DNA of 64,000 nt, from assembly GCA_947853665.1 (NCBI GenBank), contig CANTXF010000010.1, positions 1 through 64,000 on the forward strand, given 5' to 3'. Each line of letters starts with the position of its first letter. Positions within the stretch are counted from its first letter, which is position 1. Both the position numbers and the translations under genes were made by a program. Source of the DNA: an uncultured Deferribacterales bacterium. GTDB taxonomy: Bacteria > Chrysiogenota > Deferribacteres > Deferribacterales > Mucispirillaceae. This document shows positions 1 to 64,000 of this stretch, piece after piece. Under the pieces are notes generated by a model that saw only the letters and a list, made by a program, of their open reading frames with translations, had not been told where the DNA came from and made no database searches.

Positions 1-70
1 GAGCAAGCCGCCGTATTATAAATATTTCCCATAACTTTATTAATCCGCGTAAGGGTATAGTTGCGAAATA
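1..70. repeat. Dispersed repeat, copy 1 (truncated by window edge)
   Basis: The first 70 bases are, as reverse complement, about 90% identical to 47519-47587; the differences are one indel and a few substitutions clustered around position 45-55 of this copy, plus one A/G change. Similarity stops after about base 70 on the inner side. On the outer side it runs into the window edge, so the element probably continues to the left. It is non-coding and lies upstream of the thioredoxin-like gene at 191. Its nature (mobile extragenic repeat, remnant of an element, structured RNA) cannot be decided here. Confidence 0.85.
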
Positions 71-190
71 GAATATAAAAAAGCCATAGAACGCAATCTT
101 TTATTGTAAGAAGGCGGGCATAGGTTAAAATATCCGCTTAAAAGAGCAAAAAGCGCTCTCCCGAATAATTTATAAAAAGGAGGCTGACAA

Positions 191-595
191 GTGACTGCAG
201 ATATAGACACCGACTTGGGAATAAAAATCGGAAACGGAAAAAAAGAAGTTATAGAATTTACCGACGTAGACTGTCCGTTCTGCAAAAGGGCGGAAGATTT
301 TTTTAAAAACGCGGATGTTACCCGTTATATTTTTTTATACCCCCTTGATATTTACCATCCGGACGCCGCTATGAAATCCGTACATATATTGTGCTCCGCA
401 GACCCGGCCGAAGAATACATTAAAGTTATAAACGGCCATATCTCGGAGTTTAACTCATGCAGAGAAGGCGAGGAAACGCTGAAAATACACAGGGCGTACG
501 GAGCCAGACTGGGAGTAAGCGGAACGCCCTTTTTCCGGATAGACGGAACAGATATAAACGGCGCAGACCCTAAAATAGCGGAAATGATAAAATAG
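191..595 (+). CDS. Cytoplasmic DsbC/DsbG-like thioredoxin-fold protein
   Basis: A 134-residue protein starting at GTG behind a strong AAGGAGG at 177-183. It has a thioredoxin-type redox motif C28-P-F-C31 preceded by a beta strand ending in FTDVD, and a cis-proline loop at residues 111-114 (GTPF). CPFC in this context is typical of the DsbC/DsbG/DsbA-type oxidoreductase fold. No signal peptide or dimerisation domain is present, so unlike the periplasmic enzymes it should stay in the cytoplasm and may act as a disulfide reductase or isomerase there; the substrate is unknown. A second, exported CPFC protein is encoded at 39075-39926. It is monocistronic, with a terminator directly downstream. 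Confidence 0.75.
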   Translation: MTADIDTDLGIKIGNGKKEVIEFTDVDCPFCKRAEDFFKNADVTRYIFLYPLDIYHPDAAMKSVHILCSADPAEEYIKVINGHISEFNSCREGEETLKIHRAYGARLGVSGTPFFRIDGTDINGADPKIAEMIK

Positions 596-598
596 CGG

Positions 599-626
599 AA
601 AGCGGCTTTAAAGCCGCTTTTCGTTT
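599..626. terminator. Bidirectional rho-independent terminator
   Basis: An 11-bp perfect stem (AAAGCGGCTTT / AAAGCCGCTTT, 599-620) with T-rich sequence on the + side and A residues on the other flank sits between the convergent genes ending at 595 (+) and 637 (-). Confidence 0.8.
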
Positions 627-636
627 ATTTATCCCG

Positions 637-1890
637 TCAATATCCGAGATAGGCGTTATAGCTTTCCGTAACCTTTTTCAGATAAGCCTTAGTCTGTCCG
701 TAAGGCAGGTTGCGCATAAGCATGGCGTAGCACTGGTCCGCGGTCATGGAATTTATCACGCTCTCCGCATAGCGCAGGTTATAAGTGCCGGTAAATGCTC
801 TGGCCACGTTGCCTATGCCCGTGTTATAAGCCGCTATCGTGCAGTAGAGTCTGGAACGCCAGTCTTTTATACGGTAAAAATAATCGTGATATATTTTGGA
901 AAGATAAGCGGAGCCGAGCTGTATATTATCGGAATAATCGTACAGGTAAGACGGGCTCAATATTATTTCCCTGCCAAAAATCTCTCCGGATGCGGCCAGA
1001 CCGCCGGACTGGGGAACGAGCTGCATAAGCCCGTAAGCCGGTATATATGACGTGGCGAAAGGGTTAAATGAGCTTTCGTTATGTATCACCGCGTAAACAA
1101 GCGCGGCGGGAATCCGGTATTGTGAAGCGTATCTGGCGACGCTTTCCTTATATCTGGCGGCGCTTTTATGCACTTTGCCTCCGAGACCGCCGGGCCTCAG
1201 AAATCCGTCGTCAAGATCCAGGCCGCCGGGCTCCGAAGAAACGTTTATCCTGCCGTCGAAGCGCGCTATAAGCTTTCCGTTTCTTAAACGGTACGTTCTG
1301 ACGGAGCCGGAATCAAATATTTCCTCGGCCTTGTCCCTAACCACGTCTTCAGGCGGGTAATCGTAACCGGTAACTATCGGGGCAAGCACCGGCAATTCCT
1401 TAACGTCCGCATAAACCGCGTCCATACCCGCCTCTTTCATACGCCGCTCGATACCCGTAACAAGAGGGTCGCTTTTAAAAACCGACGCTGTAGTGGCCGA
1501 AATGAGCCCGGCAATACCGTCCGTAAAAAAATCCTTCCCCGGCGCCTCTCCATCCGCAATGGTCTCCACGGAAATAGCGCCGGTTTCAAATTCCACGCTT
1601 CTGCGGATTTTCATATCGGGAGAATAATCCACCCAGAGACTTTGGGATGTTAGATAACCGTCTCCCCACACCTGCCTTGCACGGCGGCGCAGAAGGTCCA
1701 TTTCCTCGTAGGTTATCCTGGAATACTCTTCCGCCTGAGCCTCTATTTTCTTACGATATTCGGCGGGACTCATAGAGCCGTCTTCGATAAAGCTGCCGCT
1801 TACGGCGTCCTGCGTGTTTTCATCCTGGGCGTAAACTGCCGACCAGGAAAAAAGAACGGCCGCGGCGCATATTATAAAGCGTTTCGACAT
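637..1890 (-). CDS. MltC-like lytic murein transglycosylase
   Basis: A 417-residue exported protein. The N-terminal signal peptide is hydrophobic and ends near VYA-Q22, without a lipobox cysteine, unlike E. coli MltC. Residues about 45-110 resemble the MltC N-terminal domain (a W-G-D region followed by an SRA/SVEFETG-like strand). The C-terminal third is a goose-lysozyme-like SLT domain with catalytic Glu272 in IHNESSFNP, followed by the AYGLMQLVP and AAYNTG motifs. It should cleave glycan strands with 1,6-anhydro product formation in the periplasm. ATG at 1890 is chosen over an in-frame ATG at 1908 because GAGAGG lies 8-10 bases before it. Confidence 0.85.
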   Translation of the reverse strand: MSKRFIICAAAVLFSWSAVYAQDENTQDAVSGSFIEDGSMSPAEYRKKIEAQAEEYSRITYEEMDLLRRRARQVWGDGYLTSQSLWVDYSPDMKIRRSVEFETGAISVETIADGEAPGKDFFTDGIAGLISATTASVFKSDPLVTGIERRMKEAGMDAVYADVKELPVLAPIVTGYDYPPEDVVRDKAEEIFDSGSVRTYRLRNGKLIARFDGRINVSSEPGGLDLDDGFLRPGGLGGKVHKSAARYKESVARYASQYRIPAALVYAVIHNESSFNPFATSYIPAYGLMQLVPQSGGLAASGEIFGREIILSPSYLYDYSDNIQLGSAYLSKIYHDYFYRIKDWRSRLYCTIAAYNTGIGNVARAFTGTYNLRYAESVINSMTADQCYAMLMRNLPYGQTKAYLKKVTESYNAYLGY

Positions 1891-2004
1891 ATGGCATACA
1901 CCTCTCATAAAAAATTATCGCACAATCTGTGGCACTTTAAAAGAAGCTGAAGCGACCTATAACATAAATACTCTAAATATTAAATATTTATGAACACATA
2001 AAAA

Positions 2005-2625
2005 TCAGCGGCCCAAAGTGGAGGAACGGATCAGGCCTCCGTCCAGAAACCTGAGCGGAAGATGCCCGTCCCTGCCTTCGGGGATTCCAAGGCGCGGCCT
2101 TACCAGTATTTCGGAAGGCTTATAGCCCCTGTCCTCCATGAAAAAAATATCTTTGTTAAAACGCCCGGCGTCCCAATCCGCAACCCGCAGGCACAGACTG
2201 CGGCATAAAAGAGCCTGCCCGGAGCACAGCCTTTCAAACGGTCTGGGCCGTTTTTCTCCAGTAGCTCTGTTTACTACCGGGTTGGTTTCGGACATTATTT
2301 TAAGAATCTCCGGAGAATTATCCAGATGAGCGGCGGCCGATTTAATAAGAACGGCGTTGCCTTCCCCGCGGCAGCTTACGTTCAGGGAATCGCCTCCGCG
2401 GCTGTGGTACATGTATATAGTGCCCGGAGCCATAAAAAGCGCCCTTCTCTTATGGGTATATCCCAGGCTTGCATGGCTGCCCTTTTCCGCAAGGTAATAG
2501 GCCTCAGTTTCTATTATCCTGGCAAATCTCCAGCCTTCGGGAGTTTTGCGGCAGAGAACTTTTCCAAGCATATTTCTCGCGGTTTCGGCCGCGTCCGCGT
2601 CGAAAAAACTTTCCTCTATAAACAT
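2005..2625 (-). CDS. 3-methyladenine DNA glycosylase, AAG/MPG family
   Basis: A 206-residue protein of the alkyladenine glycosylase family, which flips and excises alkylated purines (3-methyladenine, hypoxanthine) to begin base excision repair. Visible family features are MLGKVLCR, then IIETEAYY, whose Glu is the general base that activates water. These are followed by a SHASLGYT...R segment, the APGTIYMYHSRGGDSLNVSC core and GNAVLIKSAA. The start at 2625 gives the normal family N-terminus (MFIEESFF); the frame is open 37 codons further up without a convincing ribosome site. It is monocistronic, divergent from the ThrE pair. Confidence 0.85.
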   Translation of the reverse strand: MFIEESFFDADAAETARNMLGKVLCRKTPEGWRFARIIETEAYYLAEKGSHASLGYTHKRRALFMAPGTIYMYHSRGGDSLNVSCRGEGNAVLIKSAAAHLDNSPEILKIMSETNPVVNRATGEKRPRPFERLCSGQALLCRSLCLRVADWDAGRFNKDIFFMEDRGYKPSEILVRPRLGIPEGRDGHLPLRFLDGGLIRSSTLGR

Positions 2626-2868
2626 CCGTATATCCGAACCGGCCCGCAGGTAAAAACAGCGCGGAGAAAATATCCTACAGCGGGTCAGGCGTTTTTTATC
2701 GCGGTATAGTATAGCACAAAACTCTGAAAATACCAATAAGCCAGCTGCGCCGCCGACAGAACGAATAAAATTTAACCGGAAATAAACCTTTTAATCAATA
2801 ATGCATTAATTACGGTTGCTTATCGCCGCGTTTACTTATATTATTGCCGCATTCATCTCGGAGAACGT

Positions 2869-3663
2869 TTGTTTATGAACGAAAAAAACTGCACGGAAGA
2901 TATCCAGGAGCTTTCAGATTTTCTGCTGGATTACGCCGTTTCCCTTATGGGAGTGGGAGCCCATACGGCGCGGGTGGTGAGAAACACCGTAAGAATAGCC
3001 GAATGTTACGGCTACGACGTGGATATGACCATTTTCCAGCGCAACGTTACGATGACGGTAAAAAACTCTCACGATTCCTCCATACGCCGCACATACGTAA
3101 GAAAACTGATCCCCATGGCCCTTAACCTCAGGGTAATATCCAAACTGAGCGCCTTAAGCTGGGACGCTTACGACGACTGCCTGCCTCTGAACGAAGTGAA
3201 AGCGGTTTATGCCGACATTATGGCCGAACCGCCGATTTCAAGGTGGTTCGTCCTGCTGGCGGCTTCCGCCGGGAACGCGGCTTTCTGCCGTCTTTTCGGA
3301 GGGGATATTTACGCCATGGGCATAGTTTTTATCGCGACGCTGATAGGCTTTCTGGTAAGGCAGGAGCTTATGAAGCGGCACATGGATCACCGCATAGTGT
3401 TTTTTATAAGCGCCTTTCTGGCTTCGCTTATAGCTTCCGCCGGAGTCCATTTTAATATAGGCGGCACCCAGGATGTGGCAATAGCGGTAAGCGTGCTTTA
3501 CCTTATACCGGGAGTGCCTCTCATCAATTCCATAATAGACGTTATCGAAGGCCACGTGCTTATAGGCCTTTCAAGGGCCATAAACGCCGGCATACTGATT
3601 ACCTGCATAGCCCTGGGGCTTTATATGACCCTGATAATATCGGGACTAGGAACGGATATATGA
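2869..3663 (+). CDS. ThrE-type threonine/serine exporter, N-terminal subunit (DUF1212-like)
   Basis: A 264-residue membrane protein. The first ~120 residues form a soluble domain rich in conserved charged and aromatic positions (ECYGYDVDM, TMTV), followed by about five hydrophobic helices. This matches the DUF1212/ThrE half of the threonine-serine exporter family, in which one long protein is often split into two genes. The start may be TTG 2869 (5 bases after GGAG) or ATG 2875; the shorter spacing favours TTG. The stop overlaps the next start as ATGA, so the two halves are translationally coupled and probably form one exporter. The substrate is inferred from family only. Confidence 0.75.
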   Translation: MFMNEKNCTEDIQELSDFLLDYAVSLMGVGAHTARVVRNTVRIAECYGYDVDMTIFQRNVTMTVKNSHDSSIRRTYVRKLIPMALNLRVISKLSALSWDAYDDCLPLNEVKAVYADIMAEPPISRWFVLLAASAGNAAFCRLFGGDIYAMGIVFIATLIGFLVRQELMKRHMDHRIVFFISAFLASLIASAGVHFNIGGTQDVAIAVSVLYLIPGVPLINSIIDVIEGHVLIGLSRAINAGILITCIALGLYMTLIISGLGTDI

Positions 3664-4172
3664 GCTACATATCGAGCATATTTTTCGACGGACTTTTTGC
3701 GGCCGCCGCGTCCGCCGGGTTCGCCACCATATCGAACCCGCCTAAAAAGGCCATATTGATATCCGCCTCCCTTGCGGCAGTGGGGCACGGCTTGCGGTAT
3801 TTTCTCATGAACAGCACTCCTCTCGACATAACGAGCGCCACATTCGTATCGGCTTTTACCATAGGTATGGGCAGTATGCTATGCGCGAAGCTGGTTCATT
3901 TCCCGGCGGAAATATTCTCCTTTCCGTCCCTTTTGCCCATGGTGCCGGGAATGTACGCCTATAAAACGATACTTTCGCTTATATCCTTTATGAAAAGCGA
4001 CGACGAGGCCCTGCTTCAGCACATGATAATAGAAATATTCCGAAACGGCCTTACTGCCCTGGGAATAATGACGGCTCTCGTCGTCGGCGCGGCCATACCT
4101 CTTTTTATATTTTACGAACAGTCCTTCATGATGACGCGGAGAAAAAGATCGGCGAAAAACCAGGATACTTAA
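3660..4172 (+). CDS. ThrE-type exporter, C-terminal subunit (DUF3815-like)
   Basis: A 170-residue protein with four to five predicted membrane helices, including the PSLLPMVPGMYAYK segment characteristic of the second ThrE domain. The C-terminus is short and basic (RRKRSAKN). It starts inside the stop codon of the preceding gene. Together they recreate the two-domain arrangement of a complete ThrE transporter in the inner membrane. No own promoter is visible. Confidence 0.75.
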   Translation: MSYISSIFFDGLFAAAASAGFATISNPPKKAILISASLAAVGHGLRYFLMNSTPLDITSATFVSAFTIGMGSMLCAKLVHFPAEIFSFPSLLPMVPGMYAYKTILSLISFMKSDDEALLQHMIIEIFRNGLTALGIMTALVVGAAIPLFIFYEQSFMMTRRKRSAKNQDT

Positions 4173-4242
4173 AGGCGGCGCAAGCGATTCCGGACGGCTT
4201 TACGCTGCGGCCGCCATCAACATAAAAAACGCGAGGTAATCT

Positions 4243-5775
4243 ATGAAAATATTAACCGCCCTGCTGCTGACGCTTGCCGGTATACCGGCTTTTTACGCAA
4301 TAAATGCGGAGGCGGCGGAAAATCTCAGGGTAATAAAATACGACGTTTATCCCGATTCCGCCAGGCTCATTTTCGAAGCGGATTCGGAAGGCCTCGTATC
4401 AGTCGGGATACCAGCGGCGTTTCCTCCGGAAAACGTAAGGCCCCTGCCTTCCGGAAACGGCGTGGAAATCATATCCTTCAAAGCCGAAAGCTCGGAAGGC
4501 GATTTTACTGCGCCGGAATTTCTCGCCGCGGAAAAAAAGGCCATAGACGAAACTGCCGCGAAAATAAGCGCGCTTAAAAGCGATATGACCGGTCTGGACC
4601 TTTCGGCGGTGCTGCTGGACAACGTTAATATAGACGGCATAAAAGCCCAGGAGCTAGACCAGTATATAAAAACGGCTTCCGCAATGCGGATAAAGACCGC
4701 AGCAGAATACGCGGCCAAGGAAAAGGAGCTTGCCGCTCTTAACGAAAAGCTCAAGTCCATGACGCAGAATTACGAAAAGCGGCTTCCCAAAAACTGGAAC
4801 TCCCGGACTTACGTAACGGCATTAACGGCCGGAAAAGGAAAAATATATTTTGAAGCCGCAACGTCCGCCGCAGGGTGGGTTCCATCCTACAATATGGCTC
4901 TTGATACGGCTTCCGGCGTAATATCGGCGGAAATGACGGCTTCCGTCCGCCAGGCTACGGGCATGATATGGGACGGGCAGGTAGAATTTCATTCGTCCGC
5001 CCCTTCTAACGGGCGTATTCCGGCGTCCATGCCGCCCCTGGTCGCAGTAATCCCCGGCAAAAACGAACCGGCTCCCAGAACGTTAAGCAAGCCTTACGTC
5101 GCCGCAATGAAATCGGAAGCCGGGCCGGCCGCATCCGCAGCGCCGTCTTTCAGCGAAACCCTGCTGAGCCTCAATATAAAAACGAAAATATACCTTAAAG
5201 GAGACAACGCTCCCGTAACGGTCAGCCTTAAAAAATTCGGCATGAAATCTGAAACGGTATTCGAAGCCATACCCGCTTATTCGGACAAGGCCAGCCTTAC
5301 GGCCTTCCTTAAAGCGCCGGAAGCTCTGCTTGCGGGAAACGCCCGGCTTTATATAGACGGAGAGTATTCAGGAACGTCCCCCATAAAAGAAACGGAAAAA
5401 AACGGGGAAATAAGCATCCCTTTCGGAGCCGTCAAGGGAATAACAGTATCAAGAACGCCCATGATAAAGCAAACCGGCTCGTCATGGAGCAAAGGAACCC
5501 TTAAGGACGGCTATATAATCGAAGCGGTAAACGGCCTGAAAAAAGAAATAACGCTTAAAATAACCGACCGGGTGCCTGTTTCCTCCGACGAGAGCATATC
5601 CGTAAACGTAAATAAAATGAGCCCGGAACCGTCGGAAACGGCGGGCGGAGTCTGTACCTGGACGCTGAAGATGGCTCCGGGAGCCGAAAGAGAGATAGCG
5701 GTGGAATATACCGTAAAATATCCCGAAGACGGCGGACTTGATTTTAAGGACGGCGCGCCGGGTTCTTTCAATTAG
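4243..5775 (+). CDS. DUF4139 domain (mucoidy inhibitor A-like) exported protein
   Basis: A 510-residue protein with a cleavable signal peptide (residues 1-24, ending NAEA). Residues about 90-185 are charged and heptad-like, as in the coiled coil of the DUF4140/DUF4139 family. Residues about 205-250 contain the diagnostic W-x-PSYNM...A-x-VRQATGMIWDG pattern. The C-terminal third resembles the beta-rich end of that family (KDGYIIEAVNG, ITLKITDRVPVSSDESI). The family is widespread and exported; its biochemical role is not established, so none is assigned. GAGGT lies upstream of the ATG. The stop overlaps by 4 bases the stop of a convergent small gene. Confidence 0.75.
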   Translation: MKILTALLLTLAGIPAFYAINAEAAENLRVIKYDVYPDSARLIFEADSEGLVSVGIPAAFPPENVRPLPSGNGVEIISFKAESSEGDFTAPEFLAAEKKAIDETAAKISALKSDMTGLDLSAVLLDNVNIDGIKAQELDQYIKTASAMRIKTAAEYAAKEKELAALNEKLKSMTQNYEKRLPKNWNSRTYVTALTAGKGKIYFEAATSAAGWVPSYNMALDTASGVISAEMTASVRQATGMIWDGQVEFHSSAPSNGRIPASMPPLVAVIPGKNEPAPRTLSKPYVAAMKSEAGPAASAAPSFSETLLSLNIKTKIYLKGDNAPVTVSLKKFGMKSETVFEAIPAYSDKASLTAFLKAPEALLAGNARLYIDGEYSGTSPIKETEKNGEISIPFGAVKGITVSRTPMIKQTGSSWSKGTLKDGYIIEAVNGLKKEITLKITDRVPVSSDESISVNVNKMSPEPSETAGGVCTWTLKMAPGAEREIAVEYTVKYPEDGGLDFKDGAPGSFN

Positions 5776-5966
5776 ATTTGATCCGGGTCATCATTTCCGG
5801 CGTCTTTGGCGCCGGAAATTTTCTTTTCCTCATCTTCTTTAATATCGAGCCTTACGAAAAACATCCCGGCTTTGCCGCTCTCTTCTTCCACGGTTTTAAG
5901 ATAATATATGGAGCCGCCGTCGCAGATTCTGTCCCCGCCGTTCCTTTTCAGATGAATATATGCCAT
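5772..5966 (-). CDS. Small hypothetical protein (64 aa)
   Basis: This short gene is supported mainly by its strong ribosome site (AAAGGAG 6-7 bases before ATG 5966). The product has a basic N-terminal part (HLKRNGGDRICDGGSIYYLKT), a central beta-like stretch and an acidic tail. The N-terminal half resembles small single-domain proteins with a GGSIYYL strand, but I recognise no family. It lies downstream of the nitroreductase gene on the same strand (43-bp gap), so cotranscription is likely. Its stop overlaps the end of the convergent DUF4139 gene. Confidence 0.55.
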   Translation of the reverse strand: MAYIHLKRNGGDRICDGGSIYYLKTVEEESGKAGMFFVRLDIKEDEEKKISGAKDAGNDDPDQI

Positions 5967-6009
5967 ATTGACTGTCTCCTTTAAAAACGGCGGGAAAAGC
6001 CCGGCGTTT

Positions 6010-6528
6010 TTACAGTTTTTCAAAAAATACCGTGCCGCTTAACGGTTTACGCGCGGCTGCATGCCTGTCTGGAGAAGAAGGGTCTCCTTCAGCGTAGCCG
6101 ACGGCCAGAATGTTTACCGGCTCGAACTCTTTTGGTATATCAAACTCCTTTCTGAGTATTTCCGGCTCGAACCTGCATATCCATACGCTGCCAAGCCCCA
6201 GGCTGGCGGCTTCAAGCATCATGTGGTCAGTAACTATGCTGGCGTCTATATCGGTAAGCTTTTTGCCGTCAAAGGGCCTTACCCATGTTTCGGACGTATC
6301 GGCGCATATAATAAAAATCAGCGGAGCGCCGAAAATCTTTGCCGCCCTGCCGGCCTTTTCCAGCCCTTCCGCGCTTTCCACAACGATTATCCTCTGAGGC
6401 TGTCTGTTTGCTCCCGTGGGAGCCACACGGCCGGCCTCAAGTATTTTATCGAGTTTCTCCTTTTCCACCTTTTCAGGCTTGTATTGCCTTACGGAATATC
6501 TTTTTTTGGCAAGTTCAAGGAAATCCAT
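6010..6528 (-). CDS. Nitroreductase-family FMN oxidoreductase
   Basis: A 172-residue protein of the nitroreductase fold. Residues include the family opening KKRYSVRQY (FMN-phosphate-binding Arg and Ser), EAGRVAPTGANRQP, and the C-terminal half DASIVTDHMMLEAASLGLGSVWI followed by a PVNILAVGYAEG strand. Members are FMN-dependent NAD(P)H oxidoreductases with varied substrates; the natural one cannot be told here. ATG 6528 is preferred to ATG 6540/6543 because GGAGG stands 5 bases before it. A plausible promoter lies upstream at 6563-6590. Confidence 0.8.
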   Translation of the reverse strand: MDFLELAKKRYSVRQYKPEKVEKEKLDKILEAGRVAPTGANRQPQRIIVVESAEGLEKAGRAAKIFGAPLIFIICADTSETWVRPFDGKKLTDIDASIVTDHMMLEAASLGLGSVWICRFEPEILRKEFDIPKEFEPVNILAVGYAEGDPSSPDRHAAARKPLSGTVFFEKL

Positions 6529-6562
6529 TAAAGCCTCCATCAAAAATTTATTCTAGCGGTAT

Positions 6563-6590
6563 ATTATAAGCTAAAATATATAAGCCGCAA
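6563..6590 (-). promoter_or_regulatory. Probable promoter of the nitroreductase gene
   Basis: On the minus strand TTGCGG (6585-6590) and a perfect TATAAT (6563-6568) are separated by 16 bases, about 35 bases before the chosen start. Nothing else nearby reads as a sigma-70 type site. Confidence 0.4.
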
Positions 6591-6658
6591 CAACCGGATT
6601 CAAAAGCTGAAAAAGGCTGTTCCTCTCCGCTCTCCGTTTCCGCCAGCCCCCGCAGCAG

Positions 6659-6692
6659 CAAAAGGCGCAAATACCGGGCCGTGCGCCTTTTT
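6659..6692 (+). terminator. Isolated terminator-like hairpin
   Basis: AAAAGGCGCA / TGCGCCTTTT form a 10-bp stem with a 12-base loop, followed by T residues. No annotated gene ends here, on either strand. It could end a small untranslated RNA or act as an attenuator on a leader running toward 7041. Confidence 0.4.
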
Positions 6693-6822
6693 GACCGCTA
6701 AACGCTCCGGAACATAAGAGGCGGCAAACGTAAAGATAAAACGCAATATTCGATTTTTTATCATTATTGCCCTATTTTAAGATATTTATGATATTATTCA
6801 TATTTTTGTAAAAAATCTATTG

Positions 6823-6835
6823 TTATCAATGATAA
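6823..6835. promoter_or_regulatory. Palindromic candidate operator
   Basis: TTATCA-A-TGATAA is a perfect palindrome in the AT-rich region about 205 bases before the Crp-like gene. It is similar in style to FNR- or Fur-type boxes but matches neither consensus fully; in such AT-rich DNA chance is possible. Confidence 0.25.
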
Positions 6836-7040
6836 TAATACAATAAACTTTCCAAATAAATCTTTATTCGGGCTCTATTTAAAAAAAATTATAATAATAA
6901 TTACGATATTTTTAGTTTTAAAAGTATGAATTTAAAATTTTCTGAATATATCAAATACTTAATCAATAATTTTTACTATTTACCCTTAAACTTTACATGT
7001 ATATAATTGTCTGTCTGCTAAGAAGGGAGAAAGGAAACAT

Positions 7041-7703
7041 ATGAAAAAGTGCAGATGGACAGACCCTGTAATGAGCGGAGAGCTCACAGATATTTTCATG
7101 CGTTACGGAAAAAAGTTCATTGCGGCCAAAGGGGACGTGCTCGTAAGCTCCGCAGAAAGAAATTCTTTCTTCCACTATGTGGAAAGCGGGCTGTTGGCCG
7201 CGACCTCAGGAGCTACCCCGCCGTGCTGCCGCGGCATAATAGTAAAGCTTATACCGGAAAACAGAGCCTTCGGCTTTACTGACTATAAAACGGCCGGTAC
7301 GGAAAGATATAACCTTACGGCGCTCAGGGACAGCGCAGTATATAAACTGCCTTACGCCGTAATGGACGCCCTGATTAACGAAGGGGCCATAGACTCATGG
7401 AGCTTCAGAAGATACAGCTCTATATGCAGGCAGGCTACGGTAAACACATTTTCCACAATGCTGGCGCTGCCTCCTGATAAAAGGCTGCTGAGCCTTTACG
7501 CGGCGTCCATGCTGAACGAGTTTAACGGAACGGGTTCCGGATGCGGACCGCTTAAACTTACCCCGGAAGATATATGCGGCCTCATGTTTGCGAATCCTTA
7601 CGTACGCAGAAAGAAAAACCTGCGCCGCCTCGCCATGGAAAGCGTTTTCGGAAAAGAAAGGGAAATGCTGACCGGCATAAAAAACGTAATAGACTGCCAG
7701 TAG
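7041..7703 (+). CDS. Divergent Crp/Fnr-like transcription regulator
   Basis: A 220-residue protein. The N-terminal ~110 residues follow the cyclic-nucleotide-binding beta-roll pattern (KKFIAAKGDVLVSSAE...FFHYVESGLLA), though the phosphate-binding cassette is not conserved. A long helix (~115-150) leads to a C-terminal region opening LPPDKRLLSLYAASML and KLTPEDICGLMF, the usual Crp spacing, but the recognition helix is unusual (PYVRRKKNLRRLA). It is probably a DNA-binding regulator responding to an unknown signal. No Fnr-type N-terminal cysteine cluster is seen; two adjacent Cys occur near residue 60. It has a GGGAG ribosome site and is followed by a strong terminator. Confidence 0.55.
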   Translation: MKKCRWTDPVMSGELTDIFMRYGKKFIAAKGDVLVSSAERNSFFHYVESGLLAATSGATPPCCRGIIVKLIPENRAFGFTDYKTAGTERYNLTALRDSAVYKLPYAVMDALINEGAIDSWSFRRYSSICRQATVNTFSTMLALPPDKRLLSLYAASMLNEFNGTGSGCGPLKLTPEDICGLMFANPYVRRKKNLRRLAMESVFGKEREMLTGIKNVIDCQ

Positions 7704-7705
7704 AA

Positions 7706-7739
7706 AACCGCCTGCCTAAAAAGGCAGGCGGTTATTTTT
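7706..7739 (+). terminator. Rho-independent terminator of the Crp-like gene
   Basis: A 12-bp perfect stem AACCGCCTGCCT / AGGCAGGCGGTT with a 4-base A loop is followed by ATTTTTA, three bases after the stop codon. Its tail overlaps the stop of a convergent small gene. Confidence 0.85.
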
Positions 7740-7911
7740 ATATTAAGGGTAAAATCTCTCCCGCAACGGCAGTCCGTTCCGCCGCCGAAGCGGACGCTTC
7801 CCCTGCCACGCCTATCCAGTAAACTATCAAAGCCGCCACAACAATAGCGGCGAATATGATTATGCCTATGCCTGCCGTAGAAACGGCGGAAATTTTTTCG
7901 TTTTTTTCCAT
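7738..7911 (-). CDS. Small single-helix membrane protein (57 aa)
   Basis: A short ORF read directly from the sequence. ATG 7911 follows GAGGT at optimal distance. The product has a charged N-terminus (MEKNEK), then a hydrophobic helix from about residue 14 to 36 (GIGIIIFAAIVVAALIVYWIG), then an alanine/serine-rich tail with a few charges. It resembles small inner-membrane proteins with a single span; no family recognised. The stop codon shares bases with the convergent terminator. The helix is unlikely to arise by chance together with a good ribosome site. Confidence 0.55.
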   Translation of the reverse strand: MEKNEKISAVSTAGIGIIIFAAIVVAALIVYWIGVAGEASASAAERTAVAGEILPLI

Positions 7912-8217
7912 ATTTACCTCATCAGTTTATTTCAGAACAGCCGTCCCGTTACGGAAATCAGCCAGCGTCAGGCAACGAAAACGCCCGCCGGAACGCAGCT
8001 TCAAGCGGAACCTTTTGACCGTCTCCGCCCCGGCGTATTCAACAGCGAACGCCGAGACGCCGCAGTATAGCCTTCCCGCTATTATCTTACGTCTGGGACA
8101 GCCGTCTGCTTCAATATAAAATACCTTGAAAAATACACGTTGCCAATATTTTTCGAAGCCTTTGCTCCGATAAGGACCGCAAAAGCCCGTTTATACCCGG
8201 ATAATACAATATAATCC
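7912..8217. other. Gap with an open frame lacking a start codon
   Basis: Between the small membrane gene and the rpsT promoter, the minus strand is open from 8190 to a stop at 7927 (87 codons), with a protein-like composition including WQRVFFKVFYIEADGCP and YCGVSAFAVEYAG. No ATG or GTG occurs in it and the only TTG is late. It may be the end of a decayed gene, or an unusual start is used. No homology is recognised. Confidence 0.3.
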
Positions 8218-8246
8218 TTGACACGGGCCCGAATAATTGTTATCAA
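8218..8246 (+). promoter_or_regulatory. rpsT promoter
   Basis: TTGACA (8218-8223), a 17-base spacer and TATCAA (8241-8246) form a near-consensus sigma-70 promoter about 50 bases before the rpsT start. Confidence 0.6.
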
Positions 8247-8295
8247 GATAAGCTGTAACGTAAAAATTTAATGAAAATCGTTTAGAGGTGTAGTT

Positions 8296-8568
8296 GTGGC
8301 ACATACCCTGTCAGCCAGGAAGCGTATCCGCCAGTCGGAAAAAAGAAATCTTATCAACAGGTCGAACAAGTCCCGCATGAGGACATCCATAAAAAAATAC
8401 GTAAAAGCTATGGAAAGCGGAGCGGAAAACGCCGAGGCTCTCCTTAAAGAAGCGGTAAGCACTATATATAAAACCGCCCGCAAAGGCGCCATAGCCAAAA
8501 AACAGGCTTCCCGCCGCGTTTCCCGCCTTACTTTAAAGCTGAACGCCGCAAAAGCAGCTCAAGACTGA
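8296..8568 (+). CDS. rpsT: 30S ribosomal protein S20
   Basis: A 90-residue, strongly basic protein with the S20 pattern: MAHTLSARKRIRQSEKR, then NRSNKSRMRT, then a long helix, then AIAKKQASRRVSRLTLKLN. It binds 16S rRNA in the body of the small subunit. The start is GTG with AGAGGT before it, as is common for rpsT in other bacteria. It is monocistronic, with its own promoter and terminator. Confidence 0.97.
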   Translation: MAHTLSARKRIRQSEKRNLINRSNKSRMRTSIKKYVKAMESGAENAEALLKEAVSTIYKTARKGAIAKKQASRRVSRLTLKLNAAKAAQD

Positions 8569-8593
8569 TATTTTTAAACAATAAATTTCATTA

Positions 8594-8620
8594 AGGACGC
8601 TTTTAAAAGCGTCCTTTTTT
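8594..8620 (+). terminator. rpsT terminator
   Basis: AGGACGCTTTT / AAAAGCGTCCT forms a perfect stem followed by TTTTT, 26 bases past the rpsT stop. Confidence 0.9.
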
Positions 8621-8689
8621 ATTTACCCGTTTTTTACGCAAAATAAAAACCGCCATAAAGGCGGTTTGAGAAAACGGCGGAAAATTCTT

Positions 8690-9844
8690 TTAAAATTCAA
8701 GCATACGTATCGCGTTGTATAAAGGCGCTTCCGCATATACGGGAAAGGCCCTGTCCAGAATTTTCGCCCCGGCCTCGGCGTATTCCGCAAATTTTTCCAG
8801 CTCATCCTTCTTAAGGGTTTTAGGCGTGGCTACAAATTTTAAAGGGTTGAGCCAGCGTCCGTTTTTATTTATTCTGTAATCCAGATGGGGGCCGGTGGAA
8901 TACCCGGTGGACCCTACGTAGCCTATGATCTGGCCCTGGTTTACCGGAAAGCCCTTTCTCAAAGCCTTGTTAAACCCGTTAAGGTGAAGGTAATAAGTTT
9001 TATAGCCGTTTGAATGGCGCAGAGCCACATAGTTTCCGTTGCTTTTAGTGTAGCCCATTATTTCCACCGTACCGGTAGCGGTCGCCATAACGGGCGTGCC
9101 TATGGGCGCAGCGTAATCCACCCCGTAATGAGGCCGTACTTCGCCAAGCACCGGATGCAGCCTGGAATCCGTAAAACGGGAAGATATTCTGGCATAGTTA
9201 AGCGGAACCCGCAGAAAACCCCTTTCCAGCGCACGACCGTCCTCGTTGAAATAACCCCTCGTTTTACCGTCTTCAAAATAAACGGCTCTGTTAAGCCTGC
9301 CCTTATTATAAAAATCAGCGGCTATTATTCTGCCGTATCCGGCGTATTTATCATGCACGAATTTCTTTTCCACAAGGACGGCGAATTTATCTCCCGGACG
9401 CAGATCCTTGAAAAAATCTATTTCCCATTCGAAAATACCGGCCAGCATAGCCGCAAGCTCCGCGTCTTCGCCGGATTTTTTGACGGCGTCGAAAAGGTTG
9501 GTCTTTATCTCTCCCTTAACCAGTACCCTTATCATTTCCTGCTCGAATTTGTTAAGGCTCACGGAAACTGAGCCGTCCTCGGAGGATTTTATTATAAGGT
9601 CTCTGTCAAGAGCCGCGTTTATTACGACTTTATCCCTGCTGAAAAACATCTTCATTCCCGCTTTCAGGACGAACCCGGGATAAACCTTTTTTATCTGTGC
9701 CGAAAGGGAGCTTATTTCCTGAGGGCCCAGCCTGTCGGACAATATGCCGGAAAGAGTGTCTCCTCTTTTAACAACGTAGGATTCCGCCATCGCCGCGGCG
9801 GAAAAAGAGAAAATAAGCAGGATAAAAGCAATTTTTTTTATCAT
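8690..9844 (-). CDS. Exported LysM/M23 metallopeptidase (murein hydrolase)
   Basis: A 384-residue protein with signal peptide (1-20, ending AMA). Residues ~22-68 carry a LysM-like SYVVKRGDTLSGIL domain; the middle is an OapA/NlpD-type spacer; residues ~235-335 are a peptidase M23 domain. The zinc site is visible as HYGVDYA (H-x3-D), LHL and GPHLDYRI. It should cleave peptide cross-links of periplasmic murein, or act as an EnvC-like activator, though the zinc ligands argue for activity. It is the last gene of a long leftward run, directly after dedA. Confidence 0.88.
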   Translation of the reverse strand: MIKKIAFILLIFSFSAAAMAESYVVKRGDTLSGILSDRLGPQEISSLSAQIKKVYPGFVLKAGMKMFFSRDKVVINAALDRDLIIKSSEDGSVSVSLNKFEQEMIRVLVKGEIKTNLFDAVKKSGEDAELAAMLAGIFEWEIDFFKDLRPGDKFAVLVEKKFVHDKYAGYGRIIAADFYNKGRLNRAVYFEDGKTRGYFNEDGRALERGFLRVPLNYARISSRFTDSRLHPVLGEVRPHYGVDYAAPIGTPVMATATGTVEIMGYTKSNGNYVALRHSNGYKTYYLHLNGFNKALRKGFPVNQGQIIGYVGSTGYSTGPHLDYRINKNGRWLNPLKFVATPKTLKKDELEKFAEYAEAGAKILDRAFPVYAEAPLYNAIRMLEF

Positions 9845-10513
9845 TTAACGGACCCGCTCCTTTCTGGATTTCCTGATTTTAAAAACAATCGCGTAAACGG
9901 CCACAAGAACGGCCAGCGCGGGAAATACGGCGTACATTATAGTATGAACGTGCTCTTTGACAAGGTCGATATTGTTACCCACAAAATAACCGACGTAAGC
10001 CAGTATGGTAACCCATACCGCGGCTCCCAGAGCCGTGTATATTATAAATTTGACAAGATTCATGCGAACGAGCCCCGCCGGAAAAGATATATACTGGCGC
10101 ACAACCGGTATAAGCCTGCCAACGAAAGTCGTTATCTCGCCGTGGGTATTGAAAAAGGTCTCGAATCTGGCGAATTTTTCCTCGTTAAGGAAAAACCAGC
10201 GGGCATGTTTGAGCAGAAACGCCCTTCCGAACCTTACCGCCAGCCAGTAATTTAGCAGAGACCCCAGCACGGAGCCGGTAATGCCCGTAAGTATTACCAG
10301 AGCCATATTCATATGCCCGTGGGACACAAGATAACCGGCGGGAGGTATAACCACCTCGCTGGGAAAAGGGACGAAGGAGCTTTCAAGCCCCATAAGAAGC
10401 ACGATGCCCGCATATCCCAGCCTGCCCACAACCCTAACGGTCCAGGACACGAAATCCCCCAAAAGGGCTACGCCCCACTCGTAAACGGATATAATTGTAT
10501 CTACAAATCCCAT
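9845..10513 (-). CDS. DedA family membrane protein
   Basis: A 222-residue inner-membrane protein with the DedA/SNARE-associated domain: [16 protein letters not shown] near residue 45 and the signature [18 protein letters not shown]-x-VRMN near residues 130-150, then C-terminal helices. Family members are implicated in lipid carrier recycling (undecaprenyl phosphate or phosphatidylethanolamine flipping) and envelope homeostasis. It lies 2 bases after recN and abuts the M23 peptidase gene, consistent with an envelope role. Confidence 0.88.
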
Positions 10514-10515
10514 AA

Positions 10516-12165
10516 TCAGCCGACTGCTCCTTTAAGTAATTCTCTGGCCTGCAAAAGGGCGGGCTCGGTAACCTCACCCGCTATCATAGTAGCGATTACG
10601 TTTTCGCGCGTTTTATTTTCCAGTTTAAGTATATCCGTTCTTGAAAGACCGCCCGAATCGCTTTTTGATATATGAAAATGTATATCGCCCTGAGCCGCTA
10701 CCACCGGAAGGTGGGTTATGACTATTATCTGCTTCGTTCTGCTGAGCTTTTTAAGCTTCTCCGCAACGCTTTTGGCGGCGCGGCCGCTTATGCCTGTGTC
10801 TATTTCGTCGAAAAGGAGCGTGCCTATCGAGTCGGCCTCTGCAAAAACCTCTTTGAGAGCCAGCATAACCCTTGATATTTCGCCGCCGGAAGCTACGGAA
10901 GAAAGGGGCCCCGGCTCGAAACCGGCGTTAGTGGATATATAGAACTCCGCCGATATTCCGCCTGACCTGTCAAGGCTCTCCCCATCGGTAAACTTTACGA
11001 GAAAGCGGCTTGAAGGAAGCTCCAGCTCCTTAAGTATCTGACATACCCTTTCCGATATGCCGAAAGCGGCTTTTTTACGGCCCTCGTTCAATTTTAACGC
11101 GTCTTCAAGGGCTTTTTTCTCAAGACCGGCCGCCTCCCTTTCGACGGCGGATATACGCTCGCCTCCTAAAGCGGCGCTTTCCAGACTTTCCGCAATGCCT
11201 TCTTTGTAGGCCAGAACTTCCCGAAGCCCGGAGCCGTATTTTTTAAGCAGGTTCTGCAATTTATATTTTCTGTCTATAAGAGCGTTAAGCTCGTCGGGAG
11301 AAGATTCCTGTCCCTCGAAAACGCTTTCTATATAAGAAACGGCGTCGTTTATATAGCTGGAAGCGGCGGCAAGATTTTCGGCAGCCTTGGCAAGCTCGGG
11401 AGCAAGGCCGAAAATACCGGAAAGAGACCTTTCGGCCCTGCCTACAAGATCGGCGGCGGATATTTCTCCCTCTTTAAGAAGATTTAGGCACTGGGCAGTG
11501 GCTTCCCTTATCTTTTCTATGTGGGACAAAAACTCTATCTGCTCGTCGATACGGCCGTCTTTTTCCGGGTCGATATTAAGGGAGGATATTTCCTCCAGCT
11601 GAAATTCGTACATTTCCTTAAGGCGGGCCGTTTCCTCCGCGCGCTTTTTTAAAGAGGCCAGCTCCGCCGCTTTTTCCCTGTAAGCGGCGTAAGAAAGGCG
11701 GTAATTTTCCTTTAAGCTCTGGTCCACAAAAAAATCAAGAAAATCCAAATGCTTAGCCGGGTTGAAAAGAAACTGGTTTTCATGCTGGCCGTGAATGTCT
11801 ATAAGGTATTCGGACGCTTCCCTGAGCTTCGTTACGGGAGCGGCTCGGCCGTTTATAAACACCCTGCTGCGCCCGGCCTCGTCGGATTCTCTGGAAAGAA
11901 TAAGCTCGTCGTCTATTTCGTACTGCTCGCGCAGCTCCCCGTCAATATGCTCCGTTCCAGCGAATATGCCTTCTACCGCCAGCTTTTTCTCCGGGTCGCG
12001 CAGAACGGCGCGGCTGAACCTTTCTCCGGTAAGAAACTTGAGGGCGCCCACAAGCACCGATTTCCCCGCTCCCGTCTCTCCCGTGATAACGTTAAGCCCC
12101 GGCCCGAACTCAAGACCGGCCTTTTCTATCACGGTAAGGTTTCTTACTCCCAGGTAAGTCAGCAA
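10516..12165 (-). CDS. recN: DNA repair protein RecN
   Basis: A 549-residue SMC-like ATPase for double-strand break repair. The Walker A is GETGAGKS (residues ~29-36), the central part is coiled coil, and the C-terminal half has the ABC signature [14 protein letters not shown] and the Walker [13 protein letters not shown], followed by [12 protein letters not shown]. The length is typical. It starts at TTG 12165 with GGGAGG upstream, overlapping the nadK end by 7 bases; the nadK-recN pairing is common. Confidence 0.96.
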
Positions 12166-13022
12166 AGCTCGCCTCCCCAGCCAAGCTTATCCCGCAGAAC
12201 GGAATAATAGTTTCTGTCCTGCTTTACGGCGATATTGGCGTAAACGGGAGATTTCTTTATGATTATCTCGTAATCGCTGCTGAAAGGACGCACTATCTGG
12301 CCGTCATACGTAACGAAAGCCTCGATATTGCGGCTCTCCACAACAACGGTAATAACGCTTGTATGCGGCAGCACGATAGGCCTTATATTTAATGCGTGCG
12401 GACATATGGGAGAAACTATTATGGTATCCATATCGGGATGCACAATAGGCCCTCCGGCGGAAATGGTGTAGCCGGTTGAGCCGGTGGGGGTTGATACTAT
12501 GACGCCGTCGGAGCGGTAGCGGGTAACGTGGCTGCCGTCAATATAAATGCTCAATTCAAGCATCCGGGAGGGAGCGCCTTTATTTATAACGACTTCGTTA
12601 AGAGCCTCTTCCTCGAACATTACCTCACTTCCGCGGCGTATCTCGCTTGTTATCTTCATGCGTCTTTTCAAAGTAAGCCTGTCCGACACGGCGTCCGATA
12701 TGACGCGCTCAAAATCCGCCATCTCAAGCTCCATAATAAAGCCCAGCCTTCCCAGATTGAAGGCAAGTATGGGAATATTTATAAGCCTGAAAAGGCGCGA
12801 GGTATAAAGCAGAGTGCCGTCTCCGCCCAGAACCACCACGAAATCTGCCAGTCTGCGCATATCCTGTATGCTGAAAGAAGGAACGTCAAGGTTGAGACGA
12901 ACCGCCGTCTCTTTTTCAAGCATAGGGTTTATATCATATTTTTTAAGCACCCCGAAAACGTATTCGACGATTTTCGGCAGGTCGTCTCCCCTGGGTTTTA
13001 CTATTAGAGCCGCATTTTTCAT
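12159..13022 (-). CDS. nadK: NAD kinase
   Basis: A 287-residue NAD kinase, which makes NADP from NAD and ATP. The diagnostic GGDG is in VVLGGDGTLLYTSR near residue 70. It is followed by FNLGRLGFI, NEVVINKG, and the SDGVIVSTPTGSTGYTISAGGP block near residues 165-190. It overlaps tlyA at its start and recN at its end, so it sits in one translationally coupled unit. Confidence 0.96.
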   Translation of the reverse strand: MKNAALIVKPRGDDLPKIVEYVFGVLKKYDINPMLEKETAVRLNLDVPSFSIQDMRRLADFVVVLGGDGTLLYTSRLFRLINIPILAFNLGRLGFIMELEMADFERVISDAVSDRLTLKRRMKITSEIRRGSEVMFEEEALNEVVINKGAPSRMLELSIYIDGSHVTRYRSDGVIVSTPTGSTGYTISAGGPIVHPDMDTIIVSPICPHALNIRPIVLPHTSVITVVVESRNIEAFVTYDGQIVRPFSSDYEIIIKKSPVYANIAVKQDRNYYSVLRDKLGWGGELC

Positions 13023-13798
13023 ATTACACGCTTTATGGTTTCTCTTATAAAATTTTCGTCGGACTGTTCATTATAAACGAAATAAGCCAAATATTCAATA
13101 TTGCCTTTCGCCCCAGTTACGGGGGAAACGGCCAGCCCCCTGAACCCGAACCCGATGCCGGAGGCGCACCGTATCACATTAAGGCATACCTGCCTGTGGA
13201 CGTCCTTATCGGCTACGATACCTCCGCTCCCCACCTTATGTCTTTCGGCCTCGAACTGGGGCTTTATAAGAGGCACGAAAATTGTGCCGGGAAAGCAGAA
13301 CTGAACGGCGGCAGGTATAATCATGGCAAGGGAAATAAATGAAACGTCCGTAACGATAAAATCGGCTTTCGCGCCTATGGCGTCAAAGGATATAGTGCGG
13401 AAATTGGTGTTTTCCACGACCGTTACCCTGGGGTCTCGGCGGAGGCTTTCATGGAGCAGCGCCCTGCCAACGTCCACGGCAAAAACTTCCGACGCCCCGT
13501 TTTTAAGGGCGGCGTCCGTAAACCCTCCGGTAGAAGAGCCTATATCTATTACCCTGGCGCCCTTCATATCAAGGCAAAAGGCTTCCACGGCGCCCTGGAG
13601 CTTGAACCCGCCCCGGCTGACGTAGGGCAGCTTTTCCTTAAGCCTTAAAACGGCGGAGCGGGGCACCATATCGCCGGCCTTGTCTATTCTTTTATCGTCC
13701 GCTACCGCAAGACCGGCCATTATAAGCCTGCGGGCCTGGTCCAACGTCCCGGCAAGGCCCCTTTCCACAAGGAGAGCGTCCATACGCTCCTTTTTCAT
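13019..13798 (-). CDS. tlyA: TlyA family rRNA 2'-O-methyltransferase
   Basis: A 259-residue protein with an N-terminal S4 RNA-binding domain (residues 1-65, LLVERGLAGTLDQARRLIMAG) and a FtsJ-like Rossmann methyltransferase domain with the SAM loop VIDIGSSTGGFTDAAL near residue 88. TlyA enzymes methylate ribose in 16S/23S rRNA; older annotations call them hemolysins. It overlaps dxs (ATGA) and nadK. The dxs-tlyA-nadK-recN order recurs in many bacteria. Confidence 0.92.
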   Translation of the reverse strand: MKKERMDALLVERGLAGTLDQARRLIMAGLAVADDKRIDKAGDMVPRSAVLRLKEKLPYVSRGGFKLQGAVEAFCLDMKGARVIDIGSSTGGFTDAALKNGASEVFAVDVGRALLHESLRRDPRVTVVENTNFRTISFDAIGAKADFIVTDVSFISLAMIIPAAVQFCFPGTIFVPLIKPQFEAERHKVGSGGIVADKDVHRQVCLNVIRCASGIGFGFRGLAVSPVTGAKGNIEYLAYFVYNEQSDENFIRETIKRVI

Positions 13799-15669
13799 AA
13801 CGCTTTCATCACCTTCCCGAAAACCGACAGAGCGTCCAAGCCTACCAATCCGCGCAGCTCGTCCACGGAGCCGTGCTCTACGAAGCCATCGGGCAGACCG
13901 AACTTCATAACGGGAATATTTAAGCCTTCCTCCATTACTATGGATTGTATCTCCTCGCCGGCGCCGCCTTTTACCGCGCCGTCCTCCATAACCACGGCGA
14001 GCTTCCCGGCAGCAAGCTCGTCCGTAAGCGCACGCCTTTCGAGAGGCTTTAAAAACCTTAAATTTATGAGAGACGCTTTTACTCCGGCTTCAAAAAGCAT
14101 GGCGCAAAGCTTATAAGCTTCGTCAAATATATGGCCAGCGGAAATTATAACAACGTCCCCGCCGGATTTAACGACTTCCGGACACCCAAAAACGACCGGC
14201 TCCCTCGGAATATCGGGAAATTCCGCCGCATAACCCCTCGGGTAGCGAATAGCGGCCGGAAAACGGAAATCAAGGGTCATATCGAGCATTTCTTCAAGCT
14301 CGCGTCCGTCCTTCGGAAGCATAACGGCTATATTAGGGATAAGCCGCATATAGCTTATATCGAAGGCTCCGTGGTGTGTAGAGCCGTCGGCACCCACAAG
14401 GCCTGCCCTGTCTATACAGAAAGTGACCGGAAGTTTGGATATGGCCACGTCGTGTATTATCTGGTCGAAAGCTCTCTGCAGGAAAGTCGAGTAAACGGCG
14501 AAATACGGCTTCATGCCGGAGGTGGCAAGACCGGCGCAGAAAGTTACTCCGTGCTGCTCGGCTATGCCCACGTCGAAAAAACGCCCGGGAAACCGCTCGC
14601 TGAAGCCGCGAAGGCCGGTGCCGTCCTTCATGGCGGCGGTAACCGCCGTCACTCTTTCGTCCCGGCCGGCCATTTCGGTTATCTTTCTGCCGAAAACATC
14701 CGTCCAGTTTTCCCCATGCGTTTTTTTAGCGGGTTTGCCTGTGTTTACGTCGAAAGGGGAAACGCCGTGAAAAGCGTCAGGGGATTCCTCGGCGTGTTTA
14801 TAGCCCTTGCCCTTTACCGTGGCCACGTGTATAAGCACCGGGCCATCCTGCAAGAGACCGTTGGATATGGCTTTTTCTATATCCTTTATTTTATGCCCGT
14901 TTACGGGGCCTATATATTTTATGCCAAGATCCTCGAAAAAAGAACCCGGGGTAAAAAAACTTATGACGGAGCTTTCCACCTTTTTGGCAAAAGAAAGGAA
15001 TTTGTCTCCCAAAGGGGCGTCCTCAAAAATATTCTGTATGTCCTTTTTCATTTTCATTACGAAGTCGCCGGTGAGAGTGCCTGACAGATAACCGGAAAAA
15101 GCGCCTACGTTATGATTTATCGACATTTCGTTGTCATTGAGGATCACTATGATATTTTTCTTTAAAGTACCCAGATTGTTAAGGGCCTCAAAAGCCATGC
15201 CGCCGCTCATGGCGCCGTCTCCGATAACGGCCACGGTTCTGGATTCCCTGCCCTGAATACGGTTGCCGGCGGCAATACCAAGAGCGTTAGAAATAGACGT
15301 GCTTGTATGGCCGGAAATACATACGTCGTACGGGCTTTCGCCCGGCTTTATAAAACCGCTTATGCCTTTGAACTTTCTAAGAGTGCGGAAATTTTCCAGC
15401 CTGTCCGTCAATATCTTATAGGCGTAGCTTTGATGGCCCACATCCCATACTATATTATCGGCATTAACGTCGTAACACCTTAAAAGAGCTATGGTAAGCT
15501 CCACAACGCCAAGGCTCGGAGCCAGATGTCCGCCGTTTTCGGATACCACGTCTATAATAAGCTTTCTTACATGCGAAGCAACTTCGTCAAGCTGACCGTA
15601 ATCCAGATTTTTAAGATCGCCCGGAAGGTTCAGCTTTTTAAGCTCCGCGTAAGCGTCGTTTTCCGCTAT
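13795..15669 (-). CDS. dxs: 1-deoxy-D-xylulose-5-phosphate synthase, apparent ATA start
   Basis: A 624-residue thiamine diphosphate enzyme, first step of the MEP isoprenoid pathway. It has VSENGGHLAPSLG, the ThDP motif GDGAMSGG...LNDNEMSIN, and transketolase central and C-terminal domains. The first in-frame ATG/GTG/TTG is GTG at 15549, which would remove about 40 conserved residues (the NLPGDLKNLDYGQLDEVA region and following helix). The frame is intact up to an ATA at 15667-15669, which stands 6 bases after GGAGAG and overlaps the ispA stop as ATAG. I infer initiation at this ATA; ATC one codon earlier is the alternative. A sequence error changing ATG to ATA cannot be excluded. Confidence 0.9.
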   Translation of the reverse strand: MAENDAYAELKKLNLPGDLKNLDYGQLDEVASHVRKLIIDVVSENGGHLAPSLGVVELTIALLRCYDVNADNIVWDVGHQSYAYKILTDRLENFRTLRKFKGISGFIKPGESPYDVCISGHTSTSISNALGIAAGNRIQGRESRTVAVIGDGAMSGGMAFEALNNLGTLKKNIIVILNDNEMSINHNVGAFSGYLSGTLTGDFVMKMKKDIQNIFEDAPLGDKFLSFAKKVESSVISFFTPGSFFEDLGIKYIGPVNGHKIKDIEKAISNGLLQDGPVLIHVATVKGKGYKHAEESPDAFHGVSPFDVNTGKPAKKTHGENWTDVFGRKITEMAGRDERVTAVTAAMKDGTGLRGFSERFPGRFFDVGIAEQHGVTFCAGLATSGMKPYFAVYSTFLQRAFDQIIHDVAISKLPVTFCIDRAGLVGADGSTHHGAFDISYMRLIPNIAVMLPKDGRELEEMLDMTLDFRFPAAIRYPRGYAAEFPDIPREPVVFGCPEVVKSGGDVVIISAGHIFDEAYKLCAMLFEAGVKASLINLRFLKPLERRALTDELAAGKLAVVMEDGAVKGGAGEEIQSIVMEEGLNIPVMKFGLPDGFVEHGSVDELRGLVGLDALSVFGKVMKAL

Positions 15670-16559
15670 GATTTTCTCTCCGTGATAAAATAAGCGATTT
15701 CCGCAAGCCTGCCGCCCTTACCGCCGTACGGTCTTATTAATTCGACCGCTTCTTTTACAAGCTCCGCCGCCTTTTCGGCGGATTTTTCCATACCGTACAC
15801 CGCCGGATAAGTCGCTTTGCCGTTTTCCAGATCGCTGCCCGCATTTTTGCCAAGGGTGGCCGTGTCCGACGTTAAATCCAGTATATCGTCGGTTATCTGG
15901 AAAGCGACTCCCAGATTTTTTCCGAAAGCGTCGAGCCTGCGTTCGTCCTCATATCCGCGCCCGGCCAGTATCGCCCCCATGGACACGGAATATCTTATCA
16001 GCGCGGCGGTTTTATTAAGATGGATAAAATCAACCGTTTCGCAGTCCGCTCCGGAGCTTTCAGCCTTTATATCGGCAAACTGTCCCGCTACCATTCCCCT
16101 GTCTCCGGCGGCAAGGGCAAGGGCGTGCACCGCCTTTACCCTTACGGCGTCCGTAACTCCCGGAGTATTATCCCGGTCGGAAGCGAACTCAAAAGCCTTT
16201 GTAAGCAGCGCGTCGCCGGCCAATATGGCCTCCGCCTCGCCGAAAACCTTGTGATTGGTTGGCCTGCCGCGCCTTAAATCGTCGTCGTCCATAGCGGGCA
16301 GGTCGTCGTGTATAAGGGAGTAAGTATGCAGAACCTCTATGGAAGCCGCGTATGGAACCGCCGCCAAAAAATCGTCCGAAAATATTTCGAAGGACGCGAA
16401 CATCAAAGCAGGGCGCAGACGTTTGCCGCCGGCAAAAACGCTGTAGCGCATGGCCTGCGTCAGCCCGTCGGAAAAAGAAGAGCCGCTTTTGAGCCTCTCG
16501 TCCAGCCATTTTTCCGTAACGGCCGCGCAGCGGCTGAAATAATCCTGTAAATCACTCAT
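15666..16559 (-). CDS. ispA: Farnesyl/geranyl diphosphate synthase
   Basis: A 297-residue short-chain polyprenyl synthase. The first aspartate-rich motif is in IHDDLPAMDDDDLRRGRPT (~residues 80-98) and the second is DDILD near residue 222, with GGKRLRP at the start. It condenses IPP with DMAPP/GPP. It is coupled to xseB upstream (8-base overlap) and to dxs downstream, the classical xseB-ispA-dxs arrangement, so isoprenoid supply genes are translated together. Confidence 0.94.
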   Translation of the reverse strand: MSDLQDYFSRCAAVTEKWLDERLKSGSSFSDGLTQAMRYSVFAGGKRLRPALMFASFEIFSDDFLAAVPYAASIEVLHTYSLIHDDLPAMDDDDLRRGRPTNHKVFGEAEAILAGDALLTKAFEFASDRDNTPGVTDAVRVKAVHALALAAGDRGMVAGQFADIKAESSGADCETVDFIHLNKTAALIRYSVSMGAILAGRGYEDERRLDAFGKNLGVAFQITDDILDLTSDTATLGKNAGSDLENGKATYPAVYGMEKSAEKAAELVKEAVELIRPYGGKGGRLAEIAYFITERKS

Positions 16560-16788
16560 CTTCAGCCTTAAAATCCGCCGTTTGCGGATTTCCCTCTTCG
16601 TCCATACCTATTACCCGGGTGATAGACAGCTCGACCTCTGCCAGGGTTTTGCGGCAGTCTTTTGCAAGCTTCATCCCCTCCTGAAAAAGGGAGACGGTTT
16701 CTTCCAGCGGACGCTCCTGCTTTTCGAGAGAGGCCACTATTTCCTCAAGACGTTTGAGTTTATTTTCAAAATCTTTGGTTTCTTTCAT
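16552..16788 (-). CDS. xseB: Exodeoxyribonuclease VII small subunit
   Basis: 78 residues, all-helical, with the family pattern FENKLKRLEEIVASLE...LEETVSLFQEGMKL. It associates in several copies with XseA, whose gene is encoded separately at 34479-35843. It overlaps bcp by 4 bases and ispA by 8. Confidence 0.93.
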   Translation of the reverse strand: MKETKDFENKLKRLEEIVASLEKQERPLEETVSLFQEGMKLAKDCRKTLAEVELSITRVIGMDEEGNPQTADFKAEDE

Positions 16789-17243
16789 TTTTTCAATTCG
16801 CAGAGAACGGCTTCCGCATGGCCCTTAGGCTTAACGTTGTAAAGGGCTTCCTCTATTATTCCGTCGGGCGATATAAGGAAAGTGGACCTGAGAACCCCCA
16901 TATATTTGCGGCCGTACATGGATTTTTCCTTCCATACGTCGTAAGCCTGGCACGCGGTCTTATCCGGATCCGAAAGAAGAACGATTTTAAGGCCGTGCTT
17001 TTCCCTGAAATTTATATGGCTTTTAACGCTGTCAGGACTTACGCCCGCTACCGCCGCGCCTTCTTCTCCGAAGCTGTCCGCAAGAGCGGTAAATTCCAGA
17101 GCTTCCGCCGTACAGCCGGACGTATTATCCTTGGGATAAAAATAAAGAATAAGCTTTTTACCGGCAAAATCTTTTAAGGACAGCGTCCTGCCGTCGTCGG
17201 ATTCAAGAGAGAAATCCGGAGCTTTATCGCCTTTTTTCAGCAT
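16785..17243 (-). CDS. bcp: Thioredoxin-dependent thiol peroxidase (BCP/PrxQ)
   Basis: 152 residues, a peroxiredoxin of the BCP subfamily. The peroxidatic Cys is in YPKDNTSGCTAEALEF (about residue 44) and the partner Cys may be in DKTACQAYDVW. It reduces hydroperoxides at the expense of thioredoxin. The ATG overlaps the rlmN stop (TAATG) and its stop overlaps xseB. Confidence 0.92.
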   Translation of the reverse strand: MLKKGDKAPDFSLESDDGRTLSLKDFAGKKLILYFYPKDNTSGCTAEALEFTALADSFGEEGAAVAGVSPDSVKSHINFREKHGLKIVLLSDPDKTACQAYDVWKEKSMYGRKYMGVLRSTFLISPDGIIEEALYNVKPKGHAEAVLCELKK

Positions 17244-18295
17244 TATGAATCTCCTCTCCGGCCTTTGTACCCTGCCGCAAGCTGACCGCAGGCTCCTTCT
17301 ATATCGGAACCCAGGCGCTTGCGTATAAAGGCCGAAACATTATTTTTTACCAGATATTCCTGAAATTTAAGCACGCTGTCTTCCGAAGGGCTTTTAAAAT
17401 CGGAATATTTGGAACCGTTATATATTATAAGATTTACTTTGGCCCTGACGCCCTTTATAAGCTTTAGAAAACCGGCGGCGTCCTCCAGGCTGTCGTTGAC
17501 GCCTCCCAAAAGAACGTATTCCAAGGTTATGCGTTTTCTTCTGTCCAGCTCCAGGTTCTTTAAAGTGTCCATAAGAGAGGCAAGAGGATATTTTAACGAC
17601 ACGGGCATTATAGCTGCCCGCGCTTTTTGGGAAGGAGCGTTTACGGACACGGCTAGATTTACCGGCGAGGGCATTTCAAAAAGCTCCTTTATGCCGTCCG
17701 TAAGACCGCAGGTGGAAACGGTAATCCTTCTGTGGGAAAAGCCCAGCCCTTCTTCATCAAGGGCAACGGATAGAGCCTTTTTAAGGTTTGCCATATTGTC
17801 AAGGGGCTCTCCCATACCCATAAACACTAGATTACCGAGCCGTTCCCCGAAAAGCGCGTCAGCGGCTTTTCTGAGATGAATTATCTGTCTGAGTATTTCT
17901 CCGGAGGTAAGGTTGCGTCTGAAGCCTACGGCCCCCGCCGTCGCGCAGAACCTGCACCCCATACGGCAGCCAACCTGAGTGGAAATACAGCCGGACATAC
18001 GGCTTCCGTCCACCAGCAGGACGGATTCCACGGCCTCTCCGTCCTCAAGGCGAAAAAGAAACTTCACGGAACCGTCTCCGGAAACGGTGCGCTTCACTTC
18101 TTCCAGAACTGTAAAACCGTAATCTTCCGAAAGGATTTCGCGAAAGGATTTTGAAATGTTCGTCATCTCGCCGAAAGACGAAACGCCGGCCTTGAATATC
18201 CAACTGTAAAGCTGCCTGCCGCGAAAAGCGGGCTCGCCATAGCTTTGAACGGCTGAAACGAGACCTGCCGCCGAAAGATCGTCAATCCTGTTCAT
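17243..18295 (-). CDS. rlmN: 23S rRNA/tRNA adenine-C2 methyltransferase RlmN
   Basis: A 350-residue radical SAM enzyme that methylates C2 of A2503 in 23S rRNA and A37 of some tRNAs. The iron-sulfur motif is C-x3-C-x2-C in GCRMGCRFCATA (~residue 108-118), followed by GMGEPLDN and RRITVSTCGL. The methyl-carrying cysteine is probably in GACGQLAAG near the C-terminus. It overlaps the STAS gene upstream by 14 bases. Confidence 0.95.
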   Translation of the reverse strand: MNRIDDLSAAGLVSAVQSYGEPAFRGRQLYSWIFKAGVSSFGEMTNISKSFREILSEDYGFTVLEEVKRTVSGDGSVKFLFRLEDGEAVESVLLVDGSRMSGCISTQVGCRMGCRFCATAGAVGFRRNLTSGEILRQIIHLRKAADALFGERLGNLVFMGMGEPLDNMANLKKALSVALDEEGLGFSHRRITVSTCGLTDGIKELFEMPSPVNLAVSVNAPSQKARAAIMPVSLKYPLASLMDTLKNLELDRRKRITLEYVLLGGVNDSLEDAAGFLKLIKGVRAKVNLIIYNGSKYSDFKSPSEDSVLKFQEYLVKNNVSAFIRKRLGSDIEGACGQLAAGYKGRRGDS

Positions 18296-18638
18296 GAAAA
18301 AGGGATTCGGCCTCTTTATCGTCGGCGGTTATTTTAAAAAGACGGTCCAGATTGGTATGGACGAATATCTTTTTGATATCCTCGCTTATGGAGGTAAAGA
18401 TAAGCTTCTTTTCCCTTTCTTTAAGGAACTTAAGAATCTGGATAAGCTCTCTGAGTCCGCTGGAATTAAGATAAGTTATGCGGGAAAAGTTTATTATAAC
18501 CCCGTCTATCTCTCCCCCGATGCAGCATATATAGTTTTTAAGCTCCTCTCCGTTGAAAGAATCTATCTCATGCAGAGGATAAAGAATTTCCACAACGGCT
18601 TTATCCTCAAGAGTAACTCTCTCCTTGCTGAAAGACAT
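18282..18638 (-). CDS. STAS-domain anti-sigma factor antagonist-like protein
   Basis: 118 residues spanning one STAS domain. The segment VIINFSRITYLNSSGLRELIQIL carries the conserved serine (NSSG) that is phosphorylated in SpoIIAA/RsbV-type antagonists. It should act in a partner-switching cascade with a serine kinase/anti-sigma factor; none is encoded in this window. It lies between a PilZ protein and rlmN. Confidence 0.8.
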   Translation of the reverse strand: MSFSKERVTLEDKAVVEILYPLHEIDSFNGEELKNYICCIGGEIDGVIINFSRITYLNSSGLRELIQILKFLKEREKKLIFTSISEDIKKIFVHTNLDRLFKITADDKEAESLFHEQD

Positions 18639-18665
18639 ATAGCAATTCTCCCCAAAACCGCGTAT

Positions 18666-19337
18666 TCAGCGGTTTTTCAGCATCCTCATCTCTATTTGGC
18701 GTTTAAAAACGAATTTCACTATTTTATCTCTATCAGAATCCCGCAGGGATGTAAACTTAATTCCGATATCGTACTTGCCGTCCCTGTTTTCCCCGTAACG
18801 TACTATGGCGGAGGGAACGGAATCCATACCCGGCACGAAAGCGCTGAAATCCGCCTCCACCTCGTACACTCCACCCATAGGGCTGGAAGACACGAGCCTG
18901 GCTCCGCCCCCGGAAATATCCGCGCATATTACCTGATATTCCGCATCGCGGACCATCTTGCCAGTTTTCATATTTCTGACCATGGAATGGATTGTTATTT
19001 TATGCCCCACTTCCACTCTGAAAAATTCTCTCAGCTCCGATTTTATGATAAAAGGAGGCTTTTCAAGCTCCATCATGGATATGTTTTTTACCACCACGCC
19101 TTTTACGGAGGTGGTGAAGGTAAAGCGCCCTCCGGTGGAAATAAAACCTATTTCGACCTTGGTTCCGGGCCTTGCGGACATGGGAACGCCTCTGTCCGTA
19201 GGAATGGAAATCAGCAGACTGTCTCCGTCGGCTTCCTCCACCCTGGCGTCGTAAACGCCCGAATAATCTGCCATGGAAGCGATATTGATTTTCAGATTGC
19301 TTACAAGGTATTTTTCTACGTTGGTTATTTTTTCCAC
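18666..19337 (-). CDS. PilZ-domain protein (YcgR-like, c-di-GMP effector)
   Basis: A 223-residue protein in two domains. Residues 1-~95 resemble the YcgR-type N-terminal beta barrel. Residues ~98-215 form a PilZ domain with the c-di-GMP contacts ELREFFRVEV (R-x3-R-like) and DISGGGARL (D-x-S-x2-G-like). It probably links c-di-GMP to motility or envelope traits. No flagellar genes are present in the window. It is first of the leftward pair with the STAS gene. Confidence 0.78.
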   Translation of the reverse strand: MEKITNVEKYLVSNLKINIASMADYSGVYDARVEEADGDSLLISIPTDRGVPMSARPGTKVEIGFISTGGRFTFTTSVKGVVVKNISMMELEKPPFIIKSELREFFRVEVGHKITIHSMVRNMKTGKMVRDAEYQVICADISGGGARLVSSSPMGGVYEVEADFSAFVPGMDSVPSAIVRYGENRDGKYDIGIKFTSLRDSDRDKIVKFVFKRQIEMRMLKNR

Positions 19338-19472
19338 ATTATACCCGTAACGATATATTTCTCGGATTCATGATAAGACGCACGCGCGCGTTACCCGCCG
19401 CGAAAAGACGCCCTAATGCGTTGTTAAGCAACTATATCACAACAAAAATCTTTTTCAATTATAATATGATTT

Positions 19473-20261
19473 TTATCGTATTTTCAAAAAGGAAATTGCA
19501 GAAACAGGGCATTTTTCCACGCATTTCCCGCAGGACGTGCACAGCGAGGAATCTATGGATGCGAGAAAATCGTCCACGGCTATTGCGCCCTCCGGGCAGA
19601 CCTTAACGCATATTCCGCATCCTATGCACCCCGAGGAGCAATATTTCCTTGTCTCCGGCCCTTTGTCCCGAGAAGAACAAAGAACGGAAACCCTTTCATC
19701 CGCGCCTTTAAGGGTTATCAGACAACGGGGACATTCAGAAACGCATAAACCGCAGCCAATACAAAGCTCCGCCGAAATATCCGGCAGGCCGCTCTCGCTC
19801 ATGTTTATAGCTCCCGTCGGGCAGACCAGCGCGCATGAGCCTCCGCCCACGCATCCGAAGGAGCAGTTTTTTACGCCTCCCATAAGCGCCGACATGGCGG
19901 CGCAGTCTTTAGGGCCGCGGTATTCATACCTGTCGGACGCTTTCCTGCCTCCCCCGCAGAGAACAACCGCCCTCTTTTCCGCGGGGGCCGGAGCTTCCGT
20001 TCCCATTACGGCGGCCATCTTTTCCACGGCCGCCGCGTTCGCACCCGGACAGGCGTTTACGGGAACCTCCCCCTTTACCACCGCCGCGGCAAACGAAGCG
20101 CACCCGGGATAACCGCACGCGCCGCAGTTCGCCCCGGAAAGGCAGGAGGCTATGGCGTCGAGACGCCAGTCCCTTTCAACGTTAAAAAACCTAGACGCAG
20201 CGGCAAGGCATACCCCCGCCGCAAACCCTACCGATAGCATTACGATTACCGGTGCGAGCAT
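19473..20261 (-). CDS. rnfB: Rnf complex subunit RnfB (multi-cluster ferredoxin)
   Basis: 262 residues. An N-terminal membrane helix is followed by the Fe-S domain CLSGANCGACGYPGCASF, then C-x3-C-x4-C-x3-C (CSFGCVGGGSCALVCP) and three further C-x2-C-x2-C-x3-C clusters ending at residue ~255. RnfB takes electrons from ferredoxin at the cytoplasmic face. The start at 20261 overlaps rnfA (ATGA); the frame is open further up but only as an artefact of the overlap. It is the last gene of rnfCDGEAB. Confidence 0.93.
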   Translation of the reverse strand: MLAPVIVMLSVGFAAGVCLAAASRFFNVERDWRLDAIASCLSGANCGACGYPGCASFAAAVVKGEVPVNACPGANAAAVEKMAAVMGTEAPAPAEKRAVVLCGGGRKASDRYEYRGPKDCAAMSALMGGVKNCSFGCVGGGSCALVCPTGAINMSESGLPDISAELCIGCGLCVSECPRCLITLKGADERVSVLCSSRDKGPETRKYCSSGCIGCGICVKVCPEGAIAVDDFLASIDSSLCTSCGKCVEKCPVSAISFLKIR

Positions 20262-20839
20262 CAGCGCACCAGCCCTGAAAATCCCATAAACGCAAGAGCC
20301 AGTATGCCCGCGGTTATAAAGGCTATGGGAGCGTCCCTGAAAATTTCCGGAACGGAAGAAAAACTTATCCTTTCCCTGAGACCTGAAAAAAGCACCAGAG
20401 CGAGACCGAACCCGGCAGCCGTGCCGAGGCTGAAAACGATCATCTCTATAAAAGAGTAATCGGACTGCACGTTTATAAGAGCCACGCCAAGTATGGCGCA
20501 GTTGGTCGTTATAAGGGGCAGGAAAATACCCAGGCTCGCGTGAAGCTCCGGCGTGGTTTTTTCCATTACCATTTCCACAAGCTGCACAAGGGCTGCTATT
20601 ACAAGGACGAACACCACGGTCTGGAGATAACCAAGCTCCCATGGTCTTAAAACCGCGTATTCTATAATCCACGTTACAACGGAGGATATCATCATTACAA
20701 AAGCCACGGCTGCGCTCATGCCCAAAGCGGTCTCGGAGCTTTTCGAAACGCCCATGAAAGGGCATATTCCGAGGAATCTGCTCAGCACAACGTTATTTAC
20801 GAGAGCCGCCCCCACAAACAGAAGCATAAGACCGCTCAA
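20261..20839 (-). CDS. rnfA: Rnf complex subunit RnfA
   Basis: 192 residues, six predicted membrane helices, opening with LLFVGAALVNNVVLSRFLGICPFMG, the RnfA/NqrE signature, and TTNCAILG in the middle. With RnfE it forms the central membrane Fe-S pair. It overlaps both neighbours (ATGA). Confidence 0.95.
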   Translation of the reverse strand: MSGLMLLFVGAALVNNVVLSRFLGICPFMGVSKSSETALGMSAAVAFVMMISSVVTWIIEYAVLRPWELGYLQTVVFVLVIAALVQLVEMVMEKTTPELHASLGIFLPLITTNCAILGVALINVQSDYSFIEMIVFSLGTAAGFGLALVLFSGLRERISFSSVPEIFRDAPIAFITAGILALAFMGFSGLVR

Positions 20840-21438
20840 TGCCCGCCTCCTTTAATTTTTGACGACATAAATCTGGTAAAAGCCATCATAAATCCGAGAA
20901 ATACGAAAGCCCCCGGAGGCAGCACCGCAAGTATTACGGGCACATAGAAGGAAGGAGCTACGGCGTATCCGAAAACAGTTCCGGCCCCCACAAGCTCCCG
21001 GCATACCGCAAGGGCGGTAAGAGCAATAGTAAAACCTATGCCTGTGCCGAGGCCGTCCAGCACGGAATCAGCCACGGGGCTGCGCGAAGCGAAAGCCTCC
21101 GCCCTGCCAAGCACGATGCAGTTTACCACGATAAGGGGTATAAAAAGCCCCAGTGCCTTATGCAGAGCGTGAAAATAAGCGTTCATATAAAGGTCGACCA
21201 CTGTGACGAAGCAGGCTATTATAACGATATAGCAAGGTATACGGGCGTTTTTGGGAATAAATCCGGAAAAAAGCGACACGGCGAAATTGGAGCCCATAAG
21301 CACGGCCGTCGTAGCAAGCCCCATGGCCACGCCGTTTGAGGCGGACGTGGTAACGGCAAGAGTGGGACACATGCCTAGCATCTGCTTGAATATGGCGTTG
21401 TTTTTGAATATTCCGTCGGTAAGGCTTGAAAGCCTCAT
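20836..21438 (-). CDS. rnfE: Rnf complex subunit RnfE
   Basis: 200 residues, membrane protein homologous to RnfA/NqrD. It has the NNAIFKQMLGMCPTLAVTTS opening and IPLIVVNCIVLGRAEAFAS, which hold the conserved cysteines proposed to bind the intramembrane cluster. It overlaps rnfG upstream and rnfA downstream. Confidence 0.95.
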   Translation of the reverse strand: MRLSSLTDGIFKNNAIFKQMLGMCPTLAVTTSASNGVAMGLATTAVLMGSNFAVSLFSGFIPKNARIPCYIVIIACFVTVVDLYMNAYFHALHKALGLFIPLIVVNCIVLGRAEAFASRSPVADSVLDGLGTGIGFTIALTALAVCRELVGAGTVFGYAVAPSFYVPVILAVLPPGAFVFLGFMMAFTRFMSSKIKGGGH

Positions 21439-22001
21439 CTTTTTTCCTCCGAAATAAAATTATCGCGCATAAATTCCAGAGCCCGGCTTACCGCGTCCGC
21501 CACGGCCCTGGGGCTCATGGTGGCCCCGCTGAACTGGTCTATAATTCCGCCGTCCTTTTTTACGGCTATGAGCCCCGGCTCCGAAAGCCCTTTAAAAACG
21601 CCGAGAAAATCTTTTCCGGATATTTTATCGCCGAGACCGGGGGTTTCCTTATGTTTTAGCACGGCAACGCCAGATACCTTTCCTTCCGCATCCATGCCTA
21701 CAAGAACGTATATATGGCCCCCGTATCCTTTGCCGGAAGAAAACACCGCCGCATAACCGGACGGTTTTCCTTTAATTTTCGCTTCGTATACCGTCGTACC
21801 CTTTATTTCACGCGCGTCCTTATCCGGGTCATTGTCGTAAGGAGGCAGCACTTCGGAGAGCCCGGCCAGAAAATCAGCCCGCTCGGCTTCGGCAATCGCC
21901 TCCCGGGTCTGATTATAGGCAGCTCCCAATATAAGGCCGCATATAGCGGAAACCGCCGTTACGGCCAGTATTATTTTAAGCTGCTTATTCATAATCCGCA
22001 C
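21435..22001 (-). CDS. rnfG: Rnf complex subunit RnfG (covalent FMN)
   Basis: 188 residues, one N-terminal membrane helix and a periplasmic FMN-binding domain. The covalent flavin site is visible as DQFSGATMSPRAV (S-G-A-T, Thr carrying FMN by phosphoester). It has KGKPSGYAAVFSSGKGYGG in the middle. It overlaps rnfD by 17 bases and rnfE by 4. Confidence 0.94.
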   Translation of the reverse strand: MRIMNKQLKIILAVTAVSAICGLILGAAYNQTREAIAEAERADFLAGLSEVLPPYDNDPDKDAREIKGTTVYEAKIKGKPSGYAAVFSSGKGYGGHIYVLVGMDAEGKVSGVAVLKHKETPGLGDKISGKDFLGVFKGLSEPGLIAVKKDGGIIDQFSGATMSPRAVADAVSRALEFMRDNFISEEKR

Positions 22002-22974
22002 CGAAAGGCTTCGGCCTGAAATACTTATCGAGCAGAGGAACGAACGCGTTCATTATAAGGATAGCGAAGCCCACCCCCTCGGGGTATCCTCCGTAAAGCC
22101 GTATTAAGACCGTTATAACTCCGCATCCGACGGCAAAAAGAACCTTGCCTTTATTATAAAGAGGCGAGGAGGAATAGTCCGTCGCCATAAAAAAGGCTCC
22201 GAGAAACAGCCCGCCGCTCATTATCTGGGTAACGGGGTCCATAACGGCGCCTCTGTTGAAAAGCCATACCGCCCCGCCGAATAAAAAAACGGCGCCGATA
22301 AAATAAACGGGTATGCGCCACGAAATAACCTTTTTATAAATAAGAAACAACCCGCCCAGGAGGACGGCGGCGGAGGAAACCTCCCCCATGGAGCCGGAAA
22401 GGGCCGCGCTCATACCGGCGTCGAAAACGGAAGGAATACCCTCCGCCACGCCCGCCACATAAGCGTCCTTAGCCTTTCCAAGCACGGTGGCGCCGCTTAC
22501 GGCGTCGATAAAAAAACCGTTCGAAAATATAGTTCCGTAAGCAGGATGCCAGGCCGTCATCTGAGGGAGAAATGATATAAGAAGCGCCGTTCTGCCAACG
22601 AGAGCCGGGTTGAACGGGTTCTGGCCCAGACCGCCGAAAACCATCTTGCCTATTACGATGGCAATAAACGCCCCCGTAATGGTAATCCAAAGCGGAACGA
22701 AAGGAGGCAGGCACATTACAAGAAGAATACCGGTAACGACGGCGCTTCCGTCTCTCACGGAAGACGGCGTGCCCCGGATTTTACAGAAGGCCCACTCGAA
22801 AAACACGCAGGCGGCGGCGCTTACCGCGTACTGGGCCAGAGCGTAAAGCCCGTAATAAACCACCGAAAGAACGGCGGCCGGAGCAAGGGCAAGGCACACG
22901 AGGCCCATTATATGCGAAACGCTCTCTCCTGAGCGCGCATGGGGAGAAAAAGACACTCTCCTGCCTCCGCTCAT
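21985..22974 (-). CDS. rnfD: Rnf complex subunit RnfD (covalent FMN)
   Basis: 329 residues, multi-helix membrane protein. It has the second covalent flavin motif SGATVLGKAKD and FGGLGQNPFNPALVGR. ATG 22974 overlaps the rnfC stop (ATGA); upstream extension of the frame lies inside rnfC and is not real. RnfD and RnfG pass electrons between the periplasmic side and the NAD-reactive RnfC. Confidence 0.94.
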   Translation of the reverse strand: MSGGRRVSFSPHARSGESVSHIMGLVCLALAPAAVLSVVYYGLYALAQYAVSAAACVFFEWAFCKIRGTPSSVRDGSAVVTGILLVMCLPPFVPLWITITGAFIAIVIGKMVFGGLGQNPFNPALVGRTALLISFLPQMTAWHPAYGTIFSNGFFIDAVSGATVLGKAKDAYVAGVAEGIPSVFDAGMSAALSGSMGEVSSAAVLLGGLFLIYKKVISWRIPVYFIGAVFLFGGAVWLFNRGAVMDPVTQIMSGGLFLGAFFMATDYSSSPLYNKGKVLFAVGCGVITVLIRLYGGYPEGVGFAILIMNAFVPLLDKYFRPKPFGADYE

Positions 22975-24263
22975 CCCCCTCTCCTTTTTGCAGCCGCGAA
23001 AGCCGCCCTCTTTTTGCCGGTTTTTATTGCCTGGGCAAGGGGACGCCCCGCCGGGCATACATAAGAACAGCAGCCGCATTCGATGCACGAAGCCGCGTTC
23101 AGCTCTATCATCATGTTTATATTTCCCGCCGAATAAGCCCTTTCCAGATCCACCGGAACAAGGCCCATAACGCAGGCCTCGACGCATCTGCCGCAGCGTA
23201 TGCAGGGACCGGGCTCTTTTTCCTCCGCCCTTTCAAGCTGGAGTATGCCGCCAGTGGTCTTGAGCACGGGCATTTCCGGCCCTGTTACTTCAAAACCTGT
23301 CATAGGGCCTCCGAAAATAAGCCTTTTCCCGCCGTCGTAAAGGTTTTGCGTTTCCCTGAACAGCACAGCGGCCGTCATGCCGGTTCTCGCCATAATATTG
23401 CACGGGTTTTCCACAAGCCCTGAAACGGTAAGAGGACGCTCGAAAAGGGGCTTGCGCTTTTCCACTGCTTCATAAATCGCCCGCACGGTAGCCACATTGT
23501 GTATCAGCACGCCTATATCTATCGGAAGCCGCCCCTGTGGAACGGTTCTGGAAAGCACCGTGCTTATAAGCTGTTTTTCCCCGCCCTGGGGATATTTGGC
23601 TGGAACGACAACCACTTCCGCCCCGTAGGATGGGGCAAGCCCGCTAAGGATTGCGGCGGCCTTTTTCTTGTTGCTTTCCACCGCTATAAAGGCGTCCTGA
23701 GCGTTGATGTAATCTTTAAGGAACTTTACCCCTTTGAGTATTTCTTCCGGGTAATTGAGCATAAGAGAATAGTCGCAGGTAAGGTAAGGCTCGCACTCGG
23801 AGGCGTTTATGAGAAGAGTATCCGCCCTGCGCACGCCGCCGATTTTTACCCAGGCGGGAAAACCGGCTCCGCCCAGGCCGACCACTCCCGCAGCCTTGAC
23901 CATTTCGGCAAGATCGCCTTTATCCTCAAGCTCCATATAGCCGTCTTCAAGGCCGGAAGCCTTCAATATGCAGCCTTCCGCCGCTCCTAAAACGGGATGG
24001 GGCACTTTGACTATGGCCGTTATTATACCGTCCGCAGGGGAGTGGACGGGGGCGGAAATACCTGAAACCGCCTTTGCAAGCCTTTCCCCTGTCCTTACCC
24101 GCTGGCCCTTAACGACCGCACATTCCGCAGGCGCACCTATATGTTGTGAAAACGGTATAAAAAATTCGTCGCCTTCCAGTATCCGGGGCCGGCGTATAAC
24201 GCCTGCCTCTGCATACTTGTTATCTTCGGGATGTATGCCGCCCTTAAGCGAGGATAGTTTCAA
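22971..24263 (-). CDS. rnfC: Rnf complex subunit RnfC (NADH-binding)
   Basis: 430 residues. The N-terminal barrel carries SAPVHSPADGIIT. A Nqo1-like nucleotide/FMN-binding core has GLGGAGFPAWVK and NASECEPYLTCD. The C-terminus has two 4Fe-4S motifs, CIRCGRCVEAC and CIECGCCSYVC. It exchanges electrons with NAD at the cytoplasmic face. The start is TTG 24263 with AGGTGA before it. It opens the rnf operon; the comEB-like gene ends 8 bases before it, so transcription may enter from glyA. Confidence 0.95.
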   Translation of the reverse strand: MKLSSLKGGIHPEDNKYAEAGVIRRPRILEGDEFFIPFSQHIGAPAECAVVKGQRVRTGERLAKAVSGISAPVHSPADGIITAIVKVPHPVLGAAEGCILKASGLEDGYMELEDKGDLAEMVKAAGVVGLGGAGFPAWVKIGGVRRADTLLINASECEPYLTCDYSLMLNYPEEILKGVKFLKDYINAQDAFIAVESNKKKAAAILSGLAPSYGAEVVVVPAKYPQGGEKQLISTVLSRTVPQGRLPIDIGVLIHNVATVRAIYEAVEKRKPLFERPLTVSGLVENPCNIMARTGMTAAVLFRETQNLYDGGKRLIFGGPMTGFEVTGPEMPVLKTTGGILQLERAEEKEPGPCIRCGRCVEACVMGLVPVDLERAYSAGNINMMIELNAASCIECGCCSYVCPAGRPLAQAIKTGKKRAAFAAAKRRGG

Positions 24264-24270
24264 ATATCAG

Positions 24271-24714
24271 TCACCTGCCGAAATGAAGAACCCGTATATC
24301 GGTGTATTTCAGAAGCTCGTCGGCCAGGGGGTCGGCGTAATCGTCATCGTAAACGATCTTGGCTATCTGGGCGTTTATTATCATTTTGGTACAGATTGAG
24401 CACGGCTTATTAGTGCAGTAAATAGTAGCTCCCTGTATGGACACCCCGTGAAGAGCCGCCTGTATTATGGCGTTCTGCTCGGCGTGAAGGCCACGGCAAA
24501 GCTCCTGCCTTTCGCCGGACGGAACCTTAAGCCGCTCTCTCAGACAGCCCGTCTTTTCGCAGTGAGCCGCTTTGGACGGAGCGCCGTTATACCCGGTGGC
24601 AAGTATCCTGTTATCCTTAACGATAACGGCGCCCACATGCCTGCGCAGGCATGTGGAACGGCTGGCCGCTATCCCGGTCATTTCCATAAAATATTCGTCC
24701 CAATCCGGCCTCAT
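24271..24714 (-). CDS. Deoxycytidylate (dCMP) deaminase
   Basis: 147 residues with the zinc deaminase signature: catalytic HAEQNAI (H zinc ligand, E proton shuttle) and [12 protein letters not shown] (two Cys ligands), plus [12 protein letters not shown] and a dCMP-type insertion. It converts dCMP to dUMP for thymidylate synthesis; related to ComEB. Its start overlaps the glyA stop (TGATG), which fits joint supply of dUMP and one-carbon units. Confidence 0.88.
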
Positions 24715-25970
24715 CAGTAAAGCCTTCCCTTATAAAGGGGGAACCTGGCGCAAAGCTCTTTTACCTTGCCTTTAACCGCCGCTATTCTGCCTTCGTCGGT
24801 TATGCCGGAAAGAACCTCGCATATAAAGCCGCCGATGATTTTCATTTCATCTTCTTTCATGCCTCTCGTAGTAACTGCGGGAGTGCCGACCCTTATGCCG
24901 CTTGTAACGAAAGGAGACAGGGTCTCGAAAGGAATGGTGTTTTTATTGGTCGTAATGTTGGCGTTTTCAAGAGCAAGCTGGCAGTCTTTGCCGGTAAGCC
25001 CTTTGGAGTTAACGTCTATCAGCATCATATGGTTGTCGGTCCCGCCGGAAACGATCCTGAACCCGTTATCCTTAAGGGTTTGGGCAAGAACCGCGGCGTT
25101 TTTGACTATCTGCTTCTGATACTCTTTGAATTCAGGGCTCAGGGCTTCCTTAAAAGCAACGGCCTTGCCGGCTATAACGTGCATGAGAGGCCCGCCCTGG
25201 CTGCCGGGAAATACCTGGGAATTTATGGCTTTGCCGTATTTTTCCCTGGCAAGAATCATACCGCCTCTGGGACCGCGCAGAGTCTTATGAGTGGTAGTGG
25301 TAACTATATCCGCATAGGGAACGGGGCTCGGGTGGCAGCCGGCCGCTACGAGACCCGCTATATGCGCCATATCTACCATAAGATAAGCGCCTACGGAATC
25401 GGCGGCCCTGCGGAAGGCTTCAAAATCTATTATCCTGGGATAAGCGCTGGCGCCCACTACTATCATCTGCGGCTTATGCTCAGCGGCCAGCTTCATCACG
25501 TTGTCGTAATCTATGGTTTCCGTATCTTTGGAAACGCCGTAGGGAACAACATTAAAAAATTTACCGGAAAAGTTTACCGGGCTTCCGTGGGTAAGGTGGC
25601 CTCCGTGGGAAAGGTCCATGCCAAGAATGGTGTCCCCAGGCTTAAGCACGGAAAAATAGGCGGCGAAATTGGCCTGGCTGCCGGAATGAGGCTGCACGTT
25701 TACGTATTCCGCTCCGAAAAGCTCCTTCGCCCTTTCTATGGCAAGGTTTTCCGCAACGTCCACAAATTCGCACCCGCCGTAATAACGTTTGCCGGGATAA
25801 CCTTCCGCGTATTTATTGGTAAGAACGGAGCCGACGGCTTCGAGCACCGCTGGGCTTACGAAGTTTTCGCTGGCTATGAGCTCTATATGCTCCTCCTGCC
25901 TGCCCGCTTCGTCCATAATGGCTTTAAACACGTCGGGGTCGCTTTTCTTCACATTTTCGTAAAGGCTCAT
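24714..25970 (-). CDS. glyA: Serine hydroxymethyltransferase
   Basis: 418 residues, PLP enzyme interconverting serine and glycine with tetrahydrofolate. Visible: [33 protein letters not shown], and the PLP lysine in [14 protein letters not shown]. Typical length. ATG 25970 follows AGGAGA. It starts the run glyA-dCMP deaminase-rnf. Confidence 0.97.
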
Positions 25971-25995
25971 TAAACTTCTCCTGATTATTTTGACC

Positions 25996-26445
25996 TTAAT
26001 CTATATTCATGTTTTCGATTTTATTTATACGCCTTTCGTGCCTGCCGCCCTCAAATTCCGCCGCAAGCCATACGTCAAGCATATCTTTAGCGGTTTCCGT
26101 GCCGATGACGCCGGCTCCCATGGCTATTATATTGGCGTTATTATGCTTTCTGCTCATTTTTGCCGTAAAGGCGTCGTGGCAGAGAGCGGCCCTTATGCCC
26201 CGGAATCTGTTTGCGGCGATGGAAATGCCCAGCCCGGTGCCGCATATAAGCACTCCCATATCGCTTTCGCCTGAAAGCACGGCCCTGCAAACTGCCTCGG
26301 CATATTCTGGATAGTCTGTGGATTCGGCGCTGTGGGTGCCGAAATCCTGGGCCTGATAGCCTTTGTCTTTTAAATATTTTATAATAGTTTCTTTAAGCCC
26401 GAAACCGGCATGGTCCGAGCCGACGGCAATTTTTTTATGAGACAT
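25996..26445 (-). CDS. rpiB: Ribose-5-phosphate isomerase B
   Basis: 149 residues of the RpiB/LacAB fold: [13 protein letters not shown], then the anion-binding [22 protein letters not shown] with the active-site Cys, then [10 protein letters not shown]. It isomerises ribose 5-phosphate and ribulose 5-phosphate. ATG 26445 is chosen for its GGAGAGG; an upstream ATG at 26499 adds residues not found in the family. It precedes glyA by 25 bases. Confidence 0.93.
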
Positions 26446-26476
26446 GGGCGAAACCTCTCCGCAGGGAAAATTTATA

Positions 26477-27262
26477 TTAAAAATCCCCTTCCCCGTCAAT
26501 GATTTTGATTAGACTGAAAGATGGCGGGCAGCCGCCGTCTCCCGTTTGAGCCGATAAGCCATTAAACACCATACGGCCCCGCTTTTCAACCTCAAATTTT
26601 TTGCCGCCGCAGGCGAGAAAACGGTTAAGCGACATACCCTTTTCCATGCCTATTACGGAATCAAGGCTCCCGCACATACCCGCGTCGGTAACGTAAACGG
26701 AGCCGGAAGGCAGAAGGCGCAGGTCGTTTGTCTGAACGTGGGTATGGGTACCCGCTATAAGGAAAGCCCTGCCGTCGGCGTAAAGGCCGAAGGCGTTTTT
26801 CTCGCTGGTCGCTTCCGCGTGGAAATCCACTATAATAGTATGGTCAGAATATTTTTCATATATGGCGTCGAAGGTTCTGAAAGGGTCGTCGTAAGGGTCC
26901 ATAAAAACGCGCCCCAGAAGGCTCACAACGAGAACCTTTCCCTTAGGCGTGTCAAATGAACGGCAGCCCGCTCCGGGAGCGCCGGGAGGGTAATTGGCGG
27001 GACGCACGAACCTGTCCCATTCATCAGCGCGGGAAAAAGCCTCCGGCCTGTCCCAAGTGTGGTTTCCGCCAGTTACCGCGTCCGCTCCGCATCCTATAAG
27101 CTCTTTATATACGTTATCGGTTATACCGAAACCGCTGGCGGAATTTTCCCCGTTTACCACGGCGAAATCGCAGTTCAGCTCCTTTTTAAGAGCGGGAAGA
27201 TACTTTTTAAGCAGCTTCCTGCCAGGCCTGCCTATAACGTCCCCGACGAATATTAAATTCAT
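26477..27262 (-). CDS. YmdB-family metallophosphoesterase (cyclic nucleotide/RNA phosphodiesterase-like)
   Basis: 261 residues with the compact calcineurin-like fold: FVGDVIGRPGR at the N-terminus, VVNGENSASGFGIT, GGNHTWDR and VDFHAEATSEK, then GTHTHVQT. These Asp/His/Asn residues form the dimetal site. Relatives hydrolyse 2',3'-cyclic nucleotides. It overlaps the HD-nuclease gene, suggesting a shared role in RNA turnover. Confidence 0.85.
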   Translation of the reverse strand: MNLIFVGDVIGRPGRKLLKKYLPALKKELNCDFAVVNGENSASGFGITDNVYKELIGCGADAVTGGNHTWDRPEAFSRADEWDRFVRPANYPPGAPGAGCRSFDTPKGKVLVVSLLGRVFMDPYDDPFRTFDAIYEKYSDHTIIVDFHAEATSEKNAFGLYADGRAFLIAGTHTHVQTNDLRLLPSGSVYVTDAGMCGSLDSVIGMEKGMSLNRFLACGGKKFEVEKRGRMVFNGLSAQTGDGGCPPSFSLIKIIDGEGDF

Positions 27263-28191
27263 TGCTCGGGAACAAGGCCGTGCCTGTAAAGCTGGCGTTC
27301 AAGAAGCCTGTCGTAAGAGCTCCAGCCCCCTGCCTGAACGTCCTCCTTTTCGAAAACCGCGTCCATGGAGGCCAGCTTGGCGTCAAGATTATCTATGAAA
27401 TGCAGTATCATGGCCTCCTTAGTTTTGGGACGTTTCGGAGAGCCGAATTCAAGATAGCCGTGGTGGCTGGCTATCATGTGTATTACAAGCTCCCTGGCTT
27501 TTTTGGGAAAGCCGTCTATTTTGGCCATATAGCCGTTTGCAAGCTCCATACCCAGAAGAAGGTGCCCCAGCAGTTTGCCCTCGTCAGTGTAATCGAAAGC
27601 GCTTTCGCTGTCTATTTCCAGTATTTTGCCGGAATCGTGAAACAAGGCCCCGATAACCAGAAGCTCCTTATTTACGTCGCCTCCGTAATAATCGGCCACT
27701 ATAACGCAAAGCTTCATCATGGAAAGAGTATGCTCCAGAAGGCCGTGTATATAGGCGTGATGAACGCTTTTTGCCGCCGGCTTGCGGACGAACTCTCCGA
27801 AAACGCTCTCATCCTCCAGAAACATACGTGCAAGCTCCTTAAAGTAGGAGCTTTTTATATTTTTATCTATTACCCGCTTAAGCTCCTCCGCCATTTCCCT
27901 GGCGTCCTTGTCGCTTTTGGGGAGGAATTCGTCGGCGGAAACGCCCTCGGCCTTTTCCATATCGGAGACTTTAAGCTGGGCCACTCCGTTATAATGCTGA
28001 AGCACCCCTGTTACCTCTGCCACCTGGCCTTTTTCCGGAGTGAATTTAAGCTTGTTGCTGTCAAACATTATGGCGTTTATGGAGGCTCCCTCGGAATCGG
28101 TGAGCACCATCCTTATATAAGGACGGTTATCCTTTGTGGTGGCGGTAACAAGGTTGAATATCATGTATTTTTTCTTAACGTTAAGGTCCAT
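27259..28191 (-). CDS. HD-domain 3'-5' exoribonuclease, YhaM-like
   Basis: 310 residues. An N-terminal OB-fold (residues ~10-95, YMIFNLVTATTKDNRPYIRMVLTD region) is followed by an HD domain with GLLEHTLSMM, ALFHDSGK and ASHHGYLEFGSPKRPKTKEA. This architecture is that of YhaM, a 3'-5' exonuclease. Its stop overlaps the ymdB-like start (ATGA). Confidence 0.82.
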   Translation of the reverse strand: MDLNVKKKYMIFNLVTATTKDNRPYIRMVLTDSEGASINAIMFDSNKLKFTPEKGQVAEVTGVLQHYNGVAQLKVSDMEKAEGVSADEFLPKSDKDAREMAEELKRVIDKNIKSSYFKELARMFLEDESVFGEFVRKPAAKSVHHAYIHGLLEHTLSMMKLCVIVADYYGGDVNKELLVIGALFHDSGKILEIDSESAFDYTDEGKLLGHLLLGMELANGYMAKIDGFPKKARELVIHMIASHHGYLEFGSPKRPKTKEAMILHFIDNLDAKLASMDAVFEKEDVQAGGWSSYDRLLERQLYRHGLVPEQ

Positions 28192-28219
28192 TTTACCATC
28201 CCTTATAAGCCGTCGCCGG

Positions 28220-28477
28220 CTAAAGCTGTATTTCGACCGATTCCGTCGTTTCGGTCTCTATATCTCCTATACCCGCGCCTTCTTCCCGCAGGGCCTCGAG
28301 AATAAGCAGAACCGTTTTATACACGCCCTCGGTGGAATACACGGCGCAGTTGTAGCCCTTTTTATCAAGAGTGCGCATAAGCCCGAGATTTCCGTAGGAA
28401 TCGATAACGCCGTTTATATAAACGATATCCTCCGGAGCGCAGGAAAACCTTATCCTTACTGTGCGCTGAACGTTCAC
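28220..28477 (-). CDS. DUF4911-like small protein
   Basis: 85 residues. A beta-alpha-beta pattern (RIRFSCAPEDIVYINGVIDSYG...GLMRTLD...VYSTEG...VLLILEALREEG) resembles the DUF4911 family, whose function is unknown. It overlaps the upstream hypothetical gene by 4 bases, and is 28 bases from the YhaM-like gene. Confidence 0.6.
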   Translation of the reverse strand: MNVQRTVRIRFSCAPEDIVYINGVIDSYGNLGLMRTLDKKGYNCAVYSTEGVYKTVLLILEALREEGAGIGDIETETTESVEIQL

Positions 28478-28866
28478 GGCTTTTCCGAAAAATCCATCAG
28501 GACTATATCGGTGCCCGCCAGAAGCTCCGTAAGGGGATTTACTGAATAGCGGGCTGAGTCCTCTATATATATTTTGCTCTCGCCCATTTCCTTTATCATA
28601 TCCGCCATGTCGGCGGCGTCAGTTTCTATTTTTGAAAAATCCAGCAGAAACAGACCTTTTTCAAAAAAAATATCGTCCTTTTTAATAAAAACGCGGGGCA
28701 GGACCCGGACTTTTTCGAGAGCTCCGCTCAGCTTGCCGTAGCTGAAAAAATCTATACGGCTGGAACCGCCGCGCGGACGCATTTTAATAAAATCATAATC
28801 GACTATGGCCGGGAACACATCCACAGCGCCCACGTCAATCCTTATCCTGTTCTTTTCGTTCGTCAT
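28474..28866 (-). CDS. Hypothetical protein
   Basis: A 130-residue protein with no family I recognise. It has no signal peptide or membrane helix; the composition is mixed alpha/beta with several VIKKDDIFF-like strands and two acidic clusters. ATG 28866 is used; a GTG two codons earlier is equally possible. It starts inside the end of nusB and ends inside the DUF4911-like gene, so it is coupled to both. Confidence 0.65.
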   Translation of the reverse strand: MTNEKNRIRIDVGAVDVFPAIVDYDFIKMRPRGGSSRIDFFSYGKLSGALEKVRVLPRVFIKKDDIFFEKGLFLLDFSKIETDAADMADMIKEMGESKIYIEDSARYSVNPLTELLAGTDIVLMDFSEKP

Positions 28867-29326
28867 TGCCACGCTCTATTGAAAATTTTGCCCGTATGCT
28901 TTCAAGCACCCCGTTTACGAAAGACGCGCTTTTATCGTCGCCGAAGCTTTTGGCTAAGGTAACGTAATCGTTCATAACGGCGTATACGGGAGCGTCTCCC
29001 CTGAAAAGCTCGTTTACGGCAAGACGCATTATACACTTTTCCACAAGGCCCACCCGGTCGAAGGACCAGTTTTTCGATATGAACTGGCCGATAAGGGCGT
29101 CGTCCTGGGAAATGTTCGGGTAAGCCTCCGCCAAAAGATTCCCGGCAAAATCCATAACGGATTGTTCCTCGCCTGGAAAACTCTTCCAGAAGTTTTCCGC
29201 CGTTTTTGCCGGGCTTTCCTCCGCCATTTCGGAGCAGTATAGCATCTGCACGGCATACTGCCTGGCTTTGGTCCGTTTCCTGAAAGGCGCCCGCCCGCAG
29301 TGCCCGCCGCCGGGTTTACCGCCCAA
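28835..29326 (-). CDS. nusB: Transcription antitermination protein NusB
   Basis: A 163-residue all-helical protein with the NusB features RKRTKARQYAVQMLYCSEM at the start and the C-terminal VNELFRGDAPVYAVMNDYVTLAKSFGDDKSASFVNGVL split across the conserved helices. It acts with NusA/E/G on rRNA operons. The start at TTG 29326 is uncertain: the first ~14 residues (Gly/Pro rich) are not typical. It follows ribH by 2 bases, the usual ribH-nusB pairing. Confidence 0.92.
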   Translation of the reverse strand: MGGKPGGGHCGRAPFRKRTKARQYAVQMLYCSEMAEESPAKTAENFWKSFPGEEQSVMDFAGNLLAEAYPNISQDDALIGQFISKNWSFDRVGLVEKCIMRLAVNELFRGDAPVYAVMNDYVTLAKSFGDDKSASFVNGVLESIRAKFSIERGNDERKEQDKD

Positions 29327-29328
29327 GG

Positions 29329-29799
29329 CTATATCCCGGCCCGGAGCAGATTGACCATCTCAAGGGCTCCCATAGCGCTGTCTGCGCCTTTATTGCCAGC
29401 TTTGGTCCCCGCCCTTTCAACGGCCTGCTCTATGGTGTCGGTAGTAAGCACGCCGAAAATCACCGGAACGCCCGCTTCAAGGCCTACATGGGCCACCCCT
29501 TTCGCCACCTCGGAGGCCACGTAGTCAAAATGCGGCGTGGCTCCTCTGATTACGGCTCCCAGGGCGATAACCGCGTCGTACTTTTTGCTTTCCGCCGCTT
29601 TTTGGCATACGAAAGGTATTTCGAAAGCCCCGGGCACTTTATAAACGGTTATATCGTCTTCCTTGACATTGTGGCGGGTAAGCGCGTCTACCGCCCCGCC
29701 CACAAGGCTAGAGGTAATAAAATCGTTAAAACGGGACACCACGACGGCGATCTTAAGCCCGGTTCCGTCGTATTTGCCCTCGATATAATTTACAGGCAT
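29329..29799 (-). CDS. ribH: 6,7-dimethyl-8-ribityllumazine synthase
   Basis: 156 residues with the lumazine synthase core: [42 protein letters not shown] and the [22 protein letters not shown] block. It joins the pyrimidinedione and the dihydroxybutanone phosphate to give lumazine. ATG 29799 follows GGAGGAA. Confidence 0.96.
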
Positions 29800-29800
29800 G

Positions 29801-31018
29801 CTATTCCTCCGTAATATCAAGCTGGTGCCCCAGCTTTTCTTTCTTTGTTTTCATATATCTTAAATTTTCGGAATTTATGCCGCATTCTATAGGAACCCGC
29901 TCGGTTATTTCAAGACCGAATTCCGAAAGGCTGTACATTTTACGCGGATTATTCGTAAGGAGCCTTATCTTTCTTATCCCCAGCTTCCTTAATATCTGGG
30001 CTCCGAAGCCGTAATCCCGCTGGTCGTCCTTAAAGCCCAGATGTATATTGGCTTCCACTGTATCCAGCCCTTCGTCCTGGAGCTTGTAGGCCTTTATTTT
30101 GTTAAGAAGCCCTATTCCCCTGCCTTCCTGGAACATATACAGAATAACTCCCCTTCCCGCTTCCTCGACTCTGGCCATGGCAACGTGGAGCTGATCCCCG
30201 CAGTCGCAGCGCATGGAGCCGAAAACGTCCCCCGTAAGGCACTGGGAATGAACGCGGACCAAAGCCGGACTGCCGTCGGAAACGTCCCCTTTTACGAGAG
30301 CCACGGCCTCTTTCCCGTCCGCCCTGTTCCTGAAACCGATTATCCTGAAAGTTCCGAAGGCGGTGGGAAGGTTCGCTTCCGATACCTTTTCGACTATGTC
30401 GTCGTGCCTCATCCTGTATTCGGCAATGTCAGCCACGGTAACAATTTTCAGGCCGTGCTTCTCCGCGAATTTCTCAAGAGAAGGCATACGGGCCATAGTG
30501 CCGTCCTCCTCCATTATTTCGCATATCACGCCGGAAGGATAAAGCCCAGCCAGCCTGGCCAGATCCACCGAACCCTCGGTCTGGCCGCGGCGCACGAGAA
30601 CACCCCCGTCCCTGGCCTTTAAAGGGAACATATGACCGGGCTTTGCAAGATCCTGAGGCTTTGTTTCAGGGTCTATGGCGGTTTTTACGGTTTTTGCCCT
30701 GTCAAAAGCGGAAATACCCGTGGTAACGCCTTCCTTCGCCTCGATGGATACGGTAAAGGCGGTGCCGAAACGGCAGTCGTTGTTTTCCGCCATCTGGCAG
30801 AGATCCAGCTCCGCGCACCTTTCGGAGGTAAGACTCAGGCAAATAAGCCCGCGGCCGTGCTTTGCCATAAAGTTTATCGCTTCCGGCGTAACGAACTGGG
30901 AAGCGATAACGAGATCGCCCTCGTTTTCTCTGTCCTCGTCGTCGGTAAGTATGACCATTCCGCCGTTTTTTATTATCTCTGCGGCTTCCGGAACCGAAGC
31001 TCTCACGCCGGGTTTCAT
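29801..31018 (-). CDS. ribBA: Bifunctional DHBP synthase / GTP cyclohydrolase II
   Basis: 405 residues. N-terminal RibB domain (1-~200) with [21 protein letters not shown] and [16 protein letters not shown]-terminal RibA domain with [21 protein letters not shown] (zinc cysteines), [13 protein letters not shown] and RLLTNNPRK. It makes both branches of the riboflavin precursors. It sits between ribE and ribH. Confidence 0.96.
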
Positions 31019-31032
31019 TTTATAAAGTCTCC

Positions 31033-31668
31033 TTAACGCTTCATACCGTTTATCAACGATAAGAGCTTATCTTCTTTGGTTTCGTTTTTCAACAGCTTCT
31101 CAACGTAGCGGGCTATCTGGTCCGTTTCCAGATTTATCATATCCCCAGGATTCTTAAAGCGCAGGTTAGTGTTCTCGAAGGTATGGGGTATTACCGCCGC
31201 CTCAAAGGACGTTCCGTTTATCGCCGCCACAGTCAGGCTTATGCCGTCAAGGCACACGGAGCCTTTTTCCACTATATATTTGCCCAGCTTTTCCGGGTAA
31301 TTTATTTTTAAGGTATATGAAGCGCCCTTTTTCGTTACGGAAGAGACGGAAGCGACGGCGTCCACATGACCCTGCACGAGATGGCCGCCGATACGTGAAG
31401 AAAGGGTAAGGGCCCTTTCGAGATTTACGGCGCAGCCAGGGCCCGCCGCCTTCAGGGAGGTACGCTCTATTGTCTCATAGCTTATATCCGCGTCGAAATA
31501 ACCGTTCCCCAGATATACGGCGGTAAGGCACACTCCGTTTACGGCTATGGAATCCCCCTGTAAAGAGCCTTCAAGGACTCTGCGGCACTTTATACGCACT
31601 TTTGAGGAGGGCCCGTTTCTTATGATACTTTCTATTGTGCCGGTTTCTTCCACAATACCCGTAAACAT
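31033..31668 (-). CDS. ribE: Riboflavin synthase alpha subunit
   Basis: 211 residues, two lumazine-binding repeats beginning MFTGIVEETG and, in the second half, VEKGSVCLDGISLTV. It dismutates two lumazines to riboflavin. ATG 31668 overlaps the ribD stop (TGATG). The longer upstream frame is ribD sequence in another register. Confidence 0.95.
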   Translation of the reverse strand: MFTGIVEETGTIESIIRNGPSSKVRIKCRRVLEGSLQGDSIAVNGVCLTAVYLGNGYFDADISYETIERTSLKAAGPGCAVNLERALTLSSRIGGHLVQGHVDAVASVSSVTKKGASYTLKINYPEKLGKYIVEKGSVCLDGISLTVAAINGTSFEAAVIPHTFENTNLRFKNPGDMINLETDQIARYVEKLLKNETKEDKLLSLINGMKR

Positions 31669-32831
31669 CAGCCCTCCTTCATAAAAGAGAGAGTATCTTT
31701 TATAACGCCTGAGGAATAGTCTTTTATTTTTGCGCTTATACGGATGTCCGGCCCGCACATGGCGGTTTTCATGGAAAAAAACTCCGCCGCGTCCCCAACC
31801 CTGGCGGCGCCTTCCCCTCCTACGGGAGACAAGGCGCACAAACCGCCTATGATCTTGGGCGCTATAAAAAGTTCCAGAGCGTCCGCCGCGTCCGCGTCGC
31901 GGAAAGAACCCGCAACCGCCGAACCGGCCTCGACCATTACGGTCATTATATCTTTTTCGTAAAGAGATTTCAGTATAAAACCCAGATCCAGCTTCCCGGA
32001 AACCGACGGCGCCGCGATAACGCAGGCTCCGGCGTCTTTAAGCTTTTGCGTTTTTTCGGCGGAAGCCCCCTCCGAGACGTAAACAAAGAGAGGAACCTCC
32101 CCGGCGGATTTCACAAGTTTGGAAGAAAGGCTCAGTCTGGCTTCGCCGTCCAGCACAACGCGCGCGGGCTGCCTTAAAGCCCCCGGGCTTCTGTCTGTAA
32201 GGAGGGGATCGTCCGCAAGAACAGTCCCTATGCCGGTAAGCACGGCGCCCGAACGACCGCGCATTTTATGAACTTCCAGCCTTGACTCCTCGGAAGTTAT
32301 CCATTTGGAATCCCCAGTTCGGGAGGCTATGCGGCCGTCCGCGCTCATGGCTATCTTCATGGTAACATAAGGCTTTCCGGTAAGTTTAGATTTGACGAAG
32401 TCCTCTATCAAAAGGGCGCATCTTTCCGCCTCGATACCGGACTGAACGTTTATTCCCGCTTTAAGCAGCTTATCTATACCCCTGCCTGCATGGGCAGGAT
32501 TAGGGTCGATCACTCCTATAAAAACGTTTTTAATGCCGGAAGCGATTATTTTATCGACGCAGGGAGGCGTTTTCCCCCAGGTGGAGCATGGCTCGAGAGT
32601 AACGAGCAAATCGGCTCCCCGGGCGGCTTCCCCGGCCGAATTTATGGCGTTTACCTCCGCGTGGGATTCTCCGAAAAATTCGTGAACGCCGAAAGAGACG
32701 GCCTTTCCGTCCCTGACCACCGCCGCGCCCACTGCCGGGTTTGTCTTGGTGAAACCGGCTCTGGCGGCAGCTTTTTCCACGCAGAGAGCCATTAAAGGGC
32801 CGTAATCAGGAGCCTTTCTTTTTACGCTCAA
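31668..32831 (-). CDS. ribD: Bifunctional riboflavin deaminase/reductase
   Basis: 387 residues. Deaminase domain with zinc motifs SHAEVNAI and EPCSTWGKTPPC, followed by GVIDPNPAHAGRGI. Reductase domain with KPYVTMKIAMSADGRIA and GGLCALSPVGGEG near the end. It performs the second and third steps after GTP cyclohydrolase. The first 26 bases overlap plsY. No FMN riboswitch precedes it, since it is embedded in the operon. Confidence 0.95.
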   Translation of the reverse strand: MSVKRKAPDYGPLMALCVEKAAARAGFTKTNPAVGAAVVRDGKAVSFGVHEFFGESHAEVNAINSAGEAARGADLLVTLEPCSTWGKTPPCVDKIIASGIKNVFIGVIDPNPAHAGRGIDKLLKAGINVQSGIEAERCALLIEDFVKSKLTGKPYVTMKIAMSADGRIASRTGDSKWITSEESRLEVHKMRGRSGAVLTGIGTVLADDPLLTDRSPGALRQPARVVLDGEARLSLSSKLVKSAGEVPLFVYVSEGASAEKTQKLKDAGACVIAAPSVSGKLDLGFILKSLYEKDIMTVMVEAGSAVAGSFRDADAADALELFIAPKIIGGLCALSPVGGEGAARVGDAAEFFSMKTAMCGPDIRISAKIKDYSSGVIKDTLSFMKEG

Positions 32832-33408
32832 AGCGGTTCTCCTCGCCTTTCAGTATACGCGCGATGTTCGACCTGTGCTTATATATGACGAAAGCGGCTA
32901 TAAACCCGGTAAAAACTTTAAGAAGGAACCACTGCTCCATAAAAAACACGCTTATAAAAAGAGCCGCAGCCGCGGTTATGGAACCGGCGGAAACCATGCG
33001 GGTAAAAACGAAAACTATCAGAAATACGGCCAGAGCTATAAGCATTTCGAAAGGAACCAAAGCGGCGAAAGCACCCGCCGCAGTAGCCACGCCTTTGCCG
33101 CCTTTAAAAGAAAGAAACACGGTAAAGGTATGGCCCAGTACCGCTGCGGCCATAACGAGAAGCACCACGGTTTCCCGGCCGAAAAACAGATAGGCGGCCA
33201 AAACCGGCGCGAATCCTTTAAGCATATCAAGGATAAAAACAGTTATAAAGCCCCATTTGCCAAGGACTCTGGCCGCGTTCGTGGCTCCAGCGTTGCCGCT
33301 TCCCACAGTGCGTATATCTATGCCTTTTACGGCTTTAACGAGAATATAGGCAAAAGGCACGGAGCCTATCAAATAAGCTCCGGCCAGAAAAAGCGCTTCG
33401 ATAATCAT
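32806..33408 (-). CDS. plsY: Acyl-phosphate:glycerol-3-phosphate acyltransferase PlsY
   Basis: A 200-residue membrane protein with the PlsY motifs YLIGSVPFAYI, VGSGNAGATNAARVLGK and FKGGKGVATAAGA. It transfers acyl groups from acyl-phosphate to glycerol-3-phosphate. It overlaps pgsA by 4 bases; together they feed phospholipid synthesis. Confidence 0.95.
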   Translation of the reverse strand: MIIEALFLAGAYLIGSVPFAYILVKAVKGIDIRTVGSGNAGATNAARVLGKWGFITVFILDMLKGFAPVLAAYLFFGRETVVLLVMAAAVLGHTFTVFLSFKGGKGVATAAGAFAALVPFEMLIALAVFLIVFVFTRMVSAGSITAAAALFISVFFMEQWFLLKVFTGFIAAFVIYKHRSNIARILKGEENRFERKKKGS

Positions 33409-33962
33409 TGTCCGAATCCCTTATTGGAAAAAAGATACTGTCTTACGTAAACGTAACCGGAATAAACGGAAAGAACCATAGCCGCATACATTACGACTGT
33501 GCCCGCCGCAAGCCAGTTTACTCCCAGAAAGTCGCTCTTGAAAGTTATCATGCCGACGCCAAGCATCTGAGCCGTGGTTTTAAGCTTGCCCCAGATACCG
33601 GCGGGGATTATTATGCCCTTGCTGGCGGAAAGGTCCCTCAAAGCCCCGATAGTAAAATCCCTGGCCAGCATTACTATCACTATCCACCCCGCAAGCCTGC
33701 CCAGCTCCACAAGGGCTATCATGGCCGCGGCCACAAGTATTTTATCCGCCACAGGGTCCATTACCTTGCCGAAATCAGTTACAAGGTCGTATTTTCTGGC
33801 AAGATAGCCGTCCAGCATATCGGAAAAGGACGCCAGGGCAAAAACCAGAGTGGCGGCCGCGTCGGACCAGCTCCTGTCAAAATACACCACGGCCAGAAAC
33901 ACCGGTATGGCTATTATTCTTATAACGGTTATCCTGTTGGCTATGTTCATCTCAAATTTCAT
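33405..33962 (-). CDS. pgsA: CDP-diacylglycerol-glycerol-3-phosphate phosphatidyltransferase
   Basis: 185 residues, several membrane helices, with the CDP-alcohol transferase signature D-x2-DG-x2-AR-x8-G-x3-D-x3-D read as DMLDGYLARKYDLVTDFG then KVMDPVADK. It makes phosphatidylglycerophosphate. The start may be ATG 33962 or ATG 33950. Confidence 0.93.
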   Translation of the reverse strand: MKFEMNIANRITVIRIIAIPVFLAVVYFDRSWSDAAATLVFALASFSDMLDGYLARKYDLVTDFGKVMDPVADKILVAAAMIALVELGRLAGWIVIVMLARDFTIGALRDLSASKGIIIPAGIWGKLKTTAQMLGVGMITFKSDFLGVNWLAAGTVVMYAAMVLSVYSGYVYVRQYLFSNKGFGQ

Positions 33963-34018
33963 CGCAGCCGCCGGAGCGCTCCGCAGGCCCTGAAGGCAGC
34001 GGAAAACGCGCTTATAAT

Positions 34019-34504
34019 TTAGTCTTTATGGGAAAGAAATTCCACTTTTATTATTTCGTACTCTATCTCTCCGCCGGGAGCCTGTACGATGGCGTCGTCA
34101 CCGGCTTTTTTGCCGACTATGGCCCTGGCCAGCGGAGAAAGTATGGATATGCGTCCTTTAGTAATATCGGCCTCGTCCGGCCCTACGATGGAATAATGCT
34201 TGCGCTCTTCCGTATCCACGTTTTCGAGAGTTACCGTGGCGCCGAAAGTTATTTTATCGCCGGACATTTTAGATATATCTATAACGTCAAAAAGGCTCAT
34301 TTTCGATTCCAGCTCGTTTATTCTGGCCTCTATAAAGCCCTGACGTTCCTTGGCCGCATCGTATTCCGCGTTTTCGCTGAGATCGCCGTGGCCTCTCGCT
34401 TCCTGGATAGCCTCTATGACTTCGCGGCTGTCCACGTTTTTAAGTCTGTCAAGCTCCGCTTTTAATTTATTAAAGCCTTCAAGAGTTATCGGTATTCTGT
34501 CCAT
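34019..34504 (-). CDS. greA: Transcription elongation factor GreA
   Basis: 161 residues: N-terminal coiled coil with LEGFNKLKAELDRLKNV and EARGHGDLSENAEYDAAKERQ, which holds the tip acidic residues, and C-terminal FKBP-like domain with SILSPLARAIVGKKAGDD. It rescues backtracked RNA polymerase. ATG 34504 follows GGAGG; it begins within the end of xseA. Confidence 0.96.
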   Translation of the reverse strand: MDRIPITLEGFNKLKAELDRLKNVDSREVIEAIQEARGHGDLSENAEYDAAKERQGFIEARINELESKMSLFDVIDISKMSGDKITFGATVTLENVDTEERKHYSIVGPDEADITKGRISILSPLARAIVGKKAGDDAIVQAPGGEIEYEIIKVEFLSHKD

Positions 34505-35843
34505 TAATATCCTCCAGCTTTTTACCAACGACGAAACTATGTATATATCCGTCTTTCATTTTTATTTCAATATCTTCTTTCAGCCCGATCTGCCCGGCGG
34601 AGGTTATTACGCCGCCGTTTTTCATCACAAGAGCGTATCCGCGGCCCAGCACGTTGTCAGGATTAAGTATCCTCATTTTTTCTTCCAGCGTTTCAAGCCT
34701 TCGCTTACAGGAGGCCGTTTCGGAAAGGACCATATTTTTTAAAGACCGTTCCAGGCCGTCCAGACGCGCCGCGGCGGCGGCCATAATAGATGCGGGGCTT
34801 TTTCCCTCAAGGTAGATACGCAGCCTCTGGAGCCTGCTTTTAAGGGCGGAAAGCCTTTCCGCCGCGGAAAACTTAAGGGATTTTTCCGCCATATCAAGGC
34901 GGTTCCCATAACTTTTCATCAAAGCGGCCGGGGATGAGCCGGAAAGACGCAGTTCGGCGTAATCAAGCCGTTGATAAAGCTTCTGCACCTTTTCCACCGT
35001 CCCTTCCACAAGCCTTTCGTTAAGGGAAGCGGCAAGCTCAAGCGCTTTCGAATAGCCTTCGGAAAGCAGAACCGCCGCGGCTGTGGGAGTGGCGGAGCGG
35101 CAGTCGGCGGCAAAATCAACGACGGTAACGTCTCTTTCATGGCCCACGGCGCTTACCGTAGGGACTTTAGACCCGGCCGCGGCCCTTACGACCGTTTCGT
35201 CGTTAAACACGGCAAGATCTTCAAGACTGCCTCCGCCCCTCATTATTACAAGCGCGTCGTAACGGCCGGTAAGAGATCCGGCGGCATTGACGGCTTCCGC
35301 GATTTTTGCGGCGGCTTCGGCCCCCTGAACCGGCACGCCCCAAACCTCTATGGCGAATTTAGCTCCCGCCCTGTCGGCGGTAACGATAAAATCCTTAACC
35401 GCGGCCCCGGAAAGGGACGTAACAACAGCCACCCTTACGGGATAGGCCGGCAGAGGTCTTTTGCGGGAGGAGTCGAAAAGCCCTTCCGCCTCCAGCCTGC
35501 GTTTAGTCTCCTCGAACCGGCGCCAGAAATCGCCGGCAGAATCGTAAAACACCCGCTTTACAAGAAGCTGGTAAGAGCCATCCGCCTCGTATACGGTAAT
35601 ATCCCCCACGGCCTGAACCTTATCGCCGTTTTTAGGAATAAACGCCCCAGCCCCTGCCGCGTACCGCCTGAAAAAAGCGGCCCTGAGCTGGGCGCCGCCG
35701 TCTTTCAGCACAAAGTACATATGACCGCTCGAAGCCCTGGAAAAATTGGAAACCTCGCCGGTAACGGCCACTGTGTCGGGAAAAGAGCCTTCCAGTATGC
35801 TTTTTACCGATTTGGTTAATTCTGATACGGTGTAATTTTTCAT
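34479..35843 (-). CDS. xseA: Exodeoxyribonuclease VII large subunit
   Basis: 454 residues. N-terminal OB domain with VSNFSRASSGHMYFVLKD, catalytic core with VVTSLSGAAVKDFI, VIMRGGGSLEDLAVFND and SAVGHERDVTVVDFAADCRSATPT, then a long coiled C-terminal region. It degrades single-stranded DNA together with XseB, encoded 18 kb away at 16552. It is coupled to the FtsB-like gene before it and to greA after it. Confidence 0.95.
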   Translation of the reverse strand: MKNYTVSELTKSVKSILEGSFPDTVAVTGEVSNFSRASSGHMYFVLKDGGAQLRAAFFRRYAAGAGAFIPKNGDKVQAVGDITVYEADGSYQLLVKRVFYDSAGDFWRRFEETKRRLEAEGLFDSSRKRPLPAYPVRVAVVTSLSGAAVKDFIVTADRAGAKFAIEVWGVPVQGAEAAAKIAEAVNAAGSLTGRYDALVIMRGGGSLEDLAVFNDETVVRAAAGSKVPTVSAVGHERDVTVVDFAADCRSATPTAAAVLLSEGYSKALELAASLNERLVEGTVEKVQKLYQRLDYAELRLSGSSPAALMKSYGNRLDMAEKSLKFSAAERLSALKSRLQRLRIYLEGKSPASIMAAAAARLDGLERSLKNMVLSETASCKRRLETLEEKMRILNPDNVLGRGYALVMKNGGVITSAGQIGLKEDIEIKMKDGYIHSFVVGKKLEDINGQNTDNS

Positions 35844-36130
35844 CAGTCTTTACGACCCGATTCGTTGTCATCTATTATATAGAGGTCCTCGCCGCTTTTC
35901 TGCATGCCCAGCTCCCGGCGGATAATATTTTCAAGGTATTCCCTGTCCTTTTTGGCAAGGTCCAGCTCGCGGCGCATGGCTTCCATTCTTTTATCCATTT
36001 CGGCTATCTTTTCTTCGTAATTTTTGCGTATGGCCACCATCTCGCCGTATTTCATAAGGCCGTTCTGGCCGAAAACAAGGTAAAGGGCCATCAACGCTAT
36101 AATAATAGTAAATATAACGGTATATTTCAT
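35843..36130 (-). CDS. FtsB/DivIC-like septum protein
   Basis: 95 residues: one N-terminal membrane helix (YTVIFTIIIALMALYLVFG) and a coiled coil (residues ~30-70) then a REYLENIIRRELGM segment typical of the FtsB/DivIC family. It probably joins the divisome FtsQLB complex. Residues before ATG 36130 are not typical; GGAGAAGG precedes it. Overlaps miaA and xseA by 1-4 bases. Confidence 0.82.
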   Translation of the reverse strand: MKYTVIFTIIIALMALYLVFGQNGLMKYGEMVAIRKNYEEKIAEMDKRMEAMRRELDLAKKDREYLENIIRRELGMQKSGEDLYIIDDNESGRKD

Positions 36131-37044
36131 CCTTCTCCCCCGGAAAGGCAAAATTTTTCCGCGTCCTTAAGAAGGGAATCAGCGTCTCCGTAAAAACGAA
36201 CGCCCCGCATGCCTCTGAACCAGGTAAACTGCCTTTTCGCAAAATGCCTGGTCTGTTTGGCTATCTCATTTATCACTTCAAGCTGATCCCCGCCGTTTTT
36301 CACGTAAGAAACGGCCTCCCCGTAGCCTATGGCCCTGAAAGCGGGGCAGTCTTCCGGAACGCCCTTTTCAAGCAGGGCAGCTGTTTCCTCCGGCCAGCCG
36401 GAACGCCACATAGCCTCCGTGCGCCTGTTTATATCCCCGTAAAGGACGCCTCTGTCCGGAGAGAGAACCATTACGTAATATTTATGGGCGGGGGCTTTCC
36501 TGTAAATTCTGTGGGCCTCCGTGAAAGGAACGCCAAGCCCCGTACATACTTCGAGAGCCCTTACGATTCTTACCGGATCGTTGGGGCTTATTCTGGAGGC
36601 GTATTCAGGGTCCAGATTTTTAAGCTCTCCGTAAAGTACGGACAGTCCTTCGGATTTCATGCGGCCTTGCAAAAGCTCCCGCACGCCCGGCTCTATTTCG
36701 GGGCAGTCGAATATACCCTCCGTTACGGACTTTATATAAAGGCCGGTGCCGCCTACTATTACGGGAATATTGCCCCGGCTTCTTATATCCTCCACCAGTT
36801 TTTCCGTATGGCGGGCGAAAAGCCCGGCGGTATAGATCTCCTCCGGGTCCAGTATATCTATAAGATGGTGGGGGATTTTTTTCCGCTCCGCCGGCGGCGC
36901 CTTCGCGGTGCCGATATCAAGGCCCCTGTATACCTGGAAAGCGTCGGCGCTTATTATTTCCGCGTTGCCCAGCCGCTCGGCCAGCCGCACGGCCGCCCCC
37001 GACTTGCCGGAAGCGGTAGGGCCCCCTATTATAAGGCCCGTCAC
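36127..37044 (-). CDS. miaA: tRNA dimethylallyltransferase
   Basis: 305 residues. P-loop GGPTASGKSGAAVRLAE, ISADAFQVYRGLDIGTAKAP, HHLIDILDPEEIYTAG and GGTGLYIKSVTEG, ending with TRHFAKRQFTWFRG. It prenylates A37 of tRNAs reading U-initial codons. Coupled to mutL (4-base overlap), the widespread mutL-miaA pair. Confidence 0.96.
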   Translation of the reverse strand: MTGLIIGGPTASGKSGAAVRLAERLGNAEIISADAFQVYRGLDIGTAKAPPAERKKIPHHLIDILDPEEIYTAGLFARHTEKLVEDIRSRGNIPVIVGGTGLYIKSVTEGIFDCPEIEPGVRELLQGRMKSEGLSVLYGELKNLDPEYASRISPNDPVRIVRALEVCTGLGVPFTEAHRIYRKAPAHKYYVMVLSPDRGVLYGDINRRTEAMWRSGWPEETAALLEKGVPEDCPAFRAIGYGEAVSYVKNGGDQLEVINEIAKQTRHFAKRQFTWFRGMRGVRFYGDADSLLKDAEKFCLSGGEG

Positions 37045-38921
37045 CTTAAAAATTTCCTCGAAAGCTCCGTCAGGCTCATAGTATATATTATGGGTCTGCC
37101 GTGAGGGCAGGTTCCGTAATTGTCCGTATTAAAAAGGAGCTTTACAAGATATTCCATTTCCATTTCCGTAAGCCTGTCGCCGGCCTTTATGGCCGCTTTG
37201 CAGGAAAGCAGAGCCCTTGGCGCGTCCTCCGTTTTGGAGCGGCCGGTAACGTATAGCTCGGACACTATTTTTTCAAAGGCGGAAGCGATATTCTTTCTTA
37301 CCGCTATATGAGGCACCCTCGTGATTTCGAAAACGTTTTCCCCCGCCTCCCGGAAAGAATACCCGTAGCTTTCTATAATATCCGAGTTTTCAAACGCGCA
37401 TTCCGCCTGCTCCGGCGTAAGGGTTACCTTTACCGGATCATGCAGGACTATGGAAGCCTTCTCTGCCCGCTCCCTGCGCTGAGCCTTCTCAAAAAGTATA
37501 CGCTCGTGGGCCGCGTGCTGGTCGATAAAAAGGATGTTTCCGGAATCCGTCTCGCATATTATATAAGTATTTCCGACCTGCCCCGCTATTCTGAAAGAAG
37601 GCAGAGGCCGCTTTTCCCGCAAAGGCTCCGGCTCATGACTTGCCGCCGCCGGCGTTTCTACGCCGGAGGAAGCTGGCAAAAGACGCGCCGAAGAAACGGT
37701 TTCGGGCGCATTAAAGGCTCCGCCTGCGGAATAAGGCGGCAGCGGAGCGGGAACAGGCTCCTCGTCCGGTATTTCAAGCTCCGTAAGGTTGAAAACGTAT
37801 TCGGGTTTCTTCGTCTTAACTTCGGCGGGTATCGCGGTAAGGGAGGGAACGGAAACGCCGCCGGAGACGCTTTCCTTCATTATGCAGCTTTTAGACCCGC
37901 CTTCGTCTTTCTCGCCGACCGGGCCGTATTCCGCCGTCATGCCGCGGCCCTCAAAGGATTTGGCGACCGCGTCCGTCACCAGGCAGAAAATATCCCTGGG
38001 CTTTTCAAACCTGACCTCGAGCTTGGCCGGGTGTACGTTGGCGTCCACCTCGTCCGGCTTTATGCGGATATCAACTGCCACAGCCGGAAATCTGCCGTCA
38101 GGAATAAGGCGGTGGTAAGCCCTTACTACGGCCTGCACGAGCGACGGGTCCTTTATGAGCCTGCCGTTTACTCCCAGTATTATGCCGTCCCTTTTAAGCC
38201 TGTCGCAGGCGGCGGGCAGCGTGGCGGCCACGGCAACAGCGGAAGAGCCGTATTTCAGCTCCCCGCGGCAGAAACCTTTTCCGGGAAACACCTTGGACGC
38301 CCTTATACAGGTATCTTCCTGAAGGAAGGCTTCGTAAGCGCATTTTCCGTTGGAATAAACGGCGACTTCTACGCCGGGGTTTATAAGAGAAAAATGTTTT
38401 ACAAATTTTATTATTTCACTTTCGAGAGAACGCGAGCCTTTCAGAAATTTACGCCTTGCGGGAACGTTTTCAAAAAGATTGACGGCCTCAGCCACAGTGC
38501 CTTTTACGGCGGGAGCCGGTTTGACCTCGCCCGTCTCCCCGAAGCGGCTTTTAATTTCAAAAGTTTTTCCGGAAGCTGTGCCGCTTCTTAAAGTAAAATC
38601 GCTGACGGAGGAAACGGCCGCCAGAGCTTCGCCGCGAAAACCGAACGTGCCGGCGCAATAAACGTCCTCCACGCTGCTGGCTTTGCTTGTGGCAAAACGC
38701 TCGAGAGCAAGGGGAAGATCCTCCGGCCCAATGCCTTTGCCGTCGTCCGTTATCCTTATAAGGGAAAGACCCCCGTCCGCTATTTCGACGGTTATTTTAG
38801 AAGCCCCCGCGTCCACGGAATTTTCCATAAGTTCCTTTACTACGTTGAAAGGGCGTTCCACAACTTCGCCCGCGGCGATGCGGGAAGCCACTTCGGGAGC
38901 GAGTTTACGTATCACTGACAT
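37041..38921 (-). CDS. mutL: DNA mismatch repair protein MutL (endonuclease type)
   Basis: 626 residues. GHKL ATPase domain with KELMENSVDAGA, DDGKGI and TFGFRGEAL; transducer domain; a variable proline/glutamate-rich linker (~350-440); and a C-terminal domain with IDQHAAHERILFE, the D-Q-H-A-x2-E-x4-E metal motif of nicking MutL, plus SCKAAIK and TCPHGRPI. The endonuclease type implies no MutH-based strand marking. It is the first gene of the leftward run ending with nusB. Confidence 0.95.
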   Translation of the reverse strand: MSVIRKLAPEVASRIAAGEVVERPFNVVKELMENSVDAGASKITVEIADGGLSLIRITDDGKGIGPEDLPLALERFATSKASSVEDVYCAGTFGFRGEALAAVSSVSDFTLRSGTASGKTFEIKSRFGETGEVKPAPAVKGTVAEAVNLFENVPARRKFLKGSRSLESEIIKFVKHFSLINPGVEVAVYSNGKCAYEAFLQEDTCIRASKVFPGKGFCRGELKYGSSAVAVAATLPAACDRLKRDGIILGVNGRLIKDPSLVQAVVRAYHRLIPDGRFPAVAVDIRIKPDEVDANVHPAKLEVRFEKPRDIFCLVTDAVAKSFEGRGMTAEYGPVGEKDEGGSKSCIMKESVSGGVSVPSLTAIPAEVKTKKPEYVFNLTELEIPDEEPVPAPLPPYSAGGAFNAPETVSSARLLPASSGVETPAAASHEPEPLREKRPLPSFRIAGQVGNTYIICETDSGNILFIDQHAAHERILFEKAQRRERAEKASIVLHDPVKVTLTPEQAECAFENSDIIESYGYSFREAGENVFEITRVPHIAVRKNIASAFEKIVSELYVTGRSKTEDAPRALLSCKAAIKAGDRLTEMEMEYLVKLLFNTDNYGTCPHGRPIIYTMSLTELSRKFLR

Positions 38922-39033
38922 GGCAGGGTTACCTTTTACAAATTAAACGGCGGGAAAAATCCCGCGGATTCGAACAAGCAAAATGCTGACACGCCTTCAA
39001 AGCATGCCAGCAAACGCTGCGGCTCATTATCGC

Positions 39034-39065
39034 AGAAAAAGCGGCGGCCCGTCAAGCCGCCGCAG
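39034..39065 (-). terminator. Terminator downstream of the exported DsbA-like gene
   Basis: Read on the minus strand, GCGGCGGC / GCCGCCGC (39041-39048 and 39056-39063) is followed by a T-run (plus-strand A's at 39036-39040), just past the stop at 39075. Confidence 0.7.
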
Positions 39066-39074
39066 GCGGAAAAA

Positions 39075-39926
39075 TTATTTGAATTCGGATATTGCTTTAT
39101 CCATCAAAGGAATATCAAACCCGGATATGGTTTTGCCGTTTATAAAAAGCGTAGGGGTGGAACGCACTTCCATGGATTTGGCCCTGGCTTCCGCGGCAAG
39201 AACCTTATCCGCAACTTCCTTGGATGCGACGAGCTGCTTAAATTTTTTGGCGTCGCCGGATTTGGCCGCGTATTTGTCGATAAGCTGAACGTCGGACATA
39301 TTATGGTTTACGGAATCATAAAGCTCGTTTCCGAAATTTTTGCCCATAAGGACTCCGGCTTCAAATATTTTAGCGAGGATTTCGGCTTTCGGATGCATAT
39401 TCCTCAGCGGGAAGTGCATGATATAAACTACCACGTCGCCGCGGCCCTTCAGCTTGTTATGGAGATATTCGTTTGTCTTTATGCAGAACGGGCACTGAAA
39501 ATCGGTAACCTCCACTATCACGTTTTTCGCTCCGGGCCTGCCTATTATCGGAGTAAGGCCGGTTATGTCCACCTCCCTTTCCGAAAGCTCGAAGGAAAGG
39601 TCCTTGGCTATGCTTCCCATATCGGAGGCCCTGAGGAAATCCTGGGCCACAAAATCGCCGTCGGAGAAAATATACTGTTCCCCGGCTACCGCGTCCGGCT
39701 TCTTTTTATCGTAGAAAGTAAGTTTAAGAAAATAATACCCGGCAGGGGCGTCCATTTTTTTAAGAACGTCTATCTTAACGTTAACGTCCATACCCCGCCC
39801 TTTCATACTTTCCACTATGGATTTTGAAAGTTTGCTTTTAACCTCCGCCTCGGAAGCGGCCGACGCGGCGGAAGCGAAAAGGCCCGCGCATAAAAGGGCC
39901 GCGAAGAAAACTTTAATATTTTTCAT
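39075..39926 (-). CDS. Exported DsbC/DsbA-type thioredoxin protein
   Basis: 283 residues. Signal peptide 1-23 (ending SAASA), a ~110-residue N-terminal domain rich in charged residues that may serve for dimerisation, then a thioredoxin-like domain with TDFQCPFCIKTNEYL (CPFC near residue 145), FPLRNMHPKA and the cis-Pro STPTLFINGK. It should be a periplasmic disulfide oxidoreductase or isomerase. It has a strong AAGGAGA site. It shares the CPFC motif with the cytoplasmic protein at 191-595. Confidence 0.82.
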   Translation of the reverse strand: MKNIKVFFAALLCAGLFASAASAASEAEVKSKLSKSIVESMKGRGMDVNVKIDVLKKMDAPAGYYFLKLTFYDKKKPDAVAGEQYIFSDGDFVAQDFLRASDMGSIAKDLSFELSEREVDITGLTPIIGRPGAKNVIVEVTDFQCPFCIKTNEYLHNKLKGRGDVVVYIMHFPLRNMHPKAEILAKIFEAGVLMGKNFGNELYDSVNHNMSDVQLIDKYAAKSGDAKKFKQLVASKEVADKVLAAEARAKSMEVRSTPTLFINGKTISGFDIPLMDKAISEFK

Positions 39927-40028
39927 TATGTCTCCTTAAAATAAACGAAAATTGCAGAATTATTTTTTATGATACCACGGAAGGCGCAAAAGTTCAAGAG
40001 CGCGTAAAGTTTCCGCTCCAAACTTATC

Positions 40029-40057
40029 TTGCTAAAAACGGTCCGAAGTGATATAAG
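40029..40057 (+). promoter_or_regulatory. Probable ileS promoter
   Basis: TTGCTA (40029-40034), 17 bases, then TATAAG (40052-40057); this is 38 bases before the ileS ATG. Confidence 0.4.
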
Positions 40058-40094
40058 TATCGTTCATTTTCCTTATAAGGAGCTTTTAAAATAT

Positions 40095-42884
40095 ATGGAC
40101 TACAAAGACACGCTAAACCTGCCTAAAACGGATTTCCCCATGAAGGCCAGCCTTGCCGAGCAGGAGCCTAAACGCCTGCGTAAATGGGAAGAGGACGGCC
40201 TTTACGAAAAAATCCAGGAATCCAGAAAAGACAGCCGTCCATATGTGCTGCACGACGGGCCTCCCTACGCCAACGGAAACATACACATAGGAACGGCTCT
40301 GAATAAAATATTAAAGGACTTTGTCCTTAAAATAAAATCCGCTCAAGGGTTCAGGGCTCCCTATGTGCCCGGGTGGGACTGCCACGGCCTGCCCATAGAG
40401 CTCCAGGTGGACAAGCAGCTTGGCCCCAAAAAAGAGAGCATGACGGTAGCCCAGATAAGAAAGGTATGCAGGAGCTACGCGGACAAATATATTGACATAC
40501 AGCGCAAAGATTTTAAACGCCTGGGCGTTCTGGGCGACTGGGCGCATCCCTATATAACCATGGACTTCAAATACGAAGCCGCCACCTTAAGAGAGCTTTA
40601 CAGATGCTACAAGGCGGGAGAGGTATATAAAGGCTCCAAGCCCGTCTACTGGTGCCACTCATGCGTTACCGCCCTGGCAGAAGCGGAGGTGGAATACGCA
40701 GATCACACGTCCTGGTCTGTATTCGTTAAATTCCCCGTAAAGGAAAAATTTATAACCAAGCTGGCTCCGGAAGGAAGCGGGCTTTCCGTCGTAATATGGA
40801 CTACGACCCCCTGGACGCTGCCTGCCAATATGGGCGTGGCGGTGCATCCGGATTATGACTACGCGGTGGTAAAAGTAAACAAATCGTCCAACAAAAACCT
40901 TACTCCGGGCGAATATATAATAACGGCTTCGGAAATGCTAAAAGGGCTCGCGGAAGCCTTCGGCCTGGAGGAATACGAAACGGTAAAAACGGTCAAAGGG
41001 CGGGAGATGGAATATATGAAGGCTTCCCACCCTTTTTACGACAGGGACTCCCTTATAGTGCTGGCGGACTACGTTACTCTGGAAGTCGGCACGGGTTTAG
41101 TCCACACCGCCCCCGGCCACGGTCAGGACGACTATGAGACCGGCCTGCGCTACGGCCTTGAAATACTTGCCCCCGTGGACGATAACGGCAGGTTCACTAA
41201 AAACGTGGGAATATTCGCAGGCATGCACATAAACGACGCCACGCCCGAAATAGTAAAATATATGGACGAAAACGGCTCTCTGCTGGCGGAAAATAAAATA
41301 TCCCACTCCTACCCCCACTGCTGGAGATGCAAAAAACCCGTAATATTCAGAGCCACTCCCCAGTGGTTTATATCCATGTCGGCAAACGGTCTCAGGGAAA
41401 AAGCCGTGGACGCCATAAAGAATAAAATCCGCTGGATACCGGCCTGGGGCGAAAACAGAATACTCTCGATGGTAGAAAACAGGCCCGACTGGTGCATATC
41501 CCGCCAGAGGATATGGGGCGTGCCCATAGCCTTTTTTACCTGCCGTGACTGCGGGGAAATAATATTTAACGAAGACATGGAAAAGCGCGTCCTTAATTCG
41601 TTTGAAAAAGAAGGAGCCGACGCCTGGTTCGAGCACGACGCGGAATTTTTCCTGGGCAAAAACCCCGTATGCCCGCGCTGCAAAAGCGAAAACATAAAAA
41701 AAGAAACGGATATACTCGACGTCTGGTTCGATTCCGGCACAAGCCACGCGGCCGTCTGCGAAATGAGACCGGAAATCGAGTGTTCCGCCGACATGTACCT
41801 TGAAGGCAGCGACCAGCACAGGGGGTGGTTTCAGAGCTCCCTTCTCGAAAGCGTCGCCACAAGGGGCGTGCCTCCCTTTAAAGAAGTTCTTACCCACGGC
41901 TTCGTAGTGGACGGCCAGGGAAGGAAGCAGTCCAAATCCCTGGGAAACGTAACGGCGCCAAGCGAGATAATAAACAAATACGGCGCGGAAATACTGCGTC
42001 TGTGGGTATCGGCGGAAGATTACACGGAGGATATACGCATATCCGACGATATAATAAAACGCCTCGTGGAATCTTACAGAAAAATACGCAACACGGCAAG
42101 ATACCTGCTGGGCAACCTGTACGATTTCGACCCGGAAGCCGATTCTCTGCCGGAAAAGGACTTATACGAGCTGGACAGGAACATCCTGGCCCGCTGGCAA
42201 TCGGTAAAAGCAAGAATTTACGACGCATATAACGCGTATCAGTTTCACGGTTTTTACCACGCGTTTATGAATTTCTGCATAAACGACCTTTCCTCCTTTT
42301 ACTTAGATATAATAAAGGACAGAGCCTATTCGTCGAAAACAGGTTCCAGAGCAAGACGCTCCGCCCAGACCGCCATGTTTATCCTTGCGAAAGAGATGTG
42401 CGTTGTAATGTCCCCTGTTCTCAGCTTTACCGCCGACGAAATATGGGATTTCCTGCCCGGCTGGAAAGGAAAACCGGAATACGTTTTCGAGGAGCTGTTC
42501 CCGGAAGCGCGTAAAACGGAAGCGGATTCAAAATGGGAAACCATAGCGGCCGTCAGAAAAGAAGTAAACAAAGCCCTGGAGCTGGCCCGCGAAAAGAAAA
42601 CCGTAGGGCATCCTCTGGATGCGGAAGTAACCCTCTCCGTGGATGAAAGCGTGAAAAAGGCTCTTTCCGTGGATGAAGGAATAGAAAAAATGTTTATCGT
42701 GTCCAAAGTTTTCTTTTCCGACGATTTAAAGGAGGCTTACGTTTCGGAAGACGGAAAGGTAAAAGTTTCCGTAAAGCCTGCGGATGCGCCTAAATGCTCC
42801 CGCTGCTGGATTCATTCCGAAACTGTGGGAAAAGACGCCGCTCACCCCGAAGTATGCGCCCGCTGCGCGGAGGCTCTTTCGTGA
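40095..42884 (+). CDS. ileS: Isoleucyl-tRNA synthetase
   Basis: 929 residues, class I synthetase: HIGH motif as GNIHIGTA (~residue 65), editing domain with TTTPWTLPANMG, KMSKS variant KQSKSLGN near residue 605, and a C-terminal zinc finger with CSRCWIHSE...VCARC. The KQSKS variant occurs elsewhere in class I enzymes. ATG 40095 is the family start; the frame is open 22 codons earlier without support. The stop overlaps the lspA GTG. Confidence 0.96.
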   Translation: MDYKDTLNLPKTDFPMKASLAEQEPKRLRKWEEDGLYEKIQESRKDSRPYVLHDGPPYANGNIHIGTALNKILKDFVLKIKSAQGFRAPYVPGWDCHGLPIELQVDKQLGPKKESMTVAQIRKVCRSYADKYIDIQRKDFKRLGVLGDWAHPYITMDFKYEAATLRELYRCYKAGEVYKGSKPVYWCHSCVTALAEAEVEYADHTSWSVFVKFPVKEKFITKLAPEGSGLSVVIWTTTPWTLPANMGVAVHPDYDYAVVKVNKSSNKNLTPGEYIITASEMLKGLAEAFGLEEYETVKTVKGREMEYMKASHPFYDRDSLIVLADYVTLEVGTGLVHTAPGHGQDDYETGLRYGLEILAPVDDNGRFTKNVGIFAGMHINDATPEIVKYMDENGSLLAENKISHSYPHCWRCKKPVIFRATPQWFISMSANGLREKAVDAIKNKIRWIPAWGENRILSMVENRPDWCISRQRIWGVPIAFFTCRDCGEIIFNEDMEKRVLNSFEKEGADAWFEHDAEFFLGKNPVCPRCKSENIKKETDILDVWFDSGTSHAAVCEMRPEIECSADMYLEGSDQHRGWFQSSLLESVATRGVPPFKEVLTHGFVVDGQGRKQSKSLGNVTAPSEIINKYGAEILRLWVSAEDYTEDIRISDDIIKRLVESYRKIRNTARYLLGNLYDFDPEADSLPEKDLYELDRNILARWQSVKARIYDAYNAYQFHGFYHAFMNFCINDLSSFYLDIIKDRAYSSKTGSRARRSAQTAMFILAKEMCVVMSPVLSFTADEIWDFLPGWKGKPEYVFEELFPEARKTEADSKWETIAAVRKEVNKALELAREKKTVGHPLDAEVTLSVDESVKKALSVDEGIEKMFIVSKVFFSDDLKEAYVSEDGKVKVSVKPADAPKCSRCWIHSETVGKDAAHPEVCARCAEALS

Positions 42885-43372
42885 AAATAAGAAAGAGCCT
42901 GCTTATAATATTTATCGCGGCGTTAGCCGCCGATATATTGACGAAGCTGGCTATAAAAGCCAACGTTGGCTATATGGAGAGCATTCCGGTAATAGACGGG
43001 TTTTTTAATATAGTGTACGTTCTCAATCCGGGAGCCGCCTTCGGATTTTTAAGAGGCATGGACGACTCCTATCGCCAGATATTCTTTATTGTGATAACCG
43101 CAGCCGCCATAATAGGCATATTCGTGCTTATGACGCGGGAAAAGCGCCGCTGGGCGGCAACGGCTTACGTTCTGGTGCTTGCCGGAGCGGCCGGCAACCT
43201 GATAGACAGGGTACACACCGGGCTTGTGGTGGATTTTCTCGATTTCCAGATAGGGCCCAGCTATCACTGGCCGGCCTTTAACGTGGCGGATATATGTATA
43301 ACGACAGGCATAGCCATGCTTATAATAGACGTTATATTTTTTTCGAAACGGGTAAAAGAGGAAAAGAAGTAA
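42881..43372 (+). CDS. lspA: Lipoprotein signal peptidase (type II)
   Basis: 163 residues, four membrane helices, with VLNPGAAFGFL, the catalytic-Asp motifs AGNLIDRV and FNVADICI. It cleaves prolipoproteins before the lipid-modified cysteine; such substrates exist in this window (52729-54624). It starts at GTG 42881 (GTGA overlap with the ileS stop) behind GGAGG. Other in-frame starts upstream lie inside ileS. Confidence 0.95.
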   Translation: MKIRKSLLIIFIAALAADILTKLAIKANVGYMESIPVIDGFFNIVYVLNPGAAFGFLRGMDDSYRQIFFIVITAAAIIGIFVLMTREKRRWAATAYVLVLAGAAGNLIDRVHTGLVVDFLDFQIGPSYHWPAFNVADICITTGIAMLIIDVIFFSKRVKEEKK

Positions 43373-43392
43373 CCCGTTAACGGAGGCTTTAA

Positions 43393-44478
43393 ATGACGGA
43401 ATTTAAATGCTCCATGTGCGGCGGCCGGGCACCTTTGGAAACAAGGACGTTCCGCTGCGGCTGCGGCGGCCTTTATAAGCTCGATTTTACGCCTCCGGAA
43501 TTTTCCTTAAGCCTTATCGACAAATCCCAGTTCAATATATTCAGGTACAGGGCCTTTATGCCTCTCCACAACGACCTGTGGAGCGGAATAACCTTAGGGG
43601 AAGGTCTTACTGATACCGTAGCCTATAAGGACGGCCTTTATTTCAAGCTGGATTACGCCATGCCAACGTTATCCTTTAAGGACAGGGGCGCGGCCGTACT
43701 CGTGTGGCTGTGCAAAACAATAGGCGTGGATAAGGTAGTGCAGGACAGCAGCGGCAACGCCGGAAACTCCGTGGCGGCATACTGCGCGAGAGCGGGGATA
43801 AAATGCGAAATATTCGTCCCCAAGGGCACGTCGCCCAAAAAAATCAAAATGATAGAATACCACGGCGGCAAAGTAACCGTGGTGGACGGCTCAAGGGACG
43901 ACACGGCGGACGTGTGCCGCAAAAAAGCCTCGGAAGAAGGCTTATATTACGCAAGCCATGTGTATAACCCGGTTTTCTATCAGGGAACGAAAACATACGT
44001 ATACGAGCTGTTTGAGCAAATGGGCCGCGTGCCGGATAATTTTTTTATACCAGTGGGAAACGGCACCCTGCTTTTAGGCTGCCAGACGGCTCTGACGGAG
44101 CTTTTTGAAGCGGGCCTTATAAATAAGCTGCCGAAATTATTTATAGTGCAGAGCGAAAAATGCGCCCCGTTTTATATGGCCGATAAAGAGCCGAGGAAAA
44201 TAACCCCCGGGCATACGGCCGCTGAAGGCATAGCCATAGGCAGGCCCATGCGCGGCGTGGAAATCCTTGCCGGCGAATACTCCGGCATGCGGGAAGTAGT
44301 GCTTATACCAGAAAGCGGTATCCTGCCCGCCAGACGCGAGCTTGCGGAAAACGGCTTTTTCACGGAGCATACTACGGCAGCCGTTTACGCCGGCTATAAG
44401 GAATACGCGAAGAACAACGATATTCTGGGCGATTCCGTCATATCTCTTTGCGGAGCGGGGCTTAAAAGCGAAAAATAA
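43393..44478 (+). CDS. Threonine synthase-like PLP enzyme
   Basis: 361 residues. N-terminal short zinc ribbon (CSMC...CGCGG, residues 6-25), then a fold type II PLP domain with the lysine in LSFKDRGA near residue 96, the SSGNAGNS phosphate loop and PVGNGTLLLGC. This matches threonine synthase-type lyases converting O-phosphohomoserine to threonine, but paralogs exist and no neighbouring threonine gene (hom, thrB) supports it. Confidence 0.8.
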   Translation: MTEFKCSMCGGRAPLETRTFRCGCGGLYKLDFTPPEFSLSLIDKSQFNIFRYRAFMPLHNDLWSGITLGEGLTDTVAYKDGLYFKLDYAMPTLSFKDRGAAVLVWLCKTIGVDKVVQDSSGNAGNSVAAYCARAGIKCEIFVPKGTSPKKIKMIEYHGGKVTVVDGSRDDTADVCRKKASEEGLYYASHVYNPVFYQGTKTYVYELFEQMGRVPDNFFIPVGNGTLLLGCQTALTELFEAGLINKLPKLFIVQSEKCAPFYMADKEPRKITPGHTAAEGIAIGRPMRGVEILAGEYSGMREVVLIPESGILPARRELAENGFFTEHTTAAVYAGYKEYAKNNDILGDSVISLCGAGLKSEK

Positions 44479-44650
44479 ACGGGCGGGTAATAAGATTGTT
44501 GCCGCAGGGATTTTTCATGGCTTCTAAATACTAAACGCCGCCGCTGAAGCAGTTTTTTTGGGGCAAGCGGCCTTGAAACAGTTTTAAACGATATAAACTC
44601 CGCGCAAAAAAGAACGTTACGGCGCGCGGACAGACCGGTAAAACGATAAA

Positions 44651-44685
44651 AATCCCGGACGCTGCCACCCGTCCGGGATTTTTAT
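44651..44685 (+). terminator. Rho-independent terminator
   Basis: AATCCCGGAC / GTCCGGGATT (44651-44660 and 44671-44680) with a 10-base loop followed by TTTA. It lies 170 bases past the threonine synthase stop and ~35 bases before the end of the convergent feo operon. Confidence 0.75.
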
Positions 44686-44718
44686 ACATCTGCACATTCT
44701 TAAAAGGGGAAGAAAATA

Positions 44719-44889
44719 CTAACGCTTTACGGTATGCCCGTCGCAGCAGGACGGCGCGTCCGGCTTTTTCCCGCAGGAGCAGCCGCAACCGCAGCCGCCC
44801 CCTTTGCCGGATAACGTCTTATAAAATTTACGCCCTATTATAACCGCGGCCGCAGCCACGATAAGCAGGACGATAACCGTTTCAATCAT
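44719..44889 (-). CDS. FeoB-associated Cys-rich membrane protein (56 aa)
   Basis: A 56-residue protein read from the sequence. One N-terminal membrane helix (ETVIVLLIVAAAAVIIG), a basic KFYK turn, then a cysteine-rich GCGCGCSCG stretch and a tail with CC and H. Such small proteins typically follow feoB and belong to the FeoB-associated Cys-rich family, thought to aid iron delivery; the exact role is unknown. ATG 44889 has AGGAG before it and overlaps the feoB stop (ATGA), so it is coupled to feoB. Confidence 0.85.
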   Translation of the reverse strand: MIETVIVLLIVAAAAVIIGRKFYKTLSGKGGGCGCGCSCGKKPDAPSCCDGHTVKR

Positions 44890-47024
44890 AATTTAACTCC
44901 TATCTGAAGCAGAGTACCTGCCTGAAATACTATGAAAGTAAGTATGTAGGCGATAACCGTCATTCCGATAAGCTGGAAAAAGGCCCATTTGATAGAGCCG
45001 CTCTCCCGCCTGGTAATGGCGAAGGTAGCCATGCACGGAGCCGAAAGCAGACAGAAAAGCATTATACAGAAACCTATAAGAGGAGAGTAATTTTCCTCCA
45101 GCTTGGCTCTTAGCGTGTCGGACTCTTCGTCCGCCTCGCCTACCGAATACACTATGCCCATCTGTGCTACAAAAACTTCCTTGGCGGCAAAAGCGCCTAT
45201 GAGAGCCGTGCCTATTTTCCAGTCGAAGCCCAAAGGCTTGAGCGCAGGCTCTATAAACATGCCTACCCGGCCTGCTATACTGTTTTGCAGAGCTTGCTCG
45301 CTTTCCGCGTTATCTATGTCAATAATAAAATCATCTTTCTCTTCGGCAGGCATATTGCTGGCCTCTACGGCCTGCCGCTGGGATTCGAAGCCTGCCTTCA
45401 CCTCCTCCGAGGGGCGCGGAAACGTGGTCATAGCCCAAAGGACTATGGAAATACCCAGAATAATCGTACCGGCTTTTTTAAGATAGAGCCATCCCCTCTC
45501 CCACATATGGGTAAGCACGCCTTTGACGGTGGGCATCCTGTAAGGGGGAAGCTCCATAACGAAGGGCACCGATTCGCCTTTAAGTATGGTCGCGCCCAGA
45601 GCCTTGGCGCTTATAATGGCCACGACTATGCCTATAACGTATATAATCCAGAGCATAGGAGCGTTAAGCGACTGAGGGAAAAACGCCGGTATGATCAAAG
45701 CGTATATGGGAAGCCTGGCCCCGCAGCTCATCATTGGAGCCACAAGCATTGTAATAAGCCTGTCTCTGCGGTTTTCAAGGGTTCTTGTAGCCATGATTGC
45801 AGGAACGGAGCAGCCGAAACCTATAAGCAGAGGGATAAAGCTTTTTCCGTGAAGGCCTATCTTATGCATAAGCTTATCCATAATAAAAGCGACGCGGGCC
45901 ATGTAACCGGAATCCTCGAGAACCGCTATTGCTAAAAACAGCAGCAGAATATTCGGCAGGAACACTATAACACCGCCTACGCCGCCTATTATACCGTCCA
46001 CAAGCAGAGACCTGAGAAGGCTTTCCGAGCCTTCCGGCCAGAAACCGTCCACCACGCCTCCGAGCCAGCCGAAAAACTCCTCTATCCAGCCCATAAACGG
46101 GTCGCCTATGGTAAAAGTAAGCTGAAAAACAAGATACATAAGCCCCAGAAATATAGGTATGCCCAGAACCCTGTTGGCCACAACTGTATCTATACTGTCC
46201 GAAAGGGTATGCCTTACTTCTATGGTGGAACGCACGGCCTCCTGACATGCCCCGGAAATAAACCCGTACCTTGCTCCTGCGATAGCCGTTTCAGGTATTT
46301 CACCAGTCAGTGATTCTATCCTGTCGGAGCTTTTTTTAAGCTGGGCGTCAAGCTCCGGGGAAAGAAACTGGGATTTTATATCCTTATCGTCCTCAAGGAG
46401 CTTCAGCGCCGCCCACCGGGGGTCGTATCTGGTTTCGCCGGATTTTTCTATCATTCCGGCGATAATATCAAGCTCGCCGCTCACTTCCTTTCCGTAATCA
46501 ACCTGACCGTGTTTCTGCGGGGAGGATTCCATGGCCACGTCTATTACTTTATCCAGTATTTCGTTCATCCCCTGGTTTTTGCTGCCTACGGCCGTAACTA
46601 TGGGGACGCCGAAAAACTGCCTCAGCTTCTTCAAATCGAATTCAAGGCCCCTGGCTTTGGCCATATCGCTCATATTAAACACGAATACGAGAGGAACGTT
46701 CAGCTCCATAAGCTGAACCGCCAGATAAAGGTTACGCTCCAGGTTGGACGCGTCTATTATATCGACAACGACGTCGGGCTTATCGTCTATTATAAAGTTT
46801 CTGGCCACCACCTCTTCGGCGGAATACGCGGTCAGGCTGTATGTGCCCGGCAGATCGACCACCTGCATCTCCACGCCCATATATTTCAGGCTGCCTTCCT
46901 TGCGCTCGACGGTAACGCCGGGATAATTGCCCACGTGCTGCCTTGCGCCGGTAAGATTGTTGAATATGGTCGTCTTTCCCGAATTGGGGTTGCCCGCCAG
47001 AGCGACGACAAGTTTTTCTTTCAT
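44886..47024 (-). CDS. feoB: Ferrous iron transporter FeoB
   Basis: 712 residues. N-terminal cytoplasmic GTPase with G1 GNPNSGKTTIFNNLTG, DLPGTYSLTAYS (G3) and VFNMSD (G4), a helical GDI-like region to ~residue 270, then the membrane part with Gate motifs (GFGCSVPAIMATRTLENRRDRL) and the C-terminal gate. It imports Fe2+ across the inner membrane. Typical length for bacteria. FeoC is absent; the small Cys-rich gene follows. Confidence 0.97.
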   Translation of the reverse strand: MKEKLVVALAGNPNSGKTTIFNNLTGARQHVGNYPGVTVERKEGSLKYMGVEMQVVDLPGTYSLTAYSAEEVVARNFIIDDKPDVVVDIIDASNLERNLYLAVQLMELNVPLVFVFNMSDMAKARGLEFDLKKLRQFFGVPIVTAVGSKNQGMNEILDKVIDVAMESSPQKHGQVDYGKEVSGELDIIAGMIEKSGETRYDPRWAALKLLEDDKDIKSQFLSPELDAQLKKSSDRIESLTGEIPETAIAGARYGFISGACQEAVRSTIEVRHTLSDSIDTVVANRVLGIPIFLGLMYLVFQLTFTIGDPFMGWIEEFFGWLGGVVDGFWPEGSESLLRSLLVDGIIGGVGGVIVFLPNILLLFLAIAVLEDSGYMARVAFIMDKLMHKIGLHGKSFIPLLIGFGCSVPAIMATRTLENRRDRLITMLVAPMMSCGARLPIYALIIPAFFPQSLNAPMLWIIYVIGIVVAIISAKALGATILKGESVPFVMELPPYRMPTVKGVLTHMWERGWLYLKKAGTIILGISIVLWAMTTFPRPSEEVKAGFESQRQAVEASNMPAEEKDDFIIDIDNAESEQALQNSIAGRVGMFIEPALKPLGFDWKIGTALIGAFAAKEVFVAQMGIVYSVGEADEESDTLRAKLEENYSPLIGFCIMLFCLLSAPCMATFAITRRESGSIKWAFFQLIGMTVIAYILTFIVFQAGTLLQIGVKL

Positions 47025-47088
47025 TTAAAATCTCTCCCTATGATTGTAAGACATAATTATAGACTAAAAAACCGGTTCGCCTGGTTCC

Positions 47089-47319
47089 TTATACCCTTTC
47101 GACCTCTATGCACGCGGCCTCGGACTTTCTTAAAGACAGATGATAACCTTTTATTTTAAGCTCCATCGGGTCGCCCAAAGGAGCGAACCTTTCCACCTCT
47201 ATAACGGAGCCGGGGGTAATGCCCATTTCCATTATACGCTTGTGAAGCTCGCCCTTAAAATTGGCTCTTATTACCCTGCAGCTTTCTCCGGGATTTATAT
47301 CCCTTAAAGTGATGCTCAT
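47089..47319 (-). CDS. feoA: FeoA domain protein
   Basis: 76 residues, SH3-like FeoA fold: RVIRANFKGELHKRIMEMGITPGSVIEVERFAPLGDPMELKIKGYHLSLRKSEA region visible across the length. It modulates FeoB. Strong GGAGAGGGAG ribosome site. First gene of the iron operon, with the Fur-like site upstream. Confidence 0.95.
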   Translation of the reverse strand: MSITLRDINPGESCRVIRANFKGELHKRIMEMGITPGSVIEVERFAPLGDPMELKIKGYHLSLRKSEAACIEVERV

Positions 47320-47370
47320 GTTTCTCCCTCTCCTCTCGAATATACCTCCGGAATCCCGGTATGCTAAAGG

Positions 47371-47395
47371 TATTACCGCCTGCGATATTTGTCAA
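47371..47395 (-). promoter_or_regulatory. feoAB promoter
   Basis: On the minus strand TTGACA (plus 47390-47395) is followed, after 17 bases, by TACCTT, about 50 bases before feoA. The -35 is consensus; the -10 is weak, as for an activated or repressed promoter. The Fur-type palindrome lies 7 bases upstream of the -35. Confidence 0.45.
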
Positions 47396-47402
47396 GAATT
47401 TT

Positions 47403-47419
47403 TTGAGAATTATTCTCAA
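47403..47419. promoter_or_regulatory. Fur-type operator upstream of feoAB
   Basis: TTGAGAATTATTCTCAA is a perfect 17-bp palindrome with the 7-1-7 core TGAGAAT-T-ATTCTCA, which matches the pattern of Fur boxes (TGATAAT-N-ATTATCA) with one substitution per half. Its position directly upstream of the feoAB promoter fits iron repression. Confidence 0.75.
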
Positions 47420-47459
47420 TAGTTTACATAATGTACAGTAAGGAGAACATACCCTACTT

Positions 47460-47587
47460 TAATCTGTGTAAGGGTATAGCCGCGGTTTAATATATACAGG
47501 AAGAAATATAAGTTAAAATATTTCGCAACTATACATTACCTGGATTAATAAAGTTATGGGGAATATTTATAATACGGCGGCTTGCTC
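47460..47587. repeat. Dispersed repeat, copy 2, with internal inverted pair
   Basis: 47519-47587 is the inverted counterpart of 1-70. In addition 47460-47484 (TAATCTGTGTAAGGGTATAG...) is an imperfect inverted match of 47524-47547, so this copy can fold into a stem of ~24 bp with a ~40-base loop. It is non-coding and lies between divergent feoA and mocR. Together with the structured segment next to it (47584-47680) it may be a longer extragenic repeat. Confidence 0.7.
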
Positions 47588-47680
47588 AGGCAATGAATAA
47601 TAAGACCGAAAGCGCTTGGCCAGGCACTCTCTTAATGGGGCAAAGCCTTCCGGGTTTGCCTTGCCTGAGCAGGTCTTATT
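47584..47680 (+). ncRNA. Candidate structured element with interleaved stems
   Basis: Four segments: A GCTCAGGCAA (47584-47593), B AATAAGACC (47599-47607), A' TTGCCTGAGC (47661-47670), B' GGTCTTATT (47672-47680). A pairs perfectly with A', B with B'; their order A-B-A'-B' allows a pseudoknot or two exclusive folds. A further hairpin GGCAAA/TTTGCC (47639-47660) is nested just before A'. No start/stop pattern supports a protein. Strand and expression are unknown. Confidence 0.4.
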
Positions 47681-47760
47681 ATGAATGTTTTTAACGCCTA
47701 AAGAGCATTATTATAACTATTTACCAACAACTATCCACGTTAGGGGATAGCCGCCGAATA

Positions 47761-47789
47761 TTTACTATGTATTGAAAACAGTGTATGAT
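47761..47789 (+). promoter_or_regulatory. Probable promoter of the MocR-like gene
   Basis: TTTACT (47761-47766), 17 bases, TATGAT (47784-47789), 29 bases before the ATG. It lies downstream of the structured element, which would therefore not be part of this transcript. Confidence 0.4.
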
Positions 47790-47818
47790 AAGGCGGAGAA
47801 TACGATAAGGAGGCGCAA

Positions 47819-49267
47819 ATGGCGGCAAAAACGTTTTTCGAGCGCGAAGAAGGCGTGCCTCTTTATATACTTGCAGCCAACGCCCTGCGGGCGGAAATAA
47901 AAAGCGGCGGAATAACCCCGGGAACTAAGCTTTCGCAGCGAAGGCTCTCCGAAAAGCTGTCCGTAAGCAAAAAGACCGTGTCAGATGCCTTAAGTATACT
48001 GGAAGCCGAAGGCCTTGTCATATCGAAGCCGAAATCCGGCACCTTCGTAAACGGCAACCTGTGGCTGCTGCTTATAAAAAAAGACTCCCCCGACTGGAGC
48101 AGGCTCGCCTCCGGCGGAGCGCAGATGGCCTCGCCGGACGGCATATATTCGATAATGAAAGATATAAGCTCCGACCCGGTAATACATATATCCGGCCCTA
48201 CAATATCCAACGATTTCAAATATTACAGGCCCATACGCAAGGCTCTTGAAAAGGTATCAAGGCGCCTTGAAAGCACTAACGACCTTAACAGCAAAAATAT
48301 AATGGGCCTGCCCTCCCTCCGGGAAACCGTAGCCGCCCACATGGAGCGCTGCGGCGTTTACTGCTCCCCTGAACAGATAATGATAACACAAGGCTCCACC
48401 GAATCTCTGGCGGCGGTGTTTCTTTCGTTTCTGCGCAGGGGAATGAGGCTGTACTGCGAAACGCCTTCAATGCTCAATTCCATGACGCTGGCCCAGACCC
48501 TGGGCGCCTTACTGGAAAAAATACCCATGGACGAAGAAGGCATATCGGCGGAAAAGCTTGCCAACGCCGTAAGAAAAGGGGGCGGAGGCATGCTTTACTG
48601 CAATCCCGTAAACCAGTATCCTACTGGCATATCCACAAGTAAACGCCGCAGAGACGCCATTATGACAATATGCGCTGGCAAAGGCATACCCGTGATAGAA
48701 AACGACATGCTGAGGGATTTTTATATAGAAAAGCCGAACCCGAAGCCCATGAAAGCGTTCGATAAAAACGGCTCGGTAATATATATCGGCTCCCTTATGG
48801 GCGCTCATCTGGGTATGAAAATAAGCTGGGTCATAGCGCCGGATTTTTTAATGAAGCGGATATGCGACGTTAAATGCCAGTTTGAGATAATAGCAAACAC
48901 AATCGCCCAGATGACGGCGGACGAGCTTTTGAAAAACGGCTGGTATTACGAATATATGGAGGAATACAGGCCCGTATTCGCGGAACGCATAAGGCTCTGC
49001 GGCCTGCTGTTCGAAAAATATTTTTCCGGCATCGCCACATGGGAGCAGGCGGATAACAGCTGTTACAGAAAAGTAAAATTCGCCGAGCCGGTAAATACGT
49101 TAAAGATTTATAAAAAACTTAAAAATATAGTCGCCCTGCCGGGGTATTTTTTCGACGGCGGAGATACGTCCCACTTTTTTATCAGCCCTCTGGCGGATAC
49201 TGCGAGAAACCTGGAAGAAGGCATCAAGGCTGTGGCCCAATGCGTGCGCTCCACATACGGCCTTTAA
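47819..49267 (+). CDS. GntR/MocR-type regulator lacking the PLP lysine
   Basis: 482 residues. Winged helix GntR domain (residues ~12-80, LSQRRLSEKLSVSKKTVSDALSILEAEG) joined to an aminotransferase fold I domain (~120-480) with QGSTESLAAV, CNPVNQYPTG and VIENDMLRDFY. In MocR proteins the PLP Schiff-base Lys sits in a GT-x-SK motif; here the equivalent segment is YIGSLMGAHLG (residues 322-332), with Gly at the Lys position, and the EDDY-like motif reads ENDM. PLP is therefore probably not bound covalently; an amino compound may be sensed instead. Strong AAGGAGG site. It is convergent with the dmsAB pair and divergent from feoAB; target genes not known, possibly the CTGGA-containing region at 52390-52561. 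Confidence 0.8.
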   Translation: MAAKTFFEREEGVPLYILAANALRAEIKSGGITPGTKLSQRRLSEKLSVSKKTVSDALSILEAEGLVISKPKSGTFVNGNLWLLLIKKDSPDWSRLASGGAQMASPDGIYSIMKDISSDPVIHISGPTISNDFKYYRPIRKALEKVSRRLESTNDLNSKNIMGLPSLRETVAAHMERCGVYCSPEQIMITQGSTESLAAVFLSFLRRGMRLYCETPSMLNSMTLAQTLGALLEKIPMDEEGISAEKLANAVRKGGGGMLYCNPVNQYPTGISTSKRRRDAIMTICAGKGIPVIENDMLRDFYIEKPNPKPMKAFDKNGSVIYIGSLMGAHLGMKISWVIAPDFLMKRICDVKCQFEIIANTIAQMTADELLKNGWYYEYMEEYRPVFAERIRLCGLLFEKYFSGIATWEQADNSCYRKVKFAEPVNTLKIYKKLKNIVALPGYFFDGGDTSHFFISPLADTARNLEEGIKAVAQCVRSTYGL

Positions 49268-49272
49268 AAGCA

Positions 49273-49305
49273 GGGGAGCAGCTTTCGCCGCTCCCCGGAA
49301 ATTTT
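49273..49305 (+). terminator. Terminator of the MocR-like gene
   Basis: GGGGAGC / GCTCCCC (49273-49279 and 49290-49296) then GGAAATTTTT, six bases after the stop. A second weaker hairpin follows at about 49325-49356 and may serve the convergent dmsB. Confidence 0.6.
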
Positions 49306-49366
49306 TGAAAACCCTTCGCCGCGAGCGGAGGCAAAGTCGTTTGCTCCGCCTCCGTAAAGGCATAAG

Positions 49367-49954
49367 TCAGAACACGGTTTTACGAGGCGGCAGATAATAT
49401 ACGGAAGGCACGGTGCCGTTTTCAGGTTCGGCCTGATATCCTTTTCTCGACGATATAAGACTGGATACCCGGCTTTCAGGATCGTCCGCGTCGCCGCAGA
49501 AACGGGCAGCCGCCGGACAGGACTGCACGCAAAGGGGAACTTCGCCGTGATCCAGCCTGTCGAAGCACATAGTGCATTTCGTCATCTTCTCCCTTTCTCC
49601 GTCAAACACAGGCGCTTTATACGGGCACTCCTCAAGGCAGCTTCCGCATCCGATACACTTCGCTTCGTCTATTAAAACCACGCCGTCGGCCCTTTTGCCC
49701 ATAGCTCCTGTGGGGCAGGCTTCCACGCATTTGGGCCTGGCGCAGTGGTTGCACATTCTGGGAAAAAACCCTAGCAGCAGGCTGTCGAAATCCTTTACCG
49801 GCACATACAGGTTATCGCCTTTCAGAGGCTCCAGGCGCCCCCAGTAAGCGCTGTCTTTCAGCTTATGGTCGATATGGCAGCCTACGACGCAGGTCTGACA
49901 CCCGATGCACCTTTCCAAATCTATTACCATTACCATACGTTTATTGTCAGACAT
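49367..49954 (-). CDS. DmsB/NrfC-like four-cluster ferredoxin subunit
   Basis: 195 residues holding four [4Fe-4S] cysteine groups: CIGCQTCVVGC, CNHCARPKCVEACP, CIGCGSCLEECP and CTMCFDR...CVQSCP. It is the electron-transfer partner of the molybdopterin protein upstream (11-bp gap) and should be co-exported by that subunit's Tat signal, having none itself. No membrane-anchor gene (DmsC/NrfD) lies beside it, so its electron donor is unclear. Confidence 0.9.
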   Translation of the reverse strand: MSDNKRMVMVIDLERCIGCQTCVVGCHIDHKLKDSAYWGRLEPLKGDNLYVPVKDFDSLLLGFFPRMCNHCARPKCVEACPTGAMGKRADGVVLIDEAKCIGCGSCLEECPYKAPVFDGEREKMTKCTMCFDRLDHGEVPLCVQSCPAAARFCGDADDPESRVSSLISSRKGYQAEPENGTVPSVYYLPPRKTVF

Positions 49955-49965
49955 ACGGTTCCTCC

Positions 49966-52338
49966 TTACGCCTTCGTCACTTCTACGAGGTTGTCGTAGG
50001 CGGCGAAGTTGGTTTCGCTTATAAGATCCTCCACCTTGTTAAGTGTAAGATGCGTAAGCTCCTGATGAGACCCTGCTTTAAAATCCTGGGGCTCCCACCC
50101 CTGAGGTATAGCCACGGCTCCTTTAACTATTCCCGGAGTCACTACGGCCTTTACGGTGCAGGAGCCCCGGCCGTTAAATACCTTTACGTAATCTCCGGTT
50201 TTTATCCCCCGTTCGGCCGCGTCCTCCGGGTTTATCTCCGCCCAGGGCTCGGAGGCTACGGTTCTGAGAGCTGGTATCCTCATATGCTGGGAATGGACGT
50301 TTACCCTGTCGTGATACTGAATAAACACGAGGGGATATTTTTTACCCATAGGCCCTTTCGGGTCTTCGCAGGGGCTAGTATATACAGGCAGCTGATGGCC
50401 CACGGGAACGAGCCTTTCGGAATAAAACTCGAATTTACCGGTTTGTGTTTTAAACTTTTTGTCGGCAAAGGCGTTTACCGGCTCGAATATGCCGTCCTTG
50501 CGGGCGAATATGCCCTCTTTTACGAACGACTTCCACTCAAGGCCTTTGAGAGCCGGATGCTCCGAAGTAACGTAGTTTCTGACCCATTCCTCGTCCGGCT
50601 TGCTCCAGTATTTCTCTATACCCATACGGCGGGCAAGCCCGGAGAATATCTCCACATCCGATTTGCTTTCTCCGATCTTCTTTACGGCGGGCTGCATCAG
50701 CATTATCCATGGAGATTTGTCTATAAGGTCCCAGTTTTCCCACATGGTATTGGCCGGAAGAACGAGGTCGGCGTATCTGGCCGTTACCGTCCAGTAAGGA
50801 TCGGCCTGGACTATAAATGGAATTTTAGGCAGAACGTCGTTTATGAGCCTGTTCATATCCGGGCTCTGATTTACGAAATTGCTGCACGCTATCCAGAGAA
50901 AATCAAGGGGATACGGCTCGCCTTTTTCCGCCATTTCGTATATTCTTATACCCTTAAGCTCGTTGGCGGTTTTTCCGCCGGTATTATTCCAGTCGGCGGC
51001 ATTATAAAGAGGCACGTTGACGCCGGGTATGGGCTTATTCGTGGCAGTGCCTCCGGCGTGAGACGCGCCGCCGCCCTTTACTCCTATGTAGCCGCATACG
51101 GCGGCGAGGGTGGCGACAGTCCTGAAAGGCGAATGAGAGTTAAAAACCCTCTGCATACCCTGCCCCATACGTATGCCGCACGGCCCCTCGGAGGCGTATT
51201 CAAAAGCCAGCCTTTCGATTGTATCGGAAGATATGCCAGTGACTTCCGAAGTCCACTCCGGAGTATATTTTTTAAGGCTTTCCGCAAGCAAATCAAAAGA
51301 GGTAACGCATTTCACGCCGTTTACCTCAACCGCTCCCGAAAGGGATTTTTTAACCTTTTTCCCGTCAGGCACGGCTTTGCCGGAGGAATCTATTACCATA
51401 AATTTATCGCCCGCCTTCATATAGCGGCCGTCGTCCGTTCTTACAAGAAGAGGACCGCAGCTGTAATCCGTCAGCCATCCGGCGTCGTGAAGGCCGTTTT
51501 CTATTATTATATTCATCATGCCAAGCGCCAGCGCCGTATCCGTTCCTGGGTTTATCCCTATCCACTGGTCAGCAATGGCGGCGGTGGAGCTCATTCTGGG
51601 GTCGATGACCACTATTTTCGTGCCGTTCTGCCTGGCGTCCAGCATATATCTGATTTCGCTCGTATGGGTATCGGCCACGTTCCTGCCCCATACTATGAGC
51701 ATCTTCGAATTCATATAGTCCCTTGTGTCGTGAGCGCCCCTTATCTGGCCGTAAACAAGCTGCATGCCCATGCTGGCTCCGTGGTCGCTCATTATGCCTT
51801 CGGAGGTAAATTTAGTGGCTTCGATGGTATTGGCGAAACGGAAATTGGCCTCCCAGGAAAATTTAGCCAGATTGCCCGTCATACTGAAAAAACCGGCGGA
51901 ACGCATATTGCCGCGTTTTTTCTTTGTTTCCTCCAGCTTGGAAGCTATAATATCGTAAGCCTCGTCCCATGATATTCTTCTGAATTTGCCTTCGCCCCTC
52001 TTTCCCGTGCGCAGCATGGGGTATTTTACCCTGTTTTCCGACTGAACTTTCCACGGCAGGGACATTCCCCTGAGGCAGCAGTTAGAGTAATCAGGCCTTC
52101 CTGGCAGGACTCCCGGCGTAACGCTTTCTATGGAGCCGTCTTTCACATGGGCGGCAAGGTTACACCTGGAGGTACAGTTTACCGTACATACGCCCCTTAT
52201 GACCTTACTATCGGGAACATAGGCTGCCGACGACGAAACCTGACCGGCAAGAACGTCTGCGGCTCCTGCGGAACCAAGCAGAGAACCGCCTGCGGCAGCG
52301 GCCGCGCATTTTAAAAATGTCCGTCTTTTTATATCCAT
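49966..52338 (-). CDS. Tat-exported molybdopterin oxidoreductase, DMSO reductase family
   Basis: 790 residues. Twin-arginine signal KRRTFLK at residues 4-10. The Fe-S site is C51-x3-C55-x3-C59 with a further Cys near 87. The molybdopterin domains follow (WEANFRFANTIEA, IVWGRNVADTHTSEI, VVIDPRMSSTAAIAD, then IRMGQGMQRVFNSHS and a C-terminal barrel). The subfamily resembles DmsA-type reductases of sulfoxide/N-oxide or related acceptors; the substrate cannot be assigned. Strong AAGGAGG start at 52338. Divergent from the flavocytochrome gene, with which it may share control. Confidence 0.9.
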   Translation of the reverse strand: MDIKRRTFLKCAAAAAGGSLLGSAGAADVLAGQVSSSAAYVPDSKVIRGVCTVNCTSRCNLAAHVKDGSIESVTPGVLPGRPDYSNCCLRGMSLPWKVQSENRVKYPMLRTGKRGEGKFRRISWDEAYDIIASKLEETKKKRGNMRSAGFFSMTGNLAKFSWEANFRFANTIEATKFTSEGIMSDHGASMGMQLVYGQIRGAHDTRDYMNSKMLIVWGRNVADTHTSEIRYMLDARQNGTKIVVIDPRMSSTAAIADQWIGINPGTDTALALGMMNIIIENGLHDAGWLTDYSCGPLLVRTDDGRYMKAGDKFMVIDSSGKAVPDGKKVKKSLSGAVEVNGVKCVTSFDLLAESLKKYTPEWTSEVTGISSDTIERLAFEYASEGPCGIRMGQGMQRVFNSHSPFRTVATLAAVCGYIGVKGGGASHAGGTATNKPIPGVNVPLYNAADWNNTGGKTANELKGIRIYEMAEKGEPYPLDFLWIACSNFVNQSPDMNRLINDVLPKIPFIVQADPYWTVTARYADLVLPANTMWENWDLIDKSPWIMLMQPAVKKIGESKSDVEIFSGLARRMGIEKYWSKPDEEWVRNYVTSEHPALKGLEWKSFVKEGIFARKDGIFEPVNAFADKKFKTQTGKFEFYSERLVPVGHQLPVYTSPCEDPKGPMGKKYPLVFIQYHDRVNVHSQHMRIPALRTVASEPWAEINPEDAAERGIKTGDYVKVFNGRGSCTVKAVVTPGIVKGAVAIPQGWEPQDFKAGSHQELTHLTLNKVEDLISETNFAAYDNLVEVTKA

Positions 52339-52728
52339 ATACTCCTCCTTCTTAAGAAGTATATTAACCGCGTTATTATGTTATCTAAAGTCCAGTTATC
52401 CGCATAAATAAAGAACCAGCCTGTAAAAACACGACAATGAACATACGGTATAAGTATCTGTAAATATTTGGATTATTGTATGATTTAAAATAAACCGGTA
52501 TTATATGTTATATAATATAATTAAAAAGCATTCCAGTTTACCGGCCGGTTTCGGGTCCAGTTTATTTTATTTATTATACATTTGGAGCAGGCTTGGAAAA
52601 GAACGTTATAAGCAACGATATTATATATTATATAAAGATAAACTAAATACGTTCTATATTAAAAAAATATATTGAGGTTAATAATAACGCGTGCTAATAT
52701 TCCGCCGAGGAATTTTAGGAGGAAAAGA
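52339..52728. promoter_or_regulatory. Divergent AT-rich control region with CTGGA-type repeats
   Basis: 390 bp without ORF. On the minus strand AACTGGA occurs three times: at 52391-52397 (context ACTGGACTTTA), 52532-52538 and 52555-52561 (TAAACTGGACC). The last two are 23 bases apart, in one orientation. CTGGAC-type half-sites are known for MocR-family regulators such as PdxR/TauR. There is also a 12-bp palindrome CTTCTTAAGAAG at 52348-52359 next to the dmsA start. Promoters are not resolved. Confidence 0.4.
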
Positions 52729-54624
52729 ATGAAAAAACTATTATTGGTAGCTCTCTTTGCGTCTCTTTCTCTCGTAGCCTGCAAAAAGAACCAGGCTCCG
52801 GAAGAAACGCCCGCTCCCGCCCAAACTGCGGCTCCGGCTGAAAATACGGCGCAGACTGCCGAAAAAGCAGGCGTTCTGAAAGGGATCATAAGCCCGGAAA
52901 ACCAAAAGGCCTATTCGGAAGGCCAGAAAGCGGCTTATATGGCCGGAACGCATATTAAGGACAAAAACGCCGACTGCGCCGGATGCCACGGAGAAACGGG
53001 GCTTCTTGACGACAGTGAAACCCAGGTAAACGAGGGATGCGTGGGATGCCACGGAGACCTTGACGAAATGGCAGAGGTAACGGCAAAAGGCGAAATAAAC
53101 CCGCATAAATCCCATTTGGGCAAAATCAACTGCACGGCGTGCCACGGCGGTCACGAGCCTTCGGCCATATACTGCAACAACTGCCACTCCTTTGATATTA
53201 AAATATCCTCCGAAGGTCAGAAACCGCTGCTTAAAAAAATCGATATAGAAAAATATAAAAACGCTTCCTCCGATGTGGTGGAAAACGTAGACGTGCTGGT
53301 AATAGGAGCCGGCGGCTCAGGCCATATAGCGGCGCTTACAGCTAAAAATAACGGCGCGTCCGTAATACTTGTGGAAAAAATGCCCATACCCGGCGGAAAC
53401 TCACAGCTTGCGGCTGGCGGTATGAACGCTGCTGAAACGATATATCAAAAAGCACTGAACATACCGGATACGAAAGAAACCATGTTTCAGGATACCATGA
53501 AAGGCGGAAAAAATATTTCAAATCCCGATCTTGTTAAAGTCCTTGCGGATAATTCTGCCGGTTCAATGGCATGGCTCACATCCATAGGCGCCAAGCTGAG
53601 CGCCGTAAATATGGGCGGCGGAGCCACCTATAAACGTTTCCACGCGCCGGAAGGCGGAGCGGCAGTAGGCTCTTACCTCGTGAATATATATAAGGATGTG
53701 GCCGAAAAAGAGGGCCTGGACGTAAGGCTTAATTCTCCGGCAGTAAAGCTTATAGTAGATGAAACCGGCGCGGTAAAAGGCGCGGTCATAGACGGCAAGC
53801 ACTCCGGCCCCTACGAGATACACGCAAAATCCGTAGTTCTTACCTCCGGCGGCTTTTCGGCCAATCCTGACAGGGTAGTGTCATACAGGCCGGAATATAC
53901 CGGTATGACCACATCTAACCAGCCCGGAGCCACTGGGGACGGCCTCGATCTGGCGAAGGAAGCCGACGCCGATTTCATCGACATGAAGCAGATACAGATA
54001 CATCCCTCTATCGCAGTGGGAAGCGGCACCCTTATAACCGAAGCGGTAAGGGGCGTGGGAGCCATAATGGTAAACCATGAAGGCAACCGCTTCTACGACG
54101 AGCTTTCCACAAGGGATAAAGTTTCCGCCGCCATACTGGCCCAGCCCGGCAAAACAGCCTATCTTATACTTGACGACAATATACGCAAAAGCCTTAACCA
54201 GATAGAAGGCTACTTCCATCTGAATCTGGCTAAGGAAGCCCCCACTCTGGAAGAACTTGCGAAATTGATAAACGTGCCGGCGGAGAATCTGGTAAACACC
54301 GTTAAAGAATACAATAAAGCCGTAGACACTAAAAAGGACAAGTTCGACAAAAAACCTCAGACACTGGAGAAAAAAGTCGAAAAAGGACCGTTCGTGGCGA
54401 TAGAGATAGCTCCCGGAGTACACTACACTATGGGGGGAGTAAAAATAAACACCGATTCCCAGGTAATTAACTCCAAAAACGAGCCTATCCCCAATTTCTA
54501 CGGAGCGGGCGAAGTAACGGGCGGAGTGCACGGAGCAAACCGCCTTGGCGGCAACTCCATTTCCGAAACGGTAACATTCGGACGGATAGCCGGAGCGAAA
54601 GCGGCTGAAAACGCGGCTAAATAA
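52729..54624 (+). CDS. Tetraheme flavocytochrome c lipoprotein, fumarate reductase type
   Basis: 631 residues. Lipoprotein signal with lipobox LVAC (Cys18). Four CxxCH hemes: CAGCH 83-87, CVGCH 104-108, CTACH 135-139, CNNCH 149-153. A FAD domain follows (VLVIGAGGSGH, KMPIPGGNSQLAAGG, C-terminal EVTGGVHGANRLGGNSIS). Residues matching the Shewanella Fcc3 active site include HAPEGGAAVG, STRDKVSAAILAQ, VHYTMGG and GANRLGG. It should reduce fumarate, or a related acid such as urocanate, in the periplasm using electrons from a membrane quinol-cytochrome. AGGAGG start at 52729; the frame is open 19 codons earlier. The lipid anchor differs from soluble Fcc3. Confidence 0.9.
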   Translation: MKKLLLVALFASLSLVACKKNQAPEETPAPAQTAAPAENTAQTAEKAGVLKGIISPENQKAYSEGQKAAYMAGTHIKDKNADCAGCHGETGLLDDSETQVNEGCVGCHGDLDEMAEVTAKGEINPHKSHLGKINCTACHGGHEPSAIYCNNCHSFDIKISSEGQKPLLKKIDIEKYKNASSDVVENVDVLVIGAGGSGHIAALTAKNNGASVILVEKMPIPGGNSQLAAGGMNAAETIYQKALNIPDTKETMFQDTMKGGKNISNPDLVKVLADNSAGSMAWLTSIGAKLSAVNMGGGATYKRFHAPEGGAAVGSYLVNIYKDVAEKEGLDVRLNSPAVKLIVDETGAVKGAVIDGKHSGPYEIHAKSVVLTSGGFSANPDRVVSYRPEYTGMTTSNQPGATGDGLDLAKEADADFIDMKQIQIHPSIAVGSGTLITEAVRGVGAIMVNHEGNRFYDELSTRDKVSAAILAQPGKTAYLILDDNIRKSLNQIEGYFHLNLAKEAPTLEELAKLINVPAENLVNTVKEYNKAVDTKKDKFDKKPQTLEKKVEKGPFVAIEIAPGVHYTMGGVKINTDSQVINSKNEPIPNFYGAGEVTGGVHGANRLGGNSISETVTFGRIAGAKAAENAAK

Positions 54625-54642
54625 AAACAAACCAAACGCATA

Positions 54643-54671
54643 AAAACGGCTCCTAACGGGGCCGTTTTTTT
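54643..54671 (+). terminator. Terminator of the flavocytochrome gene
   Basis: AAAACGGC / GCCGTTTT (54643-54650 and 54661-54668) followed by T residues, 18 bases past the stop. Confidence 0.85.
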
Positions 54672-55080
54672 ATGTCCCCCAAAATATCCCGCAAGCGAAA
54701 ACCGCGCGCCTTTAGGCCCTGCCGCAGGATTCCCCTGCCCGTATGCGATCCTGCTGTTCGGGCATATAATTTATAAACCGTATTTTAAGGATACTCCCCC
54801 GGCAATTTGGCAGCAAAACCGGCATAAGCGGCAGATAAGCTAAAAATCTAAAAGGAAAGACAACCTTTAAGCCCAGCCATATCCGGCCAGGTAAAATGAA
54901 TCCAAAATTTATATGAAAAGATATTCCGGCAAACACCCGCGCTTTTACCGCAATCGTTTTTTACGGAAAGCGTAAAGATAACCCTTATTTTATCAATATA
55001 CTGTACCATAGATAAAACCGAAGCTATTAATCGCCCTTAACTGTCCCGCGGCTGCGCAAAGCGCGCCTAAAAAAGCGCAA
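54672..55080. other. Gap without recognised gene
   Basis: About 410 bp between the flavocytochrome terminator and the RRM gene's terminator. A minus-strand frame at 54712-54936 has a hydrophobic look but weak start context and no recognised homolog. Scattered GC-rich segments (54700-54760) suggest decayed sequence. Nothing firm can be called. Confidence 0.5.
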
Positions 55081-55127
55081 AAAAAATCCGGCCCTTAAAG
55101 AGCCGGACGGAATCCCCTTTCGGGGAA
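55081..55127 (-). terminator. Terminator of the RRM protein gene
   Basis: On the minus strand TCCGGC / GCCGGA (loop CTCTTTAAGG) is followed by eight T's, with a second hairpin TCCCC-GAAA-GGGGA just before it. Confidence 0.8.
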
Positions 55128-55143
55128 AAGCAGGTATGCTAAA

Positions 55144-55404
55144 TTATCTTCTTTCCCTGCGTTCGCGTTCGTTAGCTTCGTTCACACGAATCATACGGCC
55201 GCCGAAAGTCGTGTCGTTGAGCTTTTCAATGGCTTCGTTAGCCGGCTCGTCGTCCATTTCGACGAAGCCGAACCCGCGGAACCTGCCGGTTTCACGGTCA
55301 TTGATAAACTTAACGGAATGAACTTCTCCAAACTGGGAAAAAAGCTCCGCAACTTCGTTTTCCTTAGCGCTGTAGCTAAGGTTTCCTACAAAAATTCTTT
55401 TCAT
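55144..55404 (-). CDS. RRM RNA-binding protein (Rbp type)
   Basis: 86 residues forming one RRM with RNP2 IFVGNL at residues 4-9 and RNP1 RGFGFVEM near 43-50, plus a basic ERERRERR tail. Bacterial single-RRM proteins of this kind are often cold-inducible and bind RNA. A ~170-nt leader precedes it. Confidence 0.92.
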   Translation of the reverse strand: MKRIFVGNLSYSAKENEVAELFSQFGEVHSVKFINDRETGRFRGFGFVEMDDEPANEAIEKLNDTTFGGRMIRVNEANERERRERR

Positions 55405-55584
55405 ACCCTACAAACTCCTTGCTGACCCCTAGTAAATATTAGACAGCCGCCCCAGACAGCACTAACAAGAAAGCAAGGACATTCAGGAACACTGAAAAAA
55501 ATCTTCCTACGTTTACTTCTCATGCCATACACAGTTCTACTGTCGCACTAGTTCTTTTCAGCCGCTTCTGCGGCAATGGAGATG

Positions 55585-55593
55585 ATGATAGCA
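55585..55593 (-). promoter_or_regulatory. Possible extended -10 promoter of the RRM gene
   Basis: TGC-TATCAT (extended -10, minus strand) would place the transcript start near 55575, giving a ~170-nt 5' leader with small hairpins, as in cold-shock-type genes. No clear -35 is present. Confidence 0.35.
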
Positions 55594-55834
55594 CATTTTT
55601 TTAAAAACGCCAGTAAAATATTACAAAAAACTAAAAAAATATTTACATAGAATCATTCTTATAACGGCATTAGAAGATTAACATGCTGATATCTATATAA
55701 AATAAACCTCAGCCGCCCTTTTGTACAGATCAACTTAAAGCTGATGAGGAAATAAGTACGGATAAAAAACAGGCGTTATTCAGCGCTGATACCGGCATAC
55801 AGAGAAACATCTGCATTATTAACGGCAATATTTT

Positions 55835-55996
55835 CAATCCGGCTCGCCATGAAACAAGCAGACCGGATTGGGAGGTTATCGTTTTTTCTTTTCCTGGTCT
55901 GCCGGAAAAAATACTTAAACAAAAACGGCCGCATCATAAATAAATCAGGGCCGCAAATTCAAAATACGCGGTTCTAAAATACTCGGAATACCGAGT
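55835..55996 (+). other. lysS upstream region with exclusive stems
   Basis: CAATCCGG (55835-55842) pairs with CCGGATTG (55863-55870), while GCAGACC (55858-55864), which overlaps it, pairs with GGTCTGC (55896-55902); both cannot form at once. A T-rich segment lies in between, and a further hairpin ACTCGG-AATA-CCGAGT is at 55981-55996. It could be a leader attenuator or incidental. No T-box core was found. The rest of 55600-56100 shows no gene. Confidence 0.3.
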
Positions 55997-56101
55997 TGCT
56001 GGCGGAAATACCACGCTATGGGCGAAAAACAAAAACATTGTAAAAACTTAAGAATTTATATAAAATGCCAAAATATTCAAAAATTTTATACGGAGAAGCC
56101 A

Positions 56102-57601
56102 ATGGACCAGCACAGGCTTGAAAAAAGCCAGAAATTAAGAAATATGGGCCTTAACCCATACGTAAACTCTCATATAATAGAATCTCCGATATCAGATATA
56201 ACCGGCCTTTACGGCTCCGAAACCGCGGCTCTGCCGGAAAACGAGGAATTTTCCGCAGCGGGCCGCGTAACCGGCAAACGCGAATTCGGTAAAACGTCCT
56301 TTCTCACTTTAAAGGACAGAACGGGCAAGATACAGGTATATATAAAAAAGGGCCTGATTTCCGATGACGAATTCGGCATATATGGCCTTACGGACGTTGG
56401 GGATTTTATAGGAGTTACCGGGACTCTTTTCAGAACCAAAACCGGAGAACTCACACTAAGAGCCAAATCTTACAGGTTGCTTACCAAAGCCCTCAGGGAT
56501 CTGCCGGAAAAATTTCACGGCCTGAAAGACGTGGAAACCCGCTACCGCCAGCGATATCTAGACCTTATTATGAACGACGAGTCCAAAGAGGTGTTTCTTA
56601 AAAGAAGCCGCATAATACACGAAATACGCAATTTCTTTACGGAAAGAGGCTTCGTGGAAGCCGAAACGCCCATGATGCACTCCATCATAGGCGGGGCGGC
56701 GGCAAAGCCTTTCGTAACCCACCATAACGCTCTAGATATGGAACTTTATCTGCGCATAGCGCCGGAGCTTTATCTTAAAAGGCTGGTCGTGGGCGGCATC
56801 GAAAGAGTGTTCGAACTTAACCGCAACTTTCGGAACGAAGGCATAGACACGAAGCACAACCCTGAATTTACTATGATAGAATGGTATATGGCCTACGCGG
56901 ATTATCACACCCTTATGGATATGATAGAGGAGCTTATATCGGGCCTGGCCGCGAAAATCAACGGAGCGGATCATCTGGAATTCGGCGGCAAAAAAATAGA
57001 TTTGACAAGACCGTGGAAACGCATAACCATGGAGGATTCCCTTAAAGAATTTGCGGGGATAGAAAAAAGCGCTTTCGACACCCGCGAAAAAGCCGCGGAG
57101 CTTGCCAAAAAGCACGGAATAAAACCGGAAGCCGCATGGGGCCGGGGGAAAATCGTTCAGGAGCTTTTCGACGCTCTCGTAGAGGAAAAGCTCCTTAACC
57201 CCACATTTATAACCGACTATCCCAAAGAAATATCCCCCCTTTCCAAATCAAAGGAAACGGATCCGGAGCTGACGGACAGATTCGAGCTTTTCGTTGCGGG
57301 GATGGAGCTTTCCAACGGATTCAACGAGCTTAACGACCCGATAGACCAGAAAGAACGCTTTCAGAAACAGGTGGAGTCCAGAAACGCGGGGGACGAGGAA
57401 GCCTGCATGATGGACGAGGACTATATAAGGGCTCTCGAATACGGATTACCTCCCACTGCCGGAGCGGGTATGGGTATAGACAGACTGGTTATGCTGCTTA
57501 CCAACCAGCCCACAATAAGGGAGGTGCTGCTGTTTCCTTACATGAGGCCGGAAGAACCGACAGAATGTGCTCAGACACAGGAAAAAGAAGACGAAGCGTA
57601 A
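56102..57601 (+). CDS. lysS: Lysyl-tRNA synthetase, class II
   Basis: 499 residues. N-terminal OB anticodon-binding domain (AAGRVTGKREFGKTSFLTLKD), then class II motifs: motif 2 FELNRNFRNEGIDTKHNPEFTMIE, motif 3 GAGMGIDRLVML, with AELYLKRL-like strand (APELYLKRLVVGG). It ends with a short acidic tail. ATG 56102 follows GGAGAAG; the frame is open 28 codons earlier without a ribosome site. Confidence 0.95.
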   Translation: MDQHRLEKSQKLRNMGLNPYVNSHIIESPISDITGLYGSETAALPENEEFSAAGRVTGKREFGKTSFLTLKDRTGKIQVYIKKGLISDDEFGIYGLTDVGDFIGVTGTLFRTKTGELTLRAKSYRLLTKALRDLPEKFHGLKDVETRYRQRYLDLIMNDESKEVFLKRSRIIHEIRNFFTERGFVEAETPMMHSIIGGAAAKPFVTHHNALDMELYLRIAPELYLKRLVVGGIERVFELNRNFRNEGIDTKHNPEFTMIEWYMAYADYHTLMDMIEELISGLAAKINGADHLEFGGKKIDLTRPWKRITMEDSLKEFAGIEKSAFDTREKAAELAKKHGIKPEAAWGRGKIVQELFDALVEEKLLNPTFITDYPKEISPLSKSKETDPELTDRFELFVAGMELSNGFNELNDPIDQKERFQKQVESRNAGDEEACMMDEDYIRALEYGLPPTAGAGMGIDRLVMLLTNQPTIREVLLFPYMRPEEPTECAQTQEKEDEA

Positions 57602-57770
57602 AAGAAACCGGTACGCGGCCCTGATGGTACCCTGCTATAAAAAAACGGCAACCGGGCGTTATTTATATATTCTTGTTTTAACCGTTTTTAATCGAACGGA
57701 GGCTTTCCGCAAAAATAAGCTGTTGCAGGCGGCTCCGTAAAAACATTAATTACTCTTTTCGGAAGGAAAT

Positions 57771-58196
57771 ATGAAAACTCTGCCAGCGTTATTTTTTTCA
57801 CTGTTCTTTATTTCGGGATCATACGCCGAATCAGGAGAAGATTATTTTAACGAAGGAATAGAGGCTTACGATAAGGAAGAATTTACGGAGGCCTGCGAAT
57901 TATTCCGTAAAGCCTGCGACAGCGGAAACGCGGATGGCTGCTCTAATCTTGGCGTTATGTATAAAAACGGCCAGGGCATTAAGCAGGACTATTTTAAAGC
58001 CGTTGAATTATATGAGAAAGCCTGCAGCGGAGGAAACGCAAAGGGATGTTTTAATCTTGGATTTATGTATATCAATGGCTATGGAGTCAAGGCTGACATA
58101 GAGAAAGCCCTGAATTTATTCGGCCAGGCCTGCGAAATGAAAGAGCAGGCAGGCTGCCAGGCTTACGCCGATTTGAAAAAGAATCTGGGTCAGTAA
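57771..58196 (+). CDS. Exported Sel1-repeat protein
   Basis: 141 residues. Signal peptide 1-19 (ends SYA), then about three Sel1-like repeats with the paired cysteines of this family: EACELFRKACDSGNADGCSNLGVMYKNGQG, then AVELYEKACSGGNAKGCFNLGFMY, then ALNLFGQACEMKEQAGC. It resembles the cysteine-rich Hcp-type Sel1 proteins; function unknown. GGAAGG ribosome site. A broken copy follows immediately. Confidence 0.85.
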   Translation: MKTLPALFFSLFFISGSYAESGEDYFNEGIEAYDKEEFTEACELFRKACDSGNADGCSNLGVMYKNGQGIKQDYFKAVELYEKACSGGNAKGCFNLGFMYINGYGVKADIEKALNLFGQACEMKEQAGCQAYADLKKNLGQ

Positions 58197-58258
58197 TAAA
58201 TGCAATTATCCGCGTTAAAAACAGCCGCCGCATTAATTACTCTTTTTTTGATGATAAT

Positions 58259-58575
58259 ATGAAAACTCTGCCAGCATTATTTCTCTCACTGCCCTCTATT
58301 TCGTGATCATACGCCGAAGCCGGAGAAGATTATTTTAATGAAGGGGCATAGGCTTACGGCAAAGGAAAATTTAAGACGGCCTGCAATCTCTTCCTTAAAG
58401 CCTGCGACAGCGGAGATATAAAGGGCTGCCATAACTTTGGCTTTATGTATGAAAACGGCACGTAGTCAAAGCGGATATGGAAAAAGCCCTCAGATTATAC
58501 GCTAAAACCCGTGAAATGAAAGAGAGGGTCGGATGTCCGGCCCATTCTAACCTGAAAAAGCGGCTCGGAAAGTAA
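58259..58575 (+). pseudogene. Decayed tandem copy of the Sel1-repeat gene
   Basis: The sequence follows gene 57771-58196 from ~20 bases before its ATG to its stop, but with TGA at 58304-58306 and TAG at 58349-58351 in frame, a one-base deletion near 58461-58465 that makes another TAG, loss of one 36-codon repeat, and loss of the GGAAGG ribosome site (now TTGATG). It keeps the end RLGK-stop. It is a clear pseudogene from tandem duplication. Confidence 0.9.
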
Positions 58576-58612
58576 AAAAATTTATTTCCCCCGGCAAGAA
58601 CAGGCCGATAAC

Positions 58613-59323
58613 CTAAAGAGAAGCGATAAGCGCCTTAAATGCGCCGTAGCTTTTAAGCTTTCTGCCTGCCGCCGATTCGGTATGGCAGATAAGAATATCG
58701 AGAACGCCCTCTTCCTGAGCACCGGATATTTTAAGGTTTTTATAAAGTTCCGGCCTGCCCAGAGCCCTCAGTATCAAATCCTCGCCGCACCCTATCTTTA
58801 AAGAGACGTCCGGCGCGCAGTCCCGGCAGTAATAAAGGCCGCCGGCCAAAGCTCCACCGCCCCTGGTTTCCTTTCCGCAGGCGGAGCAAAAACCACAGTC
58901 GAACATAAGGCCGGAATTTTTCAGCATAGCGTAAAAAGTATATATCAGGGCCGAAGACGCGTTCTCTTTATTGAACCTGGTTATCATTGTCCATAGCACC
59001 GGCTCTTTCTGCTCTGTTTCGTAAATACTGTCGAACACGTCGAAAACCAGATTCAGTCTTAAAGATACCGCAGGTTCCTCCACAAATCCCATAAACGCCG
59101 GGTCGTGCCGGAAACCGTACAGCTTGTTCAAATCGGAGTTATCTTTTTTGAGAAAATCTATTTCACCCGGAACCAGCGTCATTATACCGCTTTTTTTCGT
59201 ATAGGCTTTCGGCATAAACAGCTTCAGCTTGCCGAAATCCCTGGTAAAGGCCAAAGCGACGGCGGAACTGTCGGTATATTTTATAAGCTTGTATATAAGG
59301 CCGGGAGTAAAGAGACGTTCCAT
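58613..59323 (-). CDS. recO: DNA repair protein RecO
   Basis: 236 residues. N-terminal OB-fold (MERLFTPGLIYKLIKYTDSSAVALAFT region), central helices, and zinc-binding Cys group CGFCSACG...CRDC. It loads RecA with RecR/RecF. Follows mgtE by 4 bases. Confidence 0.9.
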   Translation of the reverse strand: MERLFTPGLIYKLIKYTDSSAVALAFTRDFGKLKLFMPKAYTKKSGIMTLVPGEIDFLKKDNSDLNKLYGFRHDPAFMGFVEEPAVSLRLNLVFDVFDSIYETEQKEPVLWTMITRFNKENASSALIYTFYAMLKNSGLMFDCGFCSACGKETRGGGALAGGLYYCRDCAPDVSLKIGCGEDLILRALGRPELYKNLKISGAQEEGVLDILICHTESAAGRKLKSYGAFKALIASL

Positions 59324-59327
59324 TTTC

Positions 59328-60683
59328 CTATAATATCATAAGAAGCAGCATTGAGACGGTAAAATATATGGTAAGCCCAGTTACGTCGTTGAAAGCCGTT
59401 ATAAAAGGAGTAGAAGCCACTGCCGGGTCTAATTTCATCTTCATAAGGACTATCGGCACAAAAGCCCCCGTAAAGGAAGCGAACAGCATGGCGAAAAATA
59501 TGGCGGTGCCCACTATGACGCCTATGCGGACGTCTCCGTTCCATAACGGAGCCACAATCCCCAGAAGGACACCGATAACGATACCCATAACGGCGCCTAC
59601 CCTTACCTCCCGGAATACTACCTTAAACACATTTGAAAGGTCTATCCTGCCCAGAGCCGCACCGCGGATTATAATCGTGGCGGACTGGCTGCCCACGTTG
59701 CCGCCCATAGCCATAACTATCGGCATAAACGTGGAAAAAACGAGAAAATCCTGCACCCGCCCCTGGAAATAAGTTATGACGAAACCGGCGAAAAGCTCGC
59801 CCACAAAAGTGATTAAAAGCCATGGAAGCCTTATTCTGGCAATTTTAAGAGGCTGGTTGTCAAACATCATTTCTTCCTGTTTGACGCCCGCCATCGTATA
59901 GATATCCTCCGAGGCTTTATCCCTGATAATATCTATAACGTCGTCTACGGTAATTATGCCGCAGAGTCTGTGATGCTCGTCCACCACGGGAAGCGCGAGC
60001 AAATCGTATTTTTCCACCAGATCCGCCACGTAGTCTTCCTTATCCATAACCGATACGGACACCACGTCCGTTATCATTACCTCGGAGAGCTTTTTTTCAG
60101 GCGGGTTCAGTATAAGCTGCCTTAAGGAAAGCACACCAACCAGGCGCTTTTCATCGTCTATCACATAAAGATAGAATACCATCTCCAGATGCTCCGCCTT
60201 ATGGAGCAGCCTTGTGGCCTCCTTTACCGTGGTATCGGAATGCATGGCAAAATAAGCCGTGTTCATTATGGCCCCGGCGGAATCCTCGGGGTAATGCAGA
60301 AGCTCCTCCACGTCGAGAAGCTCGTCCTTTGATATATATTGTAGAAAGCTTTGCTGTTTTTCCTTAGGGATGAGCCTCAGCACATAGGAAGCGTCGTCGC
60401 TCTCCATTTCCGAAAGAAGAGAGGCGGCCATTTTAGGGTCCATCTCCTCGAATATCCTTACGATATCCACATCGTCCATTTCGAGGATGATTTCCGCCAC
60501 CCTGGAACGGTCGGTAATGAAGGACCATATTTTCTTTCTGTCCAGATCGGAAAGATTGGAGACGATAAGGGCTATATCGGCGGGATGCAGCTTTGCCAGC
60601 ACCTTTTCCAAAGGAACTTTGGCGTTGCGGCGAATAAGCTTTTTGACGTTTTCGAGTTTTACCCTCAAAGCCGAATCCAACAT
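59328..60683 (-). CDS. mgtE: Magnesium transporter MgtE
   Basis: 451 residues. N domain (LHPADIALIVSNLSD, EMDPKMAASLLSEM), two CBS domains (EDSAGAIMNTAYFAMHSDTTV; VITDVVSVSVMD), then five membrane helices with GGNVGSQSATIIIRG and DPAVASTPFITAFNDVTGLTIYF, which carry the Mg2+ pore aspartate. ATG 60683 has GAGG upstream; TTG 60701 is less likely. Confidence 0.94.
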   Translation of the reverse strand: MLDSALRVKLENVKKLIRRNAKVPLEKVLAKLHPADIALIVSNLSDLDRKKIWSFITDRSRVAEIILEMDDVDIVRIFEEMDPKMAASLLSEMESDDASYVLRLIPKEKQQSFLQYISKDELLDVEELLHYPEDSAGAIMNTAYFAMHSDTTVKEATRLLHKAEHLEMVFYLYVIDDEKRLVGVLSLRQLILNPPEKKLSEVMITDVVSVSVMDKEDYVADLVEKYDLLALPVVDEHHRLCGIITVDDVIDIIRDKASEDIYTMAGVKQEEMMFDNQPLKIARIRLPWLLITFVGELFAGFVITYFQGRVQDFLVFSTFMPIVMAMGGNVGSQSATIIIRGAALGRIDLSNVFKVVFREVRVGAVMGIVIGVLLGIVAPLWNGDVRIGVIVGTAIFFAMLFASFTGAFVPIVLMKMKLDPAVASTPFITAFNDVTGLTIYFTVSMLLLMIL

Positions 60684-60774
60684 AGCGCACCTCGCCGCCA
60701 AAAACGCGGCCTGTCAATATAACAAAATAACGCGCGATAATCCAGCTTTTTCGGAAAAAGACGAAAGCTAAGGC

Positions 60775-60798
60775 GCGGCGGCAAACAGAGGCCGCCGC
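60775..60798 (-). terminator. Hairpin after era
   Basis: GCGGCGGC / GCCGCCGC (60775-60782 and 60791-60798) lies 4 bases past the era stop on the minus strand. There is no T-run after it, so termination may be factor-dependent. Confidence 0.4.
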
Positions 60799-60801
60799 TA
60801 T

Positions 60802-61701
60802 TTATTTCAGCCCCTGAATCCCCAGATATTCCGAGTTTGCAACCCAGTTTTCCCTTACTTTTACCCAAAGCTCAAGATAAACTTTGCGACCGAAAAAGGA
60901 CTCGAGGTTTTTACGGGCGTTTTCGCCTATTTTTTTCAGCATGGAGCCTTTTTCACCTATTACTATGCCTTTCTGGGATTCCCTGTTCACATATATAACG
61001 GCGGATATTTCCGTAAGCTTCCCGGTTTCGTTGAAAGACTCTATCTCCACCAGTATATCGTAGGGGACTTCCTGCCGCAGGTTAAGAAAAGCCTGCTCCC
61101 TGATATACTCCGCCGCGAGAAACTTCTCCGGCTGCGTGGTAATAAGCTCCTCGTCGTACTGGGGAACGTTCTCCGGCAGATATTCCGCCGTCAGCTCCAT
61201 AAATTTATCTATGTTCACGCCCTTTACTGCTGATACGGGCAAAACCTGGCCGAAATCCGCCATGGGATATATTTCTTCCGCGGTTTTATACACGGCTTCC
61301 TTTTTTACCGCGTCGATTTTCGTTATAAGGAGCATTTTAGGCTGGGGAGCGGCTTTAGTTATCTCCATAAGCCTTGCGAAATCGTTTCCGGGCTTTACTC
61401 CGGCTTCCGCCAGAACGCATATAACGTCCACAATGGATATACTGTCTATGGCTTGCTGGACGAGCGCCCTGTTAAGCCTGGTCTTAGCGGAGTGGAAGCC
61501 CGGCGTGTCCACGAAAACGGCCTGATAATAATCGGCGGTTTTTATCCCGTATATAGTATTTCTCGTGGTTTGAGGCCGCGGCGACACTATGGCTATTTTC
61601 TCGCCTATCACCGCGTTAAGCAGCGTGGATTTTCCCGCATTGGGAAGGCCTACTAGAGCCACAAGCCCCGCTCTGAAATCTTTTTTATCGCCAGCCTTCA
61701 T
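60802..61701 (-). CDS. era: GTPase Era
   Basis: 299 residues: G1 GLPNAGKSTLLNAVIG, DTPGFHSAK (G3), LITKIDAV (G4), then C-terminal KH domain VIGEKGSMLKKIGENARKNLE. It binds the 16S rRNA 3' end in 30S assembly. ATGA overlap with the CorC-like gene. Confidence 0.96.
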   Translation of the reverse strand: MKAGDKKDFRAGLVALVGLPNAGKSTLLNAVIGEKIAIVSPRPQTTRNTIYGIKTADYYQAVFVDTPGFHSAKTRLNRALVQQAIDSISIVDVICVLAEAGVKPGNDFARLMEITKAAPQPKMLLITKIDAVKKEAVYKTAEEIYPMADFGQVLPVSAVKGVNIDKFMELTAEYLPENVPQYDEELITTQPEKFLAAEYIREQAFLNLRQEVPYDILVEIESFNETGKLTEISAVIYVNRESQKGIVIGEKGSMLKKIGENARKNLESFFGRKVYLELWVKVRENWVANSEYLGIQGLK

Positions 61702-62987
61702 TCTCCAGTTTCCTCCGAAAGGCCGCTTTGGGTTTTTCTCACTTCTATACGCTCCAGGCTTCTGTCTTTCATTTCTTTAACGGTAAAGCGGTATTGGTTC
61801 CACTCGAAACTGTCGCCCTCATTGGGCATTTCGCCGGCGATGTCCAGCACAAAGCCACCCAGAGTTTCATACTCGCTCATATCCTCGGTTTTTTCAAGGC
61901 CGAATTCCTCGCAGAAATCGTCTATGCCCATACGGGCGTCCACGAGATACACGCCGTCCGATACTTTTACTATCTCCGTATCCTCCTCGTCGTACTCGTC
62001 GAAAATATCCCCAACTATTTCTTCCAGTATATCCTCCATTGTTACGATACCGGCTGTACCGCCGTATTCGTCCATTACCACGGCCATATGAAGCCTATTT
62101 TTCTGAAACTCCTTAAGCATAACGTCTATTTTTTTCGTCTCGGGCACAAAAAGCGGTTCTCTGAGAAAATTCATCAGATCCTGTACCCGGTAGTCCCTGC
62201 CGTTCATTTTTATAATATCTTTAACGTAAAGTATGCCTATTATGTCGTCTAAAGACTCCCTGTAAACCGGTATTCTGGAAAACTCCGTCTCTCCGATAAG
62301 CGCCGTCAGCTCCTCTTTAGTAATGTTTTCGGGAACTGCCACGATATCGATTCTGGGCACCATAACTTCCCTGACCTGAATATCCGATATATCGAATATA
62401 TTGGTAATCATTTCGCCCTTGTCTTTTTCGAGAACGCCCTCTTTCTCCCCCACGTTTATAAGGAACTCAAGCTCGTCCTCCGTTATCCTGGGCCTCCTGC
62501 CTCCCGAGCCTCCAGTAAGTCTTGTAATGACGGCCGCAGTCCCGTCCATCACCCACGTTACCGGGTAAAGCAAAACGTAAAATACCTTAAGAATCTTCAT
62601 GGAATATATGGCGACTGAGGCGGCGTTGTTTTCAGCGAAAGTTTTAGGTATTATCCCGCAGAAAAACAATATTATAAAAGCCATGACCCCCGTAATAAAA
62701 GCAGCGGAAGCGCCGCCGAAAATCCCGGCCGCCGCTCTTGCGGCCACAACGGAGGCAAGTATATTCATAATAATATTGCCGGCAAGAATAGTGTTGAGAA
62801 CCTTATTAGGGTTCGAAGCCCACAGCTCCAGGCTTTTCGCCTTTTCTCCGAAATCCCTGAAAGCCAGCTTTACCCTAAGCTCGTTCATGGATGAAACAGC
62901 CGTTTCCGCGGCTGAAAAACACGCCGATAAGCAAACGCTCACGGCGATAAGCGCTATATCGTACGCAAGGCCAGAGTCCAAGTCCAT
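61698..62987 (-). CDS. HlyC/CorC-family transporter-like protein (CNNM type)
   Basis: 429 residues. Membrane DUF21 domain (residues 1-~190, four helices), two CBS domains (MVPRIDIVAVP, RIPVYRESLDDIIGILYVKD; VVMDEYGGTAGIVTMEDILEEIVGDIFDE) and a C-terminal CorC/HlyC domain. Members take part in Mg2+ or Co2+ transport or membrane homeostasis. Together with MgtE nearby it hints at Mg2+ handling. Confidence 0.9.
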   Translation of the reverse strand: MDLDSGLAYDIALIAVSVCLSACFSAAETAVSSMNELRVKLAFRDFGEKAKSLELWASNPNKVLNTILAGNIIMNILASVVAARAAAGIFGGASAAFITGVMAFIILFFCGIIPKTFAENNAASVAIYSMKILKVFYVLLYPVTWVMDGTAAVITRLTGGSGGRRPRITEDELEFLINVGEKEGVLEKDKGEMITNIFDISDIQVREVMVPRIDIVAVPENITKEELTALIGETEFSRIPVYRESLDDIIGILYVKDIIKMNGRDYRVQDLMNFLREPLFVPETKKIDVMLKEFQKNRLHMAVVMDEYGGTAGIVTMEDILEEIVGDIFDEYDEEDTEIVKVSDGVYLVDARMGIDDFCEEFGLEKTEDMSEYETLGGFVLDIAGEMPNEGDSFEWNQYRFTVKEMKDRSLERIEVRKTQSGLSEETGE

Positions 62988-63198
62988 ACTCCTGATAAAT
63001 ATTTGAAATTAAAACGGATATCAGAGAAAGGCGCTCCCGCGCGGAAATATCCCGCAAAAAGGGCTTTCCGGCTCGCGCCGTAACAGGTAAATAAAGGGCA
63101 ACTGCAACTGTCGGGGTTCATTTAAACTTAACTTTCATTTTTTATTGAGGATTACTACCACAAATTAAAGGCAATATCCATATTTTTTTATGCCGGGC

Positions 63199-63636
63199 CT
63201 ATTTTATCCGCCCGCTTTCCACCAGGCCTCTCAATATATCTTCCTGAAGGGCGAACATTTCCCGCTCCTCCTCCGGGCCGGTTTCGTGGTCGTAACCCAA
63301 AAGGTGAAGCATACCGTGTATATACAGAAAAGCCGTTTCCCTTTCCAGGGGAATACCGGCCTCCGCGGCCTGACGCTTTGCCGTATCCGCCGATATGACT
63401 ATATCGCCCAGCATATCATCTTCCCCCATGGGAAAAGAAAGCACGTCCGTGGCTTTATCCTTTCCCCGGAAATTTCTGTTAAGCTCCCTTACGGTTTCAT
63501 CGTCCGTAATAAGCAGGGATATTTCGCAGCCCTCACCTATAATGGCTCCGGTTCCGGCGGATACGGCCCGGGAAAGGATTTCAAAAAACTCCAAACCGAA
63601 AGGGCTTTCAGTTTCGTCGGTGTAGAGGAGCTTCAT
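63199..63636 (-). CDS. ybeY: Endoribonuclease YbeY
   Basis: 145 residues with the metal motif H-x3-H-x5-H read as HGMLHLLGYDH, and VLSFPMGE. It acts in 16S rRNA maturation and ribosome quality control. Its ATG directly follows the phoH stop. Confidence 0.94.
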   Translation of the reverse strand: MKLLYTDETESPFGLEFFEILSRAVSAGTGAIIGEGCEISLLITDDETVRELNRNFRGKDKATDVLSFPMGEDDMLGDIVISADTAKRQAAEAGIPLERETAFLYIHGMLHLLGYDHETGPEEEREMFALQEDILRGLVESGRIK

Positions 63637-64000
63637 TTATTGGCCCCTCTTTGCCGCCGCGTCGTAAGCGCGCACTATTTTAGAGACCAGCGGATGACGT
63701 ACCACGTCCCGCTCGGAAAACCTGACGAAACCTATATCGTCTATGCCGGTAAGCACGTCGATAGCTGTAACGAGGCCCGAACGCTTATCGGCAGGCAAAT
63801 CCACTTGCGTAATGTCTCCTGTTATGACCGCCTTGGAATTGAAGCCCAGCCTTGTAAGGAACATTTTCATCTGCTCCTCCGTGGTATTCTGGGCCTCGTC
63901 CAGTATAACGAAAGAGTCGTTAAGGGTGCGGCCCCTCATAAAAGCGAGCGGAGCAACCTCTATTATGCCCTTTTCTATCAGCTTGCCCACATAATCTATA
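63637..64000 (-). CDS. PhoH-like ATPase (3' part; 5' end outside window)
   Basis: At least 121 residues are visible and the frame is open to the window edge. Conserved PhoH block: [25 protein letters not shown] (Walker B), [36 protein letters not shown]. It pairs with YbeY as in many genomes. The Walker A part lies outside. Confidence 0.92.

Follow-up and report, generated by a model that had tools for sequence, protein, structure and literature searches.

The repeat that begins the DNA analysed here (a window of 64,000 nucleotides, G000:C10:1-64000) is a miniature inverted-repeat transposable element (MITE), one of a family of the classical prokaryotic kind; we put the probability of this reading at about 0.94. 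Four features by which prokaryotic MITEs are recognised are present: a length below 500 bp with no open reading frame (ORF), terminal inverted repeats, a target duplication of fixed length, and many copies that are mostly intergenic.

The first-pass annotation of the window had reported that bases 1-70 and 47519-47587 form an inverted repeat. This pair is real. When the window was compared with itself by blastn, bases 1-70 matched 47587-47519 over 70 columns with 92.9% identity (E = 2e-19), far beyond chance, and next in rank came the related termini 47459-47511 and 47709-47760 (E = 0.002-0.004). The limits of 70 and 69 bp given for the two copies were wrong. Copy 1 ends at base 65, and bases 66-70 are AT-rich target flank that lies outside the element and matches by coincidence; copy 2 is a whole element of 232 bp. 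Copy 1 had also been described as cut by the window edge. It is indeed truncated at base 1, but the cause is the end of contig C10, where the window starts, and the remainder of this copy is therefore absent from the assembly. The neighbours of the complete copy are a feoA-like ORF (47089-47319, minus strand) and a MocR-like regulator ORF (47819-49267, plus strand). The features in the window are:

1..65, minus strand: copy 1, represented by its left end alone, model positions 1-65, and truncated where contig C10 ends (model match at window positions 65-1, E = 3.3e-16)
47451..47483, minus strand: fragment of a third copy, a solitary L-type end adjoining the complete copy (exact GTAAGGGTATAGCCGCG at 47468-47484; end-pattern match with one mismatch at 47462-47483; weak model match, E = 0.16)
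47516..47523, no strand: target duplication, left copy AAATATTT (identical to 47756-47763 in 7 of 8 positions)
47524..47755, plus strand: complete MITE copy of 232 bp, copy 2 (nhmmer model positions 2-232 at 47525-47755, E = 3.4e-66; limits from an alignment of 42 copies)
47524..47561, plus strand: left terminal inverted repeat, L type, CGCAACTATACATTACCTGGATTAATAAAGTTATGG... (alignments)
47562..47722, plus strand: core, consisting of inner arms and central stem-loops, without an ORF (consensus fold, conservation and ORF list)
47723..47755, minus strand: right terminal inverted repeat, R type, reverse strand GGCGGCTATCCCCTAACGTGGATAGTTG... (alignments; pattern match at 47733-47754)
47756..47763, no strand: target duplication, right copy GAATATTT (flank comparison)

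The consensus element is also 232 bp long. Its terminal inverted repeats are imperfect, with palindromic arms and with outer ends, GGCGGCTATCCCCTAACGCAGAT and CGCAACTATACCCTTACGCAGAT (also written GGCGGCTATCCCCTAACG... and CGCAACTATACCC...), that are common to the copies. The left end can be written as CGCAACTATACCCTTACGCAGATTAA(TG)TAAAGTTATGG, and the right end, read inward, as GGCGGCTATCCCCTAACGCAGATAGTTATGG; the two are inverted repeats of one another, with about 6-8 additional bases ahead of AGTTATGG at the left. Most copies contain the terminal inverted repeats CTATACCCTTACGCAGAT and CTATCCCCTAACGCAGAT, which in inverted orientation are identical at 16 of 18 positions. Inner arms (AAATATTTATAATA / AATAATTATAATA) extend these repeats further inward, and the entire element is nearly palindromic around its core, which holds two more stems (AATAATAAGAC...GTCTTATTATG and GGCAAGGC...GCCTTGCC). 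The ORF list contained no ORF of 60 amino acids or more within the element.

Searching the genome (2.43 Mb in 68 contigs) with bases 47420-47780 gave 56 matches, 40 of them of full type (E < 1e-31) and the rest short. A profile made from aligned copies was found at 122 distinct places, 83 with a score of at least 40 bits and 62 near full length. A degenerate pattern for the 22-base end occurred 53 times in the forward and 54 times in the reverse direction (107 in all); the reversed control matched 0 times and 1 time, respectively. The copy numbers come from searches and fetched stretches of the genome and are lower bounds: at least 62 copies near full length, and about 80 clear matches. The proposal in the first-pass annotation that the two copies belong to a family of extragenic repeats is borne out, with conserved boundaries and a mainly extragenic location. 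Because the window itself shows just two copies, they might have been ascribed to the plain segmental duplication of a single intergenic region, the outcome that the annotation had foreseen if two copies without boundaries were all that existed. This clearly fails: more than 60 copies share common ends and have unrelated flanks, and the explanation, already refuted, has a negligible probability. The copies lie mainly between genes, in AT-rich sites, with the adjacent genes on the same strand in 19 cases, divergent in 13 and convergent in 13.

The sequences flanking the element were compared in 26 intact copies. Identity between the 8 bases outside the two ends was 0.71, compared with 0.42 +/- 0.04 when partners were shuffled (z = 7.9), and it peaked sharply at k = 8, falling to 0.53 for k = 7 and to 0.50 for k = 9. 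For 15 of 21 individually listed copies the flanks agreed at 6 or more of the 8 positions (mean for shuffled partners 2.0, maximum 8), and four of the 21 had exact 8-bp duplications (TAATACTA, TTAAAAAT, TTTTGTTT and AAATTAAA); the duplicated sites in this set are 89% A+T. Target duplications, which the first-pass annotation had suggested looking for, are thus present in most intact copies as AT-rich sequences of 8 bp. Duplication of a fixed length of target around fixed ends is a hallmark of DDE-type transposition. The element would have been a short non-coding sequence with two transposase-recognisable ends, moved into AT-rich intergenic sites by a DDE transposase supplied in trans and now presumably lost from, or unassembled in, this genome; each insertion would have duplicated 8 bp of target. 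A REP/REPIN-type element, mobilised by a RAYT (an IS200/IS605-like HUH transposase), would share the extragenic location, palindromic sequence and high copy number. HUH single-strand transposition, however, is not known to make target duplications, and the 8-bp duplications speak against it. So does the unit itself, which has distinct terminal inverted repeats and a length of 232 bp as against 20-40 bp for a REP unit (PMC3733652), and we consider this origin extremely improbable.

The consensus folds as a single long hairpin (about -96 kcal/mol), and single copies fold better than shuffled sequences (mean z -3.6). Promoter-like sites in both arms face inward (47545-47573 on the plus strand and 47737-47710 on the minus strand), terminator-like sites are also present, and 42 of 50 copies carry TATAAT on each of the two strands, in the complete copy of the window at 47568-47573 (plus) and 47710-47715 (minus). 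These properties would fit a functional structured RNA or cis-regulatory element (a hairpin RNA, a terminator or an attenuator) that, once spread, was kept for its structure. When the consensus hairpin was mapped on 50 copies, however, 84.4% of cells were paired, compared with 84.0% in shuffles, and the covariation score of 0.144 showed no clear excess over the shuffled value of 0.140, with 70 of 500 shuffles scoring as high. Pairs were broken at about the rate expected of independent decay. Slid controls on the same 50 copies scored far below the actual hairpin pairing, because the ancestor was palindromic. Pairing without a clear excess of covariation over shuffles therefore indicates a structure inherited from a palindromic ancestor and not maintained as RNA. 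RNAalifold yielded no consensus structure, nothing in the window matched an Rfam family, and the copies have no preferred orientation to genes (10 versus 9). Maintenance of an RNA structure was rejected on these grounds, since pair counting with shuffles and slid controls gave no clear excess and RNAalifold was empty, and the RNA or cis-regulatory reading as a whole is highly improbable. The presence of TATAAT in both arms follows from the palindromic nature of the element; the promoter-like sites, as matches in sequence, are no evidence of function.

The MITE ends can be distinguished from one another, and the orientation of the core was determined relative to them. An L end was paired with an R end in 56 copies, of which 47 were L...R and nine were R...L, that is, inverted (L078:365-598, L082:370-601, L037:382-607, L079:348-578, L063:2274-2482, L076:2250-2476, L080:359-521, L030:1484-1658 and L052:373-534); two copies beyond those 56 had R...R end pairs. 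The inverted state changes 6 times on the best tree of cores, with at least 2 changes forced by well-supported branches, and the inverted copies formed a single clade in 0 of 200 bootstrap trees. Core inversion arose more than once: the events number at least 2, and about 6 is the probable figure. The simplest explanation of the inverted cores is recombination between the inverted, palindromic arms, which would have taken place after insertion in some copies. With a core that repeatedly inverts while the ends stay fixed, and with inward-facing promoter-like sites, the MITEs could conceivably act as small invertible switches, though this is very unlikely.

Pairwise identity among the copies averages 74%, with a maximum of 93%, and a tree built from the cores has a star shape in which the inner branches are short. 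Such a pattern is as expected if the family spread in one or more old bursts and its copies then decayed independently; the family is now decaying. Near-identical young copies could be missing, because some contigs have a start or end within the element. Many contig ends lie inside or close to a copy, and the assembly is fragmented in part because of the repeat; besides base 1 of the window, such ends are found in contigs C4, C5, C12, C15, C16, C17, C22, C23, C30, C36, C54, C55, C59, C60, C61, C62 and C63. Copies or fragments lie side by side or nearly adjacent at L067:163-571, L052:162-537, L031:368-830, L072:295-571 and, in the window, 47451-47755, which suggests insertion next to or into older copies. 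Core-like palindromic units without terminal repeats were also seen, repeated several-fold in intergenic arrays at L014:1742-2257 (C21) and L104:1-589 (C37). Both arrays contain CTGTYTGA...GAGTTTGCC and are possibly a related but different repeat family.

Searches of the genome for transposases of the ISL3, IS1595, DDE_Tnp_1 (IS4/IS5-type), IS6, IS66 and IS1 families gave no match. The IS256 type is represented by one intact element, at G000:C16:253918-254964 (L115:1401-2693). IS256-type elements typically duplicate 8-9 bp, and the duplication length of the class is compatible with the 8 bp seen here, but the ends of this element (GAGCCTGTCCCTAATTTTGTG; GAGCCTGT...) resemble the MITE ends no more than chance (p >= 0.27), and it was rejected as the parent. 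A parent was also sought as paired ends 0.6-8 kb apart. The sole long pair, at 5224-7160 of C41, consists of the ends of two separate MITE copies. In the fetched stretches, the ORFs adjacent to isolated single ends contained, by eye, no recognisable transposase. The associated enzyme that the first-pass annotation had suggested looking for has no matching candidate among these seven transposase families in the genome, and no autonomous relative with the same ends was found in this assembly, which is incomplete and has many contigs ending in the repeat. The parent is lost, unassembled, or outside the seven families searched.

Outside its own genome the family was not detected. A DNA search of 39 relatives gave no match, and each of the order's 45 other genomes contained the end pattern 0-2 times, a frequency similar to that of the reversed control. 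A core pattern run on 46 genomes of the order gave nothing past scattered chance-level matches outside the genome of origin. Across about 85,000 GTDB species genomes there was one isolated match to the end pattern, in Galliscardovia, where about two are expected by chance (an estimate), and none to a core 22-mer. Viral contigs, plasmids and phages gave no match beyond the scattered chance level, and the literature yielded no account of elements like these from a related lineage. The MITE family is new in sequence and, as far as these searches reach, not described before; it is ordinary in kind.

By description, the closest likeness is to the Chunjie MITE of Geobacter uraniireducens, which is 235 bp long, with 38 copies of 178-235 bp carrying inverted and direct repeats and 57 partial copies besides, mostly intergenic (PMC10969869); size, copy number and anatomy are closely alike. 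Intergenic palindromic repeats such as ERIC, QMITE2 and RUP/BOX also have degenerate and partial copies and are sometimes clustered (PMC10969869), and by description share these general features with the present family. The Correia element (NEMIS) of Neisseria is a short palindromic MITE with more than 120 copies and promoter-like sequences, for which inversion of the element has been reported (PMC10969869). The present family is likewise short and palindromic with promoter-like sequences, but its ends are different, and the inversion seen here is of the core with respect to the ends. The target duplications also differ, being TA for Correia and 8 bp here.

Beyond the definition of the family and its part in the fragmentation of the assembly, this is ordinary mobile-element biology. 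In the 46 genomes of the order that were searched the family is restricted to a single species, and its more than 60 copies, in differing states of decay and some with inverted cores, provide a usable record of how a MITE spreads and recombines.

Follow-up and report, generated by a model that had tools for sequence, protein, structure and literature searches.

Between feoA, which starts at 47319 on the minus strand, and a GntR-type gene with an aminotransferase domain, which begins at 47819, the 64,000-nt window (the whole stretch of DNA analysed here) carries two pairs of complementary arms in the interleaved order A-B-A'-B'. The same order, with a nested hairpin, occurs in H-type RNA pseudoknots and pseudoknotted ribozymes. 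The question that this locus raises is whether the stems are a small RNA, a switch or the core of a mobile repeat, all of which an earlier note on this DNA had proposed. We consider it highly probable that they form the core of a non-coding MITE in which B-B' lies in the palindrome, A is an inherited inverted copy of A', and the arms have undergone template switching. The features of the locus are collected in Table 1.

Table 1 Features in and around the element (positions in the window; strand as + or -).
Feature	Positions	Strand	Remarks
Relic of another copy	47455..47480	-	matches the left end of copy L055 over all 26 nt
Left target-site duplication	47516..47523	.	aaatattt; 7/8 identical to the right one
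MITE copy, 232 bp, non-coding	47524..47755	+	family with at least 113 core matches in its own genome
Left terminal inverted repeat	47524..47541	+	family sequence CGCAGCTATACCCTTACG
Left-arm AT block	47561..47574	+	most conserved part of the left arm; TATAAT, directed towards the core, in 38 of 46 copies
Arm A	47583..47593	+	TGCTCAGGCAA; family-wide; A-A' uninterrupted solely in the window copy among 68
Arm B, palindrome stem	47597..47607	+	ATAATAAGACC
Nested hairpin arm N	47618..47625	+	GGCCAGGC here, GGCAAGGC in most copies
Nested hairpin arm N'	47658..47665	+	GCCTTGCC; overlaps A'
Arm A'	47661..47671	+	TTGCCTGAGCA
Arm B'	47672..47682	+	GGTCTTATTAT
Right-arm AT block	47708..47722	-	TATAAT on the minus strand, directed towards the core, in 34 of 46 copies
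Right terminal inverted repeat	47738..47755	-	reverse complement GGCGGCTATCCCCTAACG
Right target-site duplication	47756..47763	.	gaatattt

The two perfect pairs, reported by the earlier note as 10 and 9 bases long at 47584-47680, were present and proved slightly longer, with 11/11 complementary bases each; A and B are separated by 3 nt and B and A' by 53 nt, and B' follows A' directly (0 nt). Their order was also borne out as better than chance. Among 2000 dinucleotide-preserving shuffles of 47300-47900, searched for perfect 11-bp inverted repeats with starts at most 120 nt apart, none contained an interleaved pair, such a repeat occurred in 43, and an interleaved pair relaxed to 9 bp occurred in 9. 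With the same limits (11 bp, starts at most 120 nt apart), A-B-A'-B' is the sole interleaved set across the 64-kb window. The hairpin described as nested between the stems was found as well, with the arms GGCAAGGC/GCCTTGCC in most copies; in the window copy it forms 7 of 8 pairs, and N' and A' have TTGCC in common, so that the nested hairpin competes with A-A'.

The stems had been placed beside a dispersed repeat. When 30 copies were aligned with their flanks and the ends were then placed, homology spanned 47524 to 47755, indicating that the interleaved stems are the centre of the repeat and not its neighbour. The terminal inverted repeats of the element are imperfect, and its insertion duplicated 8 bp of AT-rich target. 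Among the 46 of 78 elements of at least 60 bits with both ends placeable, the identity of the flanking 8-mers was 0.70 in cis versus 0.42 in trans, and 10 of the 46 had a perfect 8-bp duplication; the signal peaked at length 8 alone, the other lengths within 2-12 giving 0.37-0.51. No ORF of at least 60 aa (ATG, GTG or TTG start) overlaps the window copy. None of the 44 testable elements (at least 100 bits, with 300 bases of flank on both sides, the stretch of the 64-kb window itself omitted) lay inside a stop-to-stop frame of at least 150 codons, as compared with 518 of 782 random stretches from the same pieces. The inverted ends, the 8-bp duplication and the non-coding, intergenic, multi-copy character are the defining marks of a MITE, and the suggestion of a mobile-repeat core was thus correct.

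The family is large and, in the genomes searched, confined to this one. BLAST of its own genome with 47540-47780 returned at least 43 places including the window copy (best 40 of 136 candidates scored), the others being 67-87% identical; 29 of the 30 loci behind these places, all except the short match L028, make up alignment A1. In all, 97 elements were located. The core alignment (A2) comprises 68 of them, whose core match scores at least 25 bits and spans most of the core, and the full-length set comprises 46, with at least 150 bits, a length of at least about 215 nt and a core that is not inverted. A covariance model of the 68 cores gave at least 113 matches in the 2.43-Mb genome at E ≤ 0.01 (best 150 of 1261 candidates scored), 11 of which were weaker than 1e-5 on these rough E-values. 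The copies are scattered across the genome, and the core matches would amount to about 1% of it if all were full length. The core model with stricter filters had no match in 58 other genomes, 14 of them from the same family, and BLAST with another copy had none in 38 other genomes. Neither BLAST of phages and plasmids nor exact-pattern scans of viral contigs and named genomes produced a match, in collections from which the window's own record is possibly missing. Relatives of the regulator gene outside this genome reached 47% at best, too distant to show an empty site. Several contigs of the assembly start or end in element copies, and the start of the window's contig (1-75) falls inside another copy (70 bits). 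The feoA-regulator gap itself has apparently received more than one insertion, as it holds the 26-nt relic of another copy, a pattern picked after the sequence was read, for which shuffles gave an expectation of 0.

Presumably, the element was moved by a transposase acting in trans. The search for an autonomous partner covered the transposase families PF01609, PF12762 and PF01610, none of which had a match in the genome. The one IS256-type transposase gene (L150, G000:C16:253918-254964) was rejected as the mobiliser, since its 24-nt ends, GAGCCTGTTTTGAATTTTGTGTAA, are unrelated to those of the MITE. The right-end pattern with up to 3 mismatches had 65 matches, versus 6 for a control pattern. 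At 14 right-end loci viewed 270 bases inward, we found a full or partial copy in 13, including L060, where the right-end part stands alone beside a 125-aa frame unlike a transposase. The remaining locus (L076, G000:C24:4286-4342) is a core-less mini-derivative of about 50 bp, with the left end joined directly to the right end.

As far as our searches reach, the family is new but of an already known kind. The closest analogue, likened by description and without implying homology, is the Chunjie MITE of Geobacter uraniireducens (PMC10969869). In the parts of that report used here, Chunjie-1 measures 235 bp, and there are another 37 copies (178-235 bp) besides 57 partial ones; conserved terminal repeats, direct repeats and intergenic positions are described, as in our element, whereas inverted cores, which our element has, are not mentioned in those parts. 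ERIC/IRU and Correia/NEMIS are likewise small palindromic MITEs (about 100-200 bp) analogous to the element; the sections of PMC2229807 drawn on describe transcripts that form long stem-loops and, inside Correia elements, putative divergent promoters. There, ERIC and Correia have TA termini, whereas our element has CGC...GCC, an 8-bp duplication and an interleaved core. A survey recorded 92 stem-loop repeat families across 40 genomes (PMC2267715), so such families are common. The distinctive traits of the present family are the interleaved core and the inverted cores.

We then compared the stems across the copies. Standard pairs occupied 86.8% of the B-B' cells and 78.1% of the A-A' cells over the 68 cores, and sliding the partner by 1-3 columns reduced them to 24-50% for A-A' and to 26-49% for B plus N. 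B-B' is part of the long palindrome of the element, and the nested hairpin caps this palindrome. A repeats A' once more in inverted orientation at a displaced position, a trait inherited by the family, so that one strand can fold either as B-B' plus the nested hairpin or as A-A'. Both main subfamilies have an A that looks like the reverse complement of A'; in subfamily one, CTTGCTC..GGCAA in A pairs with TTGCCTGAGCAGG, and in subfamily two, CTTGTGgCGGCAA pairs with TTGCCGCGCAGG. In 43 of 66 copies the A-A' pairing outdid 95% of shuffles, which together with its presence in both main subfamilies points to an inherited inverted repeat rather than a one-off coincidence.

One could nevertheless suppose that A-A' in the window copy is pure coincidence and that B-B' alone belongs to the element. 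Among the 68, the window copy is indeed the only one in which at least 11 A-A' pairs follow each other without a break, and the TTGCC/GGCAA words recur within the element, so that partial matches are expected. This reading is unlikely, and we rejected it on the family-wide complementarity, which persisted in copies outside the alignment, as A-A' was still better than 95% of shuffles in 10 of 20 held-out copies. Four other copies attain 11 standard A-A' pairs with two extra bases bulged. On the poorly resolved tree, A of the window copy is two bases shorter than in its nearest relatives, making it the exact complement of A'.

Covariation analysis of homologous copies, which the earlier note had put forward as the check on the stems, gave a signal that did not last. 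In the first sample, the cis pairing of A-A' surpassed its trans pairing (8 of 2000 permutations as good), A-A' was coupled in cis by identity in 45 full copies (0 of 5000 permutations), and its covariation score was matched by 2 of 500 shuffles. Measured against the nearest relatives, the cis advantage had p values of 0.24, 0.056, 0.020 and 0.024 with 3, 5, 8 and 15 relatives, respectively. In a small hold-out of 20 core matches outside A2, found by a model built on B and N, the A-A' cis coupling was absent (cis -10.03, trans -10.14; 2989 of 5000 permutations as good). B-B' behaved similarly, with coupling in the first sample (1 of 2000 permutations; p 0.005-0.012 against near relatives) and none in 18 held-out copies (2083 of 5000). 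For the nested hairpin, coupling was missing from the first sample (240 of 2000) and weakly present in the hold-out (244 of 5000). We read the first-sample A-A' signal as mostly shared ancestry. Since it is weak against near relatives and absent in the hold-out, compensatory changes are not convincingly there. RNAalifold on 29 copies returned 22 pairs, one of them with both sides changed, in an arrangement that we took as spurious. With 2 of 65 inner branches starred, the core trees offered little resolution and left an independent-pairs test without power.

The core might instead be a structured RNA transcribed from an arm TATAAT, with a predicted start near 47580, and folding as a pseudoknot or as an A-A'/B-B' switch. 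The TATAAT words of both AT blocks, retained in most copies (Table 1), would be promoter-like sites; they are among the 9 such sites predicted in 47300-47900, where 1.9 are expected, although their -35 hexamers are poor. The majority fraction was 0.94 and 0.91 in the AT blocks, 0.94 in N' and 0.90 in B', as against 0.70 and 0.82 in the left and right terminal repeats, and this conserved core suggests that something in the middle of the element matters. The element folds as RNA at -67.1 kcal/mol, or at -66.5 with A-A' forced and -63.2 with B-B' forced, and the A and B folds of the inner part are nearly equal in energy (-35.2 and -35.3), whereas DNA parameters favour B-B' (-36.0 versus -32.2). 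On either strand, the fold is more stable than in shuffles (z -2.42 plus, -3.80 minus). The pairing of A-A' in 43 of 66 copies and its first-sample cis coupling also fit an RNA. By parsimony, pairing-preserving versus pairing-breaking transitions numbered 52:29 in A-A', 35:46 in B-B' and 25:17 in the nested hairpin, with 193:264 in the unpaired columns of the same count (rates per site 7.72 and 5.62); of these, the A-A' surplus lends slight support to the RNA reading.

Other results run against an RNA. In the predicted consensus palindrome, a structure without A-A', the G-U and A-C cells, which are not independent, numbered 98:107 in the outer part and 120:107 in the inner part, or 218 and 214 in total, a balance that speaks against selection acting on one strand's RNA. 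Besides the lost hold-out coupling and the p value of 0.24 at 3 relatives, a subfamily of 10 among the 68 copies carries ATATC in A and has lost the GGCAA half of A-A'. No Rfam family matched the window at its gathering score, and the single match below curated score in 47500-47800 (E 9.7) was at chance level; a known Rfam RNA was therefore rejected. The likeness to H-type pseudoknots and pseudoknotted ribozymes is limited accordingly: the core has no Rfam match, its covariation was not reproduced, and its two 11-bp helices have connections of 0 nt and 3 nt. Both helices at once look strained with such connections, making two alternative folds more plausible than a pseudoknot. The data fall short of showing that A-A' is maintained by evolution as an RNA pseudoknot or switch; an RNA-level function of the element is not indicated, and the small RNA or switch of the earlier note was not established. 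We judge the structured-RNA reading to be quite improbable.

It is scarcely credible that the stems act as an intrinsic terminator in the gap that separates feoA from the GntR-type gene. Two weak terminator-like matches lie inside the element, but no long T run follows a stem, the element is dispersed over the genome, and the two genes diverge from the element region, so that neither needs to end there. We accordingly rejected a plain terminator, which the earlier note had already called unlikely. The note was also right that the stems lie ahead of a regulator gene, yet the rest of the copies are dispersed genome-wide. Two observations concern the feo side of the locus. A perfect inverted repeat, TTGAGAAT-T-ATTCTCAA, lies upstream of feoA at 47403-47419 and resembles a Fur box. 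FeoB (44886-47024) matches deltaproteobacterial and acidobacterial MAGs at 71% identity and Mucispirillum at 63% (best 80 loci). The isoleucyl-tRNA synthetase has 72% identity to an uncultured Mucispirillum (L165), 73% to a genome of the same family and about 51% to a deltaproteobacterial genome; the Mucispirillum record L163, perhaps an incomplete assembly, gave paralogue-level matches only. By this synthetase, the host probably belongs among the relatives of Mucispirillum, in the order Deferribacterales. The unlike affinities of the two proteins make a horizontal transfer of FeoB possible.

In some elements, the core lies backwards. Among 74 orientable elements of the 97 located, the core was inverted relative to the ends in 12, in 3 of which the ends rest on less than 15 bits. 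Nine inverted-core elements had placeable ends, and 4 of these 9 carried perfect 8-bp duplications, indicating that their ends are intact; in the own genome (G000), these are C34:76758-77008, C25:4432-4688, C27:9345-9565 and C39:9758-9990. On the best tree, the inverted core required 9 changes (shuffled mean 11.3; 15 of 500 as low), at least 2 of them forced. In addition, the copy at C26:12079 has two terminal repeats that are almost the same in sequence and differ from the left end of the family, and this copy has no target duplication (0/8). Homogenisation in cis was significant for the AT block (3 of 5000 permutations as good) and not significant over the outer repeats as a whole (1631 of 5000).

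Judging from these patterns, DNA template switching between the arms during replication would be the most economical origin of the architecture and of its upkeep. Such switching would homogenise the arms, may have made A of the window copy the uninterrupted complement of A', and would invert the sequence between the arms, yielding the inverted cores of the 12 elements. The first-sample cis coupling of A-A' would be expected from functional pairing as well, and would to that extent count against the template-switch account. Template switching between short inverted repeats is described as yielding both homogenised arms and inverted spacers (PMC8604942), and it can mimic compensatory change (PMC8794818). 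The yeast products (PMC8604942) resemble our element in their homogenised arms and inverted spacers between short inverted repeats; the inverted spacers described there are a few bases long, whereas those of the element exceed 100 bp, and the mechanism is extrapolated to that extent. A narrow literature search found no description of inverted MITE cores in bacteria.

A bolder proposal is that the family is a transposable two-state folder, in which A-A'/B-B' flipping and core inversion matter for spread or for the tuning of neighbouring genes. The flips would occur in transcripts from promoters in the element's own arms or in single strands exposed at replication. If this were true, the family would be a mobile, invertible structural switch, but we hold it to be a long shot. 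On the reading preferred here, that of a template-switched MITE core, the locus illustrates that a pseudoknot-like layout in raw sequence can stem from a mobile palindrome, and that a family of mobile palindromes can pass naive covariation tests yet fail on held-out copies. The family constitutes a large natural series of one quasi-palindrome, and could lend itself to measuring, in a bacterium, how template switching homogenises arms and inverts large spacers.
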